A stretch of DNA of 64,000 bases from Gemmatimonadaceae bacterium (GTDB lineage Bacteria; Gemmatimonadota; Gemmatimonadetes; Gemmatimonadales; Gemmatimonadaceae): NCBI GenBank assembly GCA_019186945.1, contig JABAQJ010000005.1, positions 62,001 through 126,000 of the forward strand, written 5' to 3'. This document shows, piece by piece, positions 1 through 64,000 of the stretch. The notes under the pieces were generated by a model. The model searched no databases. It had not been told where the DNA came from and was given only the letters and a program-made list of their open reading frames with translations. Position numbers and translations under genes: made by a program. Numbering within the stretch: position 1 is the first letter of the stretch; each line of letters starts with the position of its first letter.

Positions 1-189
1 TTTCGGTGCTTCCAGCGCATCCCAGTTACGCCTCACGCCGGGTGCATCGGTTGCACGCGGTACCGCGATGCGCTCAACCGTGGCGATGAGGTCCCGCGTG
101 GACCTGGACGCGACGATGCCCGTGGCCACAAGTATGACCAGGGCTGCGGAGAATGCTATGGTGAGCTTCTGGCCGATGGTTAGCCGCAT
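1..189 (-). CDS. Membrane-anchored sensor or chemoreceptor-like protein (N-terminal fragment)
   Basis: This is a 63-codon open start of a gene that leaves the window at position 1. The ATG is the reverse complement of 187-189. The protein starts MRLTIGQKLTIAFSAALVIL, a short basic head followed by one strong hydrophobic segment (about residues 9-28). A charged, probably periplasmic stretch rich in Arg and Thr follows. This N-terminal pattern is typical of CHASE3 or four-helix-bundle sensor kinases and methyl-accepting proteins. The output domain lies outside the window, so the function is inferred from the anchor alone. Confidence 0.5.
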   Translation of the reverse strand, partial: MRLTIGQKLTIAFSAALVILVATGIVASRSTRDLIATVERIAVPRATDAPGVRRNWDALEAPK

Positions 190-260
190 TCAGTCGTCGT
201 GCGCTTGATGTTGAGACGCACCAACGACATACAGGTCACCAGAAGTGCGCCACGCTGGCG

Positions 261-938
261 CTAATCGGCCCGATCGTCGATCTCGCGCAGATCGGAAGTT
301 CGCATTCCGGGCCTCCGCATTGGCGCAGTGCCGGCAGTGTCGTCCACCAGATCGTGGTAGATGCCATCGGTTGCCACGACGATCGGCACCTCCCGGTCCG
401 ACCGAACCAGCGTGAGCCGCGCCGGCGAATCGGCCGCGATGGCGTTCGGGAGGTGTTGGCGCCGAATTCGCTCCAGGAGCAGGAATGCGGTACGGCCAAG
501 GAGGGCAAGGCCCGCGTAGGCGGCGACGTCGGCGAGGTTGAGGACCGTCGCGCCGCCACCGGCTGCACCGATGGCGATGAAATCGACCACGCCGCGCGTG
601 GAGAGCACGAGACTCGTGAGGTTCCCCAGCGCCCCGCCGACGATCAACCCCAGTGCTGTCGGAGCCAGGCGATCGATCCGGGACAAGTCGCGGCTGACCG
701 GAACCACCAAGGCAATCGCGGATAGAGTCAACGCCAGATTGAGCTGCCGGGTATAGGAACCTAACGAGATACCGAACGCTCCCTGGTCGTTATGCACTAC
801 GGTCAGACGGAGCCAGTCCGTGACGTCGACGGGAACGCCGGACAGGGTGGCAACCGCGACATACTTCGTTGCCAGATCGATTGCCGCGACCAGAAGGGCG
901 AGACGCGAGAGCCGGGCACGATGCCGGGAAGCTGTCAT
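261..938 (-). CDS. lspA: Signal peptidase II (LspA)-like membrane protein
   Basis: The predicted 225-residue protein has four hydrophobic segments and the family landmarks in order: DLATKYVA in helix 1, the NDQGAFGI loop, GGALGN, then RGVVDFI and LNLAD. The last two carry the aspartates that form the catalytic pair of prolipoprotein signal peptidase, an inner-membrane enzyme that removes lipoprotein signal peptides. The usual Asp-Arg after GGALGN is Thr-Ser here. About 65 hydrophilic residues follow the last membrane segment, which is unusual because LspA normally ends near 160-170 residues. The ATG at 938 was preferred over one at 998 because it starts just before the first membrane helix. 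It could be a divergent paralog. Confidence 0.75.
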   Translation of the reverse strand: MTASRHRARLSRLALLVAAIDLATKYVAVATLSGVPVDVTDWLRLTVVHNDQGAFGISLGSYTRQLNLALTLSAIALVVPVSRDLSRIDRLAPTALGLIVGGALGNLTSLVLSTRGVVDFIAIGAAGGGATVLNLADVAAYAGLALLGRTAFLLLERIRRQHLPNAIAADSPARLTLVRSDREVPIVVATDGIYHDLVDDTAGTAPMRRPGMRTSDLREIDDRAD

Positions 939-981
939 GGTCCCGCAAATAAGCGGCGCGAAATCCAGCGAAGGAAGTGGC

Positions 982-1058
982 GAGCGGTGTGCGTGCATCT
1001 GTCGCCACGCGCCGGAGTCTCGCTCCGGTCTGCAAACGCCAATGCATGCACACCGCTC
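982..1058. repeat. Nested inverted repeat upstream of the lspA-like gene
   Basis: The 17-base arm at 982-998 (gagcggtgtgcgtgcat) is the reverse complement of 1042-1058 with one mismatch. A second small hairpin, ccggag-tctcg-ctccgg, lies between the arms. The structure sits in the 277-bp space between the lspA-like gene and the DUF2231 gene, so it is in the leader or promoter region of lspA. It could be an operator or a structured leader RNA. No known family was recognised. Confidence 0.5.
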
Positions 1059-1215
1059 GCTCGCATCCGAGCAGATGTCGTGCCAGCTCCAGAACCGCCC
1101 GATTCCCCAAGCGTGCCTCGAAACCGGCCGAAATGACCGAGCCGGTATCGAAGCAATCCCGAAGACACCTTAGGGGTGAGGCGCTGGAGCGCCACAGCCT
1201 CGTCGCTCGCGTGCA

Positions 1216-2043
1216 CTACTTCAGCGAATCCAGTCGTGCCTTGAGACGTGGATTGTCCGGTTGCGACCTGATCAACTCCTCGAGCACCACGCGCGCCGAA
1301 TCCTTCATCCCGGCCGCGAGAAACGCGTCGGCACGCAAGGAAGCCAGGCTGCGCTTGATGCGCACGTTGTCGTCCGATAAACGAAAAGAATCGATCGCTG
1401 CCAGGGCCGCGGCGGGATTCCCAGAATCGCGGAAAAGAGACTCGATCGCCATGATGCGGATCGCGGTATCCTGCGGCCAACGTCGAGCCATTTCATCGAT
1501 CAGCATCGCGGCGTCACTCGCCTTCCCTTCCCGGCGATCCTGCATTGCGCGATGATACATGCCGGCAAGAAGGAGGCGGTTGACGTCCTCGGGATTTCCC
1601 GTGCGAAGTCCCACGCCGCCAGCATACTCGTAGACGAGCGCTCCTCCATGTTCGCCGGTTTCAACAAGGGCGTACACACCGGCCAAGCCGACGACGGCCG
1701 ATGCATAGGCGAGCAGTCGTCGCTTGTCCGCGGCGACAGCAAGGGCGATGAGTTCCAGCGCCGCCACCCCAAAGAAGATGTTGCGCGTACGCTTGCCCCA
1801 GTCCTCGTGCTCCTCCACGATCGTTCGCGATCCCGGAACGCGCTCGACAGGACCGTGCGCGTCCGTTCCGGACTTGACGCCTGCTACTGCGGCAACAGTT
1901 CCCAGGATGAGCAGCGTCGCGGCCGCCGGATTCATCCACGGCCATCGGCCGACCAGGGACACCACACGAAACGCCACTCCCATCACGAGAAGGCCGATAA
2001 CCATGTGAACCACGTACGGGTGCATCGCGGCAATGTTCGACAT
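1216..2043 (-). CDS. DUF2231 membrane protein with C-terminal TPR-like region
   Basis: The predicted 275-residue protein begins MSNIAAMHPYVVHMVIGLLV. This is the DUF2231 (COG4244) layout: a His-containing first helix and three further membrane segments up to about residue 125. The C-terminal half has helical repeats with alternating Ala/Leu, such as GNPAAALAAIDSF and AGMKDSARVVLEELI, which resemble tetratricopeptide repeats used for protein contacts. The start at 2043 was chosen because the longer in-frame version adds about 80 residues of arginine-rich, non-protein-like sequence. DUF2231 proteins are often linked to haem or redox membrane systems, but nothing nearby supports a specific role. 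Confidence 0.75.
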   Translation of the reverse strand: MSNIAAMHPYVVHMVIGLLVMGVAFRVVSLVGRWPWMNPAAATLLILGTVAAVAGVKSGTDAHGPVERVPGSRTIVEEHEDWGKRTRNIFFGVAALELIALAVAADKRRLLAYASAVVGLAGVYALVETGEHGGALVYEYAGGVGLRTGNPEDVNRLLLAGMYHRAMQDRREGKASDAAMLIDEMARRWPQDTAIRIMAIESLFRDSGNPAAALAAIDSFRLSDDNVRIKRSLASLRADAFLAAGMKDSARVVLEELIRSQPDNPRLKARLDSLK

Positions 2044-2285
2044 ATGGCGGGCGAAGGTTGAGGTGCGACGGCGCCGCGTTGGGCGCCGGGCACGACGTGA
2101 AGTTAACAGGAAGCCTTTGCACCAACCCGCCACCCGAACAACCGCAGGCCGTTTCGTCCCTGCGTAATGCGATTCGTCTCCCGGGAGTGGCAGCATCCGA
2201 CTCGCGTGCCGGCAATTGGAGGGTATCGTTAGACAGCGCGCCGAAGTGGACGGTCGGCGCGTCCACTCGTACGGGACGAACCCGA

Positions 2286-3542
2286 ATGGCATCAGAACCC
2301 GGAACGTCTTTCATCGAATGGCCGGACGAGGCGGCACCATACCGACTCGTCGAGCACCGGGACTCCAGCGGCATGCCTGCACAACCGGCGGCAGAGCGAC
2401 TTGAACTGGGTCGCGCATCGCTCGTGGCAGTTGCAGCCTGCATTGCGATCGCACTCGCCGAGTGTGTCAACGATTACATCCTGCGATGGCTGGACGGCAC
2501 GCCGAAGAGCGTGTGGTTCGTCGTGGTGGAACAGTTCCCGTGGTGGCTGTTATGGACGGCGTTCATGCCGGCGGTGATGTGGCTGGCCCGCACGTACCGC
2601 TTCGACGATGCGCGTTGGCGCCGGAGCGCGCTGGTTCATGCCGCGTTCGGGCTGACCATTGCCCTGGCCCACGGCGCGTTGTATGGCGCCTACTTTCATG
2701 TCAGCAACGGCAACATTCCGGCGGTCGCCACGATCCCCGGTGCCATTCGCTGGTTTCTGCTGCGGTACCTGTTCATGGACGTGATGACGTACTGCGCGGC
2801 CGTTGGCATCTACTACTCCTTCGAGTACTTCACAAGCTTCCGGCATTCGGCATTCGCCGGCGCGCGATCAGAGGCCCGGGCGACCCGCCTGGAGTTGCAT
2901 CTGGCGCAGGCGCGACTTCATGCCCTGCGTATGGAACTGAACCCGCATTTTCTGTTCAACGCACTGAATGCCGTGGCCGGGCTGGTTCGCCGGCGTGAGC
3001 CGGAGAAGGCGGTCGAGACGCTGAGCCGGTTGGGCGACCTTCTGCGTGCGACACTGAACGGAGATATGGAGCCCGAGGTACCGTTGGTGGACGAACTCAA
3101 CTTGCTGCGACGCTTTCTGGATATCGAGCAGATTCGCTTCGGTGACCGCCTGCACGTCGAGTGGAACGTGGAAGCGGGCGTGCACGGAGCGCTCGTTCCC
3201 CCCCTGATCCTCCAGCCTCTGGTGGAAAACGCACTTCGACACGGCATCGCGCAGCGCCCTGGGCCTGCGTCGCTGCATATCGGCGCCCGCCGGTCCAACG
3301 ATCGTCTGGAGCTGACGGTACACGACAGCGGCCGTGGCCTCGCGCTACCACACGGCCGTGGGCTGCGCGAAGGCATCGGGCTGTCCAACACGCGCGCCAG
3401 ACTCGAACAGCTCTACGGGCCACGACTGACCGGCGTCACCCTTACCAACGCCGTGGATGGTGGTGCGCTCGCCAGCGTCCACCTTCCTTACCACGAGACA
3501 CCGGCCTCCCATGTCGCTCGTCCGCTTGTCGCCAGCGCCTGA
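2286..3542 (+). CDS. LytS/YehU-type membrane sensor histidine kinase
   Basis: The predicted 418-residue protein has four membrane segments between about residues 40 and 185, then a short coiled linker. A His_kinase domain follows with the phospho-acceptor motif ELNPHFLFNALN. An HATPase fold comes next: QPLVENALRHGI is the N box and HDSGRGL the G1 box. This is the family that lacks a separate dimerisation domain and partners LytTR regulators. The ATG at 2286 follows a purine-rich GGGACGA. An in-frame extension upstream looks non-coding. The gene overlaps the next one by 32 bases, so the two form a two-component operon. Confidence 0.9.
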   Translation: MASEPGTSFIEWPDEAAPYRLVEHRDSSGMPAQPAAERLELGRASLVAVAACIAIALAECVNDYILRWLDGTPKSVWFVVVEQFPWWLLWTAFMPAVMWLARTYRFDDARWRRSALVHAAFGLTIALAHGALYGAYFHVSNGNIPAVATIPGAIRWFLLRYLFMDVMTYCAAVGIYYSFEYFTSFRHSAFAGARSEARATRLELHLAQARLHALRMELNPHFLFNALNAVAGLVRRREPEKAVETLSRLGDLLRATLNGDMEPEVPLVDELNLLRRFLDIEQIRFGDRLHVEWNVEAGVHGALVPPLILQPLVENALRHGIAQRPGPASLHIGARRSNDRLELTVHDSGRGLALPHGRGLREGIGLSNTRARLEQLYGPRLTGVTLTNAVDGGALASVHLPYHETPASHVARPLVASA

Positions 3543-4440
3543 CCCCCAGCGTGCTGCGTTGCGCGTGCTCATCGTCGACGACGAGCCTCTCGCTCGCGAC
3601 TGCATGCGTCTGGTACTCGGCGCCGAGCCGGGCGTAAGCATCGTCGCCGAATGCGAGGACGGCGTATCCGCGGTTCAGGCGATTCGTGCCCACGTGCCTG
3701 ACCTGGTTTTCCTCGACGTCCAGATGCCTGGGCTCGACGGCTTTGGTGTCATCGAGCAGGTAGGCGAGGATGTCATGCCGCCAGTGGTCTTTGTGACTGC
3801 TTATGACGTGCATGCCATCCGTGCCTTCGAAGTGCACGCGATGGACTACGTGTTGAAACCGTTCGATGATGCGCGGGTGCTGGCAACGCTCGATCGTGCG
3901 CGCCTGCGGGCCGCCGAGCGGCGTGACAGTGCGCTCGGCCGCCAGCTGGCTGACATGGTACGGTCATGGAACGAGCACGGGACAGCAGGCCGGTCGGGAG
4001 TGACACCGGAAGGGGCCCTTGGTTTCGGTCTGGAATCGATTCCTGAGTCGGCGCCACGAATCGGTGATACCGGTGAAGGTGCGCAGACTGGGCACAGTGG
4101 ATTGCCGGAGCGCCCGCTGGCGCGTTTCGCCGTGCGTCTCGACGATTCGGTCCGGTTCATCTCCGTAACCGACGTCGACTGGATCGAAGCGGATCGGAAC
4201 TACATCGTCGTGCACGCGGGCGAAACGAAGCATCGCGTTCGGGCATCGTTGAGCAAAGTCGCAGATCTGCTGGATCCTCGGACCTTCGTCAGGATCCATC
4301 GCTCGATCATCGTGCAGATCGATCGGATTCGCGAGGTGCAACCCTGGTTCGGGGGCGACTACGTGGCCATCCTGAGAGATGGAACCAAGCTCCGCGTGAG
4401 CAGGCTCCGGGCCCCGTATCTACTCCGGCCGCTCGGCTGA
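3511..4440 (+). CDS. LytTR-family response regulator
   Basis: The predicted 309-residue protein has an N-terminal receiver domain. It shows VLIVDDEP (acidic pocket), FLDVQMPG with the phospho-accepting Asp69, VTAYD and a conserved Lys in VLKPF. A linker of about 70 residues follows. The C-terminal LytTR DNA-binding domain contains VDWIEADRNYIVVH, FVRIHRSIIV and LRDGTKLRVSR. LytTR regulators bind promoters as homodimers after phosphorylation. The cognate sensor is the overlapping kinase upstream. Likely targets cannot be read from the sequence, although the exported protein and susC/susD genes begin directly downstream on the same strand. Confidence 0.93.
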   Translation: MSLVRLSPAPDPQRAALRVLIVDDEPLARDCMRLVLGAEPGVSIVAECEDGVSAVQAIRAHVPDLVFLDVQMPGLDGFGVIEQVGEDVMPPVVFVTAYDVHAIRAFEVHAMDYVLKPFDDARVLATLDRARLRAAERRDSALGRQLADMVRSWNEHGTAGRSGVTPEGALGFGLESIPESAPRIGDTGEGAQTGHSGLPERPLARFAVRLDDSVRFISVTDVDWIEADRNYIVVHAGETKHRVRASLSKVADLLDPRTFVRIHRSIIVQIDRIREVQPWFGGDYVAILRDGTKLRVSRLRAPYLLRPLG

Positions 4441-4575
4441 GTCGCATCGACCCGCGTCAGCGCGGTTCGGCCCGGCAGGATCGCAAAGAGCGGGCACTCG
4501 TGTTCCCTTGCGTGCGTCCAGCGCGCCAGGGTCGCGGAAGTCGCCGGGGTCGTGGCGCGTGCCGCCACGACAACC

Positions 4576-5760
4576 ATGCATCGTCTCCGGTTCGTTCCCG
4601 CGATCGCCCTCCTTGTGGTCTATCCCGCGGCCGATGCGCAGCATCGAAGCGTCGCAACGTTCGTTACCACCTTGGGCCGAGACACCGTCGCAATCGAAAC
4701 ATGGGAGCGACGGACATTCCGGCTCAACGGGGAATTCGTCCTGCGCGTGCCGACAGCCGTACGGTTCAAGTACGCGATCGACCTGCGTGCCGACGGATCG
4801 CTTTCGCGCTCGCGCACCGAGTTGATACCGCTTCGAGGCGATCGCACACACTGGGTAGTCGTCACTGAACGTCAGGGCGATTCCACACGCGTGACTTTCG
4901 ATTCGGCTGGAGCGCGCAGAGTAGTCACGCGTGCCACGTCAGCGCTTCTGGTGCCATCGCTGACCACTGGATTCGAATCGTCGTTCGGCATCTATTCGTC
5001 GATCGCGATGTTGCAGCTCGCGCTCGATCGAATGCCCCCGACGGCAAGTGATACGGTCGCGATGCCGACGATCGGCGTGCTCAGTGGGCGTGCCACGGCG
5101 CGCAAGTTGGTGAGGCGCTCCAGCACGGAGGTTGACGTGGACTATTTCGGCATCGCGTGGACGCACGTGACCATGGATGCCCAAGGATTGATCGAGCGTG
5201 TCGACGCCACCAATACGACCGAAAAGACGCTCGCATTCCGGACGACGGGCATTGACATCTCACGTGTCGCCAGGGAGTACGCCTCGCGAGATGCGGCCGG
5301 CCGCGGGATCGGCGTCGCGTCGCCGCTGGACTCGGCGGCCGCCACGATCGGCGGAACGAACGTGTTCATACGCTACAGCAGCCCACGACGGCGCGGACGG
5401 CATATCCTCGGCGAGACGGTGCCGTACGACTCCGTGTGGCGGACAGGAGCCAATGCGGCAACCGTGCTCCACCTCGAGCGCGATCTGTTCGTCGGGGATG
5501 CACTGGTGCGGCGTGGAACCTACAGCGTCTGGACGAGGCCCACGCGAGGAGGCGTCACACTGATCCTCAACCGTCAGCACGGGCAATGGGGGACGGAGTA
5601 CGATTCGACGCGCGACGTCGCCCACATCGCGATGTTTGTCACGCCGGCGACGACGGAGCAGGAACAGTTCAACATCGCACTTGTTGCGGAGCGCGACACC
5701 GGTACGTTGCGCGTCTCGTGGGATGATTTCGTCTGGAGCGTTCCGCTGCGGGCCCGATAG
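4576..5760 (+). CDS. Exported DUF2911-domain protein
   Basis: The 394-residue product begins MHRLRFVPAIALLVVYPAAD, a signal peptide with likely cleavage after ADA. The C-terminal 150 residues match DUF2911: the core GETVPYDSVWRTGANAATVL, a central RRGTYSVWT, and a C-terminal FNIALV plus WDDFVWSVPL. The N-terminal 230 residues are beta-rich and unassigned. DUF2911 is common in Bacteroidota, Gemmatimonadota and Acidobacteriota, and its biochemical role is unknown. A GTG at 4552 would add eight residues. The ATG was preferred because it gives a standard signal peptide. Confidence 0.82.
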   Translation: MHRLRFVPAIALLVVYPAADAQHRSVATFVTTLGRDTVAIETWERRTFRLNGEFVLRVPTAVRFKYAIDLRADGSLSRSRTELIPLRGDRTHWVVVTERQGDSTRVTFDSAGARRVVTRATSALLVPSLTTGFESSFGIYSSIAMLQLALDRMPPTASDTVAMPTIGVLSGRATARKLVRRSSTEVDVDYFGIAWTHVTMDAQGLIERVDATNTTEKTLAFRTTGIDISRVAREYASRDAAGRGIGVASPLDSAAATIGGTNVFIRYSSPRRRGRHILGETVPYDSVWRTGANAATVLHLERDLFVGDALVRRGTYSVWTRPTRGGVTLILNRQHGQWGTEYDSTRDVAHIAMFVTPATTEQEQFNIALVAERDTGTLRVSWDDFVWSVPLRAR

Positions 5761-5980
5761 CAGGCCGTCCCTCGGGACGAGTTGCGAGGCGTTGGTACCG
5801 CGCACGCGCGACTGCGCCCTCGCCACGCGCGCTGCAACGTCGTCGGCGGGCATCCTCATCGCGCGCAAGGGACACTGCGCGCGGTCGTCGCGAGAGGCCG
5901 GCGCGCCACGACCACCGATCGAGCCTCGACTTCCCTGATGCGACGACCGCGGGGCATCGGCGTGGTACGGACGTGCCAGC

Positions 5981-5988
5981 AAGGAGAG
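5981..5988 (+). promoter_or_regulatory. Strong ribosome binding site for susC
   Basis: The sequence aaggagag lies five bases before the ATG at 5994. It is a near-perfect match to the anti-Shine-Dalgarno and fixes the start of the outer-membrane receptor, against an in-frame ATG 21 bases earlier that lacks such a site. The preceding 220 bp (5761-5980) hold no gene and probably contain the promoter, which could not be pinned down. Confidence 0.75.
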
Positions 5989-5993
5989 AGCAT

Positions 5994-8900
5994 ATGTTCA
6001 GACACGTCAGGTCTTGGCTGGCCGCGGCCGCGGTTGCCGGGTGCGCACTGGCTCCACCGGTGTTCGCGCAAAGCGGTGTCGGCACGATCGAGGGTACGGT
6101 AAAGGACGGTCAGAGTGGTCGGCCCCTGGAGGGTGTGCAAGTCGGTGCCATTGGCGTCGGAGCTGGCGCCGTGACGAATCGAGACGGTTTCTACCGGATC
6201 GCGAACGCACCGGCGAGGGCGTTGGAGCTGCGCGCACGGCTGATCGGCTTCAGCGCCGCAACGAAGCAGGTTGTGGTCCGTGCGGGGCAGGCAGTTAGTG
6301 CGGACTTCTCACTGAATCAGTCGGCACTGCAGCTGGAGGCGGTCGTCACCACTGGCACCGCCACCGCCACCGAGGTCAAGCACCTTGGCAACACCGTGGC
6401 GCAAGTCGAACCGCCTCGGTTCGCCCCGATCACGACAACCAGCGAACTGTTGCAGGGACGCGAGCCCGGCGTCGTCGGACTTCCCTCGTCCGGCATGACG
6501 GGAACCGGGGCACGAATCCGCATCCGTGGCAATGCGTCGCTGTCGCAGTCGAACGAACCGATCGTCTTTGTCGACGGGATCCGCATCAACTCCGGCGGCG
6601 ATTTCTCCATGGCGGTGGGAGACGGCGGCGCGGCCGCACCATCCCGCCTGGACGATATCGACCCGAACTCGATCGAACGCGTCGAGATCCTGAAAGGCGC
6701 GGCCGCGGCAACGCTCTACGGCACCGAGGCCTCGAACGGGGTCATCCAGATCTTCACGAAGAAGGGGTCGGCGGGCAAGCCGCGCTGGGACCTCCAGCTT
6801 CAACAAGATGCCCTTCGCTACCCTGATAACCGTCTGGAATCCAACTGGGGCATTGCCAAGTCAGCGGCTGTGGCGTCGTCGCTCAACGCATTCTATGGAC
6901 GCTCGGACATTGCCGCGTTTACTCCGTTCGACGAACCGTTCGTCAAGCGGTTCTACGACCTCGGTCTGGCCACCACTGCCTCGTTAGGTGTCAACGGCGG
7001 CTCGGAGGGCGTGACGTACTATGTGAACGGCAGGTACTTCACGGAGAACGGACCGTTCGGCGGAACGGATTACGGTCCGGCAGTCGATGTCGTTCGTCGC
7101 GCCAACGCCACCATGAACCTGGGCTTCGTCCCCAGCAACACGCTGCGAGTCGGCGTGCGGTCGTCCTACGTCAACACGTTCCAGGAGACACCGCAGAACG
7201 CCAACAACATCTTCGCTCCGGTGACGCAGGCGTTGTTCGCCAAGCCGGAACTCGCCGCCTGCAACAATGGGCCGGTAGACAATCGGGGCGATGGTACCTG
7301 CAAGGGACCGGGAAATACGTTCGGGGTCCAGGGCTTCGGTTCGCCGCAGGAACTCATGGCGTTGCGAACCCAGCAGAAGATCGACCGGATCATCGGCGCC
7401 GTGGACATCAGTTACCAGCCCTTCGCGAGCCTCTCCTGGAATGCCACGGCCGGCGTCGACTACACCGGCGGCCAGAACTTCGGTTTCCAGCCGTTCGGTT
7501 ATGCCATCGACGACATCGCCAACAACGACCTCAGCGGCGCACGAACCGTGCAGGACCGCAACCAGCGCGAAATCACGCTGGACTCGAAACTGAGCTGGAC
7601 CGCGAACCCGCTTGGATTCCCGTCATCCCTGGTCGTTGGCGCCCAGGCGTTCCTCTCCCGGACTGCGCAACCGGGGTCGTTCAATCACAACTTCCCCGGC
7701 CCTGGGATCATGGTGACCTCGGCAGGCGACGATCCCGTCGCGCTCGAGGTTGTCTCCGAGACCGTCAACGGCGGCCTCTTCGTGCAGGAGCAGCTCGGCC
7801 TCACGAACTGGATCTACGTCACCGGCGGGGCACGCTACGACTACAGTTCCACGTTCGGCAAGAGTTCCTCTGGCGTGCTCTATCCGAAAGTGTCGCTTTC
7901 GATCGTTCCGTCGGACAGGACGAACTGGACGCCCGTACTCGGCATCTCGTCGTTGCGGCTGCGTGGAGCCTGGGGGCAATCGGGCCGCCAGCCGGGCGCC
8001 TTCTCGAAACTGACGACGTTTGATCCGCTGTCCGGCGTATCCGGTTCGGGTCTGGCCCCCGGCAATATCGGCAATCCGGACCTGAAGCCGGAGGTCTCGA
8101 CGGAGGTGGAAGGCGGCGCCGAAATCGGTATCTGGGGCGACCGACTCGGGCTGCAGTACACCTTCTGGTCGCGGAAAATCGAAGACCTCCTCGTCGACAA
8201 GCAGTATCCGATCTCCGGAGGATTCCAGGCAACGCAGCTCTCCAACATCGGCGCGATGTCCGCGCACGGACAGGAGATCGGGGTCAAGGCTTTCGTTGTC
8301 CAGAAGCCGAATCTCTCGATCGATCTGTTCGCCAACACGGCCTTCCTGTCGCAGGAGGTGACGTCGTTAGGTGGCGCTGCCGAAATCAAGGTTGGCGGCT
8401 CCTATCCGCGGTATCGCAACTACATCAAGGAAGGCTTTACGCCAGGGTCGATGTTCAACACGAAGCTGCCGCGTCCGTGCGCGCAGCGCCCGGCCGGAAA
8501 GACATACGCGTGCCTCAACGCCGGCGAGATGCCGTACGATTTCAACGGAGACGGGAAACCGGATACCGAAACGGCCGTGCTGGCGGCGCTGGCCGGACCC
8601 GTTCCGCTCAGCAAATTGATCGCGGGCAACGCTGTGCTGCGCGTTGACGAAGATGGCGACGGCGACTACCTGGATCACTACGGCGGGAAGCCGTTCCCGG
8701 ACTGGACTGGATCCTTTGGCGGCACAGTCAACATCGGGAGAAGCTGGAAGGTCTACTCGCTCTTCGAGTACAAGGCTGGCGACTTCACCTACTCGTGCCT
8801 GACATGCGCATTCCGGAACGCCAATGCGCGCGGGCAGAATACGATCGCCGCTGCCAGGGTCGAAGCCACGCTCGCCAATCCGGCAAGCTCCGCGCAACAG

Positions 8901-9245
8901 CGCCTGACGGCCGCGAAGGACTGGCTTGGACTGGTGGCGCTGAACTCCTACCCCGGCCTCAACCAGGCGTCGCCAGGCGACTTCGTCCGCTGGCGCGAAC
9001 TCTCGATCACGTACTCCGCGCCCCGCGCACTGGCCGAACGCCTCGGCGCGCGGGATCTGTCGTTGTCGCTGACGGGCCGCAATCTGACTCTGTGGGCTCC
9101 CAAGTACGTCGGGCAGGATCCCGAGATCAACATCTTCTCGGCAGGCGTCCTCGCGGGACTGCAGAACAACTTCAACGAAGGCATCGATGGCTTCGGCATG
9201 CCGCTCCCGCGGCGCGTCGCGGTCTCGGTCCGCATCGGATACTGA
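5994..9245 (+). CDS. SusC/RagA-type TonB-linked outer-membrane receptor
   Basis: The predicted 1083-residue protein has a signal peptide ending at APPVFAQ and then a carboxypeptidase-like beta-sandwich (about 27-105, GTIEGTVKDGQSGRPLEGVQ). The TonB plug domain follows, with GTGARIRIRGNASLSQ, FVDGIRI and SIERVEILKGAAAATLYG. A large beta-barrel comes last and ends in the aromatic-poor RVAVSVRIGY. It imports a large substrate, usually an oligosaccharide or peptide, using TonB energy, with a SusD lipoprotein as lid. The SusD gene starts ten bases downstream. No glycoside hydrolase lies nearby, so the substrate is open. Confidence 0.95.
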   Translation: MFRHVRSWLAAAAVAGCALAPPVFAQSGVGTIEGTVKDGQSGRPLEGVQVGAIGVGAGAVTNRDGFYRIANAPARALELRARLIGFSAATKQVVVRAGQAVSADFSLNQSALQLEAVVTTGTATATEVKHLGNTVAQVEPPRFAPITTTSELLQGREPGVVGLPSSGMTGTGARIRIRGNASLSQSNEPIVFVDGIRINSGGDFSMAVGDGGAAAPSRLDDIDPNSIERVEILKGAAAATLYGTEASNGVIQIFTKKGSAGKPRWDLQLQQDALRYPDNRLESNWGIAKSAAVASSLNAFYGRSDIAAFTPFDEPFVKRFYDLGLATTASLGVNGGSEGVTYYVNGRYFTENGPFGGTDYGPAVDVVRRANATMNLGFVPSNTLRVGVRSSYVNTFQETPQNANNIFAPVTQALFAKPELAACNNGPVDNRGDGTCKGPGNTFGVQGFGSPQELMALRTQQKIDRIIGAVDISYQPFASLSWNATAGVDYTGGQNFGFQPFGYAIDDIANNDLSGARTVQDRNQREITLDSKLSWTANPLGFPSSLVVGAQAFLSRTAQPGSFNHNFPGPGIMVTSAGDDPVALEVVSETVNGGLFVQEQLGLTNWIYVTGGARYDYSSTFGKSSSGVLYPKVSLSIVPSDRTNWTPVLGISSLRLRGAWGQSGRQPGAFSKLTTFDPLSGVSGSGLAPGNIGNPDLKPEVSTEVEGGAEIGIWGDRLGLQYTFWSRKIEDLLVDKQYPISGGFQATQLSNIGAMSAHGQEIGVKAFVVQKPNLSIDLFANTAFLSQEVTSLGGAAEIKVGGSYPRYRNYIKEGFTPGSMFNTKLPRPCAQRPAGKTYACLNAGEMPYDFNGDGKPDTETAVLAALAGPVPLSKLIAGNAVLRVDEDGDGDYLDHYGGKPFPDWTGSFGGTVNIGRSWKVYSLFEYKAGDFTYSCLTCAFRNANARGQNTIAAARVEATLANPASSAQQRLTAAKDWLGLVALNSYPGLNQASPGDFVRWRELSITYSAPRALAERLGARDLSLSLTGRNLTLWAPKYVGQDPEINIFSAGVLAGLQNNFNEGIDGFGMPLPRRVAVSVRIGY

Positions 9246-9255
9246 GCGACGAACC

Positions 9256-10626
9256 ATGACTCCCATCAAAGATCCACGCCCGGCGCGCGCGTTCCTGCGT
9301 ACCGTCGCCGGACTCCTCGCGCTCGCGTCGAACGTCGCCTGCAGCAGCCTGCTGGAGGTTGACAACCCGAACAATGTAACCGCGGACGCGCTCGGCAATC
9401 CCGCGGCCGCGCCCACGATCGTCAACGGCGCCGAGAACAGTACCGCCCGGGCGCTGCATTCGATCTTTACGCCTTACGTCGCAGTCACCGACGAAACCGT
9501 CTTTCACGGCTCGCGCGATGACTACCAGCAACTCGATCAGGGGCAGGCAGGCAACGCCGCGAACGAGTACACCAACGCCGCATCGTTCAACGTGAACGAA
9601 GCGCGCTGGCTCGCTGACAACGCCGTCAAACTCCTCGAGGGCTTCAGCAGCGCCAACAAGCTCAACGACCCTGCCCTCCTGAGTCGTGCGTACCTCAACA
9701 AGGCAGTGATCTACACGATGATCGGCGACATGTACGACGATTTCACGATTTCCGACCGCACCGTGGCCGGCGCACCGGTTGGCGAGGCCAACATGTACAA
9801 GATGTACGACAGCGCCCAACGCGCGCTCGACAAGGGCCTGACGTCGTCAACGGGCGAGATGCGAGGGACGATGCTTGCCATGCGCGCACGCGTTCGGCAC
9901 GCGAAGGGCGTCTTTGCATTGCTCAACCCGGTGCCTGCCGCGCCGTCCAACCCGTTGGTGCCGGACAACGGCTACCTCGCCGACGCTCGAGCGGCGCTGG
10001 CCGCCGGCTTCACCCATGCGGATGCCCTCGTGTCATCGGTCAACACGGGCAACCCGGCGTTCGGGTTTGAGCTGAACAACCGGGTGGAGATCAGCACCGG
10101 CCCTTTCTTCGTGTCCCTGCTCCCGAACAACAAGCCCAGAGAGGTGATTCTGCACGATATCGTCGACACTGGCAAGATCGACCCGTTCGCCACGGAGATG
10201 ATCAACCTGACGAACGTCGCGTCCTGCACGCCGTTATGCACCTATGACGGCGATCCGAACCTTCCTCCGATACGTGTCGTTTCCGACAACGAGATGCGAC
10301 TGTTGATCGCCGAAGCGGCGCTCGCCGCCGGCAATGTCGGCGACTTCGATGCCGCCATCAACGAACTCCGCGCAACGAAGGGACTCGCACCGTATACCGG
10401 TGCTGGACCAGGTCGACTGGCGCTTCTGGAGTACGAACGACGCGTTGCCCTGCTCTTCATGGGACGGCGTCTGAACGACATGTATCGCTTCGGTACGATC
10501 GATCCGAGCTGGAATCCGAACTCAACGGCCGTCAGGCAACGCGGCTGTCTGTTCCCGATCGGCATCTCCGAGCGTGAATCGAACCCGCATCTGTCCGGCG
10601 GCAAGTACCAGCCTGTTTGCCGTTAG
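9256..10626 (+). CDS. SusD/RagB-type substrate-binding lipoprotein
   Basis: The 456-residue product has a lipoprotein signal peptide with lipobox SNVAC (Cys about residue 32) and SSLLEVDNPN right after it, a typical SusD amino end. Helical TPR-like segments follow, for example LSRAYLNKAVIYTMIGDMYD. The C-terminal SusD signature is ALLEYERRVALLFMGRRLND-like. It would sit on the outer face of the outer membrane as a lid over the SusC barrel. It is translated from the same mRNA as susC, with ten bases between the genes. The gene ends in a TAG that lies inside a CGTTAGGC octamer. Confidence 0.93.
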   Translation: MTPIKDPRPARAFLRTVAGLLALASNVACSSLLEVDNPNNVTADALGNPAAAPTIVNGAENSTARALHSIFTPYVAVTDETVFHGSRDDYQQLDQGQAGNAANEYTNAASFNVNEARWLADNAVKLLEGFSSANKLNDPALLSRAYLNKAVIYTMIGDMYDDFTISDRTVAGAPVGEANMYKMYDSAQRALDKGLTSSTGEMRGTMLAMRARVRHAKGVFALLNPVPAAPSNPLVPDNGYLADARAALAAGFTHADALVSSVNTGNPAFGFELNNRVEISTGPFFVSLLPNNKPREVILHDIVDTGKIDPFATEMINLTNVASCTPLCTYDGDPNLPPIRVVSDNEMRLLIAEAALAAGNVGDFDAAINELRATKGLAPYTGAGPGRLALLEYERRVALLFMGRRLNDMYRFGTIDPSWNPNSTAVRQRGCLFPIGISERESNPHLSGGKYQPVCR

Positions 10627-10631
10627 GCATC

Positions 10632-10664
10632 CTGGCGAGTGGGGCTCGCCGCCCCACTCGCCAG
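10632..10664 (+). terminator. Hairpin terminator after the susCD operon
   Basis: The bases ctggcgagtggggc (10632-10645) pair perfectly with 10651-10664 around a five-base loop, tcgcc. The stem is 14 bp and GC-rich and begins six bases after the susD stop. No T tract follows, so it may act with Rho or as an mRNA-stabilising 3' end. Confidence 0.7.
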
Positions 10665-10883
10665 CGGGTCTGCACAACCAAGGGCGCCACGTGCGTAGCA
10701 CAGGCTTACCGGAGCAAATCCGCTTTCGCCGCATGCGCGACGTCCGGCCAAGCCCACGATGTCTGGCCCGGTGCTCCCCTTCGAGGCCGTGCGGCCACTG
10801 GCACGGCTAGGCCGATCGTGTCGGCGTTCCTCGTCTCACTGAGGACTCGATCGGCAATCGCCAAGGAGCGCGGCGATACCGTA

Positions 10884-10970
10884 CGGACAGGGCGGGATTC
10901 GAACCCGCGAGTGAGTTGCCCCACCACACGCTTTCCAGGCGTGCGCCTTAAGCCACTCGGCCACCTGTCC
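10884..10970 (-). tRNA. tRNA-Ser (anticodon GGA)
   Basis: Read on the minus strand, the 87-base gene starts ggacaggtggccgagtggct. It has a seven-pair acceptor stem (ggacagg/cctgtcc) and discriminator G. The anticodon loop is CTGGAAA between a CACGC/GCGTG stem, followed by the long variable arm expected of serine tRNAs. The T arm contains GGGTTCGAATCCC. CCA is not encoded. It reads UCC and UCU codons. Confidence 0.93.
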
Positions 10971-11025
10971 AGGAACGACCACGCGCCGATCACCAGCCGT
11001 TGCGGCGCCACACTTTACCAGGTCA

Positions 11026-11112
11026 CGGACAGGGTGGGATTCGAACCCACGATACCGTTGCCGGTATGCCGGTTTTCGAGACCGGTTCCTTCAACCACTC
11101 GGACACCTGTCC
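11026..11112 (-). tRNA. tRNA-Ser (anticodon CGA)
   Basis: The 87-base gene, read on the minus strand, starts ggacaggtgtccgagtggtt and shares its acceptor stem and G discriminator with the neighbouring tRNA-Ser. The anticodon loop is CTCGAAA within a CCGGT/ACCGG stem. A long variable arm (CATACCGGCAACGGTATC) and a T arm with GGGTTCGAATCCC complete it. It reads UCG, a preferred serine codon in a high-GC genome. The two serine tRNAs are 55 bp apart, so they may share one transcript. Confidence 0.93.
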
Positions 11113-11167
11113 TCAAGAGCAGCGAACTCTATCGGGCCGCGAATTGAGAGTCAACGAGCGGAAAGGT

Positions 11168-11252
11168 TACCCGCAGGGTCTGCCTGGGGCGTCTGCCCGC
11201 AGGGTCTGACCCCAATTCGGAGTCTGACCCCAATTCCGGAGTCTGACCCCAA
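11168..11252. repeat. Short tandem repeats built on GTCTGACCCCAATTC
   Basis: Three consecutive units of about 19-20 bases (gggtctgaccccaattcgga, gtctgaccccaattccgga, gtctgacccc) occupy 11202-11250. Two copies of cccgcagggtctg (starting near 11170 and 11197) precede them. The core GGTCTGACCCC is close to a palindrome. The array lies between tRNA-Ser(CGA) and the end of tadA, in a stretch with no gene. Similar GGGGTCAGACYCC-type repeats occur as dispersed elements in several bacterial genomes, but no transposase is visible here. Confidence 0.65.
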
Positions 11253-11277
11253 GCCCCTGTCGAAACGGCAAGACGAT

Positions 11278-11856
11278 CTACCTATCGACCGGGCTATGGT
11301 CGTCCGTGCGCGAGTGCGACTCCACGGCATCGTCGCCAGTAAGGCCCCTTCGTTGTCGGAAGAAGCGTCGCAAGACACTCGCCGCATCGTCCGCCAGGAC
11401 GCCCGATGTCACCTGGGGCCGGTGGTTGAGTCGCGGATGACGGAGGAGGTCGTGGATCGAACCAGCCATCCCGGACTTGTCGTCCCATGCACCGAACACG
11501 ACGCGCTGGATCCGTGACAGTACCAACGCGCCGGCGCACATTGCGCACGGTTCGAGTGTGACGGTAAGCGTGCAGTCGTCGAGACGCCACGTGCCTAACG
11601 CGCGGGCCGCATCTCGCAGCGCCAGCATCTCCGCGTGTGCCGTCGGATCCTGGTCGCGCACCGTGCGATTGGAGCCGCGGCCCACGACACTATTTCCCTT
11701 GGCTACTATTGCGCCGACGGGCACGTCACCGGCGTCGAAGGCCCGCTCCGCCTCGTGCAGGGCCAACCGCATGCAATACTCATCGCGGCCCGCCCCGGAC
11801 ACGTCCGGCAGACCGCATCCCGCGTTTACACCGTAGCCCGCTGCGTAATCATGCAT
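11278..11856 (-). CDS. tadA: tRNA adenosine(34) deaminase
   Basis: The predicted 192-residue protein is a zinc deaminase of the CDA fold. HAEMLAL supplies the zinc His and catalytic Glu, and PCAMCAGAL the two zinc Cys. [11 protein letters not shown] and the later [14 protein letters not shown] are typical of TadA. It converts adenosine 34 of tRNA-Arg(ACG) to inosine. The ATG at 11856 overlaps the clpB stop by eight bases. That start leaves a 30-residue amino extension before [11 protein letters not shown], where many TadA proteins begin, so an internal start is possible. Transcription is probably shared with clpB. Confidence 0.92.
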
Positions 11857-14467
11857 GCGCGGCCGCCTCCGCAGGCTCGCCCTTGCGGAACGCCAAGCCC
11901 TGGTTCTCGACGTCGACGACGATTCTGTCTCCCTCGTGAAATCGTCCTTCGAGTACCGCAAGCGCGAGCGGATTCTGCAGCAGTCGCTGGATCGCTCGCT
12001 TGAGCGGACGCGCCCCATACGCGGGATCGTAGCCCTCGTCCGCAAGAAGCGCCATCGCTTCCGGCCCCAGTTCCAACGCGAGCTTCCGGTCTGCCAGCAG
12101 CTTCCGCAAGTGTGCCAGCTGCAGGTCGACGATGGACGCAATATGGTCGCGGCCAAGCGGATGGAAGACGATGATATCATCGACGCGATTGAGGAACTCC
12201 GGCTTGAAGCTCTGCCGCAGCACGCCCAGCACGTGCTGCTCGACGACGGTCCAGTCGCTGCCGGCGTGCTCCAGAATGAACGGCGACCCGACGTTCGAAG
12301 TCATGATGATGACGACGTTGCGGAAATCGACCGTGCGGCCCTGAGAATCGGTCAGTCGTCCATCGTCCAGGATCTGAAGCAGGATGTTGAAGACATCGGG
12401 ATGCGCCTTCTCGATCTCGTCGAACAGGACGACCTGATAAGGGCGACGCCGCACAGCCTCCGTCAGCTGCCCGCCCTCCTCGTACCCCACGTAGCCCGGG
12501 GGCGCCCCGATCAGCCGCGCCACTGCGTGCTTCTCCATGTACTCCGACATGTCGATGCGTACCATCGAGTGCTCATCGTCGAACAGGAATTCGGCCAGAG
12601 CCCGCGCCGTCTCCGTCTTTCCCACTCCAGTCGGGCCGAGGAAGATGAAGGAGCCAATTGGCCGATTGGGATCCTGGAGGCCGGCTCGCGAGCGCCGCAC
12701 GGCGTCGGCCACGGCGCGCACGGCCTCTGGCTGTCCCACGACACGCTTCCCGAGCTCGGTTTCGAGCTTGGTCAGGCGATCGCGTTCGCTCTCCATCATC
12801 CGCGAAACCGGAATCCCGGTCCATCGCGACACAACCTCCGCGATGTCGTCGGCAGTGACTTCTTCCTTCAGGAAACGCGGTCCGCCACTCCCTTCACGAC
12901 GGGATGCCAGCTGCTTCTCCACATCCCGCATCCTCCGTTCGAGCTGGGGGATCGTCCCGTACTGGATCTCCGCTGCACGTCCCAGATCGCCGGAGCGCGT
13001 CGCCTGCTCAGCGGCCGTCCTCGCGTCCTCGATCTCCTGCTTGATCTGCCCGACCGCGCCTAGCGTCTCCTTCTCCTTCTGCCACTGTGCCTTCATCCCG
13101 CTCGATCGCTCGCGCTCCTCCGCCAGTTCCTTCTCCAGCGCCCCACGTCGCTCGACCGCAGCCGGATCCTTCTCCTTCTGAAGCGCCTGGCGTTCGATCT
13201 CGAGTTGCACTATGCGCCGCTCCACTTCGTCGATCTCCTGAGGCATCGAGTCGATCTCGATACGGAGGCGCGAAGCCGACTCGTCAACGAGGTCGATCGC
13301 CTTGTCGGGAAGGAAGCGATCGCCGATGTACCGATGGGACAGCGTCGCGGCCGCCACAATCGCTCCGTCCGTGATGCGCACCCCGTGATGAGCCTCGTAC
13401 CGTTCCTTCAGTCCGCGAAGGATAGCTATCGTGCTCTCCACCGTTGGCTCGCCCACGAAGACGGGCTGGAAGCGGCGCTCCAACGCCGGATCCTTCTCGA
13501 CGTGCTTGCGATACTCGTCGAGTGTCGTGGCACCGACCACCCGCAGTTCGCCGCGCGCCAGCATCGGCTTGAGCATGTTGCCCGCATCCATCGATCCTTC
13601 GGCCTTGCCGGCCCCAACAATCGTGTGCAACTCGTCGATGAACACGACGAACTGCCCCTGCGAATCCGTGATTTCCTTCAGCACTGCCTTGAGCCGCTCC
13701 TCGAACTCCCCACGGAACTTCGCGCCCGCGATGAGCGCGCCCAGGTCGAGCGCAATCAGGCGCTTGTTCTTGAGTCCCTCCGGGACGTCGCCGTTCACGA
13801 TGCGCTGCGCCAGCCCCTCGGCGATCGCGGTCTTCCCGACTCCGGGCTCCCCAATGAGCACCGGATTGTTCTTCGTACGTCGCGAAAGTACCTGCATGAC
13901 ACGACGAATCTCTTCATCCCGGCCAATCACGGGGTCGAGCTTCCCCTTGCGCGCAGCCTCCGTCAGGTCCCGCGTGAACCGTTGCAAAGCCTGGTACTTC
14001 TCTTCCGGGTTTTGGTCCGTGACCTTGTGCGAGCCGCGTACCGACTTGAGCGCTTCCAGGATTTCGGATCGACTCGTGCCGGCGGCAGCGAGGAGCGCCT
14101 TGCTCTCGGCGCCCTTGGTGTCGCACAGCGCCAGAAGCAGATGCTCGGTCGAGATAAACTCGTCACCCAACGTCCGTGCATCCTCCTCCGCACGATCGAC
14201 GACCTGGTTCAACTCGCGCGACAGACTGGGTTGCGCTCCCGTCTGCATGGGATAGCGCGCCGCTTCGCGAGCGATGGCGCCCTGTAGCCCCTCCACGTTG
14301 ACCCCAACCTTCTGAAGCAGGGGTTTGACGATGCCCTCGTCCTGATGCAGCAGCGCCTGAAGAAGGTGCAGGTCGTAGACCAGGGGATTGCCGTTCTTCC
14401 GCGCAATGGCGAGCGCTTCATTCAACGCCTCAGCCGATTTGACCGTGAGCTTGTCTGGATTGATCAT
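11849..14467 (-). CDS. clpB: ATP-dependent disaggregase ClpB
   Basis: The predicted 872-residue protein has the complete ClpB layout: an N domain ([19 protein letters not shown]), a first AAA+ module with Walker [15 protein letters not shown], a long coiled middle domain (about 400-530, rich in Glu/Lys/Arg) and a second AAA+ module with [14 protein letters not shown]. ClpB hexamers thread aggregated proteins together with DnaK. The start at 14467 gives the standard amino end. An upstream in-frame ATG would add 35 hydrophobic residues not found in the family. No heat-shock promoter or CIRCE element was recognised in the 175 bp upstream. Confidence 0.96.
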
Positions 14468-14642
14468 CGAAGCGGCAAGGTGGGTGACCGATGTGGCAGG
14501 AATCGTGACAAGTGCGGTGGCAACAGCAATGCCCGTGACTGGCGCCGAAACGACACGGTTGCACCCCGACACGCCGACCGCTAACCCAACATTTTCTGCC
14601 TAACTGGCACGCTCGACGGCGGCTCGCTAGACTCCGGTCGCA

Positions 14643-15014
14643 ATGCATCCAAGCGACTGTCGATCACTCCCCGCCGGACTGCTGCTGGTGCCGCCACTGC
14701 TGGTCGCGCTGCTCACCAGCTCATGCAATCGTCACCAAATGTCCGGCGGCATCTCGGATTCTGCCTTCGTTGCTGCCATGGCCGGCCTCCGCCGCCTGCC
14801 CGTACACTCGATGATCGACTCGGCAAGCCGGATGGCCGCTCGCGATTCGATCCTGCGGGCGAACGGATTGACCGCCGCGCAGCTGGAGGCCGCCGCCGCG
14901 GCACTCGCCTCGGACCCGGGGCGCGCCGCGGCCATCTGGGACGCGGTAACTCGCAAAGAGAACTCCCCAAGAGATACAGGCCCGACCGTACAGGGCGCCG
15001 ACTCCTCGAAATGA
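14643..15014 (+). CDS. Small lipoprotein of unknown function
   Basis: This 123-residue product starts with a lipoprotein signal peptide (PAGLLLVPPLLVALLTSSC, Cys about residue 28). The remainder is mostly helical and Ala/Arg-rich: SDSAFVAAMAGLRRLP, then RDSILRANGLTAAQLEAAAA. The second half resembles small DUF4296-like lipoproteins, which share a RDSILxxxGLT segment, but the match is only by eye. It is transcribed divergently from clpB and convergently with the next gene, with which it shares a terminator. Confidence 0.7.
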   Translation: MHPSDCRSLPAGLLLVPPLLVALLTSSCNRHQMSGGISDSAFVAAMAGLRRLPVHSMIDSASRMAARDSILRANGLTAAQLEAAAAALASDPGRAAAIWDAVTRKENSPRDTGPTVQGADSSK

Positions 15015-15043
15015 CAAACGGCGCCTGACCAAGGCGCCGTTTG
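15015..15043. terminator. Bidirectional hairpin terminator
   Basis: The bases caaacggcgcc (15015-15025) pair perfectly with ggcgccgtttg (15033-15043) around a seven-base loop. The stem starts one base after the lipoprotein stop codon and ends 22 bases from the end of the convergent gene. The A-rich and T-rich ends give it a terminator tail in both directions. Confidence 0.85.
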
Positions 15044-15065
15044 AGCTCTCGCGGAATGAACCGCG

Positions 15066-15518
15066 CTACTTCTGTACGATCATCTTCCGGAGGTAGGGCT
15101 TACCATCGACCTCGAGGCGATAAATGTAAATCCCCGAGGCAACCTCGCGATCGCTCTTCATGAACTTGCCGTCCCAGTAGGCCGTGTAGTCGCCGCACGT
15201 CAGGTAAACGTTTTCGAGGTACGTTCCACCCGACACGTTCGCGTCGCCGCCCTGCAGCCGCGGTACCGCGATCAGCTGCGCGAGGACATTGAAAATGCGC
15301 AACGTGATACGGTACTGCTTCCCAGGATCCGCACAGCTCGCACCCCCTCCGACTGTGAACGGGATGGTCGTCTCGGGATTGAACGGGTTCGGGTAGTTCT
15401 GCCCGAGCGCGCCCCCCTGTTTGTCACGACCCTGCGAACCCTGCTGCGCCACGACCGTCCGTGGCAGGAACACGAAGAGAGCGAGCACGACCAACAGTGC
15501 TGCCCATCGGTTCGTCAT
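15066..15518 (-). CDS. Secreted stand-alone C-terminal sorting-type (FlgD-like Ig) domain protein
   Basis: The predicted 150-residue protein has a signal peptide ending in TVVAQ, a short Gly/Gln linker, then one beta-sandwich domain. This domain carries the hallmarks NYPNPFNPETTIPF, LRIFNVLAQL, YTAYWDGK, ASGIYIYRLEV and a final MIVQK. These define the FlgD-type or type IX secretion sorting domain normally found at the end of large secreted proteins. Here it forms nearly the whole protein, and a loop with two Cys is inserted before IYIYR. GGAGA precedes the ATG at 15518. Its partner or cargo is unknown. Confidence 0.8.
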   Translation of the reverse strand: MTNRWAALLVVLALFVFLPRTVVAQQGSQGRDKQGGALGQNYPNPFNPETTIPFTVGGGASCADPGKQYRITLRIFNVLAQLIAVPRLQGGDANVSGGTYLENVYLTCGDYTAYWDGKFMKSDREVASGIYIYRLEVDGKPYLRKMIVQK

Positions 15519-15545
15519 CGTCTGTCTCCAAACTGACAAGGATTA

Positions 15546-15556
15546 TGTGTGTGTGT
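15546..15556. repeat. TG dinucleotide microsatellite in a gene leader
   Basis: The run tgtgtgtgtgt lies 28-38 bases upstream of the start of the secreted sorting-domain gene, in its probable leader or promoter. Such runs can change length by replication slippage and alter expression. In a GC-rich window this is the only obvious one. Length variation has not been shown. Confidence 0.45.
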
Positions 15557-15638
15557 AACTCCTGATTTTGGTGGACTTTGAGACTCTCGGCGCGAACTTA
15601 GGAAACGGGTTTCGAGCTGTCAAGCACGACGAAAGGAC

Positions 15639-17489
15639 TCACGCGCGCCGGAGTACACGACCAGCCGTACGCCGTTCCGTCACGCCAACCCGGTCAAACC
15701 ACTCCAGCAACGGGATGACATACTTCCTCGACACACCCAGCAACTCCCGCAATTCCGAAGCCGTGAATTCCCGCTCGGGCTCCTTCTCCATTCCTGCACA
15801 CAAGGTGCCCTGAGCGGACTGTAACGCTGTTCGTGCAACCACGCGTTCCTTGTCCAACTGCACGACCGCACCCTCCTCCATGAGAATACGTAGCAGACGA
15901 CCAGTTTCGCTGCCGAAGCCCTCCTCCAGTTCTCGCAACGATCGCGCCTCGAGCCCGACCCGTTCGATTCGACCCCGTAGCGACTCCAGACGTTGCCTCT
16001 GACCCGCATCCACCTGCGGTTGCCACCCTCTGACGCGGACTAACGGGCCGGAGAACTCCACCTCACCAGACTCCATCAAACGACGTTCCACGGCGGCAAG
16101 CATCGGTACGTCTCCGCCAACTGTGCGGCGCCACTCCGCAGAATGCATTCCGAAGGACAACGGATTGCGGGCGTGGTACTCGGTCAAACCAGTGAGCATA
16201 CGATCACGCACGGCGGCAATGACCGTCCTGTGGAAAACCCTCGTCCCGATTGCCTCAACCGAAGAAGTCGTCCCCAAAAGCGACTTTATATCGGCAGACG
16301 TAATTCCTAGTCGTACTGGCAGTTGATCGATCTCTACACCTGTTGTTTCCGAAGTCAGCGCTAGCCTGTCGAGGTGCGGCGCGCCGCCAACCATAACTGT
16401 CGGCCATGGCTTCGCCCTCCGATTCCTGACCATCGGATCCAGCACGATGCCGCCGCCGATGGTCTGTGGAGGAGACCCCCGGCGAAGCACGAAACGATCG
16501 CCGCCCCGGAGCGCGACAGGCTGATCGAGCAGGATACGCGCTGATCGTTGCTCCCCAGCGCAAACCTGGCCTCCCGGCGCCACAACCCTGGCTGCAACAT
16601 CGAAGGTTCCGTGGTGCAAACGAATCCATTCGCGTGGCTTGAGCGTGCGCACGGTGTCCTCCAGCAGGGCCACTCGCGCAAGCAGCATCGTTGTCGAATG
16701 CCACGCCTGGGAATCCACCAGCACTTGACCGCGATCAATCAATGACGGATGCACGCCTGCCAGAGCAATCGCAGCACGCGTCCCTGCCCGGCCCTCGCGT
16801 ACCACCCGACCATGGGCTTGTATGCCACGAACGCGAACTTCCGCACCGGCCGGCATGACGAAGAGAATCGAATCCTCCCGAACAGTACCGCTCCACACGG
16901 TCCCGGTAACGATGGTCCCCGTCCCCTTTGCGGAGAACGCTCGATCGATCGGCATGCGGAAGATGTCGCTAGCATCCCGTTCCGGAATCGCCGTCACTGC
17001 GTTCGCGATGGCCGCTTTCAGCTCATCGAGTCCGGTACCGCTGACGATGGACGTGGGAACGATCGGCGCGTCCGCCAACGATGATGAACTCACGAGCTTT
17101 CGAACATCGTCGGCCACCAGATCGAGCCACTCACGATCGACGAGGTCCGACTTCGTGAGCGCTATCACGCCGCTTCGGATTCCCAGCAGGCTCAGGATGG
17201 CGAGATGCTCGCGCGTCTGAGGCATCACGCCCTCGTCGGCAGCAATTGCCAGGAGCGCAAGATCGACGCCGGTTGCGCCAGCCAGCATTGTCCGAACGAA
17301 GCCCTCGTGTCCAGGCACGTCGACGACGCCCATGATCCCCACACCTGGCAGGTCCAGCGGAGCGAAACCTAGTTCGATGGTGATGCCACGGCGCTTCTCT
17401 TCGACGAGCCTATCCGTGTCAACGCCGGTCAGCGCCGTGACGAGAGCCGTCTTGCCATGATCGATGTGACCGGCCGTACCGAGGATCAT
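15639..17489 (-). CDS. selB: Selenocysteine-specific elongation factor SelB
   Basis: The predicted 616-residue protein has an EF-Tu-like GTPase domain: MILGTAGHIDHGKTAL (G1), RGITIELGFA, DVPGHEGFVRTML (G3) and TKSD (G4). Beta-barrel domains II and III follow, then winged-helix repeats (about 430-616) that bind the SECIS hairpin. SelB delivers selenocysteinyl-tRNA to in-frame UGA codons. The ATG at 17489 overlaps the recO stop by four bases, so translation is coupled. No selA, selD, tRNA-Sec or selenoprotein was recognised in this window. Confidence 0.93.
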   Translation of the reverse strand: MILGTAGHIDHGKTALVTALTGVDTDRLVEEKRRGITIELGFAPLDLPGVGIMGVVDVPGHEGFVRTMLAGATGVDLALLAIAADEGVMPQTREHLAILSLLGIRSGVIALTKSDLVDREWLDLVADDVRKLVSSSSLADAPIVPTSIVSGTGLDELKAAIANAVTAIPERDASDIFRMPIDRAFSAKGTGTIVTGTVWSGTVREDSILFVMPAGAEVRVRGIQAHGRVVREGRAGTRAAIALAGVHPSLIDRGQVLVDSQAWHSTTMLLARVALLEDTVRTLKPREWIRLHHGTFDVAARVVAPGGQVCAGEQRSARILLDQPVALRGGDRFVLRRGSPPQTIGGGIVLDPMVRNRRAKPWPTVMVGGAPHLDRLALTSETTGVEIDQLPVRLGITSADIKSLLGTTSSVEAIGTRVFHRTVIAAVRDRMLTGLTEYHARNPLSFGMHSAEWRRTVGGDVPMLAAVERRLMESGEVEFSGPLVRVRGWQPQVDAGQRQRLESLRGRIERVGLEARSLRELEEGFGSETGRLLRILMEEGAVVQLDKERVVARTALQSAQGTLCAGMEKEPEREFTASELRELLGVSRKYVIPLLEWFDRVGVTERRTAGRVLRRA

Positions 17490-18271
17490 GAGCCTCCCAT
17501 GGCGCCACGCTCCCAAGACAGGAACGCGCGCAGTTCGCGGTCATCGCCGACGTGGAACACAAGGAACTCCCGAAGAAGCCGCTGGTGCGCTCGCAGTTCG
17601 GGCGTCGAGAGGCGTAGTCCGTCGGACGTCGACCCTGTCCCGCTCGAACCCGGTGCGAGCCACCCACGAATGGCGGCGCGCGCACCGGCAGGAAGCAGGC
17701 GACTGGCCGTCAGACTCGACCCGCATCGGGTACACGCGACCCCACCGCCTTGGCAGGAGAATGGGAGTTGCTCGTCAGGTGCCAGTTTACTGTGACAGAC
17801 GCAGCAGTGATCGAGAGCTGGGGAGAAGCCGAGTTCACCGATCAGGCGCCAGCAAGCGGCGAGGCCGGCCACTGGAGCAAGGCCGCCAGCGGCGTTGGCA
17901 ATACAGTCGAGTTCCGTCGTGATCACGTCGAACAGCGCATGATGCGATTCGTCGTGTGCGGTACGTAGAGCGAGTTCGACGAAGGCCGACGCCGCGACGA
18001 ACCGATCGAGGTCGGACGACAGTCGGGAGCGCCCACTGGATAGGTCGAAGCTGACCAGCGTCTGGAGGTCACGGGCGGCTTTGACCTGCACGTGAGCGAC
18101 GCCCTGCGCGAAGAGGTCCACAGCGCTGCCGAACTTGCTCCTCGGACGTCGCGCGCCCCTTGCAACGACAGAGACTATTCCGAGATCTCGCGTGGCCAGA
18201 CGGATGATCCGGGACGAGTCGAGGTAGTCGAAGGTGTGAAGGACGCATGCGTCGGTGACGACCAGCGGCAT
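17486..18271 (-). CDS. recO: DNA repair protein RecO
   Basis: The predicted 261-residue protein has an OB-fold amino end (MPLVVTDACVLHTFDYLDSS, VVARGARRPRSKFGSAVDLF). A helical middle carries a four-Cys zinc site (CCVCHSK and VACTRCG), and a helical C-terminus follows. RecO loads RecA onto SSB-covered single strands with RecR in gap repair. The start at 18271 matches the family's short amino end. A longer in-frame version upstream is not protein-like. It overlaps selB by ATGA. Confidence 0.92.
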   Translation of the reverse strand: MPLVVTDACVLHTFDYLDSSRIIRLATRDLGIVSVVARGARRPRSKFGSAVDLFAQGVAHVQVKAARDLQTLVSFDLSSGRSRLSSDLDRFVAASAFVELALRTAHDESHHALFDVITTELDCIANAAGGLAPVAGLAACWRLIGELGFSPALDHCCVCHSKLAPDEQLPFSCQGGGVACTRCGSSLTASRLLPAGARAAIRGWLAPGSSGTGSTSDGLRLSTPELRAHQRLLREFLVFHVGDDRELRAFLSWERGAMGGS

Positions 18272-18299
18272 TCCGAAGTATACTCGCCACGTGGAGAGC

Positions 18300-19517
18300 T
18301 CAGTCGGATCGAGCGGCGGCCAATGCATCCCTGAGGGCCGCCATGGCGCGGGAGCGCTCTGCCAGGTACTTGTCGCGCGCCGCCAGGCCCACGCTCGGTT
18401 GGTCGAGCAGGGCATCCAGCGCGGCCACTCGATTGGCAAGGGCTTCGGTGCTCTGTCGCTCGTCCTGCTGGACGACTGGGACTTCCGGAACCCGAAGACG
18501 CGCAGCCGTCAGGGGACGCCGATATGCGTACCACCATGCTCCCGACGTCAGCAGCAGCGCGGCTGGAATCGCCAGCCAGATCCAGGCGCCGAACCCGGGC
18601 GCCGCGACAATGGGAAGCGCTATGGTGAAGACAGCGCTGGAATCGATGTCCCGTGCCAGCGCGCGCTGGAACTGCCGCCCGCCAACCGTGACGGCCGGCT
18701 GCGATGCCAGCTTGGCTCCCTGGACGCGACCCTCCCGCTCCTCGATCAGGACCTCCAGTACCGTTGCCGCACGTTGCATGGGCATCGAGAGCGGAAAGGC
18801 GGAGGGCGGCAGCGCGTAACTCACGACCAATTGCTTCATCCCGGGCGGCAGCGGCGCAAACAGCTGTACCTCCCCTTCCTCGAATCGCACCGCCTCGCTG
18901 GCGAACTCTCCCTCGCCCACTCGCGGTTCGATGGTTCTGTCTGGCAGGCGCAGTCGCCAGACTGGCGATGCGTCGTTATTGCTGATCATGGTGACCGACG
19001 AATCGTTCGTCAGCTCAAATACCTCGACGATCGTCCGTTGACCGTTGACAGCCGGCGCTGACACGATCACGTGCCGGCCGCCAAGGAGAACTTTTCGTGC
19101 TACGGATGACGTGTCGTAGACCACGATGTCCGCTGGCTGAGCGGCAGCGACATCGTCCGCCAGCGGTGTCGAGAAGTAGCCAATTCCGTCGTACCTGGCG
19201 GACAGCAGGTACAACACGCCGCTGTCCGGACGAAAGGTCATGCGGAACGTGCCATCGCGAAGCGATCGCATCGAATCCACCGGACCGGCACCGGCAGGCG
19301 AAACACGGTGCAGCACCACCATCTGGCCGGCGAGGGCTCGTTCTCCGCCGGACGAACCTCGGAATACGGTGCCCCGTACAACCACGGCGTCATCGGTTGA
19401 CGTCGTGCTGCCCTGCCCGTTCGAGCGCACCCCCGGTTGCGCCGACAGACGTCCGCAGAACGCAGCGGCGAGGACGGTTACAACGCCAATTCGTCGCACG
19501 AGACGACGCATCGACAC
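18300..19517 (-). CDS. Exported membrane-anchored protein of unknown function
   Basis: This 405-residue product has a signal peptide (GVVTVLAAAFCGRLSAQP) and a beta-rich exterior of about 260 residues beginning with a carboxypeptidase-regulatory-like segment (VVRGTVFRGSSGGERALAGQ). A single membrane helix follows near residues 308-328 (IWLAIPAALLLTSGAWWYAY). The cytoplasmic tail of about 75 residues is helical and Arg/Ala-rich. The protein looks like an exported sensor or scaffold. No family was recognised. It starts at the base after the nuclease gene's stop and lies 28 bp before recO, so it belongs to that operon. Confidence 0.7.
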   Translation of the reverse strand: MSMRRLVRRIGVVTVLAAAFCGRLSAQPGVRSNGQGSTTSTDDAVVVRGTVFRGSSGGERALAGQMVVLHRVSPAGAGPVDSMRSLRDGTFRMTFRPDSGVLYLLSARYDGIGYFSTPLADDVAAAQPADIVVYDTSSVARKVLLGGRHVIVSAPAVNGQRTIVEVFELTNDSSVTMISNNDASPVWRLRLPDRTIEPRVGEGEFASEAVRFEEGEVQLFAPLPPGMKQLVVSYALPPSAFPLSMPMQRAATVLEVLIEEREGRVQGAKLASQPAVTVGGRQFQRALARDIDSSAVFTIALPIVAAPGFGAWIWLAIPAALLLTSGAWWYAYRRPLTAARLRVPEVPVVQQDERQSTEALANRVAALDALLDQPSVGLAARDKYLAERSRAMAALRDALAAARSD

Positions 19518-20048
19518 CTACAGATGAAACTTGCCGAAGTCCTCCGGGCGCAACCCGGAGAGGTACTGCTTGAGTTCTTCCGCGTTCATCTCGTCGGTGC
19601 TCTGGATCGGCGTCGCCTTCGGGATGGAAGCTTCATCTGTCTCCTCTTCCGTCACAGCATCCGCAAGCAACGAGTCCTCGGCGTAGATCGGCGCGGGGAA
19701 ACGGAGCGCGACCGCGATCGCGTCCGACGGTCGCGAGTCCACGGTGTATACCGCATCCGACCGAACGATGTGCATCTCCGCGTAGTACGTGCCCTTCATG
19801 ACTCGAGTGATCTGTACTCGTCGGAGATCTCCACCCAAGCCCAGCACAAGGCTTCGACACAGATCGTGCGTAAGCGGACGCTCCTTCTTGACGCCGTTCA
19901 TCTCGAGGAGGATCGACTCGGCCTCCGCCTGGCCGATCCAGATCGGCAGCAGACGGTCGCCATCCTTTTCCTTGAGGATTACCACGTACGAATTGGTGCT
20001 GCCGTCCAGTCCGAGCCTGGCCACGTTGACTTCCACCATCGAACTCAT
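19518..20048 (-). CDS. Bifunctional nuclease (DUF151) family protein
   Basis: The predicted 176-residue protein matches the DUF151/BFN family: MVEVNVARLGLDG, YVVILKEKDGDRLLPIWIGQ, EAESILLEMNGVKKERPLTHD and VDSRPSDAIAVALRFPAPIY. Plant homologues have DNase and RNase activity, and bacterial ones are poorly studied. The C-terminus carries an acidic UVR-like tail (TDEMNAEELKQYLSGLRPED). A second ATG nine bases in (20039) gives the more usual amino end. It lies 30 bp after metK and is followed without a gap by the unknown membrane protein. Confidence 0.88.
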   Translation of the reverse strand: MSSMVEVNVARLGLDGSTNSYVVILKEKDGDRLLPIWIGQAEAESILLEMNGVKKERPLTHDLCRSLVLGLGGDLRRVQITRVMKGTYYAEMHIVRSDAVYTVDSRPSDAIAVALRFPAPIYAEDSLLADAVTEEETDEASIPKATPIQSTDEMNAEELKQYLSGLRPEDFGKFHL

Positions 20049-20078
20049 CGCGCCTTCACGTCGGGAGGAATCTCCGAA

Positions 20079-21275
20079 CTATCGCACGGCGCGCTGAAGA
20101 TCGGCAACCTTGCTCGTCCGTTCCCACGTGAACGTCGTTCCCTTTACCGCCCGGGACTCACCGTTGCCGGACGCGATAAACGCGATCTTCTCTGAAGTCC
20201 GGCCGAAGTGACCGTACGCCGATGTTGCGGAATAGATCGGCTTCCGCAGGTCGAGCGCATCCATGATCCCCTTTGGGGTCAGATTGAAAATCTGCCTGAT
20301 GGCGCCCGTGATCCGGATATCCGGCACACTCCCGGTCCCGAACGTGTCGACGCGCACGGAGACGGGCTCGGCCACGCCGATTGCGTACGCCAGTTGCACT
20401 TCGCATCGTCGGGCCAGTTTTGCCGCGACGACGTGCTTCGCCAGCCAGCGGGCGGCGTAGCACGCTGACCGATCCACCTTGGAAGGATCCTTGCCAGAAA
20501 ACGCGCCTCCTCCATGCCGTCCCATGCCACCATAGGTATCGACGATGATCTTGCGCCCCGTAAGGCCGGCATCGCCTTGCGGTCCACCGACAACGAAGCG
20601 CCCCGTCGGATTGATGTGGAACTTGATCTTCCGGCTGAAGAGCTCGGAGGGGATCGAGGGCTCGATCACGGCATCGATCACCGCCCTGCGAATCCGACTC
20701 TGAGAAATGCCGGGGTCATGCTGCGTCGACACAACGACGGTGTCCACCGCCACCGGGCGGTCTCCGTCGTAGACCACCGTAACCTGCGCCTTTCCGTCCG
20801 GGCGAAGCCACTTGAGTTCTTCGTCCTTTCGCCGAGCCGCCAACGCGTGTGTGAGGCGGTGTGCAAGCACGATCGGCATTGGCATCAATTCCGGCGTCTC
20901 GTCAGTGGCGTAGCCGAACATCATCCCTTGATCGCCAGCTCCACCCGTATCCACTCCCCTGGCGATATCCGGCGATTGCTTGCCGATGGCGCTCAGGACG
21001 GCGCAGGTGTGGGAATCGAAGCCATACGATGCATCGGTGTAGCCGATGCGCTTGATCGTCTCGCGTACAACCGTAGGGATGTCGACCCAGGTTTCCGTCG
21101 TGATCTCTCCGGCTACAACCGCAAGACCGGTCGTGACGAGGGTTTCGCACGCGATGCGTGCGCTTGGATCGTTGGCGACGATATGATCGAGAACGGCGTC
21201 CGAAATGGCGTCGGCAACCTTGTCGGGGTGGCCTTCGGTGACCGATTCGGAGGTGAAAAGCGAACGCTCAGCCAC
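20079..21275 (-). CDS. metK: S-adenosylmethionine synthetase
   Basis: The predicted 398-residue protein has all MetK landmarks: [29 protein letters not shown], the phosphate loop [20 protein letters not shown], and the final GHFGR near the C-terminus. It makes S-adenosylmethionine from methionine and ATP. A GTG start at 21275 was chosen because GGAG lies eight bases before it. An in-frame ATG at 21296 would place its ribosome site inside the hairpin at 21303-21327. It probably has its own promoter in the 100 bp after ptsI, though none was identified. Confidence 0.95.
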
Positions 21276-21302
21276 GGAACAGGCTCCAGGATACATGAGA
21301 AA

Positions 21303-21327
21303 GCGCCGGCCGTGATCGGGCCGGCGC
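21303..21327 (-). terminator. Hairpin between ptsI and metK
   Basis: The bases gcgccggcc (21303-21311) pair perfectly with ggccggcgc (21319-21327) around a seven-base loop. Read on the minus strand the stem is followed by tttctc, a weak terminator tail. It can end the PTS operon. Because metK starts only 7-28 bases downstream, it may instead regulate metK read-through. Confidence 0.65.
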
Positions 21328-21394
21328 GGTTACCCGCAAAAACGATAAGCACCATGGCGATCCCGCACCAGCGGAGCGGCAACTCACGAGATCG

Positions 21395-23158
21395 TCACAA
21401 CAGGTGCTCCCTGAGGAAGGGTGCATCGCCGAATGCCGCCAGCAGACGATAGCGGAGTTCGCGCTCGGCCTCCGCCGCGGTGCGGGCCGACAGTGCCGCG
21501 TTGGCTGCCTCCGCAGCGAACGACGAACTGATGCCGCGTATGATCCGCTTGACAAGCGGAACGGCACGAGGGCTGACGCTCAACTGCCGCACGCCCAGCC
21601 CAATCAGGGCGAACGCCATCAGCGGATGCGATGCCATTTCGCCACAAACTGAGATATCGAGGTCGAACTGTTCGGCGATGTCGGCAGTCCGGCGAACGAG
21701 CCACAGGACGGCCGGATGCAGAGGCGTGAAACGCGAGGCCAGGTTGGCATTGCCTCGATCGACAGCCAGCGTGTACTGCACCAGGTCGTTCGTGCCGATG
21801 CTGAAGAAGGAGACGTCGTTGCCGAACGTGTGCGCAAGGAGCGCCGCAGCCGGCGTCTCGACCATCACGCCTAGCGGAACATCGCGGGCGAACGGAACGC
21901 CGCGCTCGGACAGTTCCGCCGCAGCCTCCGTCAGCAGCGTTCGTGCAGCCGTGACTTCGTCGAGTGTGACCACCAGGGGCAGCATTATCCGCACGTCGCC
22001 ATGCACTCCTGCACGCAGCAAGGCGCGGAGTTGGTCCTTGAACAGGTCCGGCTGGTCCAGACACATGCGGATCGCGCGCCACCCGAGGAACGGATTTGGC
22101 TCGTGAGGGAAACCGCCTGTCGGCAACTTGTCGCCACCGACGTCGTACGTGCGAATCACCACCGGGTGCGGGTAGAAGGCCTCCACCACGCGGCGATACG
22201 CCCGGTACTGCTCTTCCTCGTCCGGCATGGCGGCGCGACCGACCACGAGGAACTCGGTCCGCATCAGTCCCACGCCTTCGGCACCGCTCCTCGCGGCCTG
22301 CTCCGCTTCATCCGGAAGATCGACGTTGGCGCGAATCGTTATGCGGACGCCATTGGTGGTTATCGGTTCGGCATCGACGAGCTTCTGGAGTTCGGCTTCC
22401 GTTTCCTTTTCGACCGCGGCGCGCCGCCTGAATGCTTCTACCTCTGCCTCGCTCGGGTTGACGACGAGCATTCCGCTGGTGCCATCGAGTACCGCGAACT
22501 CGTCGCCGCGCAACCGTTCCGTCGCCTCACGCAACCCCACGACGGCGGGCAGCCCCAACGAACGCGCGAGGATGGCGACGTGCGATATCCGAGTTCCCTC
22601 GTCTGTGGCGATACCGGCGATCGCATCGCGATCGAGTTGGAGCGTCAGGCTTGGCGTGAGGTCGTGCGTCACCAGGATCGCCCCGGTCCCCTTGTCGACC
22701 GCGACCGGGTCGTGATCCGGGAGATCGAGAAGGATCGTCAGAACGCGAATCTGGACATCTGTCAGATCCCGGACTCGTTCCCGCATCATCGGGCTCTGAC
22801 TGCGCCCGAATTGCTGCCGCCATTCCTGCATGACGACGTCGAAGGCCTTCTCGGCAGCAAGGTTCTGTCGGATGTACTCCGCCACCTGTTGTTGCAGGTG
22901 CTCATCCTGGAGGATCGAGATCTGAACCTCGAAGATGGCCGCCTCTTCCGGTCCGGCGTGTTTTTCGGCCTTTGCGACTACCTGTTGAAGGCGGTCACGC
23001 GCGCGGGCGAAGGCTTCGTGCAGTCGTTCGATCTCGTGCGGGACGCGATCGTCCGGCACGATCCGATGCGGAACGTCCGGGACTTCCCAGCGCAGCAGGC
23101 GCACGGGTCCGACGACTATTCCCGGCGAAGCAGAAATCCCGGTCAGTGCGCGTTCCAC
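21395..23158 (-). CDS. ptsI: PTS enzyme I (phosphoenolpyruvate-protein phosphotransferase)
   Basis: The predicted 587-residue protein has the amino-terminal HPr-binding and phosphohistidine domain with GTRISHVAILARSLGLPAVV, where His193 is the phosphorylation site. The PEP-binding barrel has GVGLMRTEFL, GWRAIRMCL, MVETPAA, FSIGTNDLVQYTLAVDR and SVCGEMAS. Enzyme I takes phosphate from PEP and passes it to HPr. It starts with GTG two bases after the hpr stop, so it is translationally coupled. It is the last gene of the PTS operon. Confidence 0.96.
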   Translation of the reverse strand: MERALTGISASPGIVVGPVRLLRWEVPDVPHRIVPDDRVPHEIERLHEAFARARDRLQQVVAKAEKHAGPEEAAIFEVQISILQDEHLQQQVAEYIRQNLAAEKAFDVVMQEWRQQFGRSQSPMMRERVRDLTDVQIRVLTILLDLPDHDPVAVDKGTGAILVTHDLTPSLTLQLDRDAIAGIATDEGTRISHVAILARSLGLPAVVGLREATERLRGDEFAVLDGTSGMLVVNPSEAEVEAFRRRAAVEKETEAELQKLVDAEPITTNGVRITIRANVDLPDEAEQAARSGAEGVGLMRTEFLVVGRAAMPDEEEQYRAYRRVVEAFYPHPVVIRTYDVGGDKLPTGGFPHEPNPFLGWRAIRMCLDQPDLFKDQLRALLRAGVHGDVRIMLPLVVTLDEVTAARTLLTEAAAELSERGVPFARDVPLGVMVETPAAALLAHTFGNDVSFFSIGTNDLVQYTLAVDRGNANLASRFTPLHPAVLWLVRRTADIAEQFDLDISVCGEMASHPLMAFALIGLGVRQLSVSPRAVPLVKRIIRGISSSFAAEAANAALSARTAAEAERELRYRLLAAFGDAPFLREHLL

Positions 23159-23160
23159 CG

Positions 23161-23427
23161 CTATCGTTCCCCGAACTTGTTCGCGATCAGGGCCGCAAGC
23201 GCATCCACCGCATCGCTGGCGTCAGGCCCTTCGGCGCGAAGCGTCAGCACAGCGCCGCACTCCGCCGCCAGCAGCATCACACCCATGATGCTCTTGCCAT
23301 TCACCTCGACGTCGTCGCGAGCGAGCGTGACGTTGCTCTTGTACCGGGCGGCCGCCTTCACGATCTCCGCCGCAGGTCGCGCGTGGAGTCCGTTTTCGTT
23401 CACGATCTGCACCGTGCGTTCGACCAT
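23161..23427 (-). CDS. ptsH: PTS phosphocarrier protein HPr
   Basis: The predicted 88-residue protein contains NENGLHARPA with the phospho-accepting His15 and NGKSIMGVMLLA with the regulatory Ser46. The product can therefore be phosphorylated by enzyme I and also by the HPr kinase encoded in the same operon. The start ATG shares one base with the stop of the EIID gene (TGATG). Having both sites suggests a regulatory as well as a transport role. Confidence 0.95.
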   Translation of the reverse strand: MVERTVQIVNENGLHARPAAEIVKAAARYKSNVTLARDDVEVNGKSIMGVMLLAAECGAVLTLRAEGPDASDAVDALAALIANKFGER

Positions 23428-24191
23428 CACTTCACCGCCCAGAGGAGGATCAACGCGACCTGCGCGACCAGTGCCACCTTCCAACCTTCCACGCGACCGT
23501 GCAGCCGTGCGAGGAGCACACCGCCCACCACAATCACGGCGAGGGTACCTCCCAGTAGCGCCACGCCTGGCTGAACGATCCGTTGCACGACAAGCGGCAA
23601 GCCGAAGCCGGCCAGCAGCAACGCCAGGCTCCCCAGGAGTCTCGGACCGTGCCGGACGAACCGCGTGCCCAGCGAATGCGCCACCTGGATTCCGGTGCGT
23701 AACCCAACCCGGAGTCCCCAGGCACGCAACGCCAGGTTGATGGCATTGTAGAACCCAAGAAACGTGACGACGGTGGCCATGGCACCGCCACCCCAACCGA
23801 AAACGGCCAGTGCTGCCAGGGCGCACGTCGGCAGCAGCGCCGCCCAGACCAAGCGGTCGCCAACGCTACCCAATGGCCCGCAAAGCGCCTTGCGAAAGCG
23901 CGCAATCCGCTCCGGCTCCTCATGTTCCAACTCGGCGCGCACGAGGGCACCGACAGCGACCGACGCCAGATACGGATTGGCATTGAAGTACTGGCTCTGT
24001 CTGCCAAGAGCTGCGCGGTACTCGACGCCGTCCACGCCGCCAGGCAGGAGGCGCAATGCCGGCTCCATGCAGAAGGCGATGCCGTTGCCCAGCATGCCTT
24101 CGTAATTCCACGATGCCTGGATGGCCAGCAGTCGGACGAACATGGACGCTTGCGTCATCCAAGGGACGGTGACCGGGAGTTTGGTCGTCAT
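23427..24191 (-). CDS. PTS mannose-family membrane component EIID
   Basis: The predicted 254-residue protein resembles ManZ-type EIID: MFVRLLAIQASWNYEGMLGN, FCMEPALRLL, FNANPYLASVAVGALVRAE, GPLGSVGDRLVWAALLP and several C-terminal membrane helices. With EIIC it forms the sugar channel. The ATG at 24191 overlaps the EIIC stop by four bases. The in-frame extension upstream lies inside the EIIC gene and is not used. The sugar cannot be named from the sequence. Mannose, fructose, sorbose and amino sugars are all known for this family. Confidence 0.92.
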   Translation of the reverse strand: MTTKLPVTVPWMTQASMFVRLLAIQASWNYEGMLGNGIAFCMEPALRLLPGGVDGVEYRAALGRQSQYFNANPYLASVAVGALVRAELEHEEPERIARFRKALCGPLGSVGDRLVWAALLPTCALAALAVFGWGGGAMATVVTFLGFYNAINLALRAWGLRVGLRTGIQVAHSLGTRFVRHGPRLLGSLALLLAGFGLPLVVQRIVQPGVALLGGTLAVIVVGGVLLARLHGRVEGWKVALVAQVALILLWAVK

Positions 24192-24871
24192 CGTGCCAAC
24201 GCGACTGCAAGACCGGCTGCCACTCCAGCCAGGAACAGCGCTCGGGCGTGGGGGACTGCGCGAAATATCTTCCACACCGCGGAAAGCGCGACGGCGGTCG
24301 CGGTGGCGACGACCACGGCGCGACTGAGGGCCGCATTGACCTCCAGGGTCCGCAGAACGGTGGCTTGAACGGGCATCGCCACAAACACCGCCGCGAGCGT
24401 CAACACGGCACCGCGAAGGAAGTCCGCAGCCAGGCCGTATAGCTGCAAGCCGACGATAGCCTTCCGGGAACCGCTGGCGACGGCATCGCCATGACGTTCT
24501 GCCCACCGCGCATTGAGCTTTCGCAGGTGCACCATCGACCAGCCGCCGAGCCAAGCGCAGAGAAGCGCAATGGCCACGCTGGTGAGCAGGCCACCCACGT
24601 GCCCATCGCCTTGCAGTGCGTAGAGCCCACCGCCAATCATCGACGCGCTTCCCCACTCGGGATAGCGCGCGGCGCCAATGGGAAGCGTCTCCAGTGCGAA
24701 CAGCTCGAGCGTGGCCCCGCAGAGTAGCCCTGCTGCAGGAGATCCCATCGCGGCGCCACCCAGTGTCGCCGCAACGATCGGACGCGATAGCATCGCTTGC
24801 GGGAACGACACGGTATCCAGCCCAAGCAGTCCGCCGAGGACGCCGAACGCGGAGATCGCGACGGGATTCAT
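24188..24871 (-). CDS. PTS mannose-family membrane component EIIC
   Basis: The predicted 227-residue protein is almost entirely hydrophobic helices, with the family features GLLGLDTVSFPQAMLSRPIV, GSPAAGLLCGATLELFALE and a Gly-rich GSASMIGGGLYAL. It forms the membrane translocator together with EIID. The gene is shorter than many ManY proteins (about 265) but has the core. It overlaps the EIIB gene by four bases at its start and the EIID gene by four at its end. Confidence 0.88.
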   Translation of the reverse strand: MNPVAISAFGVLGGLLGLDTVSFPQAMLSRPIVAATLGGAAMGSPAAGLLCGATLELFALETLPIGAARYPEWGSASMIGGGLYALQGDGHVGGLLTSVAIALLCAWLGGWSMVHLRKLNARWAERHGDAVASGSRKAIVGLQLYGLAADFLRGAVLTLAAVFVAMPVQATVLRTLEVNAALSRAVVVATATAVALSAVWKIFRAVPHARALFLAGVAAGLAVALAR

Positions 24872-25359
24872 CGATTCCCCTCGCCAGCCAGCAACTCGTC
24901 CAGTGACAACGGGCGCGCGGCCGGCACGTCCTGGGCAGTGACCAAGACGCCCCGCTTGGCCAGCTGACGAAGATCGTCGGCTTCCTGTGGCGTAAGGAAT
25001 ACGTACCGCAGGCGCTGCGAGCGCCCGGCGCGATGATGTATCCCGCCAACATTGACCGCCGGAATGGAGCCGGTGGCGTCTACCAGCCGGATCATTGTGT
25101 TGATGTCCGCCGTCAGCAACAACCCTGGTCGCTGATCCTCCTGGTATGTCCCCAGCCGCACGGCCGCGGTATCCACCGACTCGAAATACACGTGCATCTC
25201 GGGCGGAACGCCCATCCGATAGAGTTCCTGTTCCCAGTCGCTTCCGGCGACTTCGTCATCGACAAGGACGATGAACGCCAGCCCGAGGGGCTGCCCCCAC
25301 CCCACGACAACCTGACCGTGGATCAGCCGGTCATCGATGCGATAGAGCTCAATCGCCAC
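24868..25359 (-). CDS. PTS mannose-family EIIB
   Basis: The predicted 163-residue protein carries the EIIB phosphorylation motif RIDDRLIHGQVVVGW with the active His14, followed by the usual VLVDDEVA and NVGGIHHRAG segments. It accepts phosphate from EIIA-His and passes it to the sugar during transport. The gene overlaps the end of EIIA by 11 bases and EIIC by four. Length and motif agree with ManX/LevE-type EIIB. Confidence 0.93.
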   Translation of the reverse strand: MAIELYRIDDRLIHGQVVVGWGQPLGLAFIVLVDDEVAGSDWEQELYRMGVPPEMHVYFESVDTAAVRLGTYQEDQRPGLLLTADINTMIRLVDATGSIPAVNVGGIHHRAGRSQRLRYVFLTPQEADDLRQLAKRGVLVTAQDVPAARPLSLDELLAGEGNR

Positions 25360-25771
25360 CGCTTGGGCCTCCGCCGCTTGTGCTGCTCGTCGGGCGCGTG
25401 GACACCAGTAGCGAAGCCCGGCCCTTCTCGGTCGCCAACCGAGCGGCTTCTCCCGCCACCGTACTCTCGGCGAAGAGGAAATCCAGCAGTGCCGCGAGAT
25501 TGGTTCCGGTCACCACGGTCAGGTCCGGCTGCTGTCGCTGGAGCCGGCGCGCCGCCATGGTGCAGCTGCCGGCCGGCAAGTCGGTGAAGATGACTTCCGC
25601 TCCCGATCGTTCGACCAAGTCTGCCATCAGGCGTTCGACGTCCTGGGCGCCGAGTCCACGATTCGTCATTGGCAGGAAAATGTCGTCGCGCCCCGTGATC
25701 TGGAGCACCGCGGACAGCAGCCCGGCGGCGAAATCGGCGTGACCGGCAACGATCGCGCGTGCGCTATTCAT
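25349..25771 (-). CDS. PTS mannose-family EIIA
   Basis: The predicted 140-residue protein has VAGHADFAAGLLSAVLQITG, with His11 as the likely phosphorylation site. FTDLPAGSCTMAARRL and VVTGTNLAALLDFLF, conserved in EIIA-Man, follow. A disordered Ser/Gly-rich tail ends the protein. It receives phosphate from HPr. The gene overlaps hprK by eight bases and EIIB by 11, so the whole chain from hprK to enzyme I is read as one unit. Confidence 0.9.
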   Translation of the reverse strand: MNSARAIVAGHADFAAGLLSAVLQITGRDDIFLPMTNRGLGAQDVERLMADLVERSGAEVIFTDLPAGSCTMAARRLQRQQPDLTVVTGTNLAALLDFLFAESTVAGEAARLATEKGRASLLVSTRPTSSTSGGGPSGGD

Positions 25772-26765
25772 CGTCTTCTACCAGATACCGCTTGACGTCC
25801 CCGACTCCGGTCGGCTTCTGGCGAGCTTCCCCCGCCGCACGCATCCGGGCAATCAAGCGCTCATTGAAGGTTTCCGCCGGATTTGCTCCCGTATAGCGAA
25901 GCAGGTGGTTCATCGCGATGACTTCCGCGATTACCGTGATGTTCTTTCCGGGATTGAGCAGGATAGTGATCAGCGGAAGATCCACTCCGAGGATGTTCTT
26001 GGTCGTGGAATCCAGACCAGTGCGTTCCACGATGGAATCCTCGCGCCATTCTTCTAGCTGAACGACGACTTCGATGCGTTTCTGCTGCCGCACCGCGCGA
26101 ATGCCGAAGATGGCCGGGACGTCGATCACGCCGACGCCCCGGATTTCCATGTGGTGGTGCTGGTGTTCGTGGCCGCGGCCGATCAGGACATCGGCGCCAC
26201 GACGCGTGCAGATGACAAGGTCATCCGCGACCAGCCGGTGTCCGCGCTCGACAAGATCCAGCACGCACTCCGACTTCCCGATTCCACTGCCGCCGGTGAA
26301 CAACACCCCGACGCCGAACACGTCGGCGAGCGATCCGTGCAGTGTTTCGGTAGGCGCGAACATTTCTTCCACGACAGGTTTGATCCTGCGGTAGACCTCT
26401 GCGGTCTTGAGCGGCGATCGGAACAGCGGCACGCCTTGTCGCGTGGCAATGGCCAGGAGCGGCTCGACAAGATTCAATCCCTTCGTGATGACCATGCAGG
26501 GGATCGGGAATGAAAAGCACTGCTCCAGCTGCTGCGTCCGTTGTTCCTCGGTCAGCGTGCCGAGGTAGGACATCTCGGTTTCGCCAATGACCTGCACGCG
26601 CTGCGCCATGAAACGACCGACGTATCCAGCCAGGGCAAGACCTGGGCTGGAGACGTCGGAGTTGGCGATCAGCCGCTCGTGCCCGTATGCCCCGCCGAGT
26701 TGTTCGAGCTGCAGCGCGTCGCGAACGCGCTCGAACAGGAGGCCGACGGTGATCGTGCGGCTCAC
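25764..26765 (-). CDS. hprK: HPr kinase/phosphorylase
   Basis: The predicted 333-residue protein has an amino domain (about 1-125) and a kinase domain. The kinase domain carries LHGSLADVFGVGVLFTGG (catalytic His143), P-loop GGSGIGKSE (158-166), VADDLV and the HprK signature RGVGVIDV followed by TKNILGVDLPLI. It phosphorylates and dephosphorylates HPr Ser46. The GTG start at 26765 overlaps the hpf stop (GTGA). A longer in-frame stretch upstream is antisense-like and was left out. A His-rich patch (GHEHQHHHMEIRG) precedes the signature. Confidence 0.94.
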   Translation of the reverse strand: MSRTITVGLLFERVRDALQLEQLGGAYGHERLIANSDVSSPGLALAGYVGRFMAQRVQVIGETEMSYLGTLTEEQRTQQLEQCFSFPIPCMVITKGLNLVEPLLAIATRQGVPLFRSPLKTAEVYRRIKPVVEEMFAPTETLHGSLADVFGVGVLFTGGSGIGKSECVLDLVERGHRLVADDLVICTRRGADVLIGRGHEHQHHHMEIRGVGVIDVPAIFGIRAVRQQKRIEVVVQLEEWREDSIVERTGLDSTTKNILGVDLPLITILLNPGKNITVIAEVIAMNHLLRYTGANPAETFNERLIARMRAAGEARQKPTGVGDVKRYLVEDDE

Positions 26766-27073
26766 GTTCGACGGGCTGGCTGCGCGCGGTCCTTGACCGT
26801 GCGTTTTCCGCGCGCGAGCTGCGTCTCGAGTCTCTCCAGGGCCGCGGTGAGCGCCGGCCCGTAGGTACGTCCGCGTCCTTCCGCAACCCAGCGACGATTC
26901 CGACGTCCGTGCACGAGGACCTCGACTCGTCGGAACGGGCCATCCTGTTCGAACCGAACCGTTGCCTCGAGCATGGACGGGAACCGCTCGGCATATCGTT
27001 CCATCGCGCGCGAGGCGCGGGCCCGCATGCGATCGCTGATGACAGCATGATGCGACTGGAACGTGATCACCAT
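26762..27073 (-). CDS. hpf: Short ribosome hibernation promoting factor
   Basis: The predicted 103-residue protein is of the HPF/RaiA (sigma-54 modulation) type: MVITFQSHHAVISDRMRARA, AMERYAERFPSMLEATVRFE and VEVLVHGRRNRRWVAEGRG, with a basic C-terminus. Short HPF binds the 30S decoding centre and helps form inactive 100S ribosomes in starved cells. It begins four bases after the glycosyltransferase stop and overlaps hprK. An hpf-ptsN-hprK order is known from the rpoN operon of proteobacteria; here EIIA-Man takes the place of ptsN and rpoN is absent. Confidence 0.85.
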   Translation of the reverse strand: MVITFQSHHAVISDRMRARASRAMERYAERFPSMLEATVRFEQDGPFRRVEVLVHGRRNRRWVAEGRGRTYGPALTAALERLETQLARGKRTVKDRAQPARRT

Positions 27074-27076
27074 GTG

Positions 27077-28180
27077 CTATCCTCGTGCAAGGACGGAGTG
27101 GAGATGCGCCTCCGTCTCGGAGGCTGCTCGCTCCCACGTGAAGGTTTCCGCGAACCGGCGACCACGACTACCTAACGAGTCGACCAGAACCTGCGCCGAT
27201 GCCAGTTGTCGCATTGCTCCGGCAAGGGCGTCGACGTCTCCGTGCGGAAGCAGGAAACCCGTCTCCCCGTGACGAACGGACTCCCGAATGCCAGGAGAGT
27301 CCGAGGCAAGCACCGGTGTGCCGCAGGCAGCAGCTTCCAAATTCGTAATTCCCCATCCCTCCTTTGGAGACGTGAGCACCAGTGCCCAGGCACGGCGAAG
27401 AAGCGCCAGCTTCTCGTCCTCGGCGATCCGCCCAAGAAACGTCACGCGATCCGTCAGGTCAAGCGATGCGACAAGGCGCTCGAGGTCGCCGCGACCGTCT
27501 CCAGCACCGGCAATTTCCAGGCGCGCGCCGCCGACGTCCGCCCTGGCGAACGCCCGAACGACGAGATCCACACGCTTGTAACGCTTCAGTCGACCGAGAT
27601 AAGCGAATATCGGGACGCGCGACCGGGCGCCCGGACCCGGCGTGTAGTGCTCGCTGTCGATGCCGCAATAAATGACCTCGATCCGGGAGCGCGGAATCCC
27701 ACGCGAAGCCAGGTCGTCCGCCGTACCCTGACTTATGACCTGAAACGGCGTGCGCCGATACACCCACGGAATCGGGCGTTCGGCTGCCCACACCACGGCA
27801 GCCAGCGGAAATGCCAGCTCCTGAAATGCGGTACCGCCAAACAAATGCGGTACGAGTCCGACAACCCGCGCACCAGACCACCTTGGCGTCCAGAGCGGAA
27901 TCTTGTTGATGTCCTCGATTACCAGATCGTAGGAATTGCGCGCGAACTGTCGTTCGTACATTCGGCGCGCGAGGAACGGGAACGACGTTCGTGTACCGAC
28001 GCGAGTCACCTCGATGCCATCGAGCGAGGCGACGGGAGGGCATCCGTCCCAGCCCCCACACAACAGATCGACGCGATGCCCTCGGTGGACGAGTCTGCCG
28101 AAAATCTCGTGCAGGTGAACCTCCGCGCCACCAGCCTGCGGGTTCTCCCGATCCTGCCAGTTCACGACCAGCAGCCGCAA
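27077..28180 (-). CDS. GT4-family glycosyltransferase
   Basis: The predicted 367-residue protein has a GT-B fold. The amino domain has QDRENPQAGGAEVHLHEIFG and HRVDLLCGG. The C-terminal nucleotide-sugar domain has FAYLGRLKRYKRVDLVVRAF, VTFLGRIAEDEKLALLRRAW, SPKEGWGITNLEAAACGTPV and the EX7E-type signature. It would transfer a hexose to a lipid or polysaccharide. The acceptor is unknown. The gene lies three bases from nusB and from hpf, embedded in housekeeping genes, so its co-expression with PTS genes may be only positional. Confidence 0.87.
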   Translation of the reverse strand: MRLLVVNWQDRENPQAGGAEVHLHEIFGRLVHRGHRVDLLCGGWDGCPPVASLDGIEVTRVGTRTSFPFLARRMYERQFARNSYDLVIEDINKIPLWTPRWSGARVVGLVPHLFGGTAFQELAFPLAAVVWAAERPIPWVYRRTPFQVISQGTADDLASRGIPRSRIEVIYCGIDSEHYTPGPGARSRVPIFAYLGRLKRYKRVDLVVRAFARADVGGARLEIAGAGDGRGDLERLVASLDLTDRVTFLGRIAEDEKLALLRRAWALVLTSPKEGWGITNLEAAACGTPVLASDSPGIRESVRHGETGFLLPHGDVDALAGAMRQLASAQVLVDSLGSRGRRFAETFTWERAASETEAHLHSVLARG

Positions 28181-28183
28181 CGG

Positions 28184-28615
28184 CTAGAGTCTCCCGAGGC
28201 GACGCGCGACGGCGTCCAACACACCGTTGACGAACTTTGCGCTGTCGTCGCTCCCAAACATCTCCGCAAGCCGAACCGATTCCTGAATCGTGGCCTTGGT
28301 CGGTACATCTCCAAGCGAGAGTTCGGCCACCCCCAGACGCAAGACGCACCGTTCGATCGCCCCAATTCGCTCCAGGCGCCAGTTCGTGGTAACATCCTCG
28401 ATCTGGCGGTCGATCGCGGCTCGTTCACGATCGAGAAACCGGAGGACTGGTCCGGCGAAGTCCCGCTCGTCGGCACCCACAGCCAAGTCGTCCCAGAGCC
28501 GATGAGTTAATCGGAGCAACTCGTCGGCGCCGGTGACATCCCATGCATAGAGGGCCTGCAGGGCGCGGGCCCGCGCGCGGCGCCGCGTGCGCTGGTCACT
28601 CCTCGTCAGCGTCAT
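28184..28615 (-). CDS. nusB: Transcription antitermination factor NusB
   Basis: The predicted 143-residue all-helical protein fits NusB: RTRRRARARALQALYAWDV near the amino end, LRFLDRERAAIDRQIEDVTTNW, RIGAIERCVLRLGVAEL and a final SAKFVNGVLDAVAR. NusB binds boxA RNA with NusE and promotes rRNA antitermination. The ATG at 28615 overlaps the ribH end by 20 bases. The ribH-nusB order is one of the commonest conserved gene pairs in bacteria and supports both calls. Confidence 0.93.
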   Translation of the reverse strand: MTLTRSDQRTRRRARARALQALYAWDVTGADELLRLTHRLWDDLAVGADERDFAGPVLRFLDRERAAIDRQIEDVTTNWRLERIGAIERCVLRLGVAELSLGDVPTKATIQESVRLAEMFGSDDSAKFVNGVLDAVARRLGRL

Positions 28616-29075
28616 CGAGTCGGCCAAGAAGGTCTGCCATCTCGAGGGCGGCCATAGCTGCGTCCCAGCCCTTGTTGCCATGAGATCCACTGGCACGCGC
28701 TTCGGCCTGTCCGACGTCGTCGCATGTCAGCAGGCCAAAACCGATCGGCACCTCGAACTCGGTCGCGAGCTGCGCCAAGCCGCGCGACGACTCGCCAGCA
28801 ATGTAGTCGAAGTGCGCTGTCTCGCCGCGAATCACAGCGCCGAGCGCAATGGCGGCATCGTATCGCCCGCTGGCGATAGCGCGTCGAACCGCTGTCGGTA
28901 ACTCCCACGCCCCCGGCACCCAATACACGTCGATGTCGTCAAGCGCCACGCCGTGCTTCAGCAGCGCATCGAGTGCCCCATCGTGCAGTGCGCGCGTTAT
29001 GCGCTCATTGAACCGCGACACCACCACACAGAAGCGACGACCGTGGCCGTCCGGAGATCCGTTGTACTCAGCCAT
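28596..29075 (-). CDS. ribH: 6,7-dimethyl-8-ribityllumazine synthase
   Basis: The predicted 159-residue protein has CVVVSRFNERITRALHDGAL, VYWVPGAWELPTAVRRAI and ALGAVIRGETAHFDYIA with the catalytic His, then GFGLLTCDD and NKGWDAAMAALEMADL. It condenses the ribitylamino-pyrimidine with dihydroxybutanone phosphate. It assembles as pentamers or a 60-subunit capsid. The start ATG shares one base with the ribBA stop, so the two are coupled. The C-terminus is acidic. Confidence 0.96.
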   Translation of the reverse strand: MAEYNGSPDGHGRRFCVVVSRFNERITRALHDGALDALLKHGVALDDIDVYWVPGAWELPTAVRRAIASGRYDAAIALGAVIRGETAHFDYIAGESSRGLAQLATEFEVPIGFGLLTCDDVGQAEARASGSHGNKGWDAAMAALEMADLLGRLDDADEE

Positions 29076-30283
29076 CAGGTCGAGAGAAAATGTCCGAGCT
29101 TCGTCCGCTTCGTTTCCAGATATCCGGCATTCTCGCTCGTGGACGGCGCGGCGATGCGAACCCGGTCGACGACCTCCAGCCCGTATCCCTTGAGACCCAC
29201 CAGCTTCATCGGGTTGTTGGTCAGGATGCGGATCGACGCGAGCCCGAGGTCGAGCAGGATCTGCGCGCCAATCCCGTAGTTTCTGAGATCGGCCTTGAAT
29301 CCCAGCTTCTCGTTGGCTTCTACCGTGTCGTGCCCGGTATCCTGAAGTTCGTATGCCTTGAGCTTGTTCAGTAGCCCGATACCGCGTCCTTCCTGATCCA
29401 GGTAAACCACGACTCCTCGCCCCTCGGCGGCGATCATCTCCATGGCAGTGTGCAATTGCCACCCGCAATCGCACCGGCGGGAATGGAAGACGTCTCCGGT
29501 AAGGCACTTCGAGTGCATGCGAACCAGCACGTCTTGACCGTCTCCGATATCGCCAAACACGAGAGCGACGTGCTCGTGCGGATCGACGTCGTTCCGGTAC
29601 CCGATGATCCGCCAACCGTCGCCACCGATGTCCGAAGGCAAGCGGGCATCCGCTACGCGATGGACGAGGCGCTCGTGTTGCAGTCGATGGGCGATGATAT
29701 CTGCGACAGTGATGAACGTCAGTCCGTGGCGCGCAGCAAACGGCGCGAGTTCGTCGCGACGCATCGTATGTCCGTCGGCGGCGAGGATTTCGCAAATCAC
29801 GCCGGCCGGCCACAGGCCGGCAAGCCGGCACAGGTCGACGGCCGCTTCGGTGTGACCCACACGTTGCAGCACGCCCCCATCTCTTGCGCGGAGCGGATGA
29901 ACATGACCGGGTGTCCGGAGATCCTCGCGCTCTCTGGCGGGATCGGCGGCGATGCGGATCGTCTGGGCGCGATCGCTGGCACTGATGCCGGTGGTGACGC
30001 CGTACTTTGCAGCTGCATCGACGGAAACCGTGAATGCGGTGCGCATGGCCTCCGTATTCTCCGCACCCTGCATGGCGAGGCCGAGTTGATCGACGCGCGC
30101 TCCGGTCAGGGCGAGACAAATCATCCCCTTGGCTTCGAGCATGAAGTTGACCATCGCCGGCGTGACCATCTGCGCGGCGCAAATGAGGTCGCCCTCGTTT
30201 TCGCGGTCCTCGTCATCGGCAACCACAACGAACTTCCCGTCGCGAATGTCCTCGATCGCCTGTCGTGCAGTTCCAAAGGCCAT
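29075..30283 (-). CDS. ribBA: Fused DHBP synthase / GTP cyclohydrolase II
   Basis: The predicted 402-residue protein has two domains. Residues 1-205 are Rib[53 protein letters not shown]. Residues 206-402 are RibA: the zinc cysteines [15 protein letters not shown], the GTP site [14 protein letters not shown] and [18 protein letters not shown]. It makes both precursors of riboflavin, from ribulose 5-phosphate and from GTP. The gene is 33 bp after ribE and overlaps ribH by one base. Confidence 0.96.
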
Positions 30284-30316
30284 GAATGAATGGTAGCGGG
30301 CGTCGTTGGGAGCCGT

Positions 30317-30934
30317 CTAGCCGCCTTGCCCATGTGCGCCGGTATTCCGATACGGAGCGACGAGCTGCCGCACATACTTGCCGATAACGTCGCCTTCCAG
30401 GTGGACGGCCGACCCGACGGCGAGATCGCCCAGCGTGGTGTGACGCTCCGTGTGCTCGATGATCGACACCTGAAGCGTTCGCGGCGCGGTGAGCGCGTTC
30501 ACGGTCAGACTGACACCATCGACGGCAATCGCGCCATGCGGCACGAGCAACTCCGCCACCTCGCTCGGGACATCGATGTCGATCAGGAGAGCATCGCCGC
30601 GACGCTCGAGGGCCGTCACGTTTCCCACGCCGTCGACGTGGCCAAGCACCATGTGGCCTCCAAGGCGATCGCTCAAGCGCACTGCCCGTTCGAGGTTGAG
30701 ATGCCTGCCGGAAGCCCACGTGCCTATCGCGGTTCGATCGCGCGTCGTGACGACGGCCGCGACGTCGAAACGGCCATCGCCGATGGAGCGCACCGTGAGG
30801 CAGGCGCCGTTCACTGCGATACTTTCGCCGACGACCAAGTCGTCGTACCGGGCGCGAATGGAGAGTACACGACCTGCGGCCGTGTCGTTCACAAGATCGA
30901 GCACGCCGACGGCGTCGATCAGGCCTGTAAACAT
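30317..30934 (-). CDS. ribE: Riboflavin synthase alpha chain
   Basis: The predicted 205-residue protein has two repeated lumazine-binding barrels. The first starts MFTGLIDAVGVL and has SIAVNGACLTV; the second has GHVDGVGNVTALE and AVDGVSLTVNAL. It dismutates two lumazine molecules into riboflavin. The start shares one base with the ribD stop. No FMN riboswitch can lie directly in front of ribE because of this overlap. Confidence 0.96.
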   Translation of the reverse strand: MFTGLIDAVGVLDLVNDTAAGRVLSIRARYDDLVVGESIAVNGACLTVRSIGDGRFDVAAVVTTRDRTAIGTWASGRHLNLERAVRLSDRLGGHMVLGHVDGVGNVTALERRGDALLIDIDVPSEVAELLVPHGAIAVDGVSLTVNALTAPRTLQVSIIEHTERHTTLGDLAVGSAVHLEGDVIGKYVRQLVAPYRNTGAHGQGG

Positions 30935-32028
30935 CAGGACGGAGCGAACACAGTCAGCAGGTCGTCACCTAACGACTCGCGGTGCAGCACGCGCCAGCGC
31001 GGAGCGACTCCTCCCCTGGCGAGCGGCGTGGCACTGAACGCTCCCAACGCGCCGCGACCGAAAATCACGGGTGCCTGAACCAGGATCAGACGGTCGACCA
31101 GCCCGTCCCCCAGAAACAACCCGGCAAGCTGGGCTCCGCCTTCGACAAGAATCGAATGCAACCCCTGACGCCCGAGCGCCCGCAACGCTTCGGTGATCGA
31201 GCTCGCATCGAGAAGTTCGACACCAAGCTCGCTCAAGGCGTGCGCGTATTCGGTATCGATGTCCTGACCCACTACGATCACCGGAGAGTCCTGTGCCGTC
31301 CGAGCCAGCGTGCTGGTGAGTGGAAGACGACCGTGGCGAGAGAAGACCACTCGCGTCGGCGGGACGCGAGGGGCCTCCGACTCGCGTACCGTCAGCTGAG
31401 GATCGTCGACGCGGACGGTACGCATGCCTACCGCGATGGCGTCGTGACCAGCGCGAAGTCGATGAACGTAACGTTTCGTGACTTCGTTCGTGATCCAGCT
31501 TGTCGTGGCCGAGCCATCGCCGATCGCCGCATCCAGAGTCACGGCCATCTTCAGCACGATCCACGGACGATCGGAGGCGAAACGGTTGAAGAATGCCGCG
31601 TTCAGTTCGCGTGCTTCCGTCTCGCAGACGCCCTCTGTAACCGCGACTCCCGCTGCGCGCAGTCGAGCCGAGCCACCGCGCGCCTCCGGGTTCGGGTCGC
31701 CGACGGCGTAGACGACTCTGCTCACCCCGGCAGCGATGAGTGCGTGGGCGCACGGTGGCGTGAGCCCGTCGTGCGCGCAGGGTTCGAGGGTGGTGTAGAC
31801 CGTGGCACCGCGGGCGCGAGCCCCCGCCGCTCTCAGCGCCACCGCTTCCGCGTGCGGTTCGCCGTAACGGAGGTGCGCCCCCTCGCCCACCATCGCCCCA
31901 TCCCGGACCACGATTGCCCCAACCATCGGATTGGGCGCCACTTGCCCCCAGCCACGCTCCGCCAGCTCCAGTGCTCGCCGCATCCAGCGGACGTCTTCAG
32001 TCGTCTCGTCCCTTTTCGGAGTAGTCAT
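30934..32028 (-). CDS. ribD: Bifunctional riboflavin deaminase/reductase
   Basis: The predicted 364-residue protein has a zinc deaminase domain (PHAEAVAL, TLEPCAHDGLTPPCAHALIA, about 1-145). A dihydrofolate-reductase-like domain follows (WIVLKMAVTLDAAIGDG, SWITNEVTKRYVHRLRAGHD, ILVEGGAQLAGLFL). It performs the second and third steps of riboflavin synthesis. The ATG at 32028 was preferred to one 63 bases upstream. The gene is one base after the end of the outer-membrane-like protein gene, which leaves no room for an FMN riboswitch. Confidence 0.95.
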   Translation of the reverse strand: MTTPKRDETTEDVRWMRRALELAERGWGQVAPNPMVGAIVVRDGAMVGEGAHLRYGEPHAEAVALRAAGARARGATVYTTLEPCAHDGLTPPCAHALIAAGVSRVVYAVGDPNPEARGGSARLRAAGVAVTEGVCETEARELNAAFFNRFASDRPWIVLKMAVTLDAAIGDGSATTSWITNEVTKRYVHRLRAGHDAIAVGMRTVRVDDPQLTVRESEAPRVPPTRVVFSRHGRLPLTSTLARTAQDSPVIVVGQDIDTEYAHALSELGVELLDASSITEALRALGRQGLHSILVEGGAQLAGLFLGDGLVDRLILVQAPVIFGRGALGAFSATPLARGGVAPRWRVLHRESLGDDLLTVFAPS

Positions 32029-32029
32029 G

Positions 32030-33025
32030 CTACCAGCGCACCCGAACGCCAAGCGACCCGAACTGCAACGAGTCGTCGGCACGCTTGCCATCGAAGGTGT
32101 TGTAGGTGACCACCGATCCCCCGCTCACTTGTCCGACCTCGGCGACGATCCTGAGCGCTGACAGGTTGAGCGCCAGATCCGCAAAAACGGTCTGCCGGCG
32201 CATCGACTGCGCCACCAGCACGTCGCCACGCTGGTACGAGTGGCCGGCACGGTTGACGTTGACATCGATGGTGGCAGACGCATCGAAGCGGTCCTTTCCC
32301 GCACCGATCGAGACCTGCAACGGGCCAAGCGACTTCCCTACGGCCGCTCGCCACGCATCGGACGTCAGGGTGAGTTGCGATACGCGAAGTTCATCGCTTC
32401 CCGGTGTGGCGTGAATGTCGATCCGTGGCAGGTCACGCTGCAAAAAGGACAGCGCAATCGACGGCCCAAACGCAGACTCCTCGATCACGGTGACCCGCGC
32501 TCCGAGGCCCAGCTTCAGCGATCCGTCGGGAAGCCGAACGGTCAGATCGCCTTCGGTCACCTCCGGGATCCAGGCTACGTTGACGAGAGCATCGATCCCA
32601 AGAATGGACACGTCGCCCAGGTCCACGCCCGGCAGGATCCCCACCGCGAGATCGACGACCGGCAGCCCGAGTGGTTTGTCCTCGACCGCGAACTTGTTGG
32701 ATCGCGCGCCGGTCACGTCCGGGACGATCGCGTCGACGTCTGGCAAGCGCGCGCGCATGACGTTTCCGCGGATGCCCAGCGAGAGATGCCCGAACCCGCC
32801 GAGTGATCTGACTTCGCCAAGCACCGCGCTACCGCCGATCAGACTGGCGCTGAGTTGCGGCGCCATGAAAGCGAAGATGTCCACGGTTTTCTGACAGGCA
32901 TCCTGCGTGGCACGTTCGACGCTGCTGCCGGATCGACACTGCGAGTCGATGATGGCGCCCTGCGCGAGCGCGCCCTCCGCGTACACTAACACCGCCAGAC
33001 CGCACGCAATCGCAATTCGGCTCAT
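32030..33025 (-). CDS. Outer-membrane beta-barrel-like protein, function unknown
   Basis: The 331-residue product has a signal peptide (IAIACGLAVLVYAEGALAQG). It continues with alternating polar and hydrophobic beta strands and long stretches of Gly and Asp, and ends SLGVRVRW, an aromatic terminal residue typical of outer-membrane barrels. Three Cys near the mature amino end may form a disulfide. No family was recognised. It lies between purM (four bases) and ribD (one base), so it is expressed with these housekeeping genes, but a metabolic link is not evident. Confidence 0.68.
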   Translation of the reverse strand: MSRIAIACGLAVLVYAEGALAQGAIIDSQCRSGSSVERATQDACQKTVDIFAFMAPQLSASLIGGSAVLGEVRSLGGFGHLSLGIRGNVMRARLPDVDAIVPDVTGARSNKFAVEDKPLGLPVVDLAVGILPGVDLGDVSILGIDALVNVAWIPEVTEGDLTVRLPDGSLKLGLGARVTVIEESAFGPSIALSFLQRDLPRIDIHATPGSDELRVSQLTLTSDAWRAAVGKSLGPLQVSIGAGKDRFDASATIDVNVNRAGHSYQRGDVLVAQSMRRQTVFADLALNLSALRIVAEVGQVSGGSVVTYNTFDGKRADDSLQFGSLGVRVRW

Positions 33026-33029
33026 GGGT

Positions 33030-34061
33030 TCACTCCGGGATCAGAACGACGTCTCCGTGCCCACGGACGATCTCCCCAATCCGCCAGGCACGGACTCCCG
33101 CCGCTCTCGCAGCGTCGACAACTGCCGCTTCATCCGACCCATCGACGATGGCAATCGCACCGACGCCCATGTTGAAGGCGCGGAACATCTCGTCGGCGGA
33201 CACGCGCCCCGCATCCTGAAGTACGCGGAAGACCTCAGGCACTGTCCAGCTCGAAAGGTACACCGTTGCCCGCAGCGTCGCGGGGAGCGACCGATTGAGG
33301 TTGCCGGGAATGCCACCGCCGGTGATATGCGCCAGCGCGTGCAACCGCGGGAGCACGGGACGCAACGAAGCCAGGTACGAGCGATGCACTCGCAACAGCA
33401 CGTCGGCGGCCGTGGCGCCGGACTCACCGGGGAATGGGTCATTCGCCGTGAGCCCGAGGCGATCGGCGACGATGCGCCGTGCCAGCGAATAGCCGTTTGT
33501 GTGCAGACCCGAGCTCTCGAGAGCGACAAGGACGTCGCCATCGCTGACGCGTTCGGCGCCGAGCATGGATCCCTCGTCGACCACGCCAACGATGAAGCCT
33601 GCCAGGTCATAATCCGGCGGTGTGTAAACGCCGGGCATCTCCGCGGTTTCGCCACCGATCAACGCGCAGCCATTTTCGCGGCATCCGGCGGCCACGCCGG
33701 CAACCACGCCTTCAACGACCGCCGGATCGAGGACGCCGAAAGCCACATAGTCAAGAAAGAAGAGCGGGGTTGCACCCTGCGCCAGGATATCGTTGGTGCA
33801 ATGGTTGACGAGACAGTGACCGATGGTGTCGTGGCGGCCTGACTCGATGGCGACTCTGATCTTTGTGCCGACGCCATCGGCGCTGGCGACCAGAATCTGA
33901 TTCGCGCCAGACGGCGCGCGAAAAAGGCCGCCGAAACCGCCGAAGCCACCGATGCATCCCGCAGTCCGAGTGGATGCGACCAACCGGCCGATTCGCGCCT
34001 TGGCGTCATCGGCGGCATCGATATCGACGCCGGCCGTCCGATAGTCGAGCGGCGTCGTCAC
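33030..34061 (-). CDS. purM: Phosphoribosylformylglycinamidine cyclo-ligase
   Basis: The predicted 343-residue protein has DYRTAGVDIDAADDAKARIG, ASADGVGTKIRVAIE, HCTNDILAQGATPLFFLDY and CALIGGETAEMPGVY. LESSGLHTNGYSLARRI and AHITGGGIPGNLNRSLP complete the ATP-grasp-like PurM fold. It closes the imidazole ring in purine synthesis. The amino end has a Gly/Phe-rich loop (GGFGGFGGLF) in the usual position. The start overlaps the upstream kinase stop by ATGA. Confidence 0.96.
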   Translation of the reverse strand: MTTPLDYRTAGVDIDAADDAKARIGRLVASTRTAGCIGGFGGFGGLFRAPSGANQILVASADGVGTKIRVAIESGRHDTIGHCLVNHCTNDILAQGATPLFFLDYVAFGVLDPAVVEGVVAGVAAGCRENGCALIGGETAEMPGVYTPPDYDLAGFIVGVVDEGSMLGAERVSDGDVLVALESSGLHTNGYSLARRIVADRLGLTANDPFPGESGATAADVLLRVHRSYLASLRPVLPRLHALAHITGGGIPGNLNRSLPATLRATVYLSSWTVPEVFRVLQDAGRVSADEMFRAFNMGVGAIAIVDGSDEAAVVDAARAAGVRAWRIGEIVRGHGDVVLIPE

Positions 34062-34978
34062 TCCGGGAGATCCTCCTCGAAGGCCACGAGTTTGCGGAAC
34101 TCCTCCAGGCGGCGAGCGATGTCCACGCGTTCGATGTCGAGCAGCCGCTCGATCGAAAAGCGCTCGACCGCGAAGGATCCCATGGTCGAGCCGTAGATCA
34201 CTCCCCGGCGCATTGCCTGTTCATCGGTGTGCCCGGTGCGGGCCAGATAGCCAATGAATCCGCCGGCAAACGAATCGCCGGCACCCGTCGGATCGAACAC
34301 GTCCTCCAGGGGATACGCCGGTGCGAAGAAGACCGCATGCGGCCCGAACATGTATGCCCCGTGCTCGCCCTTCTTGATCACCACGAAGGACGGACCTCGC
34401 TCGCGAATCCATCTTGCGGCCTTGACGAGGTTCGCTTGCTCGCTCAGCTGTCGTGCCTCGGCGTCGTTGAGCAGGAGGACATCGACGAATCCGAGGAGTT
34501 CGAGAAACTCGTTGCGACGACTCTCGATCCAGAAGTTCATCGTGTCGCAGGCTACCAGCTTCGGCTTCTCGACCTGCTGCAGTACATCCAGCTGCAACCG
34601 TGGATCGATATTGGCGAGGAACACGAACGGCGCGTTGCGGAACTGCGTGGGGATCTTTGGATGAAAGTGCGAGAAGACGCCCAGCCGCGTTTCCAGCGTC
34701 TCGGCTGCATTGAGGTCGTGCCGATACCGCCCGCGCCAGCGGAATGATTCGCCGTCCGCGCGCTCGAGGCCAGCCAGGTCGACGTGTCGTTCGGCGAGTG
34801 GCGTCAGACGCTCCACCGGATAGTCGCTCCCCACGACTCCCACCATCTGCACGGGCGCGAAGTGCGATGCAGACGCCGCGAAGTAGGTGCCGGAGCCGCC
34901 CAGAACCTCATCGGCCCTGCCGAAGGGGGTCTCGACCGAATCGAGCGCCACCGAGCCAACGACGAGAACGTTACTCAT
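34058..34978 (-). CDS. PfkB-family carbohydrate or nucleoside kinase
   Basis: The predicted 306-residue protein belongs to the ribokinase family. It has VLVVGSVALDSVETPFG, the double-Gly GGSGTYFAASA and the PfkB signature DVFDPTGAGDSFAGGFIGYL with its catalytic Asp. The middle has VFLANIDPRLQLDVL, matching a subgroup annotated only as sugar kinase. The substrate cannot be read. It overlaps purM by four bases, and its place in front of purine synthesis could fit a nucleoside or ribose substrate. Confidence 0.88.
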   Translation of the reverse strand: MSNVLVVGSVALDSVETPFGRADEVLGGSGTYFAASASHFAPVQMVGVVGSDYPVERLTPLAERHVDLAGLERADGESFRWRGRYRHDLNAAETLETRLGVFSHFHPKIPTQFRNAPFVFLANIDPRLQLDVLQQVEKPKLVACDTMNFWIESRRNEFLELLGFVDVLLLNDAEARQLSEQANLVKAARWIRERGPSFVVIKKGEHGAYMFGPHAVFFAPAYPLEDVFDPTGAGDSFAGGFIGYLARTGHTDEQAMRRGVIYGSTMGSFAVERFSIERLLDIERVDIARRLEEFRKLVAFEEDLPE

Positions 34979-35027
34979 CGATCGAGGGGTAAGAGCCCGA
35001 ACTGCGAATCTGTCGCATGCAACGTCG

Positions 35028-36667
35028 TCACATGCGCTCCGGCGCCGACACGCCCAGGATCGTCAGGGCGTTGCGAAGAACGAGCTGGGAGGCGCGCGCC
35101 AGCACCAGGCGCGCGTCGCGGACCTCTGGCGGCGCCTCCAGGACGCGAAGCTTGTGATACCAGTTGTGGACCAGCCGGGCAGTATCGAGCAGGTAGGCAG
35201 CTACGCGATGCGGTTCACGGCTCGCAGCCGCCCCCGACAGCAGTCGAGGGTAGTCCAGCAGGGCCTGGGCGAGTTCCCGCTCCGAATCGTCCGTCAGGAC
35301 CGCGAAGTCGACTTGCGCGCAGCTGACGGACTCCGGGTCGATGCCGCCAACGCGAAATATGCCACTCATGCGCGCGTGCGCCATCTGGACGTAGTAGACC
35401 GGGTTGTCCTCCGACTGCGAGCGCGCCAGATCGACATCGAAGATCAGCTGCGAATCCGCCTTCCGCATCAGGAAGAAGTAGCGGACCGCATCCCGTCCCA
35501 CCTCGTCGATCAGATCCCGCACGGTTACGTAGCTCCCGGCGCGCTTCGAGATCTTCACCTCTTCCCCCCCCCGCATCACCGTAACCATCTGGTGCAACTC
35601 GTATTCGGGATAGCCTTTGGGAATTCCAATGCCCAGCGCCTGCAAGCCAGCCCGCACGCGTACCACCGTCGAATGGTGATCCGCGCCCTGCACATTGATG
35701 CAATGGCGAAATCCACGACGCCACTTGGAGACGTGATAAGCGACGTCAGGCACAAAGTACGTGAACGTTCCATCCGACTTCCGCATCACGCGGTCCTTGT
35801 CGTCACCGTAGTCCGTCGTGCGGAGCCAGAGCGCGCCGTCCTTTCGAACGTGTGTCCGGCGGACTGCAGCATCTTCACCGTTTCGTCGACCATGCCATCG
35901 ACATACAGCGAGGACTCGAGAAAGTACGTGTCGAAGCGCACGCCGAATGCTTGCAGGTCCAGATCCTGCTCCTTCCGCAGTTCGGCCACGGCGAAGCGTC
36001 GAATCGCATCGAGGTCGTCACCGTGCGCATCGCCTGGATGCGTCGCCACATACCGCTCGGCGATGTCCCTGATGTATTCGCCGTGATAGCCACCTTCCGG
36101 TATCGCCAGTGTGCCCGTCGCCAGCTCGCACACCCGCGCCTGGACACTGAGCGCGAGGTTCATGATCTGGACGCCGCCGTCGTTGTAATAGAACTCACGC
36201 GCGACACTCCAGCCCGTGGCTTCCAGCAGCGATGCTATCGCATCGCCCAGTGCGGCCTGACGTCCGTGCCCGACGTGCAACGGGCCGGTGGGGTTCGCGG
36301 ACACGAACTCGACGTTGAAACGCGCACCGCCACCGCTATTGGTATGGCCGAACGCAGTCGGACGGGTGAGAATCTCCTCCAAACCGGCAAAGGCCACCGA
36401 TGGCTGCAACCGGAAATTGATGAACCCCGCACCAGCCACCGTCGCTTCGGCCACGCCGGCTTTCGTAAGATCCATCGACGCGATCAACTCGCGCGCGATT
36501 TCCGCCGGCTTTCGTCGCAGCTGCCGGGCAAGCCCCATCGCCAGGTTGGTCGTCCAGTCACCGAATGCGGGATCGCGTGGCCGCTCCACTATGGGAGTCA
36601 CGTCGGTCGCTCCCATGCGCTGCGCGGATGCCAACAACTCCGATCGCAGCAGTTCGTCAGGGGTCAT
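35028..36667 (-). CDS. argS: Arginyl-tRNA synthetase, split by a one-base frameshift
   Basis: Two abutting frames together make a normal ArgS of about 546 residues. The first (36667-35786) holds the amino domain and the class I signature [18 protein letters not shown]. It should continue as [19 protein letters not shown] but runs out of frame after HTFER. The second frame (ending at 35028) holds [32 protein letters not shown] (KMSKS equivalent) and the anticodon-binding domain. One base appears lost in the T run at 35842-35844 (A run on the coding strand). ArgS is essential and both halves are well kept, so a sequencing or assembly error is most likely. Confidence 0.9.
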
Positions 36668-37017
36668 GACGTTCCGCTGTCCTTGGCAGGCGAAGCGGGT
36701 GCGCTCTCCTTCTTGGCGGGAGCATCAGGCTTCGCTGCGGCATCGGGTGACGACGCGGATTCCGCGCCGGCAGCCGCTCCCTCGCTCCCGCCGCCCGCGG
36801 CCTTGCTCGTCGTCCGCTGATCCTTCTTTCCGTCCTTCCCGTAGTCAGTGATGTAGAAACCGGAACCCTTGAACAACAGTCCCGCGCCTCCCGAAACACG
36901 CCGGGAAGCGACCTTTCCGCAGACGGGGCACGGCAGTTCTTCCAGGCTCGCGGAGATACTGCGGTAGAAATGATCGAAGTCATGCCCGTCCGGGCATCTG
37001 TATTCGTACGTCGGCAT
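36664..37017 (-). CDS. FmdB-family zinc-ribbon protein
   Basis: The 117-residue product begins MPTYEYRCPDGHDFDHFYRS and has LPCPVCGKVASRRVSGGAGL, then FKGSGFYITDY as in the FmdB/CxxC_CxxC_SSSS family. The last 50 residues are a low-complexity Ala/Pro/Lys/Asp tail. The first metal-binding pair is changed: the usual CxxC is CPDGH, with one Cys absent. FmdB proteins are small putative regulators of unknown target. The gene overlaps the argS start by four bases. Confidence 0.85.
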   Translation of the reverse strand: MPTYEYRCPDGHDFDHFYRSISASLEELPCPVCGKVASRRVSGGAGLLFKGSGFYITDYGKDGKKDQRTTSKAAGGGSEGAAAGAESASSPDAAAKPDAPAKKESAPASPAKDSGTS

Positions 37018-37113
37018 TGACAGGTAAGAGGCAGGCAAGCGCCAGTTCTTGAACAACTTACCGACGCGCCGGAAGCCGCTCAAGACGCTGAATCCGCGCG
37101 CGAACTCAGTCGG

Positions 37114-38718
<1,605 letters not shown>

Positions 38719-38773
38719 GACGGGAAGATACCGCGCCCACCGATCGCGGCACGACCGGCGGGCGACGAACAAG

Positions 38774-38808
38774 TGCGGCCGGTCAGAACTGCTTCCTGAC
38801 CGGCCGCA
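38774..38808 (-). terminator. Hairpin terminator after fbp
   Basis: The bases tgcggccggtcag (38774-38786) pair perfectly with ctgaccggccgca (38796-38808) around a nine-base loop. The 13-bp stem begins 25 bases after the fbp stop on the minus strand and is followed by cttgttcg, a weak U tail. It closes the long alr-to-fbp run before the mutase gene. Confidence 0.8.
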
Positions 38809-38832
38809 AGGTGATCCGCCCGGGGTGACCAG

Positions 38833-39873
38833 TTATGCAACGCCCACAAGTGGCTCCGCCAGGATCTGGCGCGCTGTTTCGATGTCCTCTCGGCTCCCGA
38901 TGTAAATCGGCGAACGTTGGTGCAGCTCCGTGGGCTGCACGTCGAGGATGTCCTGTGTGCCGTCGAAGGCCAGTCCCCCGGCTTCCTGACAGATGAACGC
39001 CAGCGGGTTGCACTCGTACATCAGGCGCAGCTTCCCCCGCGGACTCTGCGAGTTGGCGGGGTACGCGAACACGCCACCTCCCAGCAGGTTCCGATGGAAG
39101 TCAGCAACCATGCTACCGACGTACCGAACGTTCATGGCCTTCTGTTTCCCATCCAGTCCTCGGTACCGTCGCATCAGCGCCTTGACGGACTCGTCCCAGA
39201 ACTGCTCGTAGGAGTCGTTGACCGACAGGTAGCGGCCGCGCGCAGGCATCCGGATATCGGGGTGTGAGAGCAGGAACTCACCGATCGACGGATCGAGTGT
39301 GAATCCGTGGACTCCCTGACCAGCGGTGTACACCAACATGGTGCTCGACCCGTAAATGATGTAGCCGGCAGCAACCTGACGGCGGCCCGGCTGCAACATG
39401 TCTTCCATTTCTCCTCGGTGGCCGCGCGTGATCTTCCGCATTACGGAGAAGATCGTGCCGACCGGAACGTTGACATCGATGTTCGACGAACCGTCCAGCG
39501 GATCGAACAGCAGAACGTACGGGCCACACTTGAACTGATCGGGAATCGGAATGATGTCCGGCTCCTCTTCGGATGCCATCGCACACAGGCGACCCGTGTG
39601 GTCCATCGCCTTGATGATCGTCTCGTTCGCGAAAACGTCCAGCTTCTGCTGGATCTCGCCCTGCACGTTTTCGGAATTGAGGGCACCGAGGATGTCCGCC
39701 AGCCCCGCGCTGCGCACCTTGTTGGCGATCATCTTCCCGGCCAAGGCGATGTCGTACAGAATGGCCGAGAGATGCCCCGTCGCATCCGGGACGAGCTTCT
39801 CCTGTTCGATGATGAAGCGCTCGATCGTGACGACCGACGTCGCAGTGTTCTTGACCACGCTAGACGTCCTCAT
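38833..39873 (-). CDS. fbp: Fructose-1,6-bisphosphatase, class I
   Basis: The predicted 346-residue protein has the metal and substrate sites of class I FBPase: ASEEEPDI, the signature FDPLDGSSNIDVNVPVGTIF, YGSSTMLVYT, RYVGSMVADFHRNLLGGGVF and GKLRLMYECNPLAFICQEAGG. It hydrolyses fructose 1,6-bisphosphate in gluconeogenesis or the pentose cycle. The start overlaps the end of the preceding small gene by 14 bases. Confidence 0.96.
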   Translation of the reverse strand: MRTSSVVKNTATSVVTIERFIIEQEKLVPDATGHLSAILYDIALAGKMIANKVRSAGLADILGALNSENVQGEIQQKLDVFANETIIKAMDHTGRLCAMASEEEPDIIPIPDQFKCGPYVLLFDPLDGSSNIDVNVPVGTIFSVMRKITRGHRGEMEDMLQPGRRQVAAGYIIYGSSTMLVYTAGQGVHGFTLDPSIGEFLLSHPDIRMPARGRYLSVNDSYEQFWDESVKALMRRYRGLDGKQKAMNVRYVGSMVADFHRNLLGGGVFAYPANSQSPRGKLRLMYECNPLAFICQEAGGLAFDGTQDILDVQPTELHQRSPIYIGSREDIETARQILAEPLVGVA

Positions 39874-40252
39874 GTGGGGGGTTCAAATCGGACGCGATGC
39901 GAGCGAACGCGTACCGCCGGGCTTCTTCTTCGAACCGATTCGCATTGTATCCATGACGAAGCGACTCCAAGATGTAACGCACGGGGAAGGCGAACACTGC
40001 CTCAAACTGCTGGACATGCCGGAACTCGTGCAAGAGCAGTTCCTCACCCACGTCGACCCCGGGGGCAAGCCAGACTGTTTGCCACAACGTGATCGCCGCA
40101 ACGCTCCGCTCACGCAGGCACCACCCACCAACTCTCAGCGGCAGGCCTCCCCGACGCCACCCGACCCGTGAGAGCTCCGGAAATCGCTCGAGCAAGTCGC
40201 CGGGCGGAGTCCAGCGCACACCAAAGGTAAGGTCGAACAGCCTCGTGAGCAT
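39860..40252 (-). CDS. Small metallopeptidase-like protein of unknown function
   Basis: The 130-residue product contains LAPGVDVGEELLLHEFRHVQ, where HEFRH is an HExxH-like zinc motif with Phe-Arg in the middle. NRFEEEARRYAFARI follows with a Glu about 35 residues later, so a gluzincin-type site is possible. No signal peptide is seen with the ATG at 40252. A GTG at 40477 overlapping the comEC stop (GTGA) would give 205 residues, but the added part looks non-coding. It overlaps fbp by 14 bases. Activity is not proven. Confidence 0.6.
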   Translation of the reverse strand: MLTRLFDLTFGVRWTPPGDLLERFPELSRVGWRRGGLPLRVGGWCLRERSVAAITLWQTVWLAPGVDVGEELLLHEFRHVQQFEAVFAFPVRYILESLRHGYNANRFEEEARRYAFARIASDLNPPHEDV

Positions 40253-40473
40253 CGTGGTGCTTCGGCTGGCAAAGCAAGTGATTTCCTTACTTCCGTAGGG
40301 TACGCGCCACAGCAAGCTGACGCGGACGTCGTCGGCTTGCAACACTCCAAGCCACGAACCTGATCCATCCTTGGGAGGATTCGGTCTAATACGCTGCGCG
40401 GATAACGGGTTTGCGTGAACGCACGCCATCCTGCCCGGTGGAGACGCGTGTTCCCCGGAGCGAGACATGCGCG

Positions 40474-42678
40474 TCACGGGGTCGCCACCGGACGCCAGCC
40501 ATCAGTCTGCGTGGCAACCCAGAGCCTCACTCCATCCGTCCGCACGATCACCGCGCCATCCCGATCCGTCCGCATGACGGGCACGCCGCGATCGTCGAAG
40601 CGATCCAGCACGTCCGGGCTCGGGTGGCCATACCGGTTCGCAACGCCTACCGAAATGAGCGCGAGCCGAGGGCGAACGGCATCGAGAAACACGTCCGTGC
40701 TACTGGTGGCGCTCCCGTGGTGGGCCACTTTCAGCACGTCTGCCGAGAGGGCGGACGGATCACGGCTCAGGAGCCACTCTTCCTCCTCCTGTTCGGCGTC
40801 TCCGGTCAACAGGAAGCGGACGCGCCCGAATGTTACACGCACCACGACGCTCGACGTATTGGGATCCTCCCTCGTCGCCGTCCACGCGGAGTCCGGCGCC
40901 AGCACGTGCAGTTGCACACCGTCGATTACGCTCGTTAGGCCCGGGTGGACGCGGACCCATTCGACTGCGTGCGAGCGGGCACTGTCCAATGCCGCGCCGT
41001 ATCGATCGCCACCGAAGACGCGGGCTGCGTCCCACATGCGCACGGTATGGAGCTGCGAGAGGACTGCCGCCGCGCCACCGGCATGATCCGCGTGGGGGTG
41101 CGACAGAGTGAACAGCGCCACATCGCCTCCGCGGCGCTTGATGTATGGAACGACTGTCGCGGCGCCGGCGTCGCTTCGATCCCAGGCGGGCCCGGCATCG
41201 AACACGAGCCAACGACCCAGCGGCGTCCGCAGTGCGACGGCATCTCCCTGTCCCACGTCCAGCACGTGCAGCTCGACCATCCCCCTCACTGTGGGAAGGA
41301 ACGGTGCCCACGCCGCCGCCCCGGCGGCAGCCAAGGATACCAGCGCCGGCCGTGCCCAGTACCGCGACGCGCAAGCGGCCACCAGGGCCGCCGCGCTCAA
41401 CACGAGCATTGCGAAAACGACCTGGCTCGGGACGACCTGCCATACGCTCCCCGGTACCGCGGCCGCGACCGTCGCTACTCCGGACACGCTGTCCATGAGG
41501 AGGGCCGCGCCGTCCGCTACCAACGCTGCGAGCGGCCGTATCGGGCGAAGCAGGAGCGAAAGAAAGAGCGCCGGTTGCATCAGACCGAAGAGCGGTGCGA
41601 CAACCAGGTTGGTGACCGGCGCGATGAGCGACAGCCGACCGAAGGCGAACGCGACAATGGGAGCGGATACCGCAGTCGCTATCACGGTGGTACCGCACTC
41701 GCGCCCCAGAGCCGCAAGCCGTCCTCCGCTCGCGGCACCAGTCCGCCGCATCAGACGCCCGCTGGCCAACAGCGCCGCCATGCCAGCAACGCTCAACTGA
41801 TATCCGAGAGCCGTGACCTCGCGCGGATCGACCAAGGGAAAGAGCGCACCAAGCGCCAACGCTGCCCAATCCGATGTCGGTCGTTGCCGCAGCAGGGCGA
41901 TGCGTGCCGCGCCAAGCATCACCGCCGATCGTATCGCCGGACTGGGCGCCCCGATCAGGGCAACGTACGCGGCAACGGTCAGGATGGTCGCCACGTGGAC
42001 CCGTCGGCGCGAGAGGCCGACGATCCCGAACAGCAGGGCCACACCTTCACCGAGGATCGCAACATGCAGTCCGGAGACCGAGAGCATGTGCGCGATGCCA
42101 GCATCGGCGAATCGCTCCCTGACGTCGCGATCCACGTCGCGCTCATCGGCGACGACGAGGGCTTTTGCCAGCGGCGCCCGAGTCCCATAGAGCTCTTCCA
42201 GGGCCAGCGCGGTACCCGCAAGCAGCCGATCAAGGACACCCGGTCCCTCGATCATTCGCAGCCGCGCGCCGTCGAGCACCAAGCCACGGGGTGTCAGCTT
42301 GGCCTCCCCCGTCAGTTCCACCAGTGAGCCGGCTGGCGACGAGCCGGTCTGCAGCCTCGCGTATGCGCGGACGGCGCAGGTGCCGGAGACCACGGTTGCA
42401 CTCGCTCGAGCTCCCGGAAGCGCCGGCGAATCGAGCCTGACACGTACTCGGCCCGTCCTGATGGCTTCCCTCGAGCACTCGCGGTCTGCGTGCGAACACC
42501 ATGCGCTGACGAACAGGCCGATCGTGAGTCCGGCAGCAGTGAAGGCGGCCCTCGAATGGCCGGCCACGGCGGCGACGATGAGCCCCAGGATGCACAACGC
42601 TCCCAGGACGAAGTCGCCGTCGAATCCCAAGAGGAGTCCGACGGCGATAGCCAGGTAGGCGAGAGTGATGAGGGGCAC
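40474..42678 (-). CDS. comEC: ComEC/Rec2 DNA-uptake channel
   Basis: The predicted 734-residue protein has amino-terminal membrane helices and an OB-like exterior (about 70-150). The competence domain carries MLSVSGLHVAILGEGVALLF and IRSAVMLGAARIALL. A cytoplasmic metallo-beta-lactamase domain follows (about 465-734), with LDVGQGDAV, LSHPHADHAGG and KVAHHGSATSST. This is the full-length three-part form. It passes single-stranded DNA through the inner membrane in natural transformation, and the lactamase part may degrade the other strand. It is nine bases after the ComFB-like gene. Confidence 0.94.
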   Translation of the reverse strand: MPLITLAYLAIAVGLLLGFDGDFVLGALCILGLIVAAVAGHSRAAFTAAGLTIGLFVSAWCSHADRECSREAIRTGRVRVRLDSPALPGARASATVVSGTCAVRAYARLQTGSSPAGSLVELTGEAKLTPRGLVLDGARLRMIEGPGVLDRLLAGTALALEELYGTRAPLAKALVVADERDVDRDVRERFADAGIAHMLSVSGLHVAILGEGVALLFGIVGLSRRRVHVATILTVAAYVALIGAPSPAIRSAVMLGAARIALLRQRPTSDWAALALGALFPLVDPREVTALGYQLSVAGMAALLASGRLMRRTGAASGGRLAALGRECGTTVIATAVSAPIVAFAFGRLSLIAPVTNLVVAPLFGLMQPALFLSLLLRPIRPLAALVADGAALLMDSVSGVATVAAAVPGSVWQVVPSQVVFAMLVLSAAALVAACASRYWARPALVSLAAAGAAAWAPFLPTVRGMVELHVLDVGQGDAVALRTPLGRWLVFDAGPAWDRSDAGAATVVPYIKRRGGDVALFTLSHPHADHAGGAAAVLSQLHTVRMWDAARVFGGDRYGAALDSARSHAVEWVRVHPGLTSVIDGVQLHVLAPDSAWTATREDPNTSSVVVRVTFGRVRFLLTGDAEQEEEEWLLSRDPSALSADVLKVAHHGSATSSTDVFLDAVRPRLALISVGVANRYGHPSPDVLDRFDDRGVPVMRTDRDGAVIVRTDGVRLWVATQTDGWRPVATP

Positions 42679-42687
42679 GCGAACTCG

Positions 42688-42984
42688 TCAGGGCGCGCCA
42701 CCTCCCGAACGCAGCGCGTTCGTTCCATGACGCGGGTGAGCGCGCACGAGGCGCATCGCCTCGAGCACCAGGACCGCGATCTCCGCCTTCGATTGCTCCT
42801 GGGCAAGCGCTACTCGCGTCACCGCGGATCCGATCGGGTTGCCGGAGATGTAACGAGGACGAGCCTTGTTCAACGTCCGGAGAACCACATCATCATGACA
42901 TTGCTGACAGGCGCAAAACGTCGCATCGCGTTCTGCCAACTGCCCAAGTACGTCTTCAACCGTTTCTTCGAGCGCGTTTGTCAT
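42688..42984 (-). CDS. ComFB-like late competence protein
   Basis: The predicted 98-residue protein begins MTNALEETVEDVLGQL and has CACQQCHDDVVLRTLNKARP. This matches the ComFB family, which has a Cys-rich motif followed by DI-A-ALN-LPP-like residues. The C-terminus ends in a Gly-rich tail. In other phyla ComFB-domain proteins bind cyclic di-nucleotides or support transformation. It sits directly before comEC, which strengthens the call. The ATG at 42984 was chosen because the longer in-frame start adds Arg-rich sequence. Confidence 0.8.
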   Translation of the reverse strand: MTNALEETVEDVLGQLAERDATFCACQQCHDDVVLRTLNKARPRYISGNPIGSAVTRVALAQEQSKAEIAVLVLEAMRLVRAHPRHGTNALRSGGGAP

Positions 42985-43079
42985 GAGGGGCCATCGTCCC
43001 GCCATCGCCGGATGCCAGCGCCGTTGCGGGACTGGCGCAGACCGGACTCCACGCTTTCGACGGACGGCGGCGGCAAACG

Positions 43080-44450
43080 TCACGCCGCGGGCGCTGCATC
43101 CCCGATGCTTCGGACGGCCATGGGAAGTGGTGTGCGCTCTGTCACTATCGTCCCGGTAAACGTCGAACCCGTGGTTCCCGTCAGTTCAACCGTCAAGTAT
43201 CGACCCACGAGCGAATCCGCACCCGGAATGAGGACGGTCCTGAAATCGCGCGTGCGGCACTGCAACAGTTCGCCTCGGCGCGCCCACTTCTCCACAAGGA
43301 CTTCGCAGCGGCGGCCGAGGAGTGTCGCGTTACGCTCGCGCGCTCCGGATCGCACCGTCGCGATCAGTCGTTCCAGCCGTGCTGTGGCTATTTCTTCCGG
43401 GACCGTCAGCTCCACTGGCAAGCGCGTCGCTGGTGTACCCTCTCTCGCCGAGAACCTGAACGTGAATGCGTCGTCGAACCCGACCTCGCGAACTGCCGAC
43501 AGGGTGTCCTCGAAGTCCTGGTCGTCTTCACCCGGGAATCCGACGATGATGTCCGTCGTGATCGACAGGCCACTGATCCTGGAGCGGAGTCGCTCGACAC
43601 ACGCCATGTAGTCCTCGCGCGTGTAGCGGCGCAGCATCCGTTTCAGTACGCGGCTCGACCCCGATTGCATGGGCAGATGAACGTGTTCGCACACCGCGGG
43701 CACGTCGGCCATGGCGGCGATCACACGGTCGGAAAAGTCGTTGGGATGCGGAGAGGTGAATCGCAGACGCCGGATGCCGTCGACCGCACCGACAGCGCGC
43801 AGCAGGTCTGCGAAATCGTGTCCTCCGTCGCGATAGGAATTGACCGTCTGCCCCAGGAGGACGACTTCGGTGGTTCCGGAGGCAGCGACTCCGGCGACCT
43901 CGCGAACGACATCGTCGAGCCGCCTGCTGCGCTCCGGACCGCGCGTGGTCGGAACGATGCAATACGTGCACTTGTAGTCGCAGCCGCGCTGAACCGGGAT
44001 CCATGCCTTCACGCGATCCGCGCGTACCGGTGCGACGTCTTCGTAGTGTTCCTCGAAGTCGAACGTCGTGTGCGTCGCCTTTTCTCCAGCGCGTGCCCGC
44101 TCGACCAGCGCGGGAAGGGCCCGGTATCCGTCGGGACCGATCACGAGACTCACGTGTCTTGCGCGCGCAAGAAGCTTCGGGCCGAGCCGCTGCGCCATGC
44201 AACCTGTTACGCCCATGATGCTGGTCGCCGACATAGACGCCTTGAGTTCGCCCAACCTGCCTAACACACGCTGTTCCGCGTGATCGCGGATGGCGCAGGT
44301 GTTCAGCAGAATCACGTCCGCCCTGTCAGGTGTGGTGACGCTCTCGTAGCCGTCGGCACGCAGCTTTCCCAGCATCAGCTCGGAATCGCTGGCGTTCATC
44401 TGGCAGCCATACGTCTCGATGTAGACTGTACCCTTGCGAGACGATGTCAC
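43080..44450 (-). CDS. miaB: tRNA-2-methylthio-N6-dimethylallyladenosine synthase
   Basis: The predicted 456-residue protein has the MiaB three-domain layout. UPF0004 (YIETYGCQMNASDSE, NTCAIRDHAEQRV, VTGCMAQR) supplies three Cys for an auxiliary 4Fe-4S cluster. The radical SAM core has GCDYKCTYCIVPTTRG with the CxxxCxxC cluster, then TTDIIVGFPGE. A TRAM domain ends the protein. It adds a methylthio group to i6A37 of tRNAs reading UNN codons. The start overlaps the mtaB stop by four bases. Confidence 0.95.
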   Translation of the reverse strand: MTSSRKGTVYIETYGCQMNASDSELMLGKLRADGYESVTTPDRADVILLNTCAIRDHAEQRVLGRLGELKASMSATSIMGVTGCMAQRLGPKLLARARHVSLVIGPDGYRALPALVERARAGEKATHTTFDFEEHYEDVAPVRADRVKAWIPVQRGCDYKCTYCIVPTTRGPERSRRLDDVVREVAGVAASGTTEVVLLGQTVNSYRDGGHDFADLLRAVGAVDGIRRLRFTSPHPNDFSDRVIAAMADVPAVCEHVHLPMQSGSSRVLKRMLRRYTREDYMACVERLRSRISGLSITTDIIVGFPGEDDQDFEDTLSAVREVGFDDAFTFRFSAREGTPATRLPVELTVPEEIATARLERLIATVRSGARERNATLLGRRCEVLVEKWARRGELLQCRTRDFRTVLIPGADSLVGRYLTVELTGTTGSTFTGTIVTERTPLPMAVRSIGDAAPAA

Positions 44451-45691
44451 GGCCGGCTCGATGGCAGGGGCAGTGGACGTGCCAGAAGGCGACCGTCGCG
44501 CTCGAACAGATCCGCGGCGACCCGCGTCCCCCGTGGAAGGGCGGGGCCATCGAGCCGCACCACCAGGTTGTCCTCCGTCAGACCCTCACCATCACCTTTG
44601 AGGACGACGACGTCGGCGCGCGTCCCATGCCTTGACGTCGCGTACGCGGCCGCCTTGCGAGCGCCGAGTTCGCGCAGTTCACGCGCTCGCCTGGCAACAG
44701 TCGGTGGGTCGATCTGGTCGTTCAGTCGCTCGGCCGGCGTCCCCGGCCGGCAGGAAAATGGGAAGACGTGGAGGTACGTGAAGGGAAGCGAATCGATCAG
44801 GTCCATGGTCAGCCGGTGGTCCTCCTCGGTCTCTCCAGGAAAACCGGCGATGACGTCCGCTCCCAGCGCAAACGCTGACTGGCTGGAGACGAGACGGCGA
44901 ACGGCGCTGGCGTAGGTGTCCGCCGTGTACCAGTGACGTCCCATGCGACGCAACACCTGGTCCGCTCCGGATTGGAGTGGCGCGTGCAGGTGTGGCGCGA
45001 GCCGCGCAGAGTCCGAGAACAGCGACGCGAGACGATCATCCACTTCCGTGGCTTCGACGGACGAGAGCCGGAAGCGAACGTTCGGGACGCTGCGAATCAG
45101 GACGTCCACCAGTCGGCCTAACGACTCACCGATGTCCCGTCCGTACGTGCCGATGTGAATGCCGGTGAGGACGATCTCCGGATGCCGCTCGCCAAGCCTG
45201 CGAGCTTCGCCGACCAGGTCAGACTCCTTGCGCGAGCGGTTCGCGCCACGCGCCACCGTTGTCGCGCAAAACGTGCAGTGTTCGTCGCAGCCATCCTGGA
45301 CACGGAGGAGGGCGCGGGTGCCTCGCTGCTCGCCGCGGATCGCACCGGCCGATCGTGGATCGAGCGACAGGGCCGTCGCCAGCGCCGGCAGGTCGGTGCC
45401 CGGGATGACGTGGGTGACCGACGGCAGAGTCGCCAGGTCGCCACGGTCAACGGCTGCCGCGCATCCCATGACGACCGAACGCAAGCCGGCCCTTCGCCGA
45501 GAAGTCCGGCGGACGCTCTTGCGGAGGTCCACGACTGCCTCGTGCGTGACGGCGCAACTGTTGAAGATCGCCACATCCGCGTCCTCGGCTGCAGCCACGA
45601 TCTCTACCCCGCCAGCTTCAATCATCGTTCGAGCCGCTTCGCTGTCGTACTGGTTGGCACGACACCCGAACGTCTGGAGATAGACCTTCAT
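44447..45691 (-). CDS. mtaB: Threonylcarbamoyladenosine tRNA methylthiotransferase
   Basis: The predicted 414-residue protein is a second radical SAM methylthiotransferase, close to MtaB: MKVYLQTFGCRANQYDSEAA, FNSCAVTHEAVVD and VQDGCDEHCTFCATTVARG (CxxxCxxC). It continues with GADVIAGFPGETEEDHRLTM, YLHVFPFSCRPGTPA and a C-terminal TRAM-like domain. It converts t6A37 to ms2t6A37 in tRNAs reading ANN codons. The start at 45691 is the family start. A longer frame upstream enters the outer-membrane gene and is rejected. Confidence 0.94.
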   Translation of the reverse strand: MKVYLQTFGCRANQYDSEAARTMIEAGGVEIVAAAEDADVAIFNSCAVTHEAVVDLRKSVRRTSRRRAGLRSVVMGCAAAVDRGDLATLPSVTHVIPGTDLPALATALSLDPRSAGAIRGEQRGTRALLRVQDGCDEHCTFCATTVARGANRSRKESDLVGEARRLGERHPEIVLTGIHIGTYGRDIGESLGRLVDVLIRSVPNVRFRLSSVEATEVDDRLASLFSDSARLAPHLHAPLQSGADQVLRRMGRHWYTADTYASAVRRLVSSQSAFALGADVIAGFPGETEEDHRLTMDLIDSLPFTYLHVFPFSCRPGTPAERLNDQIDPPTVARRARELRELGARKAAAYATSRHGTRADVVVLKGDGEGLTEDNLVVRLDGPALPRGTRVAADLFERDGRLLARPLPLPSSRP

Positions 45692-45716
45692 CCCGGCAAC
45701 CGTTTCCTCTTGACGC

Positions 45717-46844
45717 TCATGGACGAACGCTGAATCCCATACTAAGGATCCAGGCATGTTCGGCAATGCCACTCGTCTCGCTGCGTCCGGCACGAACGAG
45801 GCCGATGTCGAACGCGGCGCGCGGCCCGCCGATCGGTAGAGTGGCACCGGCCGCATATTGCCGCTCGCGTACCACCACGCCGTTGATCGCGAATGGCAAA
45901 TCGCGAGATCTAATCCCAGCGTGAAGCATCATGGTGACGCCACGCATCCGCGGCCCGGACAGATCCGCGCCCACGCCGATGTCCGTGCCGTCTCGCGCCT
46001 GCAGCGACGCGCTTCCGAGCGACTGCAACCCGGACCACGTCGTCCTGTCGTAGCTGGCTGCCAGGCTGACACCAGGAATGGCGTCGAACCTCGCGCCGAT
46101 TCCATAGCGCCCCGGTGCGTCGCCAGCGGCGAGAACGGTATCGGCGCTCTTCATCTCGAGCCGGCCACCGTGTCCCCACGATGCCGCCAGAGCAAACGCG
46201 CGGATCGGTCGCCAGACTGCGCCGAGCGATACGGCGCTTCCCTGGAAACCAAGTGTGTAGTTCCGCCGCAGCGTCCCGTACTTGAGTGAATCGTCGAACG
46301 TCCGCGTCAGGCTCAGTCGGTTCTCGCCCCCGATCGCATGCAGACCCGCGCCAATCGCGAAACGACTGGAGAACGCGTACGCCGACGCGAGCCGCATGTC
46401 CGCGATCCCGCCAGTCGAACGTACCCGCTCGGTGAACGCGACAGAATCCTCACCCAGGCGCTGGCCGGAGCGGAACAACGTTTCCCAGGTCCGGTCGAGG
46501 AGCGTCGTCGCACTCAACGAAAGCGTCGCTCGCGAGCCGATCGGGAAACCTGCGGCGATCAGCGGGAATCGCGCCGTCACGGTGCTCTCCTTCCTGGTTC
46601 CGGAATCGACACTGCGAAACTCCGGATCGTACTGGAAATAGAGTCCGCTCCGGCCCCAACCCAGCAGCGACGCTGGGTTCCGCGTGCTGGTGGCATCGAA
46701 CTCGGCGAACCCGGCTCCACCGGAGATCGCACGTGCGCTCAGGCCCCCTGACGGATACCCGAATCCCTGCGTGCTGAGCGTCCCCTGCGCGTGTGCGGTC
46801 GCAGTCCACGCCGCGACGCCTAACGTCACGATGGATCGTCGCAT
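45717..46844 (-). CDS. Outer-membrane protein, PorV/FadL-like barrel
   Basis: The predicted 375-residue protein has a signal peptide (TLGVAAWTATAHAQG) followed by GGLSARAISGGAGFAEFDAT and NPASLLGWGRSGLYFQYDPE. This amino-end pattern is typical of PorV and FadL-related barrels, in which ALGGAG-like and NPA motifs precede the strands. Fourteen or so beta strands follow, ending in SMGFSVRP. Function unknown. It begins one base after the lipoprotein gene's stop, so the two are probably co-expressed envelope partners. Confidence 0.75.
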   Translation of the reverse strand: MRRSIVTLGVAAWTATAHAQGTLSTQGFGYPSGGLSARAISGGAGFAEFDATSTRNPASLLGWGRSGLYFQYDPEFRSVDSGTRKESTVTARFPLIAAGFPIGSRATLSLSATTLLDRTWETLFRSGQRLGEDSVAFTERVRSTGGIADMRLASAYAFSSRFAIGAGLHAIGGENRLSLTRTFDDSLKYGTLRRNYTLGFQGSAVSLGAVWRPIRAFALAASWGHGGRLEMKSADTVLAAGDAPGRYGIGARFDAIPGVSLAASYDRTTWSGLQSLGSASLQARDGTDIGVGADLSGPRMRGVTMMLHAGIRSRDLPFAINGVVVRERQYAAGATLPIGGPRAAFDIGLVRAGRSETSGIAEHAWILSMGFSVRP

Positions 46845-48146
46845 CTATGGAATACCGAAGTTGGTCCGCGTCGCATAGCTGACGCGTAGCCTGGGACGCA
46901 GCGCCGGCGCCGCCCGAGTCGAGTAGAACTGCAACTCGATCGGCGACTGCCCCTCCCGTGTCGCCCGCAGGACGATCGCGCGTTGCGAAGTGTTGGTCCC
47001 GGTGGTCGCCCACGCCCTGAGCACCGTGACCATCTCCAGCTGTCGGAGACCGCTGTCCGCGGGCGTGTACTGCACGGAGTCGAACCCGCTCAGCATGGCG
47101 ACCAGGTACGCCGAGCGCGAGAGATCCGTAACCTCCGTTCCCGCCGTCACGAACTCCGGCTGCACTGTGAACTTCGTCGACGTATCGATGACGCGAACAG
47201 GATGCTGCACGGCGAGCAGCGTGGCGCGCAGCACCGTCGACGAGTCGATGATCTTCGAGGGGATGTCGAAACGCAGAAACGCGCGCCGACCCTCCAGACC
47301 GCCGACGCTCAACAAGTCGCCGGCTACAGGCACCTGCGGGGATCTGAAGACCACCTGATAGTCCGTCAGGTCTCCAGACAGCTCGAGGTTGTCTGTCGGC
47401 GTCATCGATCTCGGGACGACGCTGATGCTTTTCACCGCGGTATCGGCCGGCTGCGGATCGAATCTCACTACTGCGCCCGTTCCTGCATTCACCGTCCCCA
47501 CCAGGAGCGCTACCGGATCTGCACTCGTCACTTGAATGCCCACGCGCAGACGTCGGCCGCTCAGGATTTTCGACAGAACCACGCCATTGTCCAGCGGAAT
47601 GAACGTCGTGTCCTTGATCTGGCTGGTGTCGAGCATTGCCTCGTTGATGAGGCGGTCCGCGCGAAAGACCTTGCGAATCGCTTCGAGCGATGTATCAGGC
47701 GCAGTCGTGTCCACATCGAAGAAGCTGAAGCGGACCGGTGCCGTGTACGTGGACCGGGTGCGGTCGATGACGAGGACAATCCCCGCGCTGTCGATGGCGG
47801 TTATCGTGGAATCGATTCCCGAGCTGCTGGTGAACTTGGTGAGCAGTGTATCGAAACGGATCACGCCGCGGACGTCGACCGTGTCTCCCCGCGTCGCCAG
47901 ATAGAGCGACTGTTCGGCCCCCCTCAGCGGAAACCCGGCGACCGTGGTATCCATGACGATCGCATCCAGGACGGTGTCCCGCACCACGACGTTCTGGTTG
48001 GGACACAGAACCGGACAGGCAGCCCCGGTGTCGAGCGATTCGTTGCAACCGGCAATCAGCGCCACGCCAGCCAACGCCACGATGGGAATCCAGCGAACGT
48101 TAGGCAAGACGGGCAACGCTCCCTTCGATATCGAAGCTATCGACAA
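46845..48146 (-). CDS. Exported lipoprotein of unknown function
   Basis: This 433-residue product has a lipobox ALAGVALIAGC (Cys about residue 34) and Cys-rich CPVLCPNQ soon after. The remainder is beta-rich with many Asp-Thr and Val-Asp pairs, and has a region like a jelly-roll adhesion domain near the C-terminus (RAFLRFDIPSKIID, STVLRATLLAVQHPV). No family was recognised. The ATG at 48146 overlaps the EutN-like gene by 47 bases. A TTG at 48107 preceded by AGGGAG gives a shorter signal peptide and is equally plausible. Confidence 0.68.
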   Translation of the reverse strand: MSIASISKGALPVLPNVRWIPIVALAGVALIAGCNESLDTGAACPVLCPNQNVVVRDTVLDAIVMDTTVAGFPLRGAEQSLYLATRGDTVDVRGVIRFDTLLTKFTSSSGIDSTITAIDSAGIVLVIDRTRSTYTAPVRFSFFDVDTTAPDTSLEAIRKVFRADRLINEAMLDTSQIKDTTFIPLDNGVVLSKILSGRRLRVGIQVTSADPVALLVGTVNAGTGAVVRFDPQPADTAVKSISVVPRSMTPTDNLELSGDLTDYQVVFRSPQVPVAGDLLSVGGLEGRRAFLRFDIPSKIIDSSTVLRATLLAVQHPVRVIDTSTKFTVQPEFVTAGTEVTDLSRSAYLVAMLSGFDSVQYTPADSGLRQLEMVTVLRAWATTGTNTSQRAIVLRATREGQSPIELQFYSTRAAPALRPRLRVSYATRTNFGIP

Positions 48147-48387
48147 TGGCCATGATCACGGCATCCACCGGTTTGTCCCTGGTCGCGGGCGTAAGCCGCG
48201 CTGAACTCCCACTCGCATACAAGACCACTTCGTGCAACCCGGCCCCGACGCTGTCCACCGCAACCACGTACCCCCCTTCCCGCTCCAGCGCCGGCGAAAG
48301 GTTCTCCACCACAAGCAACTTCAACGAATCCAGTGACGCGTCCTTGCGCGTACACCACACGGTCCCGACAACGCGTCCGAGTTTCAT
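48100..48387 (-). CDS. EutN/CcmL-family microcompartment vertex protein (orphan)
   Basis: The predicted 95-residue protein begins MKLGRVVGTVWCTRKDASLD and has LKLLVVENL, YVVAVDSVGAGLHEVVLYA, SGSSARLT and PVDAVIMAIVDSFDIE. These are the core strands and the SGSSAR loop of the pentameric vertex proteins that cap bacterial microcompartments and carboxysomes. No hexameric BMC-domain shell gene and no encapsulation peptide was recognised in the window. It overlaps cdd by four bases and is cotranscribed with deoB and cdd, both nucleoside-salvage enzymes. Confidence 0.88.
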   Translation of the reverse strand: MKLGRVVGTVWCTRKDASLDSLKLLVVENLSPALEREGGYVVAVDSVGAGLHEVVLYASGSSARLTPATRDKPVDAVIMAIVDSFDIEGSVARLA

Positions 48388-48851
48388 GAATGGCTGAGCG
48401 TAGCCGACGTGAACGGGTGCGCCAGCAGTTCCGCCAGCCGCCAGTGTGCGCTGGCGCCGCCCGCAGTGATGCTTACGATTTCCAACGAAGGCGCGAATTC
48501 CACGAGTACCTGCCGGCATATCCCGCAGGGCGGCGTCGGCTCGTCGGCCTCCGTCGCCACCACCAGCGTGGAGAACTCGCGCTCGCCGTTGGCGATCGCG
48601 CTCGCCAACGCGCTCCGCTCCGCACACAAACCCGCGGGAAATACGCTGTTCTCGACGTTGCAGCCGGCGAAAATGCCGCCGGCAGCGCCCACGAGCGCGG
48701 CACCTACCCGAAAGCTCGAGTACGGCGCGTAGGCATTGCGCAGCGCAGAGAAGGCCGCGTCCCGCGCGGACAAAAGTTGCTGTTGTGACGTCAGACCACG
48801 ATCTCCGGAAGAAACGACTGCCCGCGCCCTCGCCAGACCAGACCGAACCAC
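48384..48851 (-). CDS. cdd: Cytidine deaminase
   Basis: The predicted protein has NAYAPYSSFRVGAAL, AGCNVENSVFPAGLCAERSA with the zinc Cys and catalytic Glu, and TPPCGICRQVLVEF with the other two zinc Cys. This is the homotetrameric type. It deaminates cytidine and deoxycytidine. The only standard start in frame, a GTG at 48851, would overlap deoB by 61 bases and give 155 residues. The usual family start falls near a CTG (48794) or TTG (48773), so the true amino end is uncertain. The gene lies in the deoB-eutN cluster. Confidence 0.9.
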   Translation of the reverse strand: MVRSGLARARAVVSSGDRGLTSQQQLLSARDAAFSALRNAYAPYSSFRVGAALVGAAGGIFAGCNVENSVFPAGLCAERSALASAIANGEREFSTLVVATEADEPTPPCGICRQVLVEFAPSLEIVSITAGGASAHWRLAELLAHPFTSATLSHS

Positions 48852-49957
48852 TCCGCGACGGTGGCACCCAAGTCGGAGAACGTCGGTCGCTCACCGATTG
48901 CCCTCGCCCGCACCTGACTGCCGGTAATGAGCACCGGGACGCGCTCCCGCGTGTGATCCGTCGATGGCGTCGTCGGGTCGTTTCCGTGGTCGGCCGTAAT
49001 CGCGAACAGGTCGCGCTCCCTCAGGCGGCCCAGCATGGACGGCAACGCCTCGTCAAACTGACGAAGCGCGCCGTAGAACCCCGCGACATCATTTCGGTGC
49101 CCGTACTGCTGGTCGAAATCTACAAGGTTGGCAAACAAGAGCCCACCGCCCGACCCGTCGAGCCACTCGACTATCGCACGGATGCCCTCCGTATTGTCCG
49201 CAGTGTGTCGCGAGACAATTCCGCGGCCCGCAAACAGGTCATCCACCTTGCCAACCCCGAATCGCGGTATCCCGCCGCGCTCCAGCTCGTCCAGCAGCGT
49301 CGTACCGGTGGGCGCTATCGAGAAATCGCGCCTATTCGGCGTTCGCCGATACTCCCCGGCAGCGCCGAGGAACGGTCGGGCTATGACCCGGGAAACCCCG
49401 TACTCACCTGCCAGCAGGACGCGAGCAACCTCGCAAGCACGATAGAGCTCCTGCAGAGGAATCCATCCCTCATGGGCAGCAACCTGAAACACCGAATCGG
49501 CACTCGTATACACGATCCAGCTACCCGTCTCGGCCTGTTCGGTCGCGAACCGTTCGATCATGGCTGTCCCACTACCGGTGCTGTTGCCCAAGACGCCCCG
49601 ACGGGTTCGTCGCGAGAACTCGGCGACCAAATCCCGCGGGAATCCATTGGGAAAGGTTGGAAACGGTTGCGCCAAGTGGAGTCCCGCGATCTCCCAATGA
49701 CCGGTCGTGCTGTCCTTGCCGGCACTCTGGGGCTGCATCGTCCCCCAGGCAGCCTCCACGTCTCCCTGATTGCTCAGACCGCGAATCGGCGCGCATCGGC
49801 CCAACCCCAAACGGTCCAGACTCGGCAGCATCATGCCCCCGACCGCGTTCGCGATGTTTCCCAGGGTGTCCGAGCCAGCGTCTCCGTATGCCTCGGCGTC
49901 GTGCGCCACACCGATCCCGACTCCATCCAGCACCAGGATGACGGCGCGCCTGTTCAT
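48791..49957 (-). CDS. deoB: Phosphopentomutase
   Basis: The predicted 388-residue protein is an alkaline-phosphatase-superfamily metalloenzyme: AVILVLDGVGIGVAHDAEAY, GSDTLGNIANAVGG, GKDSTTGHWEIAGL, FANLVDFDQQYGHRND and ITADHGNDPTTPSTDHTRE. It interconverts ribose or deoxyribose 1- and 5-phosphates in nucleoside breakdown. The Asp and His metal ligands are all present. The start overlaps the alr stop by ATGA. Confidence 0.95.
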   Translation of the reverse strand: MNRRAVILVLDGVGIGVAHDAEAYGDAGSDTLGNIANAVGGMMLPSLDRLGLGRCAPIRGLSNQGDVEAAWGTMQPQSAGKDSTTGHWEIAGLHLAQPFPTFPNGFPRDLVAEFSRRTRRGVLGNSTGSGTAMIERFATEQAETGSWIVYTSADSVFQVAAHEGWIPLQELYRACEVARVLLAGEYGVSRVIARPFLGAAGEYRRTPNRRDFSIAPTGTTLLDELERGGIPRFGVGKVDDLFAGRGIVSRHTADNTEGIRAIVEWLDGSGGGLLFANLVDFDQQYGHRNDVAGFYGALRQFDEALPSMLGRLRERDLFAITADHGNDPTTPSTDHTRERVPVLITGSQVRARAIGERPTFSDLGATVAEWFGLVWRGRGQSFLPEIVV

Positions 49958-51036
49958 GCCTGGCCTCCGAGGAAGATACGCGGCAGCCGCTGACGCAGTC
50001 CCGCGAGCAGCTCATAGGGTGACATGTCGGCAGTCCGGGCAACTTCATTGACATCGAGGTCTTCGTCACCATCTCGTCCGATGAACGTTGCCATGTCGCC
50101 CACGCGACAGTCGACACCGGTCACATCCAGCATGGTCATGTCCATCGTCACCAAACCAGCCACAGGCACGCGCCTTCCATGCACCAGCGCAGACCCGCGA
50201 TTGCTCAATGCACGACGATAGCCATCGGCATAGCCGAGTGCCGCGGTGGCAATCCGCCGAGTTCCATGCGCACGGTAGGTCGCGGAGTAGCTGACTGTCT
50301 CTCCATCCGGCACGTCCCGGAGGGACACGATCCGCGCCCTGACGCTCACGACCGCCATCGGCCGCACCACGGCACCCTCACCCCCGCCGGCCCCATACAG
50401 GAAGACGCCCGGCCGCACGAGATTCCAGGGCGAGGGTGAGTGACGCTCGAGCCAAGGGCTGCACTCTGCGTGAAGGAGTCCCGGTCGCACCGGAAGCGCG
50501 GCAACTGCCTCGCGGAAGCGTGCCTCCTGCAGCTGAACCGTTTCGTCACCCACGTCTGCGCTGTGGTAATGCGTGCACGCGCCTTCGGGCGGATGGCGAG
50601 CTGCAATCTCCCGAACGTCTCCGACGCAGTTCCAGGGCAGCCCGGCCCGATGCATCCCTGTATCGATGGAAAGGTGCCACGGGGCATCTGACGTGCGGCA
50701 CCACACGGCGATGGCCTGCGGATCGCCAAGGACGGGCGTCAGTCGGCATTGTCGCGCTGCGGGGAAGTCCCATTCGAGCAGCGGCGTCATCACCAGAATT
50801 GGCCGCTCGATCCCAGCTCGGCGCAACGCATCACCCTCGACCACGGTAGCGACGCCATAACCCCATGGATCGAGGCACTCTAGTGCGTGCGCAATCGGGA
50901 TGGCCCCCAGACCGTAGGCATCCGCCTTGATCATGGGCACGATCCGGACCCGTGCCCTCTCGGCCATCACTTGGGCATTATGCGTGAGCGCGCCAAGGTC
51001 GACTTCGACCCAGGCGCGCCGTCGATCTTGGTCCAT
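49954..51036 (-). CDS. alr: Alanine racemase
   Basis: The predicted 360-residue protein has WVEVDLGALTHNAQVMAERA, then MIKADAYGLGAIPIA with the PLP-binding lysine. LSIDTGMHRAGLP, LRPG-like VRPGVFLYGAGG, AALGYADGYRRALSN and MTMLDVTGV of the second domain follow. It supplies D-alanine for peptidoglycan. The ATG at 51036 is 48 bp from the divergent mazG start, so both promoters share that short space. An upstream in-frame stretch is not protein-like. Confidence 0.95.
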   Translation of the reverse strand: MDQDRRRAWVEVDLGALTHNAQVMAERARVRIVPMIKADAYGLGAIPIAHALECLDPWGYGVATVVEGDALRRAGIERPILVMTPLLEWDFPAARQCRLTPVLGDPQAIAVWCRTSDAPWHLSIDTGMHRAGLPWNCVGDVREIAARHPPEGACTHYHSADVGDETVQLQEARFREAVAALPVRPGLLHAECSPWLERHSPSPWNLVRPGVFLYGAGGGEGAVVRPMAVVSVRARIVSLRDVPDGETVSYSATYRAHGTRRIATAALGYADGYRRALSNRGSALVHGRRVPVAGLVTMDMTMLDVTGVDCRVGDMATFIGRDGDEDLDVNEVARTADMSPYELLAGLRQRLPRIFLGGQA

Positions 51037-51084
51037 TGGCGCTCGCAATGCAGGGTCGGTAGTATACGGGGAACGGGGAGACCG

Positions 51085-51855
51085 ATGCAAGCCAAGGCCA
51101 CACTTGAAGATACACTCGCGCTCATGCGCGACCTGCGTGCTCGTTGCGAGTGGGACGCCGCGCAGACGCATGACTCGTTGCGTCCCTACCTGATTGAAGA
51201 AGCCCACGAACTCGACGAAGCCCTTCGTGAGCGGAACGACTCCCGGATTCGGGACGAACTCGGAGACGTTCTCCTTCAGGTCTTGTTTCACTCCGTCGTC
51301 GCGGAGGAACGAGGGGCTTTCGACATGCACGACGTGTCGGCGGGTCTCATCGCCAAGATGAGACATCGGCACCCGCACTTGTACGGCGACGGCGAGAGAC
51401 AGGAGTGGGAGCGCCTGAAGGCGGAGAAGCGCCGTCGGATCGAGGATGGTCTGGCGTCCGGTCTACCGTCTCTGCATCGAGCCCATCGGCTGCAGGATCG
51501 CGCGTCCGGCATCGGCTTCGACTGGGAGGATACAGCCGGTCCTGCCGCCAAGGTCGAAGAGGAACTGCGCGAGGTACGCGCCCATTTGCGCATGGAGCCG
51601 TCTGTCCCGGCAGCCTCGACGAATGCGGAGCTCGAACTGGAGCTCGGCGATCTGTTGTTCGCGGTGGTGAATCTGTGCCGTAAGGCGGGTGTCCATGCTT
51701 CGCTCGCGCTCGACAGGGCCAACGCCAAGTTCGCGCGACGGGTTGCCGCGATCGAGGCCCTGGCGGAGCAGCGCGGGATCGATGTCAGGACCGCCGGGTT
51801 GGCGGTACTGGATGCCTTGTGGAACGAAGCGAAAGCCGCCGAGCGTTTGCGTTAG
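51085..51855 (+). CDS. mazG: Nucleoside triphosphate pyrophosphohydrolase MazG
   Basis: The predicted 256-residue protein has two all-helical NTP-PPase modules. The first shows CEWDAAQTHDSLRPYLIEEA, HELDEAL and RDELGDVLLQVLFHS with the metal Glu and Asp. The second has EELREVRAHL and LELELGDLLFAVVNLCRK. It hydrolyses (d)NTPs to monophosphates, removing abnormal nucleotides. GGGGAG precedes the ATG at 51085, so the in-frame upstream codons are not used. The TAG stop lies inside a CGTTAGGC octamer. Confidence 0.94.
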   Translation: MQAKATLEDTLALMRDLRARCEWDAAQTHDSLRPYLIEEAHELDEALRERNDSRIRDELGDVLLQVLFHSVVAEERGAFDMHDVSAGLIAKMRHRHPHLYGDGERQEWERLKAEKRRRIEDGLASGLPSLHRAHRLQDRASGIGFDWEDTAGPAAKVEEELREVRAHLRMEPSVPAASTNAELELELGDLLFAVVNLCRKAGVHASLALDRANAKFARRVAAIEALAEQRGIDVRTAGLAVLDALWNEAKAAERLR

Positions 51856-51861
51856 GCGGAT

Positions 51862-52413
51862 TCATCGCGGATTGCCCATCTCCCACCTTCCTTCGCCCAG
51901 GAATATCGGGATGGCAACGCCATCGCCGTCATCGTAGAACCGAACCGCACCCGGTGCGAACATCTTCGCGAGGAGAATGATCTGTGCGGTGTGTCCCGAA
52001 AAATGTTCGACGACGTGGTAGATCGCCTCGAAGACCGTCGTTTCGCGCCCCTGTATGGAGCGGCGTTCCGCCAGCTCCGACGGCGTGAGGCCGCGGAGCA
52101 CGCTGTCCGCCTCTCGCAGCGTGGTCGACAGCATCTCGAGCATCTGCGCTGCCGGTGCTCCCCCGCGGGTCGCGAACTCCATGTTCCGTTTGCGGACATC
52201 CGGCTGGCCGCCAATCCCGCCGATGATCCACTGGCGCACATTGCCCGAGAGGTGCAACAAGAGGTTACCCGCGCTGTTGCTGTGCTCGTGTGGTCGCCAC
52301 CACAGCTTCTCCGGCGGCATGGCCTCGACCGCGGCGCGGATCTTCACGGGATACTCGGTACCGAGATAGTACCGGGATCGCTCCAGAAACGATGCGGCAA
52401 GCGATATCGCCAT
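51862..52413 (-). CDS. DinB-family protein (DUF1572-like)
   Basis: The predicted 183-residue protein is a four-helix bundle: SFLERSRYYLGTEYPVKIRA, GNLLLHLSGNVRQWIIGGIG and AIYHVVEHFSGHTAQIILL. The three His in LLLH and HVVEHFSGH form the metal site of the DinB/YfiT superfamily. Such proteins bind nickel or zinc and may transfer thiols or act in detoxification. It faces mazG tail to tail with six bases between, and is four bases after the asnS stop. Its actual substrate is unknown. Confidence 0.82.
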   Translation of the reverse strand: MAISLAASFLERSRYYLGTEYPVKIRAAVEAMPPEKLWWRPHEHSNSAGNLLLHLSGNVRQWIIGGIGGQPDVRKRNMEFATRGGAPAAQMLEMLSTTLREADSVLRGLTPSELAERRSIQGRETTVFEAIYHVVEHFSGHTAQIILLAKMFAPGAVRFYDDGDGVAIPIFLGEGRWEMGNPR

Positions 52414-52417
52414 GGGA

Positions 52418-53719
52418 TCAGGGGCGGAGTCGGTGCATCATGCGCGGGAACGCGATGCACTCGCGGATGTGGGGCGTACCGCAGATCCACGCCACGGTGC
52501 GCTCGAGGCCAAGCCCATACCCGGAGTGCACGAATGACCCGTACCGGCGCAGATCGAGATACCACCCGTAGGCGTCGGCGGGAAGGCCTTCTTCATGTAT
52601 CCGCGCGAGGAGCTTGTCGTAATCGTCCTCTCGCTGCGATCCGCCGATTATCTCTCCATACCCTTCCGGGGCAAGGCAATCGTCGCACAACACGGTGCGC
52701 GGATCGGCTGGATTCTCCTTCATGTAGAACGCCTTCGCCGCCTTCGGATAGTTGCATACGAAGACCGGCGTCTCATGGTCTGCCACGAGGAGCGACTCGT
52801 CCTCCGCCCCCAAGTCATCGCCCCAGGCTATCTCGCTTCCCTTCGCCTGCAGCGCCGATACCGCGTCCGAGTACTCGATGCGCGGAAACGGGCCGCGCAC
52901 TCGCTCCAGTTTCGACACGTCGCGTTCGAGTTCGACGAGTTCGGACTGACGGCGATCGAGAACCCGGCGGACAATGTAGACGAGCATGTCCTCCTGGAGC
53001 TGCATGTTGTCGTTCGTATCGTAAAATGCCATCTCCGGCTCTATCATCCAGAACTCGGTGAGATGCCGTCGCGTCTTGGATTTTTCGGCCCGGAATGTCG
53101 GTCCGAACGTGTAGATCCGGCCCAGCGCCGCCGCCGCGGCCTCCCCATAGAGCTGGCCGGTCTGAGCGAGGTAGGCGAACCCCTCGTCGAAATACTCGGT
53201 TTGAAAGAGCCCGCTGCGCTCCCCTATCGCCGCCGTGAGAATGGGCGTATCGACATGCACGAACTCCCGTTCATAGAAGAAGTCGTGGATCGCCTGCTCG
53301 ATCTCGTGACGCACCCGCATGATCGCCACCTGGCGCGAGGATCTGAGCCAGAGGTGACGGTTGTCCATCAGGAAGTCGATCCCGTGCTCTTTCGGCTGGA
53401 TCGGGTAGTCGATCGGACTGGTGCCCAGAATCTCGATCCCGGCGACGCCCATCTCGTAGCCGCCCGGCGCCCGCGGCTCGGCGCGGACAGCTCCAGTGAC
53501 GGAAAGGGAGGTTTCCAGCGTCAATCGAGAGAACTGCTCCCACACGTCGGCGGCGACCTGCGTCCTGACGACCACACACTGTAACGTGCCGGTGCCATCG
53601 CGCATCACGACAAATGCCACTTTCCCAGATGAGCGCAGGTGCGTGACCCACCCGCGGACGGTGACCATCTCTCCCACATGCCGGGGGAGTTGACTGATAA
53701 GCGAGAGTGGAATAGACAC
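52418..53719 (-). CDS. asnS: Asparaginyl-tRNA synthetase
   Basis: The predicted 433-residue protein is a class IIb synthetase with an OB anticodon-binding domain (VTVRGWVTHLRSSGKVAFVV) and catalytic motifs: FVHVDTPILTAAIGERSG, TFGPTFRAEKSKTRRHLTEF and GYGLGLERTVAWICGTPHIR. The features YLAQTGQLYGE and DDCLAPEGYGEIIGGSQRED fit AsnRS rather than AspRS. It charges tRNA-Asn. Direct repeats lie 13-42 bases upstream of its start. Confidence 0.94.
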   Translation of the reverse strand: MSIPLSLISQLPRHVGEMVTVRGWVTHLRSSGKVAFVVMRDGTGTLQCVVVRTQVAADVWEQFSRLTLETSLSVTGAVRAEPRAPGGYEMGVAGIEILGTSPIDYPIQPKEHGIDFLMDNRHLWLRSSRQVAIMRVRHEIEQAIHDFFYEREFVHVDTPILTAAIGERSGLFQTEYFDEGFAYLAQTGQLYGEAAAAALGRIYTFGPTFRAEKSKTRRHLTEFWMIEPEMAFYDTNDNMQLQEDMLVYIVRRVLDRRQSELVELERDVSKLERVRGPFPRIEYSDAVSALQAKGSEIAWGDDLGAEDESLLVADHETPVFVCNYPKAAKAFYMKENPADPRTVLCDDCLAPEGYGEIIGGSQREDDYDKLLARIHEEGLPADAYGWYLDLRRYGSFVHSGYGLGLERTVAWICGTPHIRECIAFPRMMHRLRP

Positions 53720-53731
53720 AGATGAGAACAG

Positions 53732-53761
53732 AGGTATGAGAAATTCGGCGAAAGGTATGAG
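53732..53761. promoter_or_regulatory. Direct repeats aggtatgag upstream of asnS
   Basis: The nonamer aggtatgag occurs at 53732-53740 and 53753-53761, exactly 21 bp apart, which is two helical turns. A half-match, gatgag, precedes at 53721-53726. The region is the 152-bp space between divergent asnS and a sensor kinase, so a dimeric regulator could control either gene. No known binding motif was matched. Confidence 0.4.
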
Positions 53762-53871
53762 TCGCCTTCGAGGCGTGCAATTGCGGCACGGACTACGTTG
53801 TACGGCATGAACACGGCAGGAAGGTTGCGCTTGGTATCGCGCGCCATCCGTACGCGGCGCGCGGACGGCAC

Positions 53872-55365
53872 ATGACGCTCCGCGTCCGCCTGGCCATTGC
53901 GATTGCGGCCATTGCGCTCGCTCTGGTGGCGCCGCTGCTGGTGTCGGCGCGGTCGCTGCGCGAACTGAGCTCGGACACGGCGAGCCTGCGTGACCGCGAG
54001 TTCGCAGCCACGTTGATTCTGGGCCGCATGCGTGCGTCCGCCCAGGAGGTGTCGCAACGAACCGAGCTGCTGACGCTATTCCCCAGCGACACGACGCGCT
54101 CGGCGTTTCTGGCGCGCCTGACGACGCTCGAGGCTGGGGCCGACACTCTTCAACACCTCACCGGAAGCGCTGGCCTGCTCCGCATCCGAACGACGCTCGA
54201 CGCGCTTCGCGAGGCCACGCCCAGTGTGTACGAACTGGCTCGCCAAGGTCGAACGGCACAAGCGGACTCGCTGGTGGACAAGGTCATGCGCCCCGCCATT
54301 GCCGACGTGCAACGCATGCTCGAAGTGACCGAAGCGACGCTGCAGGACCGCATGCGGGAAGCGGTGCTGGGATTCGGCGCGCTGTCGTCCGAGGCGCGCC
54401 GTTGGTCGGCATTGGCGTTAGGTGCGGCCGCACTGCTCGCATTACTCATCGCCATCTGGCTCGGTCGGTCCATTACCAACCCTCTCGACGAACTCGACCG
54501 GGGCATGCGCGCGGTTGCCGACGGCGACTTCACGCACCACCTGCACGTCGTTGCATCGCGACGCGATGAGTTCGGACGTCTCGCTGCCTCCTACCGCTCG
54601 ATGGCATCGCAATTGAGGGAACTCGACCGGCTGAAGGCCGAGTTCATTTCGGTCGCGTCGCATGACCTCAATACGCCAATCAACGTGATCGGCGGGTACC
54701 TGCAGCTGCTTCAGGAAGGCGTGTACGGCGATGTCACGCCCAGGCAGCGAGAGATCCTGCACACCCTCGGTGCACAGTCGAAGCAGCTGTCACGACTCGT
54801 GCGACAACTGCTCGACGTCAGTCGTTTCGAGGCCGGCGGGGGCAAGCTCGAACTCCGGCCACTCAAGCTGGCGGCGTTCTTTACCGAACTCGAGCGCGCC
54901 TTCCGCGTGCTGGCGCTGCAACGCGATGTCCTGTTCCTCGTGCACCGCGATGCATCCCTTCCGCTCGAGGCCAACTGGGATCTCGAGCGGATCAACGAGG
55001 TCCTGGGAAACATCCTGTCCAACGCGTTCAAGTTCACTCCCAAGGGGGGGACGGTCGAGCTCACCGCGAGCGCAGAGAACGGACACGTGCGCCTGGTGGC
55101 ACGCGACACCGGCGCGGGCATTCCGGCCAACCAGTTGCCGTACATCTTCGAGAAGTTCTACCAGGCGGACAATCAGGAGGTCTCCGGTATCCGTGGCACC
55201 GGACTCGGTCTCGCGATCGCAAAAGGCATCATCGCCGCTCATGGAGGGACGATCTCGGTAGACAGCCAGATCGGTATGGGAACGACGTTCACCATCGTCC
55301 TGCCGGTCCGGGTCTCCGGACCCAGGCGCCTGACGCCGCCGGTACCGGGCAGCACCCTCACATGA
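53872..55365 (+). CDS. HAMP-domain membrane sensor histidine kinase
   Basis: The predicted 497-residue protein has two membrane segments (about 8-24 and 180-198) with a helical periplasmic domain between. A HAMP linker follows (RSITNPLDELDRGMRAVADG). The HisKA motif is FISVASHDLNTPINVIGGYL. The HATPase boxes are NILSNAFKFTPKGG, ARDTGAGIP, FEKFYQADN and GTGLGLAIAKGI. It is a complete orthodox kinase. No response regulator is adjacent. The next gene overlaps it by ATGA and encodes a lipoprotein, an arrangement seen for QseE-QseG. Confidence 0.93.
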   Translation: MTLRVRLAIAIAAIALALVAPLLVSARSLRELSSDTASLRDREFAATLILGRMRASAQEVSQRTELLTLFPSDTTRSAFLARLTTLEAGADTLQHLTGSAGLLRIRTTLDALREATPSVYELARQGRTAQADSLVDKVMRPAIADVQRMLEVTEATLQDRMREAVLGFGALSSEARRWSALALGAAALLALLIAIWLGRSITNPLDELDRGMRAVADGDFTHHLHVVASRRDEFGRLAASYRSMASQLRELDRLKAEFISVASHDLNTPINVIGGYLQLLQEGVYGDVTPRQREILHTLGAQSKQLSRLVRQLLDVSRFEAGGGKLELRPLKLAAFFTELERAFRVLALQRDVLFLVHRDASLPLEANWDLERINEVLGNILSNAFKFTPKGGTVELTASAENGHVRLVARDTGAGIPANQLPYIFEKFYQADNQEVSGIRGTGLGLAIAKGIIAAHGGTISVDSQIGMGTTFTIVLPVRVSGPRRLTPPVPGSTLT

Positions 55366-55913
55366 CTCTTCGCCGACGCGCCCTCGCCCTCCTGCTTCTT
55401 GCCGGAGCATGCCGCGGTTCCGCGCCACGGCCTCGGCAGTCGCGTCCCACCCCCGAGATGCCGATCCCTTCGGTCAGCGACCTGTCCATCTGGCCCTCGA
55501 CACTCCGCCAGGCGCAACAGGCCGCAGAAGCCGGCGACTACACCACGACCGACCGCTTGCTTGCTGCCTACGGCGTCTCGCATCCCAACTCCGCCGAGGG
55601 GGCGGAGGCGGACTTCTTCCGCGCGCTCTTCAAGGCGGATCCGGCAAACCAGGGGGTCACGCTGCGCGAACGGCTGTCTGCGTTCGATGCCTACTTGACC
55701 GGCGGTGCGGCGCTACCGCACTACGGCGAAGCGCTGGTACTCCGCCGCCTGCTCGAGACCGGCGACTCCCTTCGATCCCTGGTCGCGACGATGCGCACGA
55801 CCCATGATGAGCGTTTGCGCGCCAAGGATGAGGAGATCAAGCGCCTCTCCGACATCCTGGAAAGAACGACCGCGGAGCTCGAGCGCATCAAGCGACGGCT
55901 GGCGAAGCCGTGA
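55362..55913 (+). CDS. Lipoprotein coupled to the sensor kinase (QseG-like arrangement)
   Basis: The predicted 183-residue protein has a short lipoprotein signal (ALALLLLAGAC, Cys about residue 17), a Pro/Arg linker and a helical TPR-like middle (TLRQAQQAAEAGDYTTTDRL). A C-terminal coiled coil of about 45 residues ends the protein (RAKDEEIKRLSDILERTTAE). A kinase overlapping a lipoprotein with this helical content recalls QseG, which tunes its kinase in enterobacteria, though sequence similarity is not claimed. It faces recG tail to tail, six bases apart, with no terminator seen. Confidence 0.75.
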   Translation: MTLRRRALALLLLAGACRGSAPRPRQSRPTPEMPIPSVSDLSIWPSTLRQAQQAAEAGDYTTTDRLLAAYGVSHPNSAEGAEADFFRALFKADPANQGVTLRERLSAFDAYLTGGAALPHYGEALVLRRLLETGDSLRSLVATMRTTHDERLRAKDEEIKRLSDILERTTAELERIKRRLAKP

Positions 55914-55919
55914 AGAACC

Positions 55920-58013
55920 TTACCCGACGCGAAACAGAGCCAAAGCGCGTGCGTAGCGCTCCTGAAGCACGCGCTTCACGCCAGCATGCTCCGGTCGGCG
56001 CAGTTCCGGATCGGCTTCAAGCATCCCGGTCGCCAGCCGCAGAGCGCGCGCGTTGATAGCCTCGTCACGCAAGGGATCGGCGATGCGGAATGTCCGCTCA
56101 CCGTGCTGCCGTTCGCCGAACAGATCGCCCATGCCGCGCAACCTGAGGTCGGCGCGCGCGATCTCGAATCCATCGTCGGTGTCCGCAAGGATGTGCAGCC
56201 TGGCAGCAGACTCGCCGAACACGTCGCCGAGCAGGATGCAATACGACGCGTCGGCACCCCGCCCGACGCGACCGCGCAGCTGGTGCAGCTGCGAAAGCCC
56301 AAACCGTTCGGGATGCTCGACGACCATCACGGTGGCATTCGGCACGTCGATCCCCACCTCGATGACCGTGGTCGCGACCAGGACATCGATTGCGCCATCG
56401 CGGAACCGTCGCATGGCCGCGTCGCGCTCATCCCCCGGGAGACGACCGTGCACCAACGCAAGTCGGCGGCCGTGGAACACACCACCGGAGAGTGTCTCGT
56501 ATGCGGTCACCGCGGCCTTCAAGTCGATCTTCTCCGACTCCTCGATCACCGGGTACACGATGTATGCCTGGCGCCCGGCGTTTACCTGCGACAACACGAA
56601 CTGCAGGACGCGCTCGCGCTGGGACTCGCCGCGCAGGACGGTGGTGACGGGCTGCCGTCCCGGCGGTCGCTCGTCCAGCATCGTCAAGTCGAGGTCGCCG
56701 TAGAGGGTCAGCGCCAGCGACCGCGGGATCGGCGTCGCACTCATGACGAGCACATCGGGGGCTCCGCCCTTCTCGCCCAGGGCCGCTCGCTGCTCGACAC
56801 CGAAGCGATGCTGTTCGTCGACGATTGCGAGCCCCAGACGAGCGAATCGCGTGCGCTCCTGCACCAGGGCATGGGTGCCGATCGCCAGGACAGGCTCCGT
56901 CGACTGGAGGCGGACATCGACCTCACGTCGCGACCGGGCACTGAGCGAACCGGTGACCATTACCGGCAGGATCCCCATCGGATGCAGCAGCTTGCTGATG
57001 CTGTGCAGGTGCTGCTCGGCGAGGAGTTCGGTCGGCGCCATGAGAGCCGACTGGAATCCGTTTTCCATCGCCAAGAGCGCCGCGAACAGTGCCACCACCG
57101 TCTTGCCGCTGCCGACGTCCCCCTGGAGGAGCCTGTGCATCCGTCGCGGCGAACACATGTCGGCGACGATGTCACGGATCGCGCGCATCTGGGCGGCCGT
57201 CAGGGCGAACGGGAGCGCCTCCTTGAGCGCCGTAGTGAGCGTGCGGTGCCGCTCGAATCGGATGCCCGTGCGCGCCTCGCGAGCGATGGCATTGGCGCGA
57301 CGCTGGAGCAGCTGCACCATGAACAGCTCGTCGAACGAAAGGCGGTCCCGACCGGCTATCGCCTCTGCCAGAGTCGCAGGTCGATGCACCTGCCGGAGCG
57401 CATCGGCCAAAGGAAGCACGTCCGCGGCCCGGCGTACCGGATCCGGGAGATAGTCCACGACGAGCGGCAGGAGCGCGTCGAGATGGCGCTCGACGAGGTA
57501 ACGCAGGGTGCGCGCCGTGATGCCCTCGGTTGCCGGATACACTGCCAGAACGCGCCCGCCGGCCGTTCCCTCATCGTCACGACCCAGGTTCACGTACTCG
57601 CGCGGCACGATCTGTCGGCCATGAAAAAAACGGCACGGGCCCGTCAGTAACAACACATCTTCCTTCTCTACCGAGCGGTCGAGAAACGGCTGGCCCGGCC
57701 AGGACGCCTCGATCATTCCGCTCTCGTCGCGGATTACCGCCTGGAAAATGCGCAACCCCTTACGGGTTGGCAGGACTCCCTTCGACACGACCCGACCCAT
57801 CACCGTCACGTCCATCCCCGGTTCCACGGCAACGATGGGCATGATCGTGCTCGCGTCTTCGTAGCGGTGAGGCACGTGCCATAGCAGGTCTCCAGCCTTG
57901 CGAATGCCCAGTCGGCCCAACAGCTCCGCGCGCGGTTCTCCTACACCCTTCAGGAACTTGACGGGCATGTCGAGGCTGATGCGCCCCGCGCTCGCGCGTC
58001 GCTCGACGGCCAT
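55920..58013 (-). CDS. recG: ATP-dependent DNA helicase RecG
   Basis: The predicted 697-residue protein has an amino wedge domain (FLKGVGEPRAELLGRLGIRK, DLLWHVPHRYED). The helicase motifs are LTAAQMRAI, LLQGDVGSGKTVVALFAAL (Walker A), VDEQHRFGVEQR (DEQH box), ATPIPRSLAL, VHGRLPGDERDAAM, TTVIEVGIDVPNATVMV and QLHQLRGRVGRGADAS. It rescues stalled replication forks and branch-migrates Holliday junctions. The start is one base after the ftsY stop. Confidence 0.96.
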   Translation of the reverse strand: MAVERRASAGRISLDMPVKFLKGVGEPRAELLGRLGIRKAGDLLWHVPHRYEDASTIMPIVAVEPGMDVTVMGRVVSKGVLPTRKGLRIFQAVIRDESGMIEASWPGQPFLDRSVEKEDVLLLTGPCRFFHGRQIVPREYVNLGRDDEGTAGGRVLAVYPATEGITARTLRYLVERHLDALLPLVVDYLPDPVRRAADVLPLADALRQVHRPATLAEAIAGRDRLSFDELFMVQLLQRRANAIAREARTGIRFERHRTLTTALKEALPFALTAAQMRAIRDIVADMCSPRRMHRLLQGDVGSGKTVVALFAALLAMENGFQSALMAPTELLAEQHLHSISKLLHPMGILPVMVTGSLSARSRREVDVRLQSTEPVLAIGTHALVQERTRFARLGLAIVDEQHRFGVEQRAALGEKGGAPDVLVMSATPIPRSLALTLYGDLDLTMLDERPPGRQPVTTVLRGESQRERVLQFVLSQVNAGRQAYIVYPVIEESEKIDLKAAVTAYETLSGGVFHGRRLALVHGRLPGDERDAAMRRFRDGAIDVLVATTVIEVGIDVPNATVMVVEHPERFGLSQLHQLRGRVGRGADASYCILLGDVFGESAARLHILADTDDGFEIARADLRLRGMGDLFGERQHGERTFRIADPLRDEAINARALRLATGMLEADPELRRPEHAGVKRVLQERYARALALFRVG

Positions 58014-58946
58014 CTACTCCTCGAGCACGTCCTGGGCGAACGCCCGCGCATCGAATGGCACCAGATCGTCCGTCGTCTCGCCAACGCCAAGGAACTTCAC
58101 CGGAACATCAATAGCCTCGTGTACCGCGACCACGATGCCGCCCTTGGCAGTGCCATCCAGCTTGGTTACCACCAGGCCGGTCACGGGTACAGCGGCAGCA
58201 AATGTCTTCGCCTGCTGCACCGCGTTCTGACCTATCGTTCCATCGAGCACGAGCAGTGTCTCGTGCGGGGCAGACGGCAGTCTCCGCTGGATGACGCGCA
58301 CGACCTTGCGTAGTTCGTCCATGAGCGAACTCGAAGTGTGCAGGCGTCCAGCCGTGTCCACGACAACCACGTCCGCACCACGCGTCGTACCGGCATCGAT
58401 CGCATCGAAGGCGAGCGCGGCGGGATCGCCGCCGGCTTGTCCACCGACGAAGTCGACACCGATCCGCTCCGCCCACACCCGAAGCTGCTCGATCGCCCCC
58501 GCACGAAACGTGTCGCCAGCAGCAACCAGAACGCGCTTCCCGTCCGCCTTGAGCCGAGCCGCCAGCTTGGCAATGAATGTCGTCTTGCCGGCGCCGTTGA
58601 CGCCGATCACCAGGATGACCGTGGGCTTTCGCGACGCGAGCGCCAGTGTCGCGTCGGCACGACCGGTCCGGAGTGCCCGTTCCACGCTCTCAGCCAGTGC
58701 CCGCCGGAACTCATCCGCCGTCTTCACATCACCGCGTCGCGCTCGCGCCTCCACCTCCGACACCAGACGCAACGTGGTGGGGACGCCGAAGTCTGCATCC
58801 AGAAGAACTTCCTCGAGCTGCTCGAGCGATCCGGATTCCACACCGCCACGTGCCAGTACGGTCACGTCAGCGAGCGCGATGTCCTTGATCCGCTGCCAGA
58901 GCGAGCGCTTGGGAAGGTCGCCGGAGCGACGAAAGAGTCGAGCCAT
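58014..58946 (-). CDS. ftsY: Signal recognition particle receptor FtsY
   Basis: The predicted 310-residue protein is the NG GTPase core of FtsY: N domain LEEVLLDADFGVPTT, P-loop VIGVNGAGKTTFIAKLAARL, DTFRAGAIEQLRVWAERIGV, DTAGRLHTSS and TKLDGTAKGGIV. The acidic amino domain found in E. coli is reduced to about 20 residues here. FtsY docks ribosomes bearing SRP at the membrane. The gene lies 54 bp after the VWA-like gene. Confidence 0.96.
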   Translation of the reverse strand: MARLFRRSGDLPKRSLWQRIKDIALADVTVLARGGVESGSLEQLEEVLLDADFGVPTTLRLVSEVEARARRGDVKTADEFRRALAESVERALRTGRADATLALASRKPTVILVIGVNGAGKTTFIAKLAARLKADGKRVLVAAGDTFRAGAIEQLRVWAERIGVDFVGGQAGGDPAALAFDAIDAGTTRGADVVVVDTAGRLHTSSSLMDELRKVVRVIQRRLPSAPHETLLVLDGTIGQNAVQQAKTFAAAVPVTGLVVTKLDGTAKGGIVVAVHEAIDVPVKFLGVGETTDDLVPFDARAFAQDVLEE

Positions 58947-59000
58947 CGTCGGATAAGCTAGCGGGCGCGCGTCATGCGCCCAGAACCACGGATTGAAGCG

Positions 59001-60794
59001 TCAGCGGAGACCCAGACGCCGACGCAGAATCCACTCCGCACACAGGGCAGCGATCAGCAGGGCGAAGACCCAGCCGAGGTTACGAAGGCGCGGTGCGTCA
59101 CCCGAGACAGCGCCACCGCCGATGGTGCCGGATTGCAAGTTCGGCCGGCGCGGCAGCATTTCAGCTGTTGCATTCACGACCAGGAGCGCGTTCCCGCCGT
59201 GAACCTTCACCTCGTAGACGCCCTCGGCCAAGGGCGGTGTGTCCGTGGTTGCCATGCCTGGTGCGAACCGGAGCATGAGCGTATCGCCACTATCCATGCC
59301 ACGCCTGACGAGTACCGCCTGCACCAGAGTGTCGGCACCGCTCCCGCGACGCCAGCGGATCGCATCGCCTGAGCGCACCAGCCCAGTGACCGGTACGGCG
59401 GCACGCAGGTCCGAGTGCTCCGCTGCCATCCAATCGAGCAGACTTCCCCACAGCGCCGTGTGAATACCGACACCAACGCCACCGCGAAAACGCCACCGCC
59501 AGAAGCCCGAGGCACCCACAACCACGACACGTCGCGGCTGCTCCCAACCGACGATCGCCACGCGTCGCTCCAGTCTCCGCGCTCGACGCGTCTCCAGCAC
59601 ATCCCACTCCCCTGCCGGAACGTTCGGGCTTACCTCGAGCGGGGGAAGCGAATCCCAGCTGGAACCGGTTAGCGCAGCGGCCACAGGCGACGGCGGGGCG
59701 CCCGTCGCATACCACTCTCCTGTCGCCTGCGTTGGCGGCGCCATCAGCATCAGCGAGCCCCGCGAACTGGCGCGTGGCTCCCCGAACACCGCCGTATCGC
59801 CGTGTATCACCAGCACCGGGGCATCCTTCGCCCAGCGTCGCACCTGATCCTCCGTGACCGATGCCAGCGTCCCTTCCTCGCGCCAGACACCAGGCGCCAC
59901 GCGAAAGAACCCGCGCGTCGGCAACGCCACGGTCCCCCGCAGGACGGTCGCCAGCTCCCGCACATCGAGGTCGGGTGATGTGGACACGAAGACAGCCCCG
60001 GCGCCAGGAGCCAAGTCGATCGCTACCGCCACAGTATCGTTCCGCGGCTCGACGTCGCCGGGAACAGACACGACCGCTCGCAGCAGCGCCGGCCCCGCGA
60101 TAGCCGGAACAACGAACCGCGTCCGGAGCGTGCGTTCCGCGTACGCACCCAACGAATCGAGAACGATCGAGGGGGCCAACCGGTCGGCGAGTGTGACCTG
60201 CAGCCGTCCGGGAGGCGAGCCGGTGCTGCCAGCCGCAACGGTCACCAGTACCTCCAGCGAATCGCCCGTCACCACCGCGCTCGGCGCGCGAACGTCCGTG
60301 ACTGCTGCGTCCAGACCCGCTGCTGGTGGACCGACAACGATGCGTGAGCCAGCCGGCAGGGCACCCAGCGCCGCGGCATCATCGACTTCCCCGTCCGTGT
60401 AGACCGCCAGCGGACGCCCGGTGGCGAGAGCATGTTCGACGAGAGGACGCACACGCGAAGCACGGTCCGACGCGACTGGCGGCGACGACGCGCCGCGTAC
60501 CGAATCTCCGAATACAAGGACGGAATCTACGGCCTCATCTTCTGCAGCCTTCCACGCAGCAATGAACGCCGCAGAATCCCGGCTCCGCCGCCAACTCGAG
60601 CTCACATCCAAAGCGACCAGCCGTGGAGAAACCCGCTGGCGACCGGCGGTTGCGTCGAGAAGCAAGGCCACGCTGCCTGCCACGGCGACGAAACGCGCCA
60701 ACGCGGCCACGCGCGCCAGTCCAGCGGAATGCCATCCGTAGGCCAGCCACGCTGCAACAAGCCCCGCGGCGACGGCAATCGCCCAGATCAGCAT
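59001..60794 (-). CDS. VWA-like membrane protein of unknown function
   Basis: The predicted 597-residue protein has amino-terminal membrane helices (to about residue 50) and then a beta/alpha domain with RLVALDVSSSWRRS, a MIDAS-like DxSxS. Ig-like and Rossmann-like regions follow. A last membrane helix lies near residues 570-590 (LGWVFALLIAALCAEWIL) with a short basic tail. This layout resembles BatA-type or glutamine-amidotransferase-like membrane proteins of large outer-face assemblies. It lies between ftsY and an M23 peptidase. The function is not known. Confidence 0.72.
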   Translation of the reverse strand: MLIWAIAVAAGLVAAWLAYGWHSAGLARVAALARFVAVAGSVALLLDATAGRQRVSPRLVALDVSSSWRRSRDSAAFIAAWKAAEDEAVDSVLVFGDSVRGASSPPVASDRASRVRPLVEHALATGRPLAVYTDGEVDDAAALGALPAGSRIVVGPPAAGLDAAVTDVRAPSAVVTGDSLEVLVTVAAGSTGSPPGRLQVTLADRLAPSIVLDSLGAYAERTLRTRFVVPAIAGPALLRAVVSVPGDVEPRNDTVAVAIDLAPGAGAVFVSTSPDLDVRELATVLRGTVALPTRGFFRVAPGVWREEGTLASVTEDQVRRWAKDAPVLVIHGDTAVFGEPRASSRGSLMLMAPPTQATGEWYATGAPPSPVAAALTGSSWDSLPPLEVSPNVPAGEWDVLETRRARRLERRVAIVGWEQPRRVVVVGASGFWRWRFRGGVGVGIHTALWGSLLDWMAAEHSDLRAAVPVTGLVRSGDAIRWRRGSGADTLVQAVLVRRGMDSGDTLMLRFAPGMATTDTPPLAEGVYEVKVHGGNALLVVNATAEMLPRRPNLQSGTIGGGAVSGDAPRLRNLGWVFALLIAALCAEWILRRRLGLR

Positions 60795-60834
60795 CGACCG
60801 GTGCGGCCGTCAAACCGTGCGTCGTTTGCGCAGT

Positions 60835-62091
60835 TCAATTGTTCTCGTTCACGGCCACGATCGGTGCATCGCGCTGGATGAGCGCGAGATACCGCGACTT
60901 CGCGGCATTGAAACGCGCCCGTTCGGATGCGTCGAGCGGCGCCCCGCTCTGGTAGTCAAGGGCAGTCCGTGGGTTCTTCTGGACTCCGCCGACAAGAACC
61001 TCGAAATGCAGGTGCGGAGCCGTAGCCAGTCCGGTCGCGCCCACGTAGGCGACGGTCTCGCCAATGCTGACACGCACGCCACGACGGACACCCTTGGCGA
61101 ATCCGCGAAGGTGCCCGTACCGGCTCAGCGCTCCGTTGCCATGCCGGATCTCAATCACATTCCCGAAGCCGCCCTTCCACCCTGCGTAGGCCACGACACC
61201 GTCACCGATCGCACGCACCGGCGTACCGCTGGCGGCCGAATAGTCCGTCCCCTTGTGCTGACGCCAAACGCCAAGAATAGGATGCTTCCGCATGCCAAAG
61301 ACCGACGAGATGCGCCTGAACTGCAGCGGCGCGCGAAGGAACGTCGCTTCCATCGACCGGCCATCCTGATCGTAATAGCGCACGCCGCCGGACGAGGACT
61401 CGTGACGAATTGCATCGACGACTCGCTTTCCGCTCGCGTACTCCACCGCCAGTACACGACCTACGCGCATCGCGCCCGCGGGACCGACATTGCGCTCCAG
61501 CAGAACCGAAAACGCATCGCCCGGCTGCAGGTCGCGGCTCATATCCAGGCGGTAGTCGAAAATGTCCGCAACCTCCCAAGCCAGTTCCGTGCGTAACGAC
61601 GGCGTCAGCGGCGCCGATGCCTTTTCCAGGGCATCGTACAGCGAACTCGCGATGCGACCGTTTACGACCATGGTGTCGACAGTCCAGGGCAATCGCTCCT
61701 CCCGACTTACCCATCCGCTGTCGGATCTCGAAAGATGCAAGAGACGATCGACACCCAGGCGGAGCGTGATGAACCGCGGCACTGAATCGGTCGGATCCTG
61801 GCCGATAGTCACCGTCATGCCAGCGGGAACTCGGCGCGCGTCGAGTGTGGTGGCCGCCCCGAGCACGCCATTCACCTCAGGCGTTGACAGCCCGCCGCGC
61901 GCCAGCAGCGCCCCAAGCGTCTCGCCACGCTCCAGTGTATCGATCCGCTCGACACGGCCGGAAGCGAACGATGCGCCGTCCAGCAGCTCGGCCGGACGGC
62001 GCTCGGGGAGGGGGGTTGTGATTCGCAACGCCCCCACGGCGAGTAGCGCCACCGCCACCCACGCGATGGCGCGCGCTCCTGCGGTCTTCAA
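60835..62091 (-). CDS. M23-family murein metallopeptidase
   Basis: The predicted 418-residue protein has an amino membrane anchor and a LysM-like segment ([20 protein letters not shown]). A beta-rich middle leads to a C-terminal LytM domain: [20 protein letters not shown] (metal His and Asp), [14 protein letters not shown] and [16 protein letters not shown] (HxH). It probably cleaves peptidoglycan cross-bridges at the periplasmic face, and its position right after ftsZ suggests a role in division. It overlaps the ftsZ stop by ATGA. Confidence 0.92.
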
Positions 62092-63299
62092 TCCATCTGT
62101 CTCCGGATGAACGTCGGGATATCCATATCCGTCAGTTCGCCTTGGTCGACCCTGCTCTGGCTCGTGCCAGGTGGTACGACCCGTCGCACTCCTTCCCCTG
62201 GTGCCGGAGGCGGAACTGCTGGGCGGGTCGCGTTCTGATACGCGCGAGTAGTGGCGGTGCGTTGGCTGATGGGAATGACGTTGCGAGGCGCCGAGTTCGG
62301 AATGCCTGCGCTGGCTACCGCCGCTGGGGTCTGGCCCAGCGCCCGATCGAACCCGGTTGCGATTACCGTCACCCGAATCTCACCCTGCATCGCCGGTTCG
62401 TGGACCGCTCCGAAGATGATTTCGGCCTCATCGCCCGCAGCGTCGTGAACGATCTCCGAGATCTGGGTCACTTCGCCGAGGGACAGGTCGCCGCCCCCGG
62501 TGATGTTGAGCAGCACACCGCTGGATCCGTTGATCGACACATTGTCCAGCAATGGGGACGAAATCGCCTGCTGTGCAGCCTCCATCGCTCGGTTCTCGCC
62601 ACGCCCGATCCCCGTTCCCATCAGGGCAGACCCGCCGTTAGCCATCACCGTTCGCACATCCGCGAAGTCGACATTCACGAGGCCGGTTTTCGAGATCAGA
62701 GTGGAAATGCCCTGTGTTGCGTGCAACAGCACCTCGTCCGCCTTCTTGAGTGCGTCGCCGAACGGTATTCCCTTGCCGACGACCGCCAAGAGGCGCTCGT
62801 TAGGGACGACGATCATGGTGTCGACGTGGGCACGCATGTCGAGGATTCCCTGCTCTGCCTGGCGCATCCGCTTTTTGCCCTCGAACAGGAAGGGCTTCGT
62901 CACGATGCCTACGGTGAGCGCGCCCGCCTCCTTGGCCAGTTGGGCGACGACCGGCGCGGCTCCGGTCCCGGTACCGCCACCCATGCCGCAGGTGACGAAA
63001 ACCAGATCGGCATTGAGCAACACGCGGCTCACTTCATCCCGGTTCTCGTCGATTGCCTGCCGGCCGATCTCCGGACGGGCACCGGCGCCGAGCCCGCGCG
63101 TCAGCTTCTTGCCGATCTGGATCTTCACATCGGACTTCGAAGCGAGGAGTGCTTGAGCATCTGTGTTGATCGAGATGAACTCGACTCCTTCCAGATGCTC
63201 CTCGATCATCCGATTGACCGCGTTCCCTCCCCCTCCTCCCACCCCGGCTACCTTCATCCGGGCGTTCTGCGACGTGCTCTCCTCAAATTCGAAGATCAT
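62088..63299 (-). CDS. ftsZ: Cell division GTPase FtsZ
   Basis: The predicted 403-residue protein has the tubulin-fold GTP sites: [53 protein letters not shown] (T7 loop). A variable linker follows, then the C-terminal peptide [13 protein letters not shown] that binds FtsA. It forms the division ring. The ATG at 63299 was preferred; an ATG at 63317 would add six residues. It lies downstream of ftsA, in the usual order. Confidence 0.97.
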
Positions 63300-63458
63300 T
63301 GGGCGCGTCACCCCCATGCGACGTGAACGGTCTGACCATCGTCCAGCCGCCGAGTTATGAACACGGGCTCGAGCATAATCCGGCGGGGCATACGAAACCG
63401 CGGTCAATATAACTCGTTTCGTGCCACTGGCTACGTGCAACTAGGCAAGGCGCGCAAC

Positions 63459-63496
63459 GTGGAGAACCGCCAATTGTGGATTGGCGGGTTTTCCAC
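63459..63496. repeat. Long imperfect hairpin between ftsA and ftsZ
   Basis: The arm GTGGAGAACCGCCAAT (63459-63474) is nearly the reverse complement of 63480-63496, with one bulge and one G-T pair, around a five-base loop. It lies in the 277-bp ftsA-ftsZ space, the only unoccupied part of this cluster, 160 bases before ftsZ. It could reduce read-through from ftsA or act as an ftsZ leader element. Confidence 0.5.
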
Positions 63497-63576
63497 AAAT
63501 CCGATCCTGCGATCCTTCGACCGGTCACTCCTGGCTTCAGCGAGCCGCCGCGGGGCCACCGACGGCGCACTCCGCT

Positions 63577-64000
63577 CTAGAAGAAATCCTGCAGCCAGGC
63601 TTTGACGCGTTGAGCCAGCTTGTCGACGCCAGGGGCATTGATCGGCAGCTTCTTCGCTCCGCTTCCCGTGGAGGCTCCGATCGCGTAGCGCGTTGCGCCG
63701 TACAGTGCCAGCCCCACGGCGGTGGAGAATCGCGGCGCTTCCACCGCATCGGCCAACCCCGAGATGTTTTCCTTCGGCGAGCCGATGCGGACCCCGGTAC
63801 CGAATACGTCGGCCGCCAGCTGCGACATCCCGGGCGAGGCGGCCGCTCCTCCCGTCAGCACAATCCCCGCGCTCAGCTTGCTCAAGTACCCGGATGCTTC
63901 GATATCCCGCATAACGAGGTCGAAGATCTCGTCCATGCGCTGGTGGATGATGTGGGCCAGGAGGTCGCGCGAAATCTGTCGATCACCCTGCGCCATCGTA
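63577..64000 (-). CDS. ftsA: Cell division protein FtsA (C-terminal fragment)
   Basis: The last 140 or so codons of a gene that leaves the window at 64000. The segment GIVLTGGAAASPGMSQLAAD is the actin-fold nucleotide site, followed by VRIGSPKENISGLADAVEAP and STAVGLALYGATRY. The very end, KLAQRVKAWLQDFF, is the amphipathic membrane-targeting helix. FtsA anchors FtsZ filaments to the membrane. The gene sits immediately upstream of ftsZ on the same strand. Confidence 0.93.
   Translation of the reverse strand, partial: TMAQGDRQISRDLLAHIIHQRMDEIFDLVMRDIEASGYLSKLSAGIVLTGGAAASPGMSQLAADVFGTGVRIGSPKENISGLADAVEAPRFSTAVGLALYGATRYAIGASTGSGAKKLPINAPGVDKLAQRVKAWLQDFF

What the first reader, a model, noticed from the sequence alone, without database searches (positions are those of the whole stretch)
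48100..49957. Orphan microcompartment vertex gene in a nucleoside-salvage operon
A complete EutN/CcmL-type gene overlaps cdd, which overlaps deoB. These enzymes feed (deoxy)ribose phosphates into metabolism, and known sugar-phosphate-using microcompartments also enclose phosphopentose enzymes. No BMC hexamer gene or aldolase is in the window. Either a shell lies elsewhere, or this pentamer has a role without a shell, for example as a scaffold for these enzymes.
Basis: partly seen in the sequence, partly recalled or inferred. Interest (0 to 1): 0.55.

Follow-up and report, generated by a model that had tools for sequence, protein, structure and literature searches.

The report
Scattered organelle for DNA-sugar breakdown
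The lone vertex gene is not an orphan: it is one of three vertex genes of a protein-shelled bacterial organelle whose parts lie in four places of the same genome, and the neighbouring and matching enzymes suggest that the organelle burns the sugar of DNA building blocks.

Summary
In detail: a complete EutN/CcmL (BMC-P) gene overlaps cdd by 4 bp, just downstream of deoB. The "orphan" part does not. The same genome carries two BMC-H genes with an acetaldehyde-dehydrogenase-like AldDH and PduL (105 kb away on the same contig), two more BMC-P genes overlapping deoC, and a second rpiB of a kind found almost only in shell-bearing relatives. The three core enzymes (DeoC, AldDH, PduL) carry encapsulation-peptide-like ends; DeoB and Cdd do not. 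The cdd–BMC-P junction occurs in 15 of 25 BMC-P-positive genomes among 298 surveyed in the phylum; the site is empty in 18 of 18 P1-less genomes fetched. One relative holds cdd–P1–rpiB–P–P–deoC in a single locus, and in other phyla deoB sits beside the same BMC-P family. Best reading: a dispersed deoxyribose-5-phosphate metabolosome; DeoB and Cdd are cytosolic feeders, P1 caps the shell. It works like the published SPU type but has the dispersed layout of the published "FRAG" type, whose function its authors left open. Limits: all evidence is sequence; phylum-wide associations rest on few independent events; deoB's presence does not track the shell.

The parts
48100..48387 (-). BMC-P (EutN/CcmL) vertex protein, here called P1
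   Evidence: PF03319 E 2.5e-29, positions 1-83/83; PDB 5v74 E 4.2e-23; 37 invariant columns of 95 in 15 sequences
48384..48773 (-). cdd, cytidine deaminase; proposed feeder outside the shell. Start uncertain (TTG 48773, CTG 48794 or GTG 48851)
   Evidence: TIGR01354 131.8 bits over cut-off 113.65; starts listed; no encapsulation-peptide-like motif
48791..49957 (-). deoB, phosphopentomutase; proposed feeder outside the shell
   Evidence: NF003766 475.7 bits and TIGR01696 420.4 bits, both over cut-off; no encapsulation-peptide-like motif
49954..51378 (-). alr-like ORF (maximal), start of the conserved neighbourhood; housekeeping, not claimed as part of the organelle
   Evidence: conserved upstream of deoB in shell-bearing and shell-less relatives; name read by eye
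46845..48146 (-). lipoprotein-like hypothetical ORF (maximal), conserved downstream neighbour; marks the other border of the P1 site, not claimed as part of the organelle
   Evidence: directly follows cdd in 18 of 18 P1-less sites

Best explanation
P1 is one of three vertex proteins of a small bacterial microcompartment whose genes are dispersed over four places of a Gemmatimonadaceae-type genome: (1) alr-deoB-cdd-P1 (window); (2) BMC-Pb, BMC-Pa, deoC (C1:510-512 kb); (3) BMC-H1, BMC-H2, AldDH, PduL, thioesterase (C6:1.3-5.2 kb); (4) a second rpiB (C1:384 kb). Proposed working: nucleoside phosphorylases and Cdd release deoxyribose-1-phosphate in the cytosol, DeoB converts it to deoxyribose-5-phosphate, which enters the shell; encapsulated DeoC cleaves it to glyceraldehyde-3-phosphate and volatile acetaldehyde; encapsulated AldDH and PduL turn acetaldehyde into acetyl-CoA and acetyl-phosphate. 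P1 closes vertices. Shown: the genes, their families, their co-occurrence, the terminal peptides and the neighbourhoods. Inferred: that a shell assembles, that these enzymes are inside it, that Cdd and DeoB are outside, the substrate, and the pathway order.
For: Own genome has 2 BMC-H and 3 BMC-P genes with AldDH and PduL beside the BMC-H genes and deoC overlapping a BMC-P gene. AldDH's best model is acetaldehyde dehydrogenase (acetylating), 535.9 bits, though under its cut-off of 620.1. Over 298 genomes of the phylum BMC-P and BMC-H co-occur: 21 have both, 4 BMC-P only, 1 BMC-H only over cut-off, 272 neither. The second rpiB: relatives at E<=1e-35 in 22 of 298, 21 of them BMC-P-positive. DeoC carries an encapsulation-peptide-like N-terminus in 21 of 21 shell-bearing genomes tested, 2 of 16 shell-less ones; among fetched relatives PduL N-terminus 9 of 10, AldDH C-terminus 5 of 11, DeoB 0 of 30 at either end, Cdd 0 of 27 (N) and 0 of 33 (C); in the own genome DeoC, PduL and AldDH have it, DeoB, Cdd, RpiB and the thioesterase do not. 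PduL's C-terminus and this RpiB's N-terminus share a further module. One Gemmatimonadetes record (L164) has cdd-P1-rpiB-Pb-Pa-deoC in one locus with the same 4-bp cdd/P1 overlap. deoB lies within about 4 kb of a P1 relative in 15 further loci outside Gemmatimonadota (12 Ignavibacteria-type or Tariuqbacter, 3 Lentisphaerae/Kiritimatiellae full SPU-like loci). Purine and pyrimidine nucleoside phosphorylases are in the genome.
Against: No experiment, no expression data, no structure of a shell. deoB is widespread in the order with or without a shell (159 of 298), and 11 of the 25 BMC-P-positive genomes have no deoB match at 1e-30, including the three (G084, G097, G177) that keep cdd-P1 without deoB: deoB is tied to P1 by place, not by presence. 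The cdd-P1 site in the phylum may be one ancestral event. On the DeoC tree shell presence and the terminal peptide each need only 3 changes, so the counts are not independent and the tree-aware sign test cannot reach significance. The motif was written after seeing many of the sequences. 10 of 11 DeoC proteins tested in the second genome set (10 Ignavibacteria-type, 1 L164's) fail it, though all have an N-terminal extension. Four BMC-P-positive genomes lack a BMC-H hit (G009, G038, G260, G271, all fragmented). No BMC-T gene was found, unlike SPU loci.
Confidence: 0.78

Rival explanations
1. P1 is a shell vertex, but its place beside cdd and deoB is hitch-hiking on a housekeeping operon, and the organelle works on some other aldehyde source.
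For: alr-deoB-cdd is a housekeeping neighbourhood present in shell-less relatives; other scattered shell genes sit beside lpxH, dnaK and rhomboid genes that have nothing to do with sugars; 11 of 25 BMC-P-positive genomes lack deoB.
Against: deoC itself overlaps a BMC-P gene and bears a terminal peptide; cdd, rpiB and deoC share one locus with P1 in L164; deoB sits by P1 relatives in other phyla. This rival mainly lowers the claim about Cdd and DeoB, less that about DeoC.
Confidence: 0.13
2. DeoB and Cdd are themselves cargo inside the shell.
For: Probable co-transcription with a shell gene (4-bp overlap of cdd and P1).
Against: No encapsulation-peptide-like motif at either end (DeoB 0 of 30, Cdd 0 of 27 and 0 of 33), and Cdd ends look alike with and without P1 (by eye).
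Confidence: 0.05
3. P1 works without a shell, as a pentameric scaffold for DeoB and Cdd.
For: Only that BMC-H genes are far from P1 and that four BMC-P-positive genomes lack a BMC-H hit.
Against: BMC-H genes are present in 21 of 25 BMC-P-positive genomes; the four exceptions are fragmented assemblies of 210 to 600 contigs.
Confidence: 0.03

Closest known systems
SPU (sugar phosphate utilization) microcompartments (Axen 2014 PMC4207490; Sutter 2021 PMC8217296; passages read)
   Same: DeoC-type aldolase, RpiB-type isomerase, AldDH; proposed catabolism of DNA sugar
   Different: Here the signature enzymes and shell genes are not in one locus, no BMC-T was found, and the AldDH is only about 30% identical to that of the SPU-like locus of relative G020
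FRAG microcompartments (Sutter 2021; passages read)
   Same: Shell genes in several genomic places, BMC-P triplet, occurrence in Gemmatimonadetes and Ignavibacteriae, AldDH next to some shell genes
   Different: The paper names no signature enzyme or function for FRAG; here deoC, rpiB, cdd and deoB are linked to it. Whether this genome's set would be typed FRAG by the paper's own models was not testable
HO (Haliangium ochraceum) microcompartments (Sutter 2021; passages read)
   Same: BMC-P triplet; satellite locus with two BMC-P genes and an aldolase; EP-like N-terminus on some aldolases
   Different: HO loci have BMC-T proteins; none was found here
Family 4B A-domain encapsulin operons with DeoC (PMC8346489; passages read)
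   Same: DeoC associated with a protein-shell-like component
   Different: Unrelated protein (HK97-type A-domain)

Membership tests
BMC-P (PF03319, EutN/CcmL) | Whole-length match to the family profile | tested here: met
   E 2.5e-29, 83 of 83 positions
BMC-P (PF03319, EutN/CcmL) | Forms pentamers at shell vertices | not testable with these tools
   Only homology to solved members
Bacterial microcompartment (any) | BMC-H and BMC-P genes in the genome | tested here: met
   2 BMC-H, 3 BMC-P
Metabolosome core | AldDH and PduL-type phosphotransacylase with shell genes | tested here: met
   H1-H2-AldDH-PduL in the own genome and 11 relatives; PF00171, PF06130
SPU microcompartment | pfam01791 DeoC-type aldolase in the system | tested here: met
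   TIGR00126 240.3 bits over 117.3; overlaps a BMC-P gene
SPU microcompartment | pfam02502 RpiB in the system | tested here: met
   Second rpiB, unlinked; 21 of the 22 genomes with it are BMC-P-positive
SPU microcompartment | Both enzymes in one locus with the shell genes | tested here: not met
   Four separate places; so not filed as SPU
FRAG microcompartment | Shell genes in several genomic locations, with a BMC-P triplet | tested here: met
   Three places, three BMC-P genes
FRAG microcompartment | Shell-protein subtypes as in the catalogue's own models | not testable with these tools
HO microcompartment | BMC-T (tandem-domain) shell proteins | tested here: not met
   Only two PF00936 hits, adjacent single-domain BMC-H genes

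The most novel reading that the evidence does not exclude
The 'FRAG' microcompartments, whose function the 2021 catalogue left open, are dispersed nucleoside-sugar metabolosomes: their shell genes have been stitched into housekeeping nucleoside and pentose-phosphate operons (deoB, cdd, deoC), so that vertex supply is co-expressed with the feeder enzymes, and RpiB and PduL are held together in the lumen by a shared terminal module.
Probability: 0.45. Interest if true: 0.7.

Novelty: new variant of a known kind. Interest (0 to 1): 0.52.

Why it matters
The 2021 catalogue says that FRAG loci lack an obvious signature enzyme and hopes that a future correlate will reveal their function (PMC8217296, passages). 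The neighbourhoods here name a substrate (deoxyribose-5-phosphate from nucleosides) that can be tested at once in a cultured Gemmatimonadota or Ignavibacteria strain. It also suggests a complete organelle encoded with no central operon, so orphan-looking vertex genes in genomes should be read as pointers to a pathway.

Tried and rejected
Scaffold without shell: dropped once BMC-H genes were found. DeoB or Cdd as cargo: no terminal peptide. Reading the near-perfect counts as strong statistics: Fisher p-values of 2e-8 (DeoC peptide) and 3e-27 (co-occurrence) ignore descent; the tree gives 3 changes and no usable sign test, so I lean on the separate loci (L164, Ignavibacteria, Kiritimatiellae/Lentisphaerae) instead. 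Filing it as SPU: the one-locus feature was not met. Filing it as HO: no BMC-T.

Rows left out of counts: one search tested DeoC in 21 of the 25 BMC-P-positive genomes; left out were G084 and G274 (cut off by contig ends), G009 (distant DeoC) and G177 (no DeoC match listed). For PduL, L077 was left out because its alignment did not reach the N-terminus. One search tested 11 of 13 genomes; G299 and G310 had no deoC match. Only 80 of 528 P1 relatives in genome contigs were returned, the best by score, so the 15 deoB neighbours are of 80 loci; 9 of the 80 are Gemmatimonadota by title or by our survey (7 of the cdd type, L164, and the consolidated L214).

Full report
OBSERVATION. The gene at 48100-48387 (minus) is a complete BMC-P gene: PF03319 over 83 of 83 positions, E 2.5e-29; best solved relative PDB 5v74, E 4.2e-23. 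Its ATG overlaps the cdd stop by 4 bp. cdd and deoB pass their NCBIfam cut-offs. Whether cdd overlaps deoB depends on the start chosen.

THE SHELL IS ELSEWHERE. The genome (3.95 Mb, 20 contigs, listed 100% complete) has two PF00936 genes, at C6:4573-5101, and three PF03319 genes, the window's and a pair at C1:511449-512057. I fetched both places. At C6 the order is H1-H2-AldDH-PduL-thioesterase; at C1 it is Pb-Pa-deoC, deoC overlapping Pa. Profiles: DeoC TIGR00126 240.3 bits over 117.3; PduL PF06130 2.1e-59; AldDH best TIGR02518 (acetylating acetaldehyde dehydrogenase) 535.9 bits, under its 620.1 cut-off. A second rpiB with an N-terminal extension lies at C1:384 kb, besides an ordinary one at C6:248 kb.

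PHYLUM SURVEY. Of 298 genomes, 25 have PF03319 and 22 have PF00936 over cut-off, 23 at the E-value limit; 21 have both, 4 only BMC-P, 1 only BMC-H, 272 neither. P1 directly follows cdd in 15 of the 25: the own genome and 14 fetched loci; deoB precedes cdd in 12 of the 15. In 8 of the 25 P1 is in a consolidated locus with AldDH and H1; in G009 it is in another setting; in G260 only the Pb-Pa pair was found. Pb-Pa-deoC occurs in 14 genomes and H1-H2-AldDH-PduL in 12, own genome included in both.

EMPTY SITES. In 18 of 18 P1-less deoB-cdd sites fetched with the downstream gene in view (16 shell-less genomes and G020, G050, whose P1 is in the consolidated locus), cdd is followed within 135 bp by the same hypothetical gene that follows P1 in the window. 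A nineteenth, G257, ends at a contig edge after cdd. In the 16 shell-less genomes with a close DeoC, Pa and Pb were not found in the deoC locus.

TERMINAL PEPTIDES. A simple amphipathic pattern, written after looking at sequences, is found at the DeoC N-terminus in 21 of 21 shell-bearing and 2 of 16 shell-less genomes; shuffling expects 0.4 and 0.06. PduL N-terminus 9 of 10, AldDH C-terminus 5 of 11, DeoB 0 of 30 at either end, Cdd 0 of 27 (N) and 0 of 33 (C). The 2 exceptions, G225 and G198, may be relics. Descent matters: on a tree of the 37 DeoC cores, shell presence needs 3 changes and so does the peptide, and independent pairs are too few for a test.

RPIB. Relatives of the long RpiB at E<=1e-35 are in 22 of 298 genomes; 21 are BMC-P-positive, the other is G049. 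Its N-terminus has a module like the PduL C-terminus (own pair: 18 of 39 identical, E 0.005 for the single comparison). By eye, the module is in 13 of 13 RpiB proteins of shell-bearing genomes whose N-terminus can be read there (L263 is cut by a contig end), in 11 of 11 PduL C-termini of relatives, and not in the ordinary RpiB (L143) or that of G049 (L268).

OTHER PHYLA. The one genome-contig scan returned the best 80 of 528 P1 relatives. tblastn with our proteins shows: L164 (record titled Gemmatimonadetes bacterium ARS67) with cdd-P1-rpiB-Pb-Pa-deoC, cdd and P1 again overlapping by 4 bp; three Planctomycetota-titled loci with P1, rpiB, BMC-P genes and deoC (L154, L175, L194); twelve loci, titled Ignavibacteria or relatives and Tariuqbacter, with deoB upstream of P1 (L156, L167, L168, L170, L177, L183, L190, L192, L196, L199, L219, L223); three Lentisphaerae/Kiritimatiellae loci with rpiB-deoC-BMC-T-H1-P1-AldDH-BMC-T-Pb-Pa-deoB (L182, L195, L209). 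In the 13 genomes behind the twelve deoB loci plus L164, 13 of 13 have BMC-H and 11 of 13 have deoC over cut-off; only 1 of these 11 DeoC proteins (that of L164's genome) passes the strict pattern, though all have an extension.

CONSOLIDATED RELATIVE. G020's locus holds rpiB, deoC, a CcmP-like BMC-T (NF053796, 369.8 over 340), H1, P1, AldDH, a PduT-like BMC-T, Pb and Pa: an SPU-like locus within the same order.

SUPPLY ROUTE. The own genome has two purine nucleoside phosphorylases and a thymidine/pyrimidine phosphorylase (NF004490 340.9 over 269). One purine phosphorylase lies about 13 kb from deoC beside an adenosine-deaminase-like and a nucleotidase-like ORF, both named by eye.

AGAINST. deoB is in 159 of 298 genomes, mostly without a shell, and not found in 11 of 25 with BMC-P. 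The cdd-P1 site may be one inherited event. No BMC-T was found, so how sugar phosphates cross the shell is open. Everything is sequence evidence.

LITERATURE. The SPU idea of DNA-sugar catabolism is published (PMC4207490, PMC8217296; passages). The catalogue lists FRAG types without signature enzyme and with function open, and an HO satellite of two BMC-P genes with an aldolase. In the open-licence library, searches pairing microcompartment with deoxyribose, Gemmatimonad, deoC, FRAG, sugar phosphate utilizing, phosphopentomutase, nucleoside, Ignavibacter and ribose-5-phosphate isomerase listed no paper that, from titles and the passages I read, links deoB or cdd to a shell gene; other listed papers were not opened, and most subscription papers are not held.

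TAXON. Not told; P1 orthologues of the same survey match named Gemmatimonadetes/Gemmatimonadaceae records, so Gemmatimonadaceae is inferred.

Noticed in passing
window 35028-36667, minus: ArgS-like protein (by eye) read as two ORFs with a 4-bp overlap; split gene or frameshift.
   Followed up: no
window 21395-25771, minus: By eye, PTS-like enzyme I, HPr, IIC, IIB and IIA genes in a row; no IID noticed.
   Followed up: no
L090 (G225) and L100 (G198): DeoC keeps an encapsulation-peptide-like N-terminus although no shell gene was found; possibly a relic of a lost organelle.
   Followed up: partly
PduL C-terminus (L006:1768-2853) and RpiB N-terminus (L130:1216-1932): Shared terminal module of the form LVTERDV...LTPxARDxAxxLG, only in shell-bearing genomes among those read.
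   Followed up: partly
L006:4351-4833 and 11 relatives: BMC-H2 has a conserved C-terminal extension (KVVELRxLARR...FPIKGRDVARAGRDELLAAF) of unknown role.
   Followed up: no
L170:3321-3987: PIN-type toxin-antitoxin-like gene pair (by eye) between deoB and the BMC-P pair in an Ignavibacteria-type genome; a PIN-like gene also in L183.
   Followed up: no
L042, L050, L051 (G084, G177, G097): cdd-P1 kept although no deoB was found in these genomes; another phosphopentomutase may serve.
   Followed up: no
L162 and L218: Records titled Klebsiella pneumoniae carry a BMC-T/H1/P1/AldDH/BMC-T/P/P locus like those of Deltaproteobacteria-titled records; probably mislabelled bins.
   Followed up: no
L049 (G009): A different BMC-P locus with a 636-aa protein between P1 and AldDH.
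   Followed up: no
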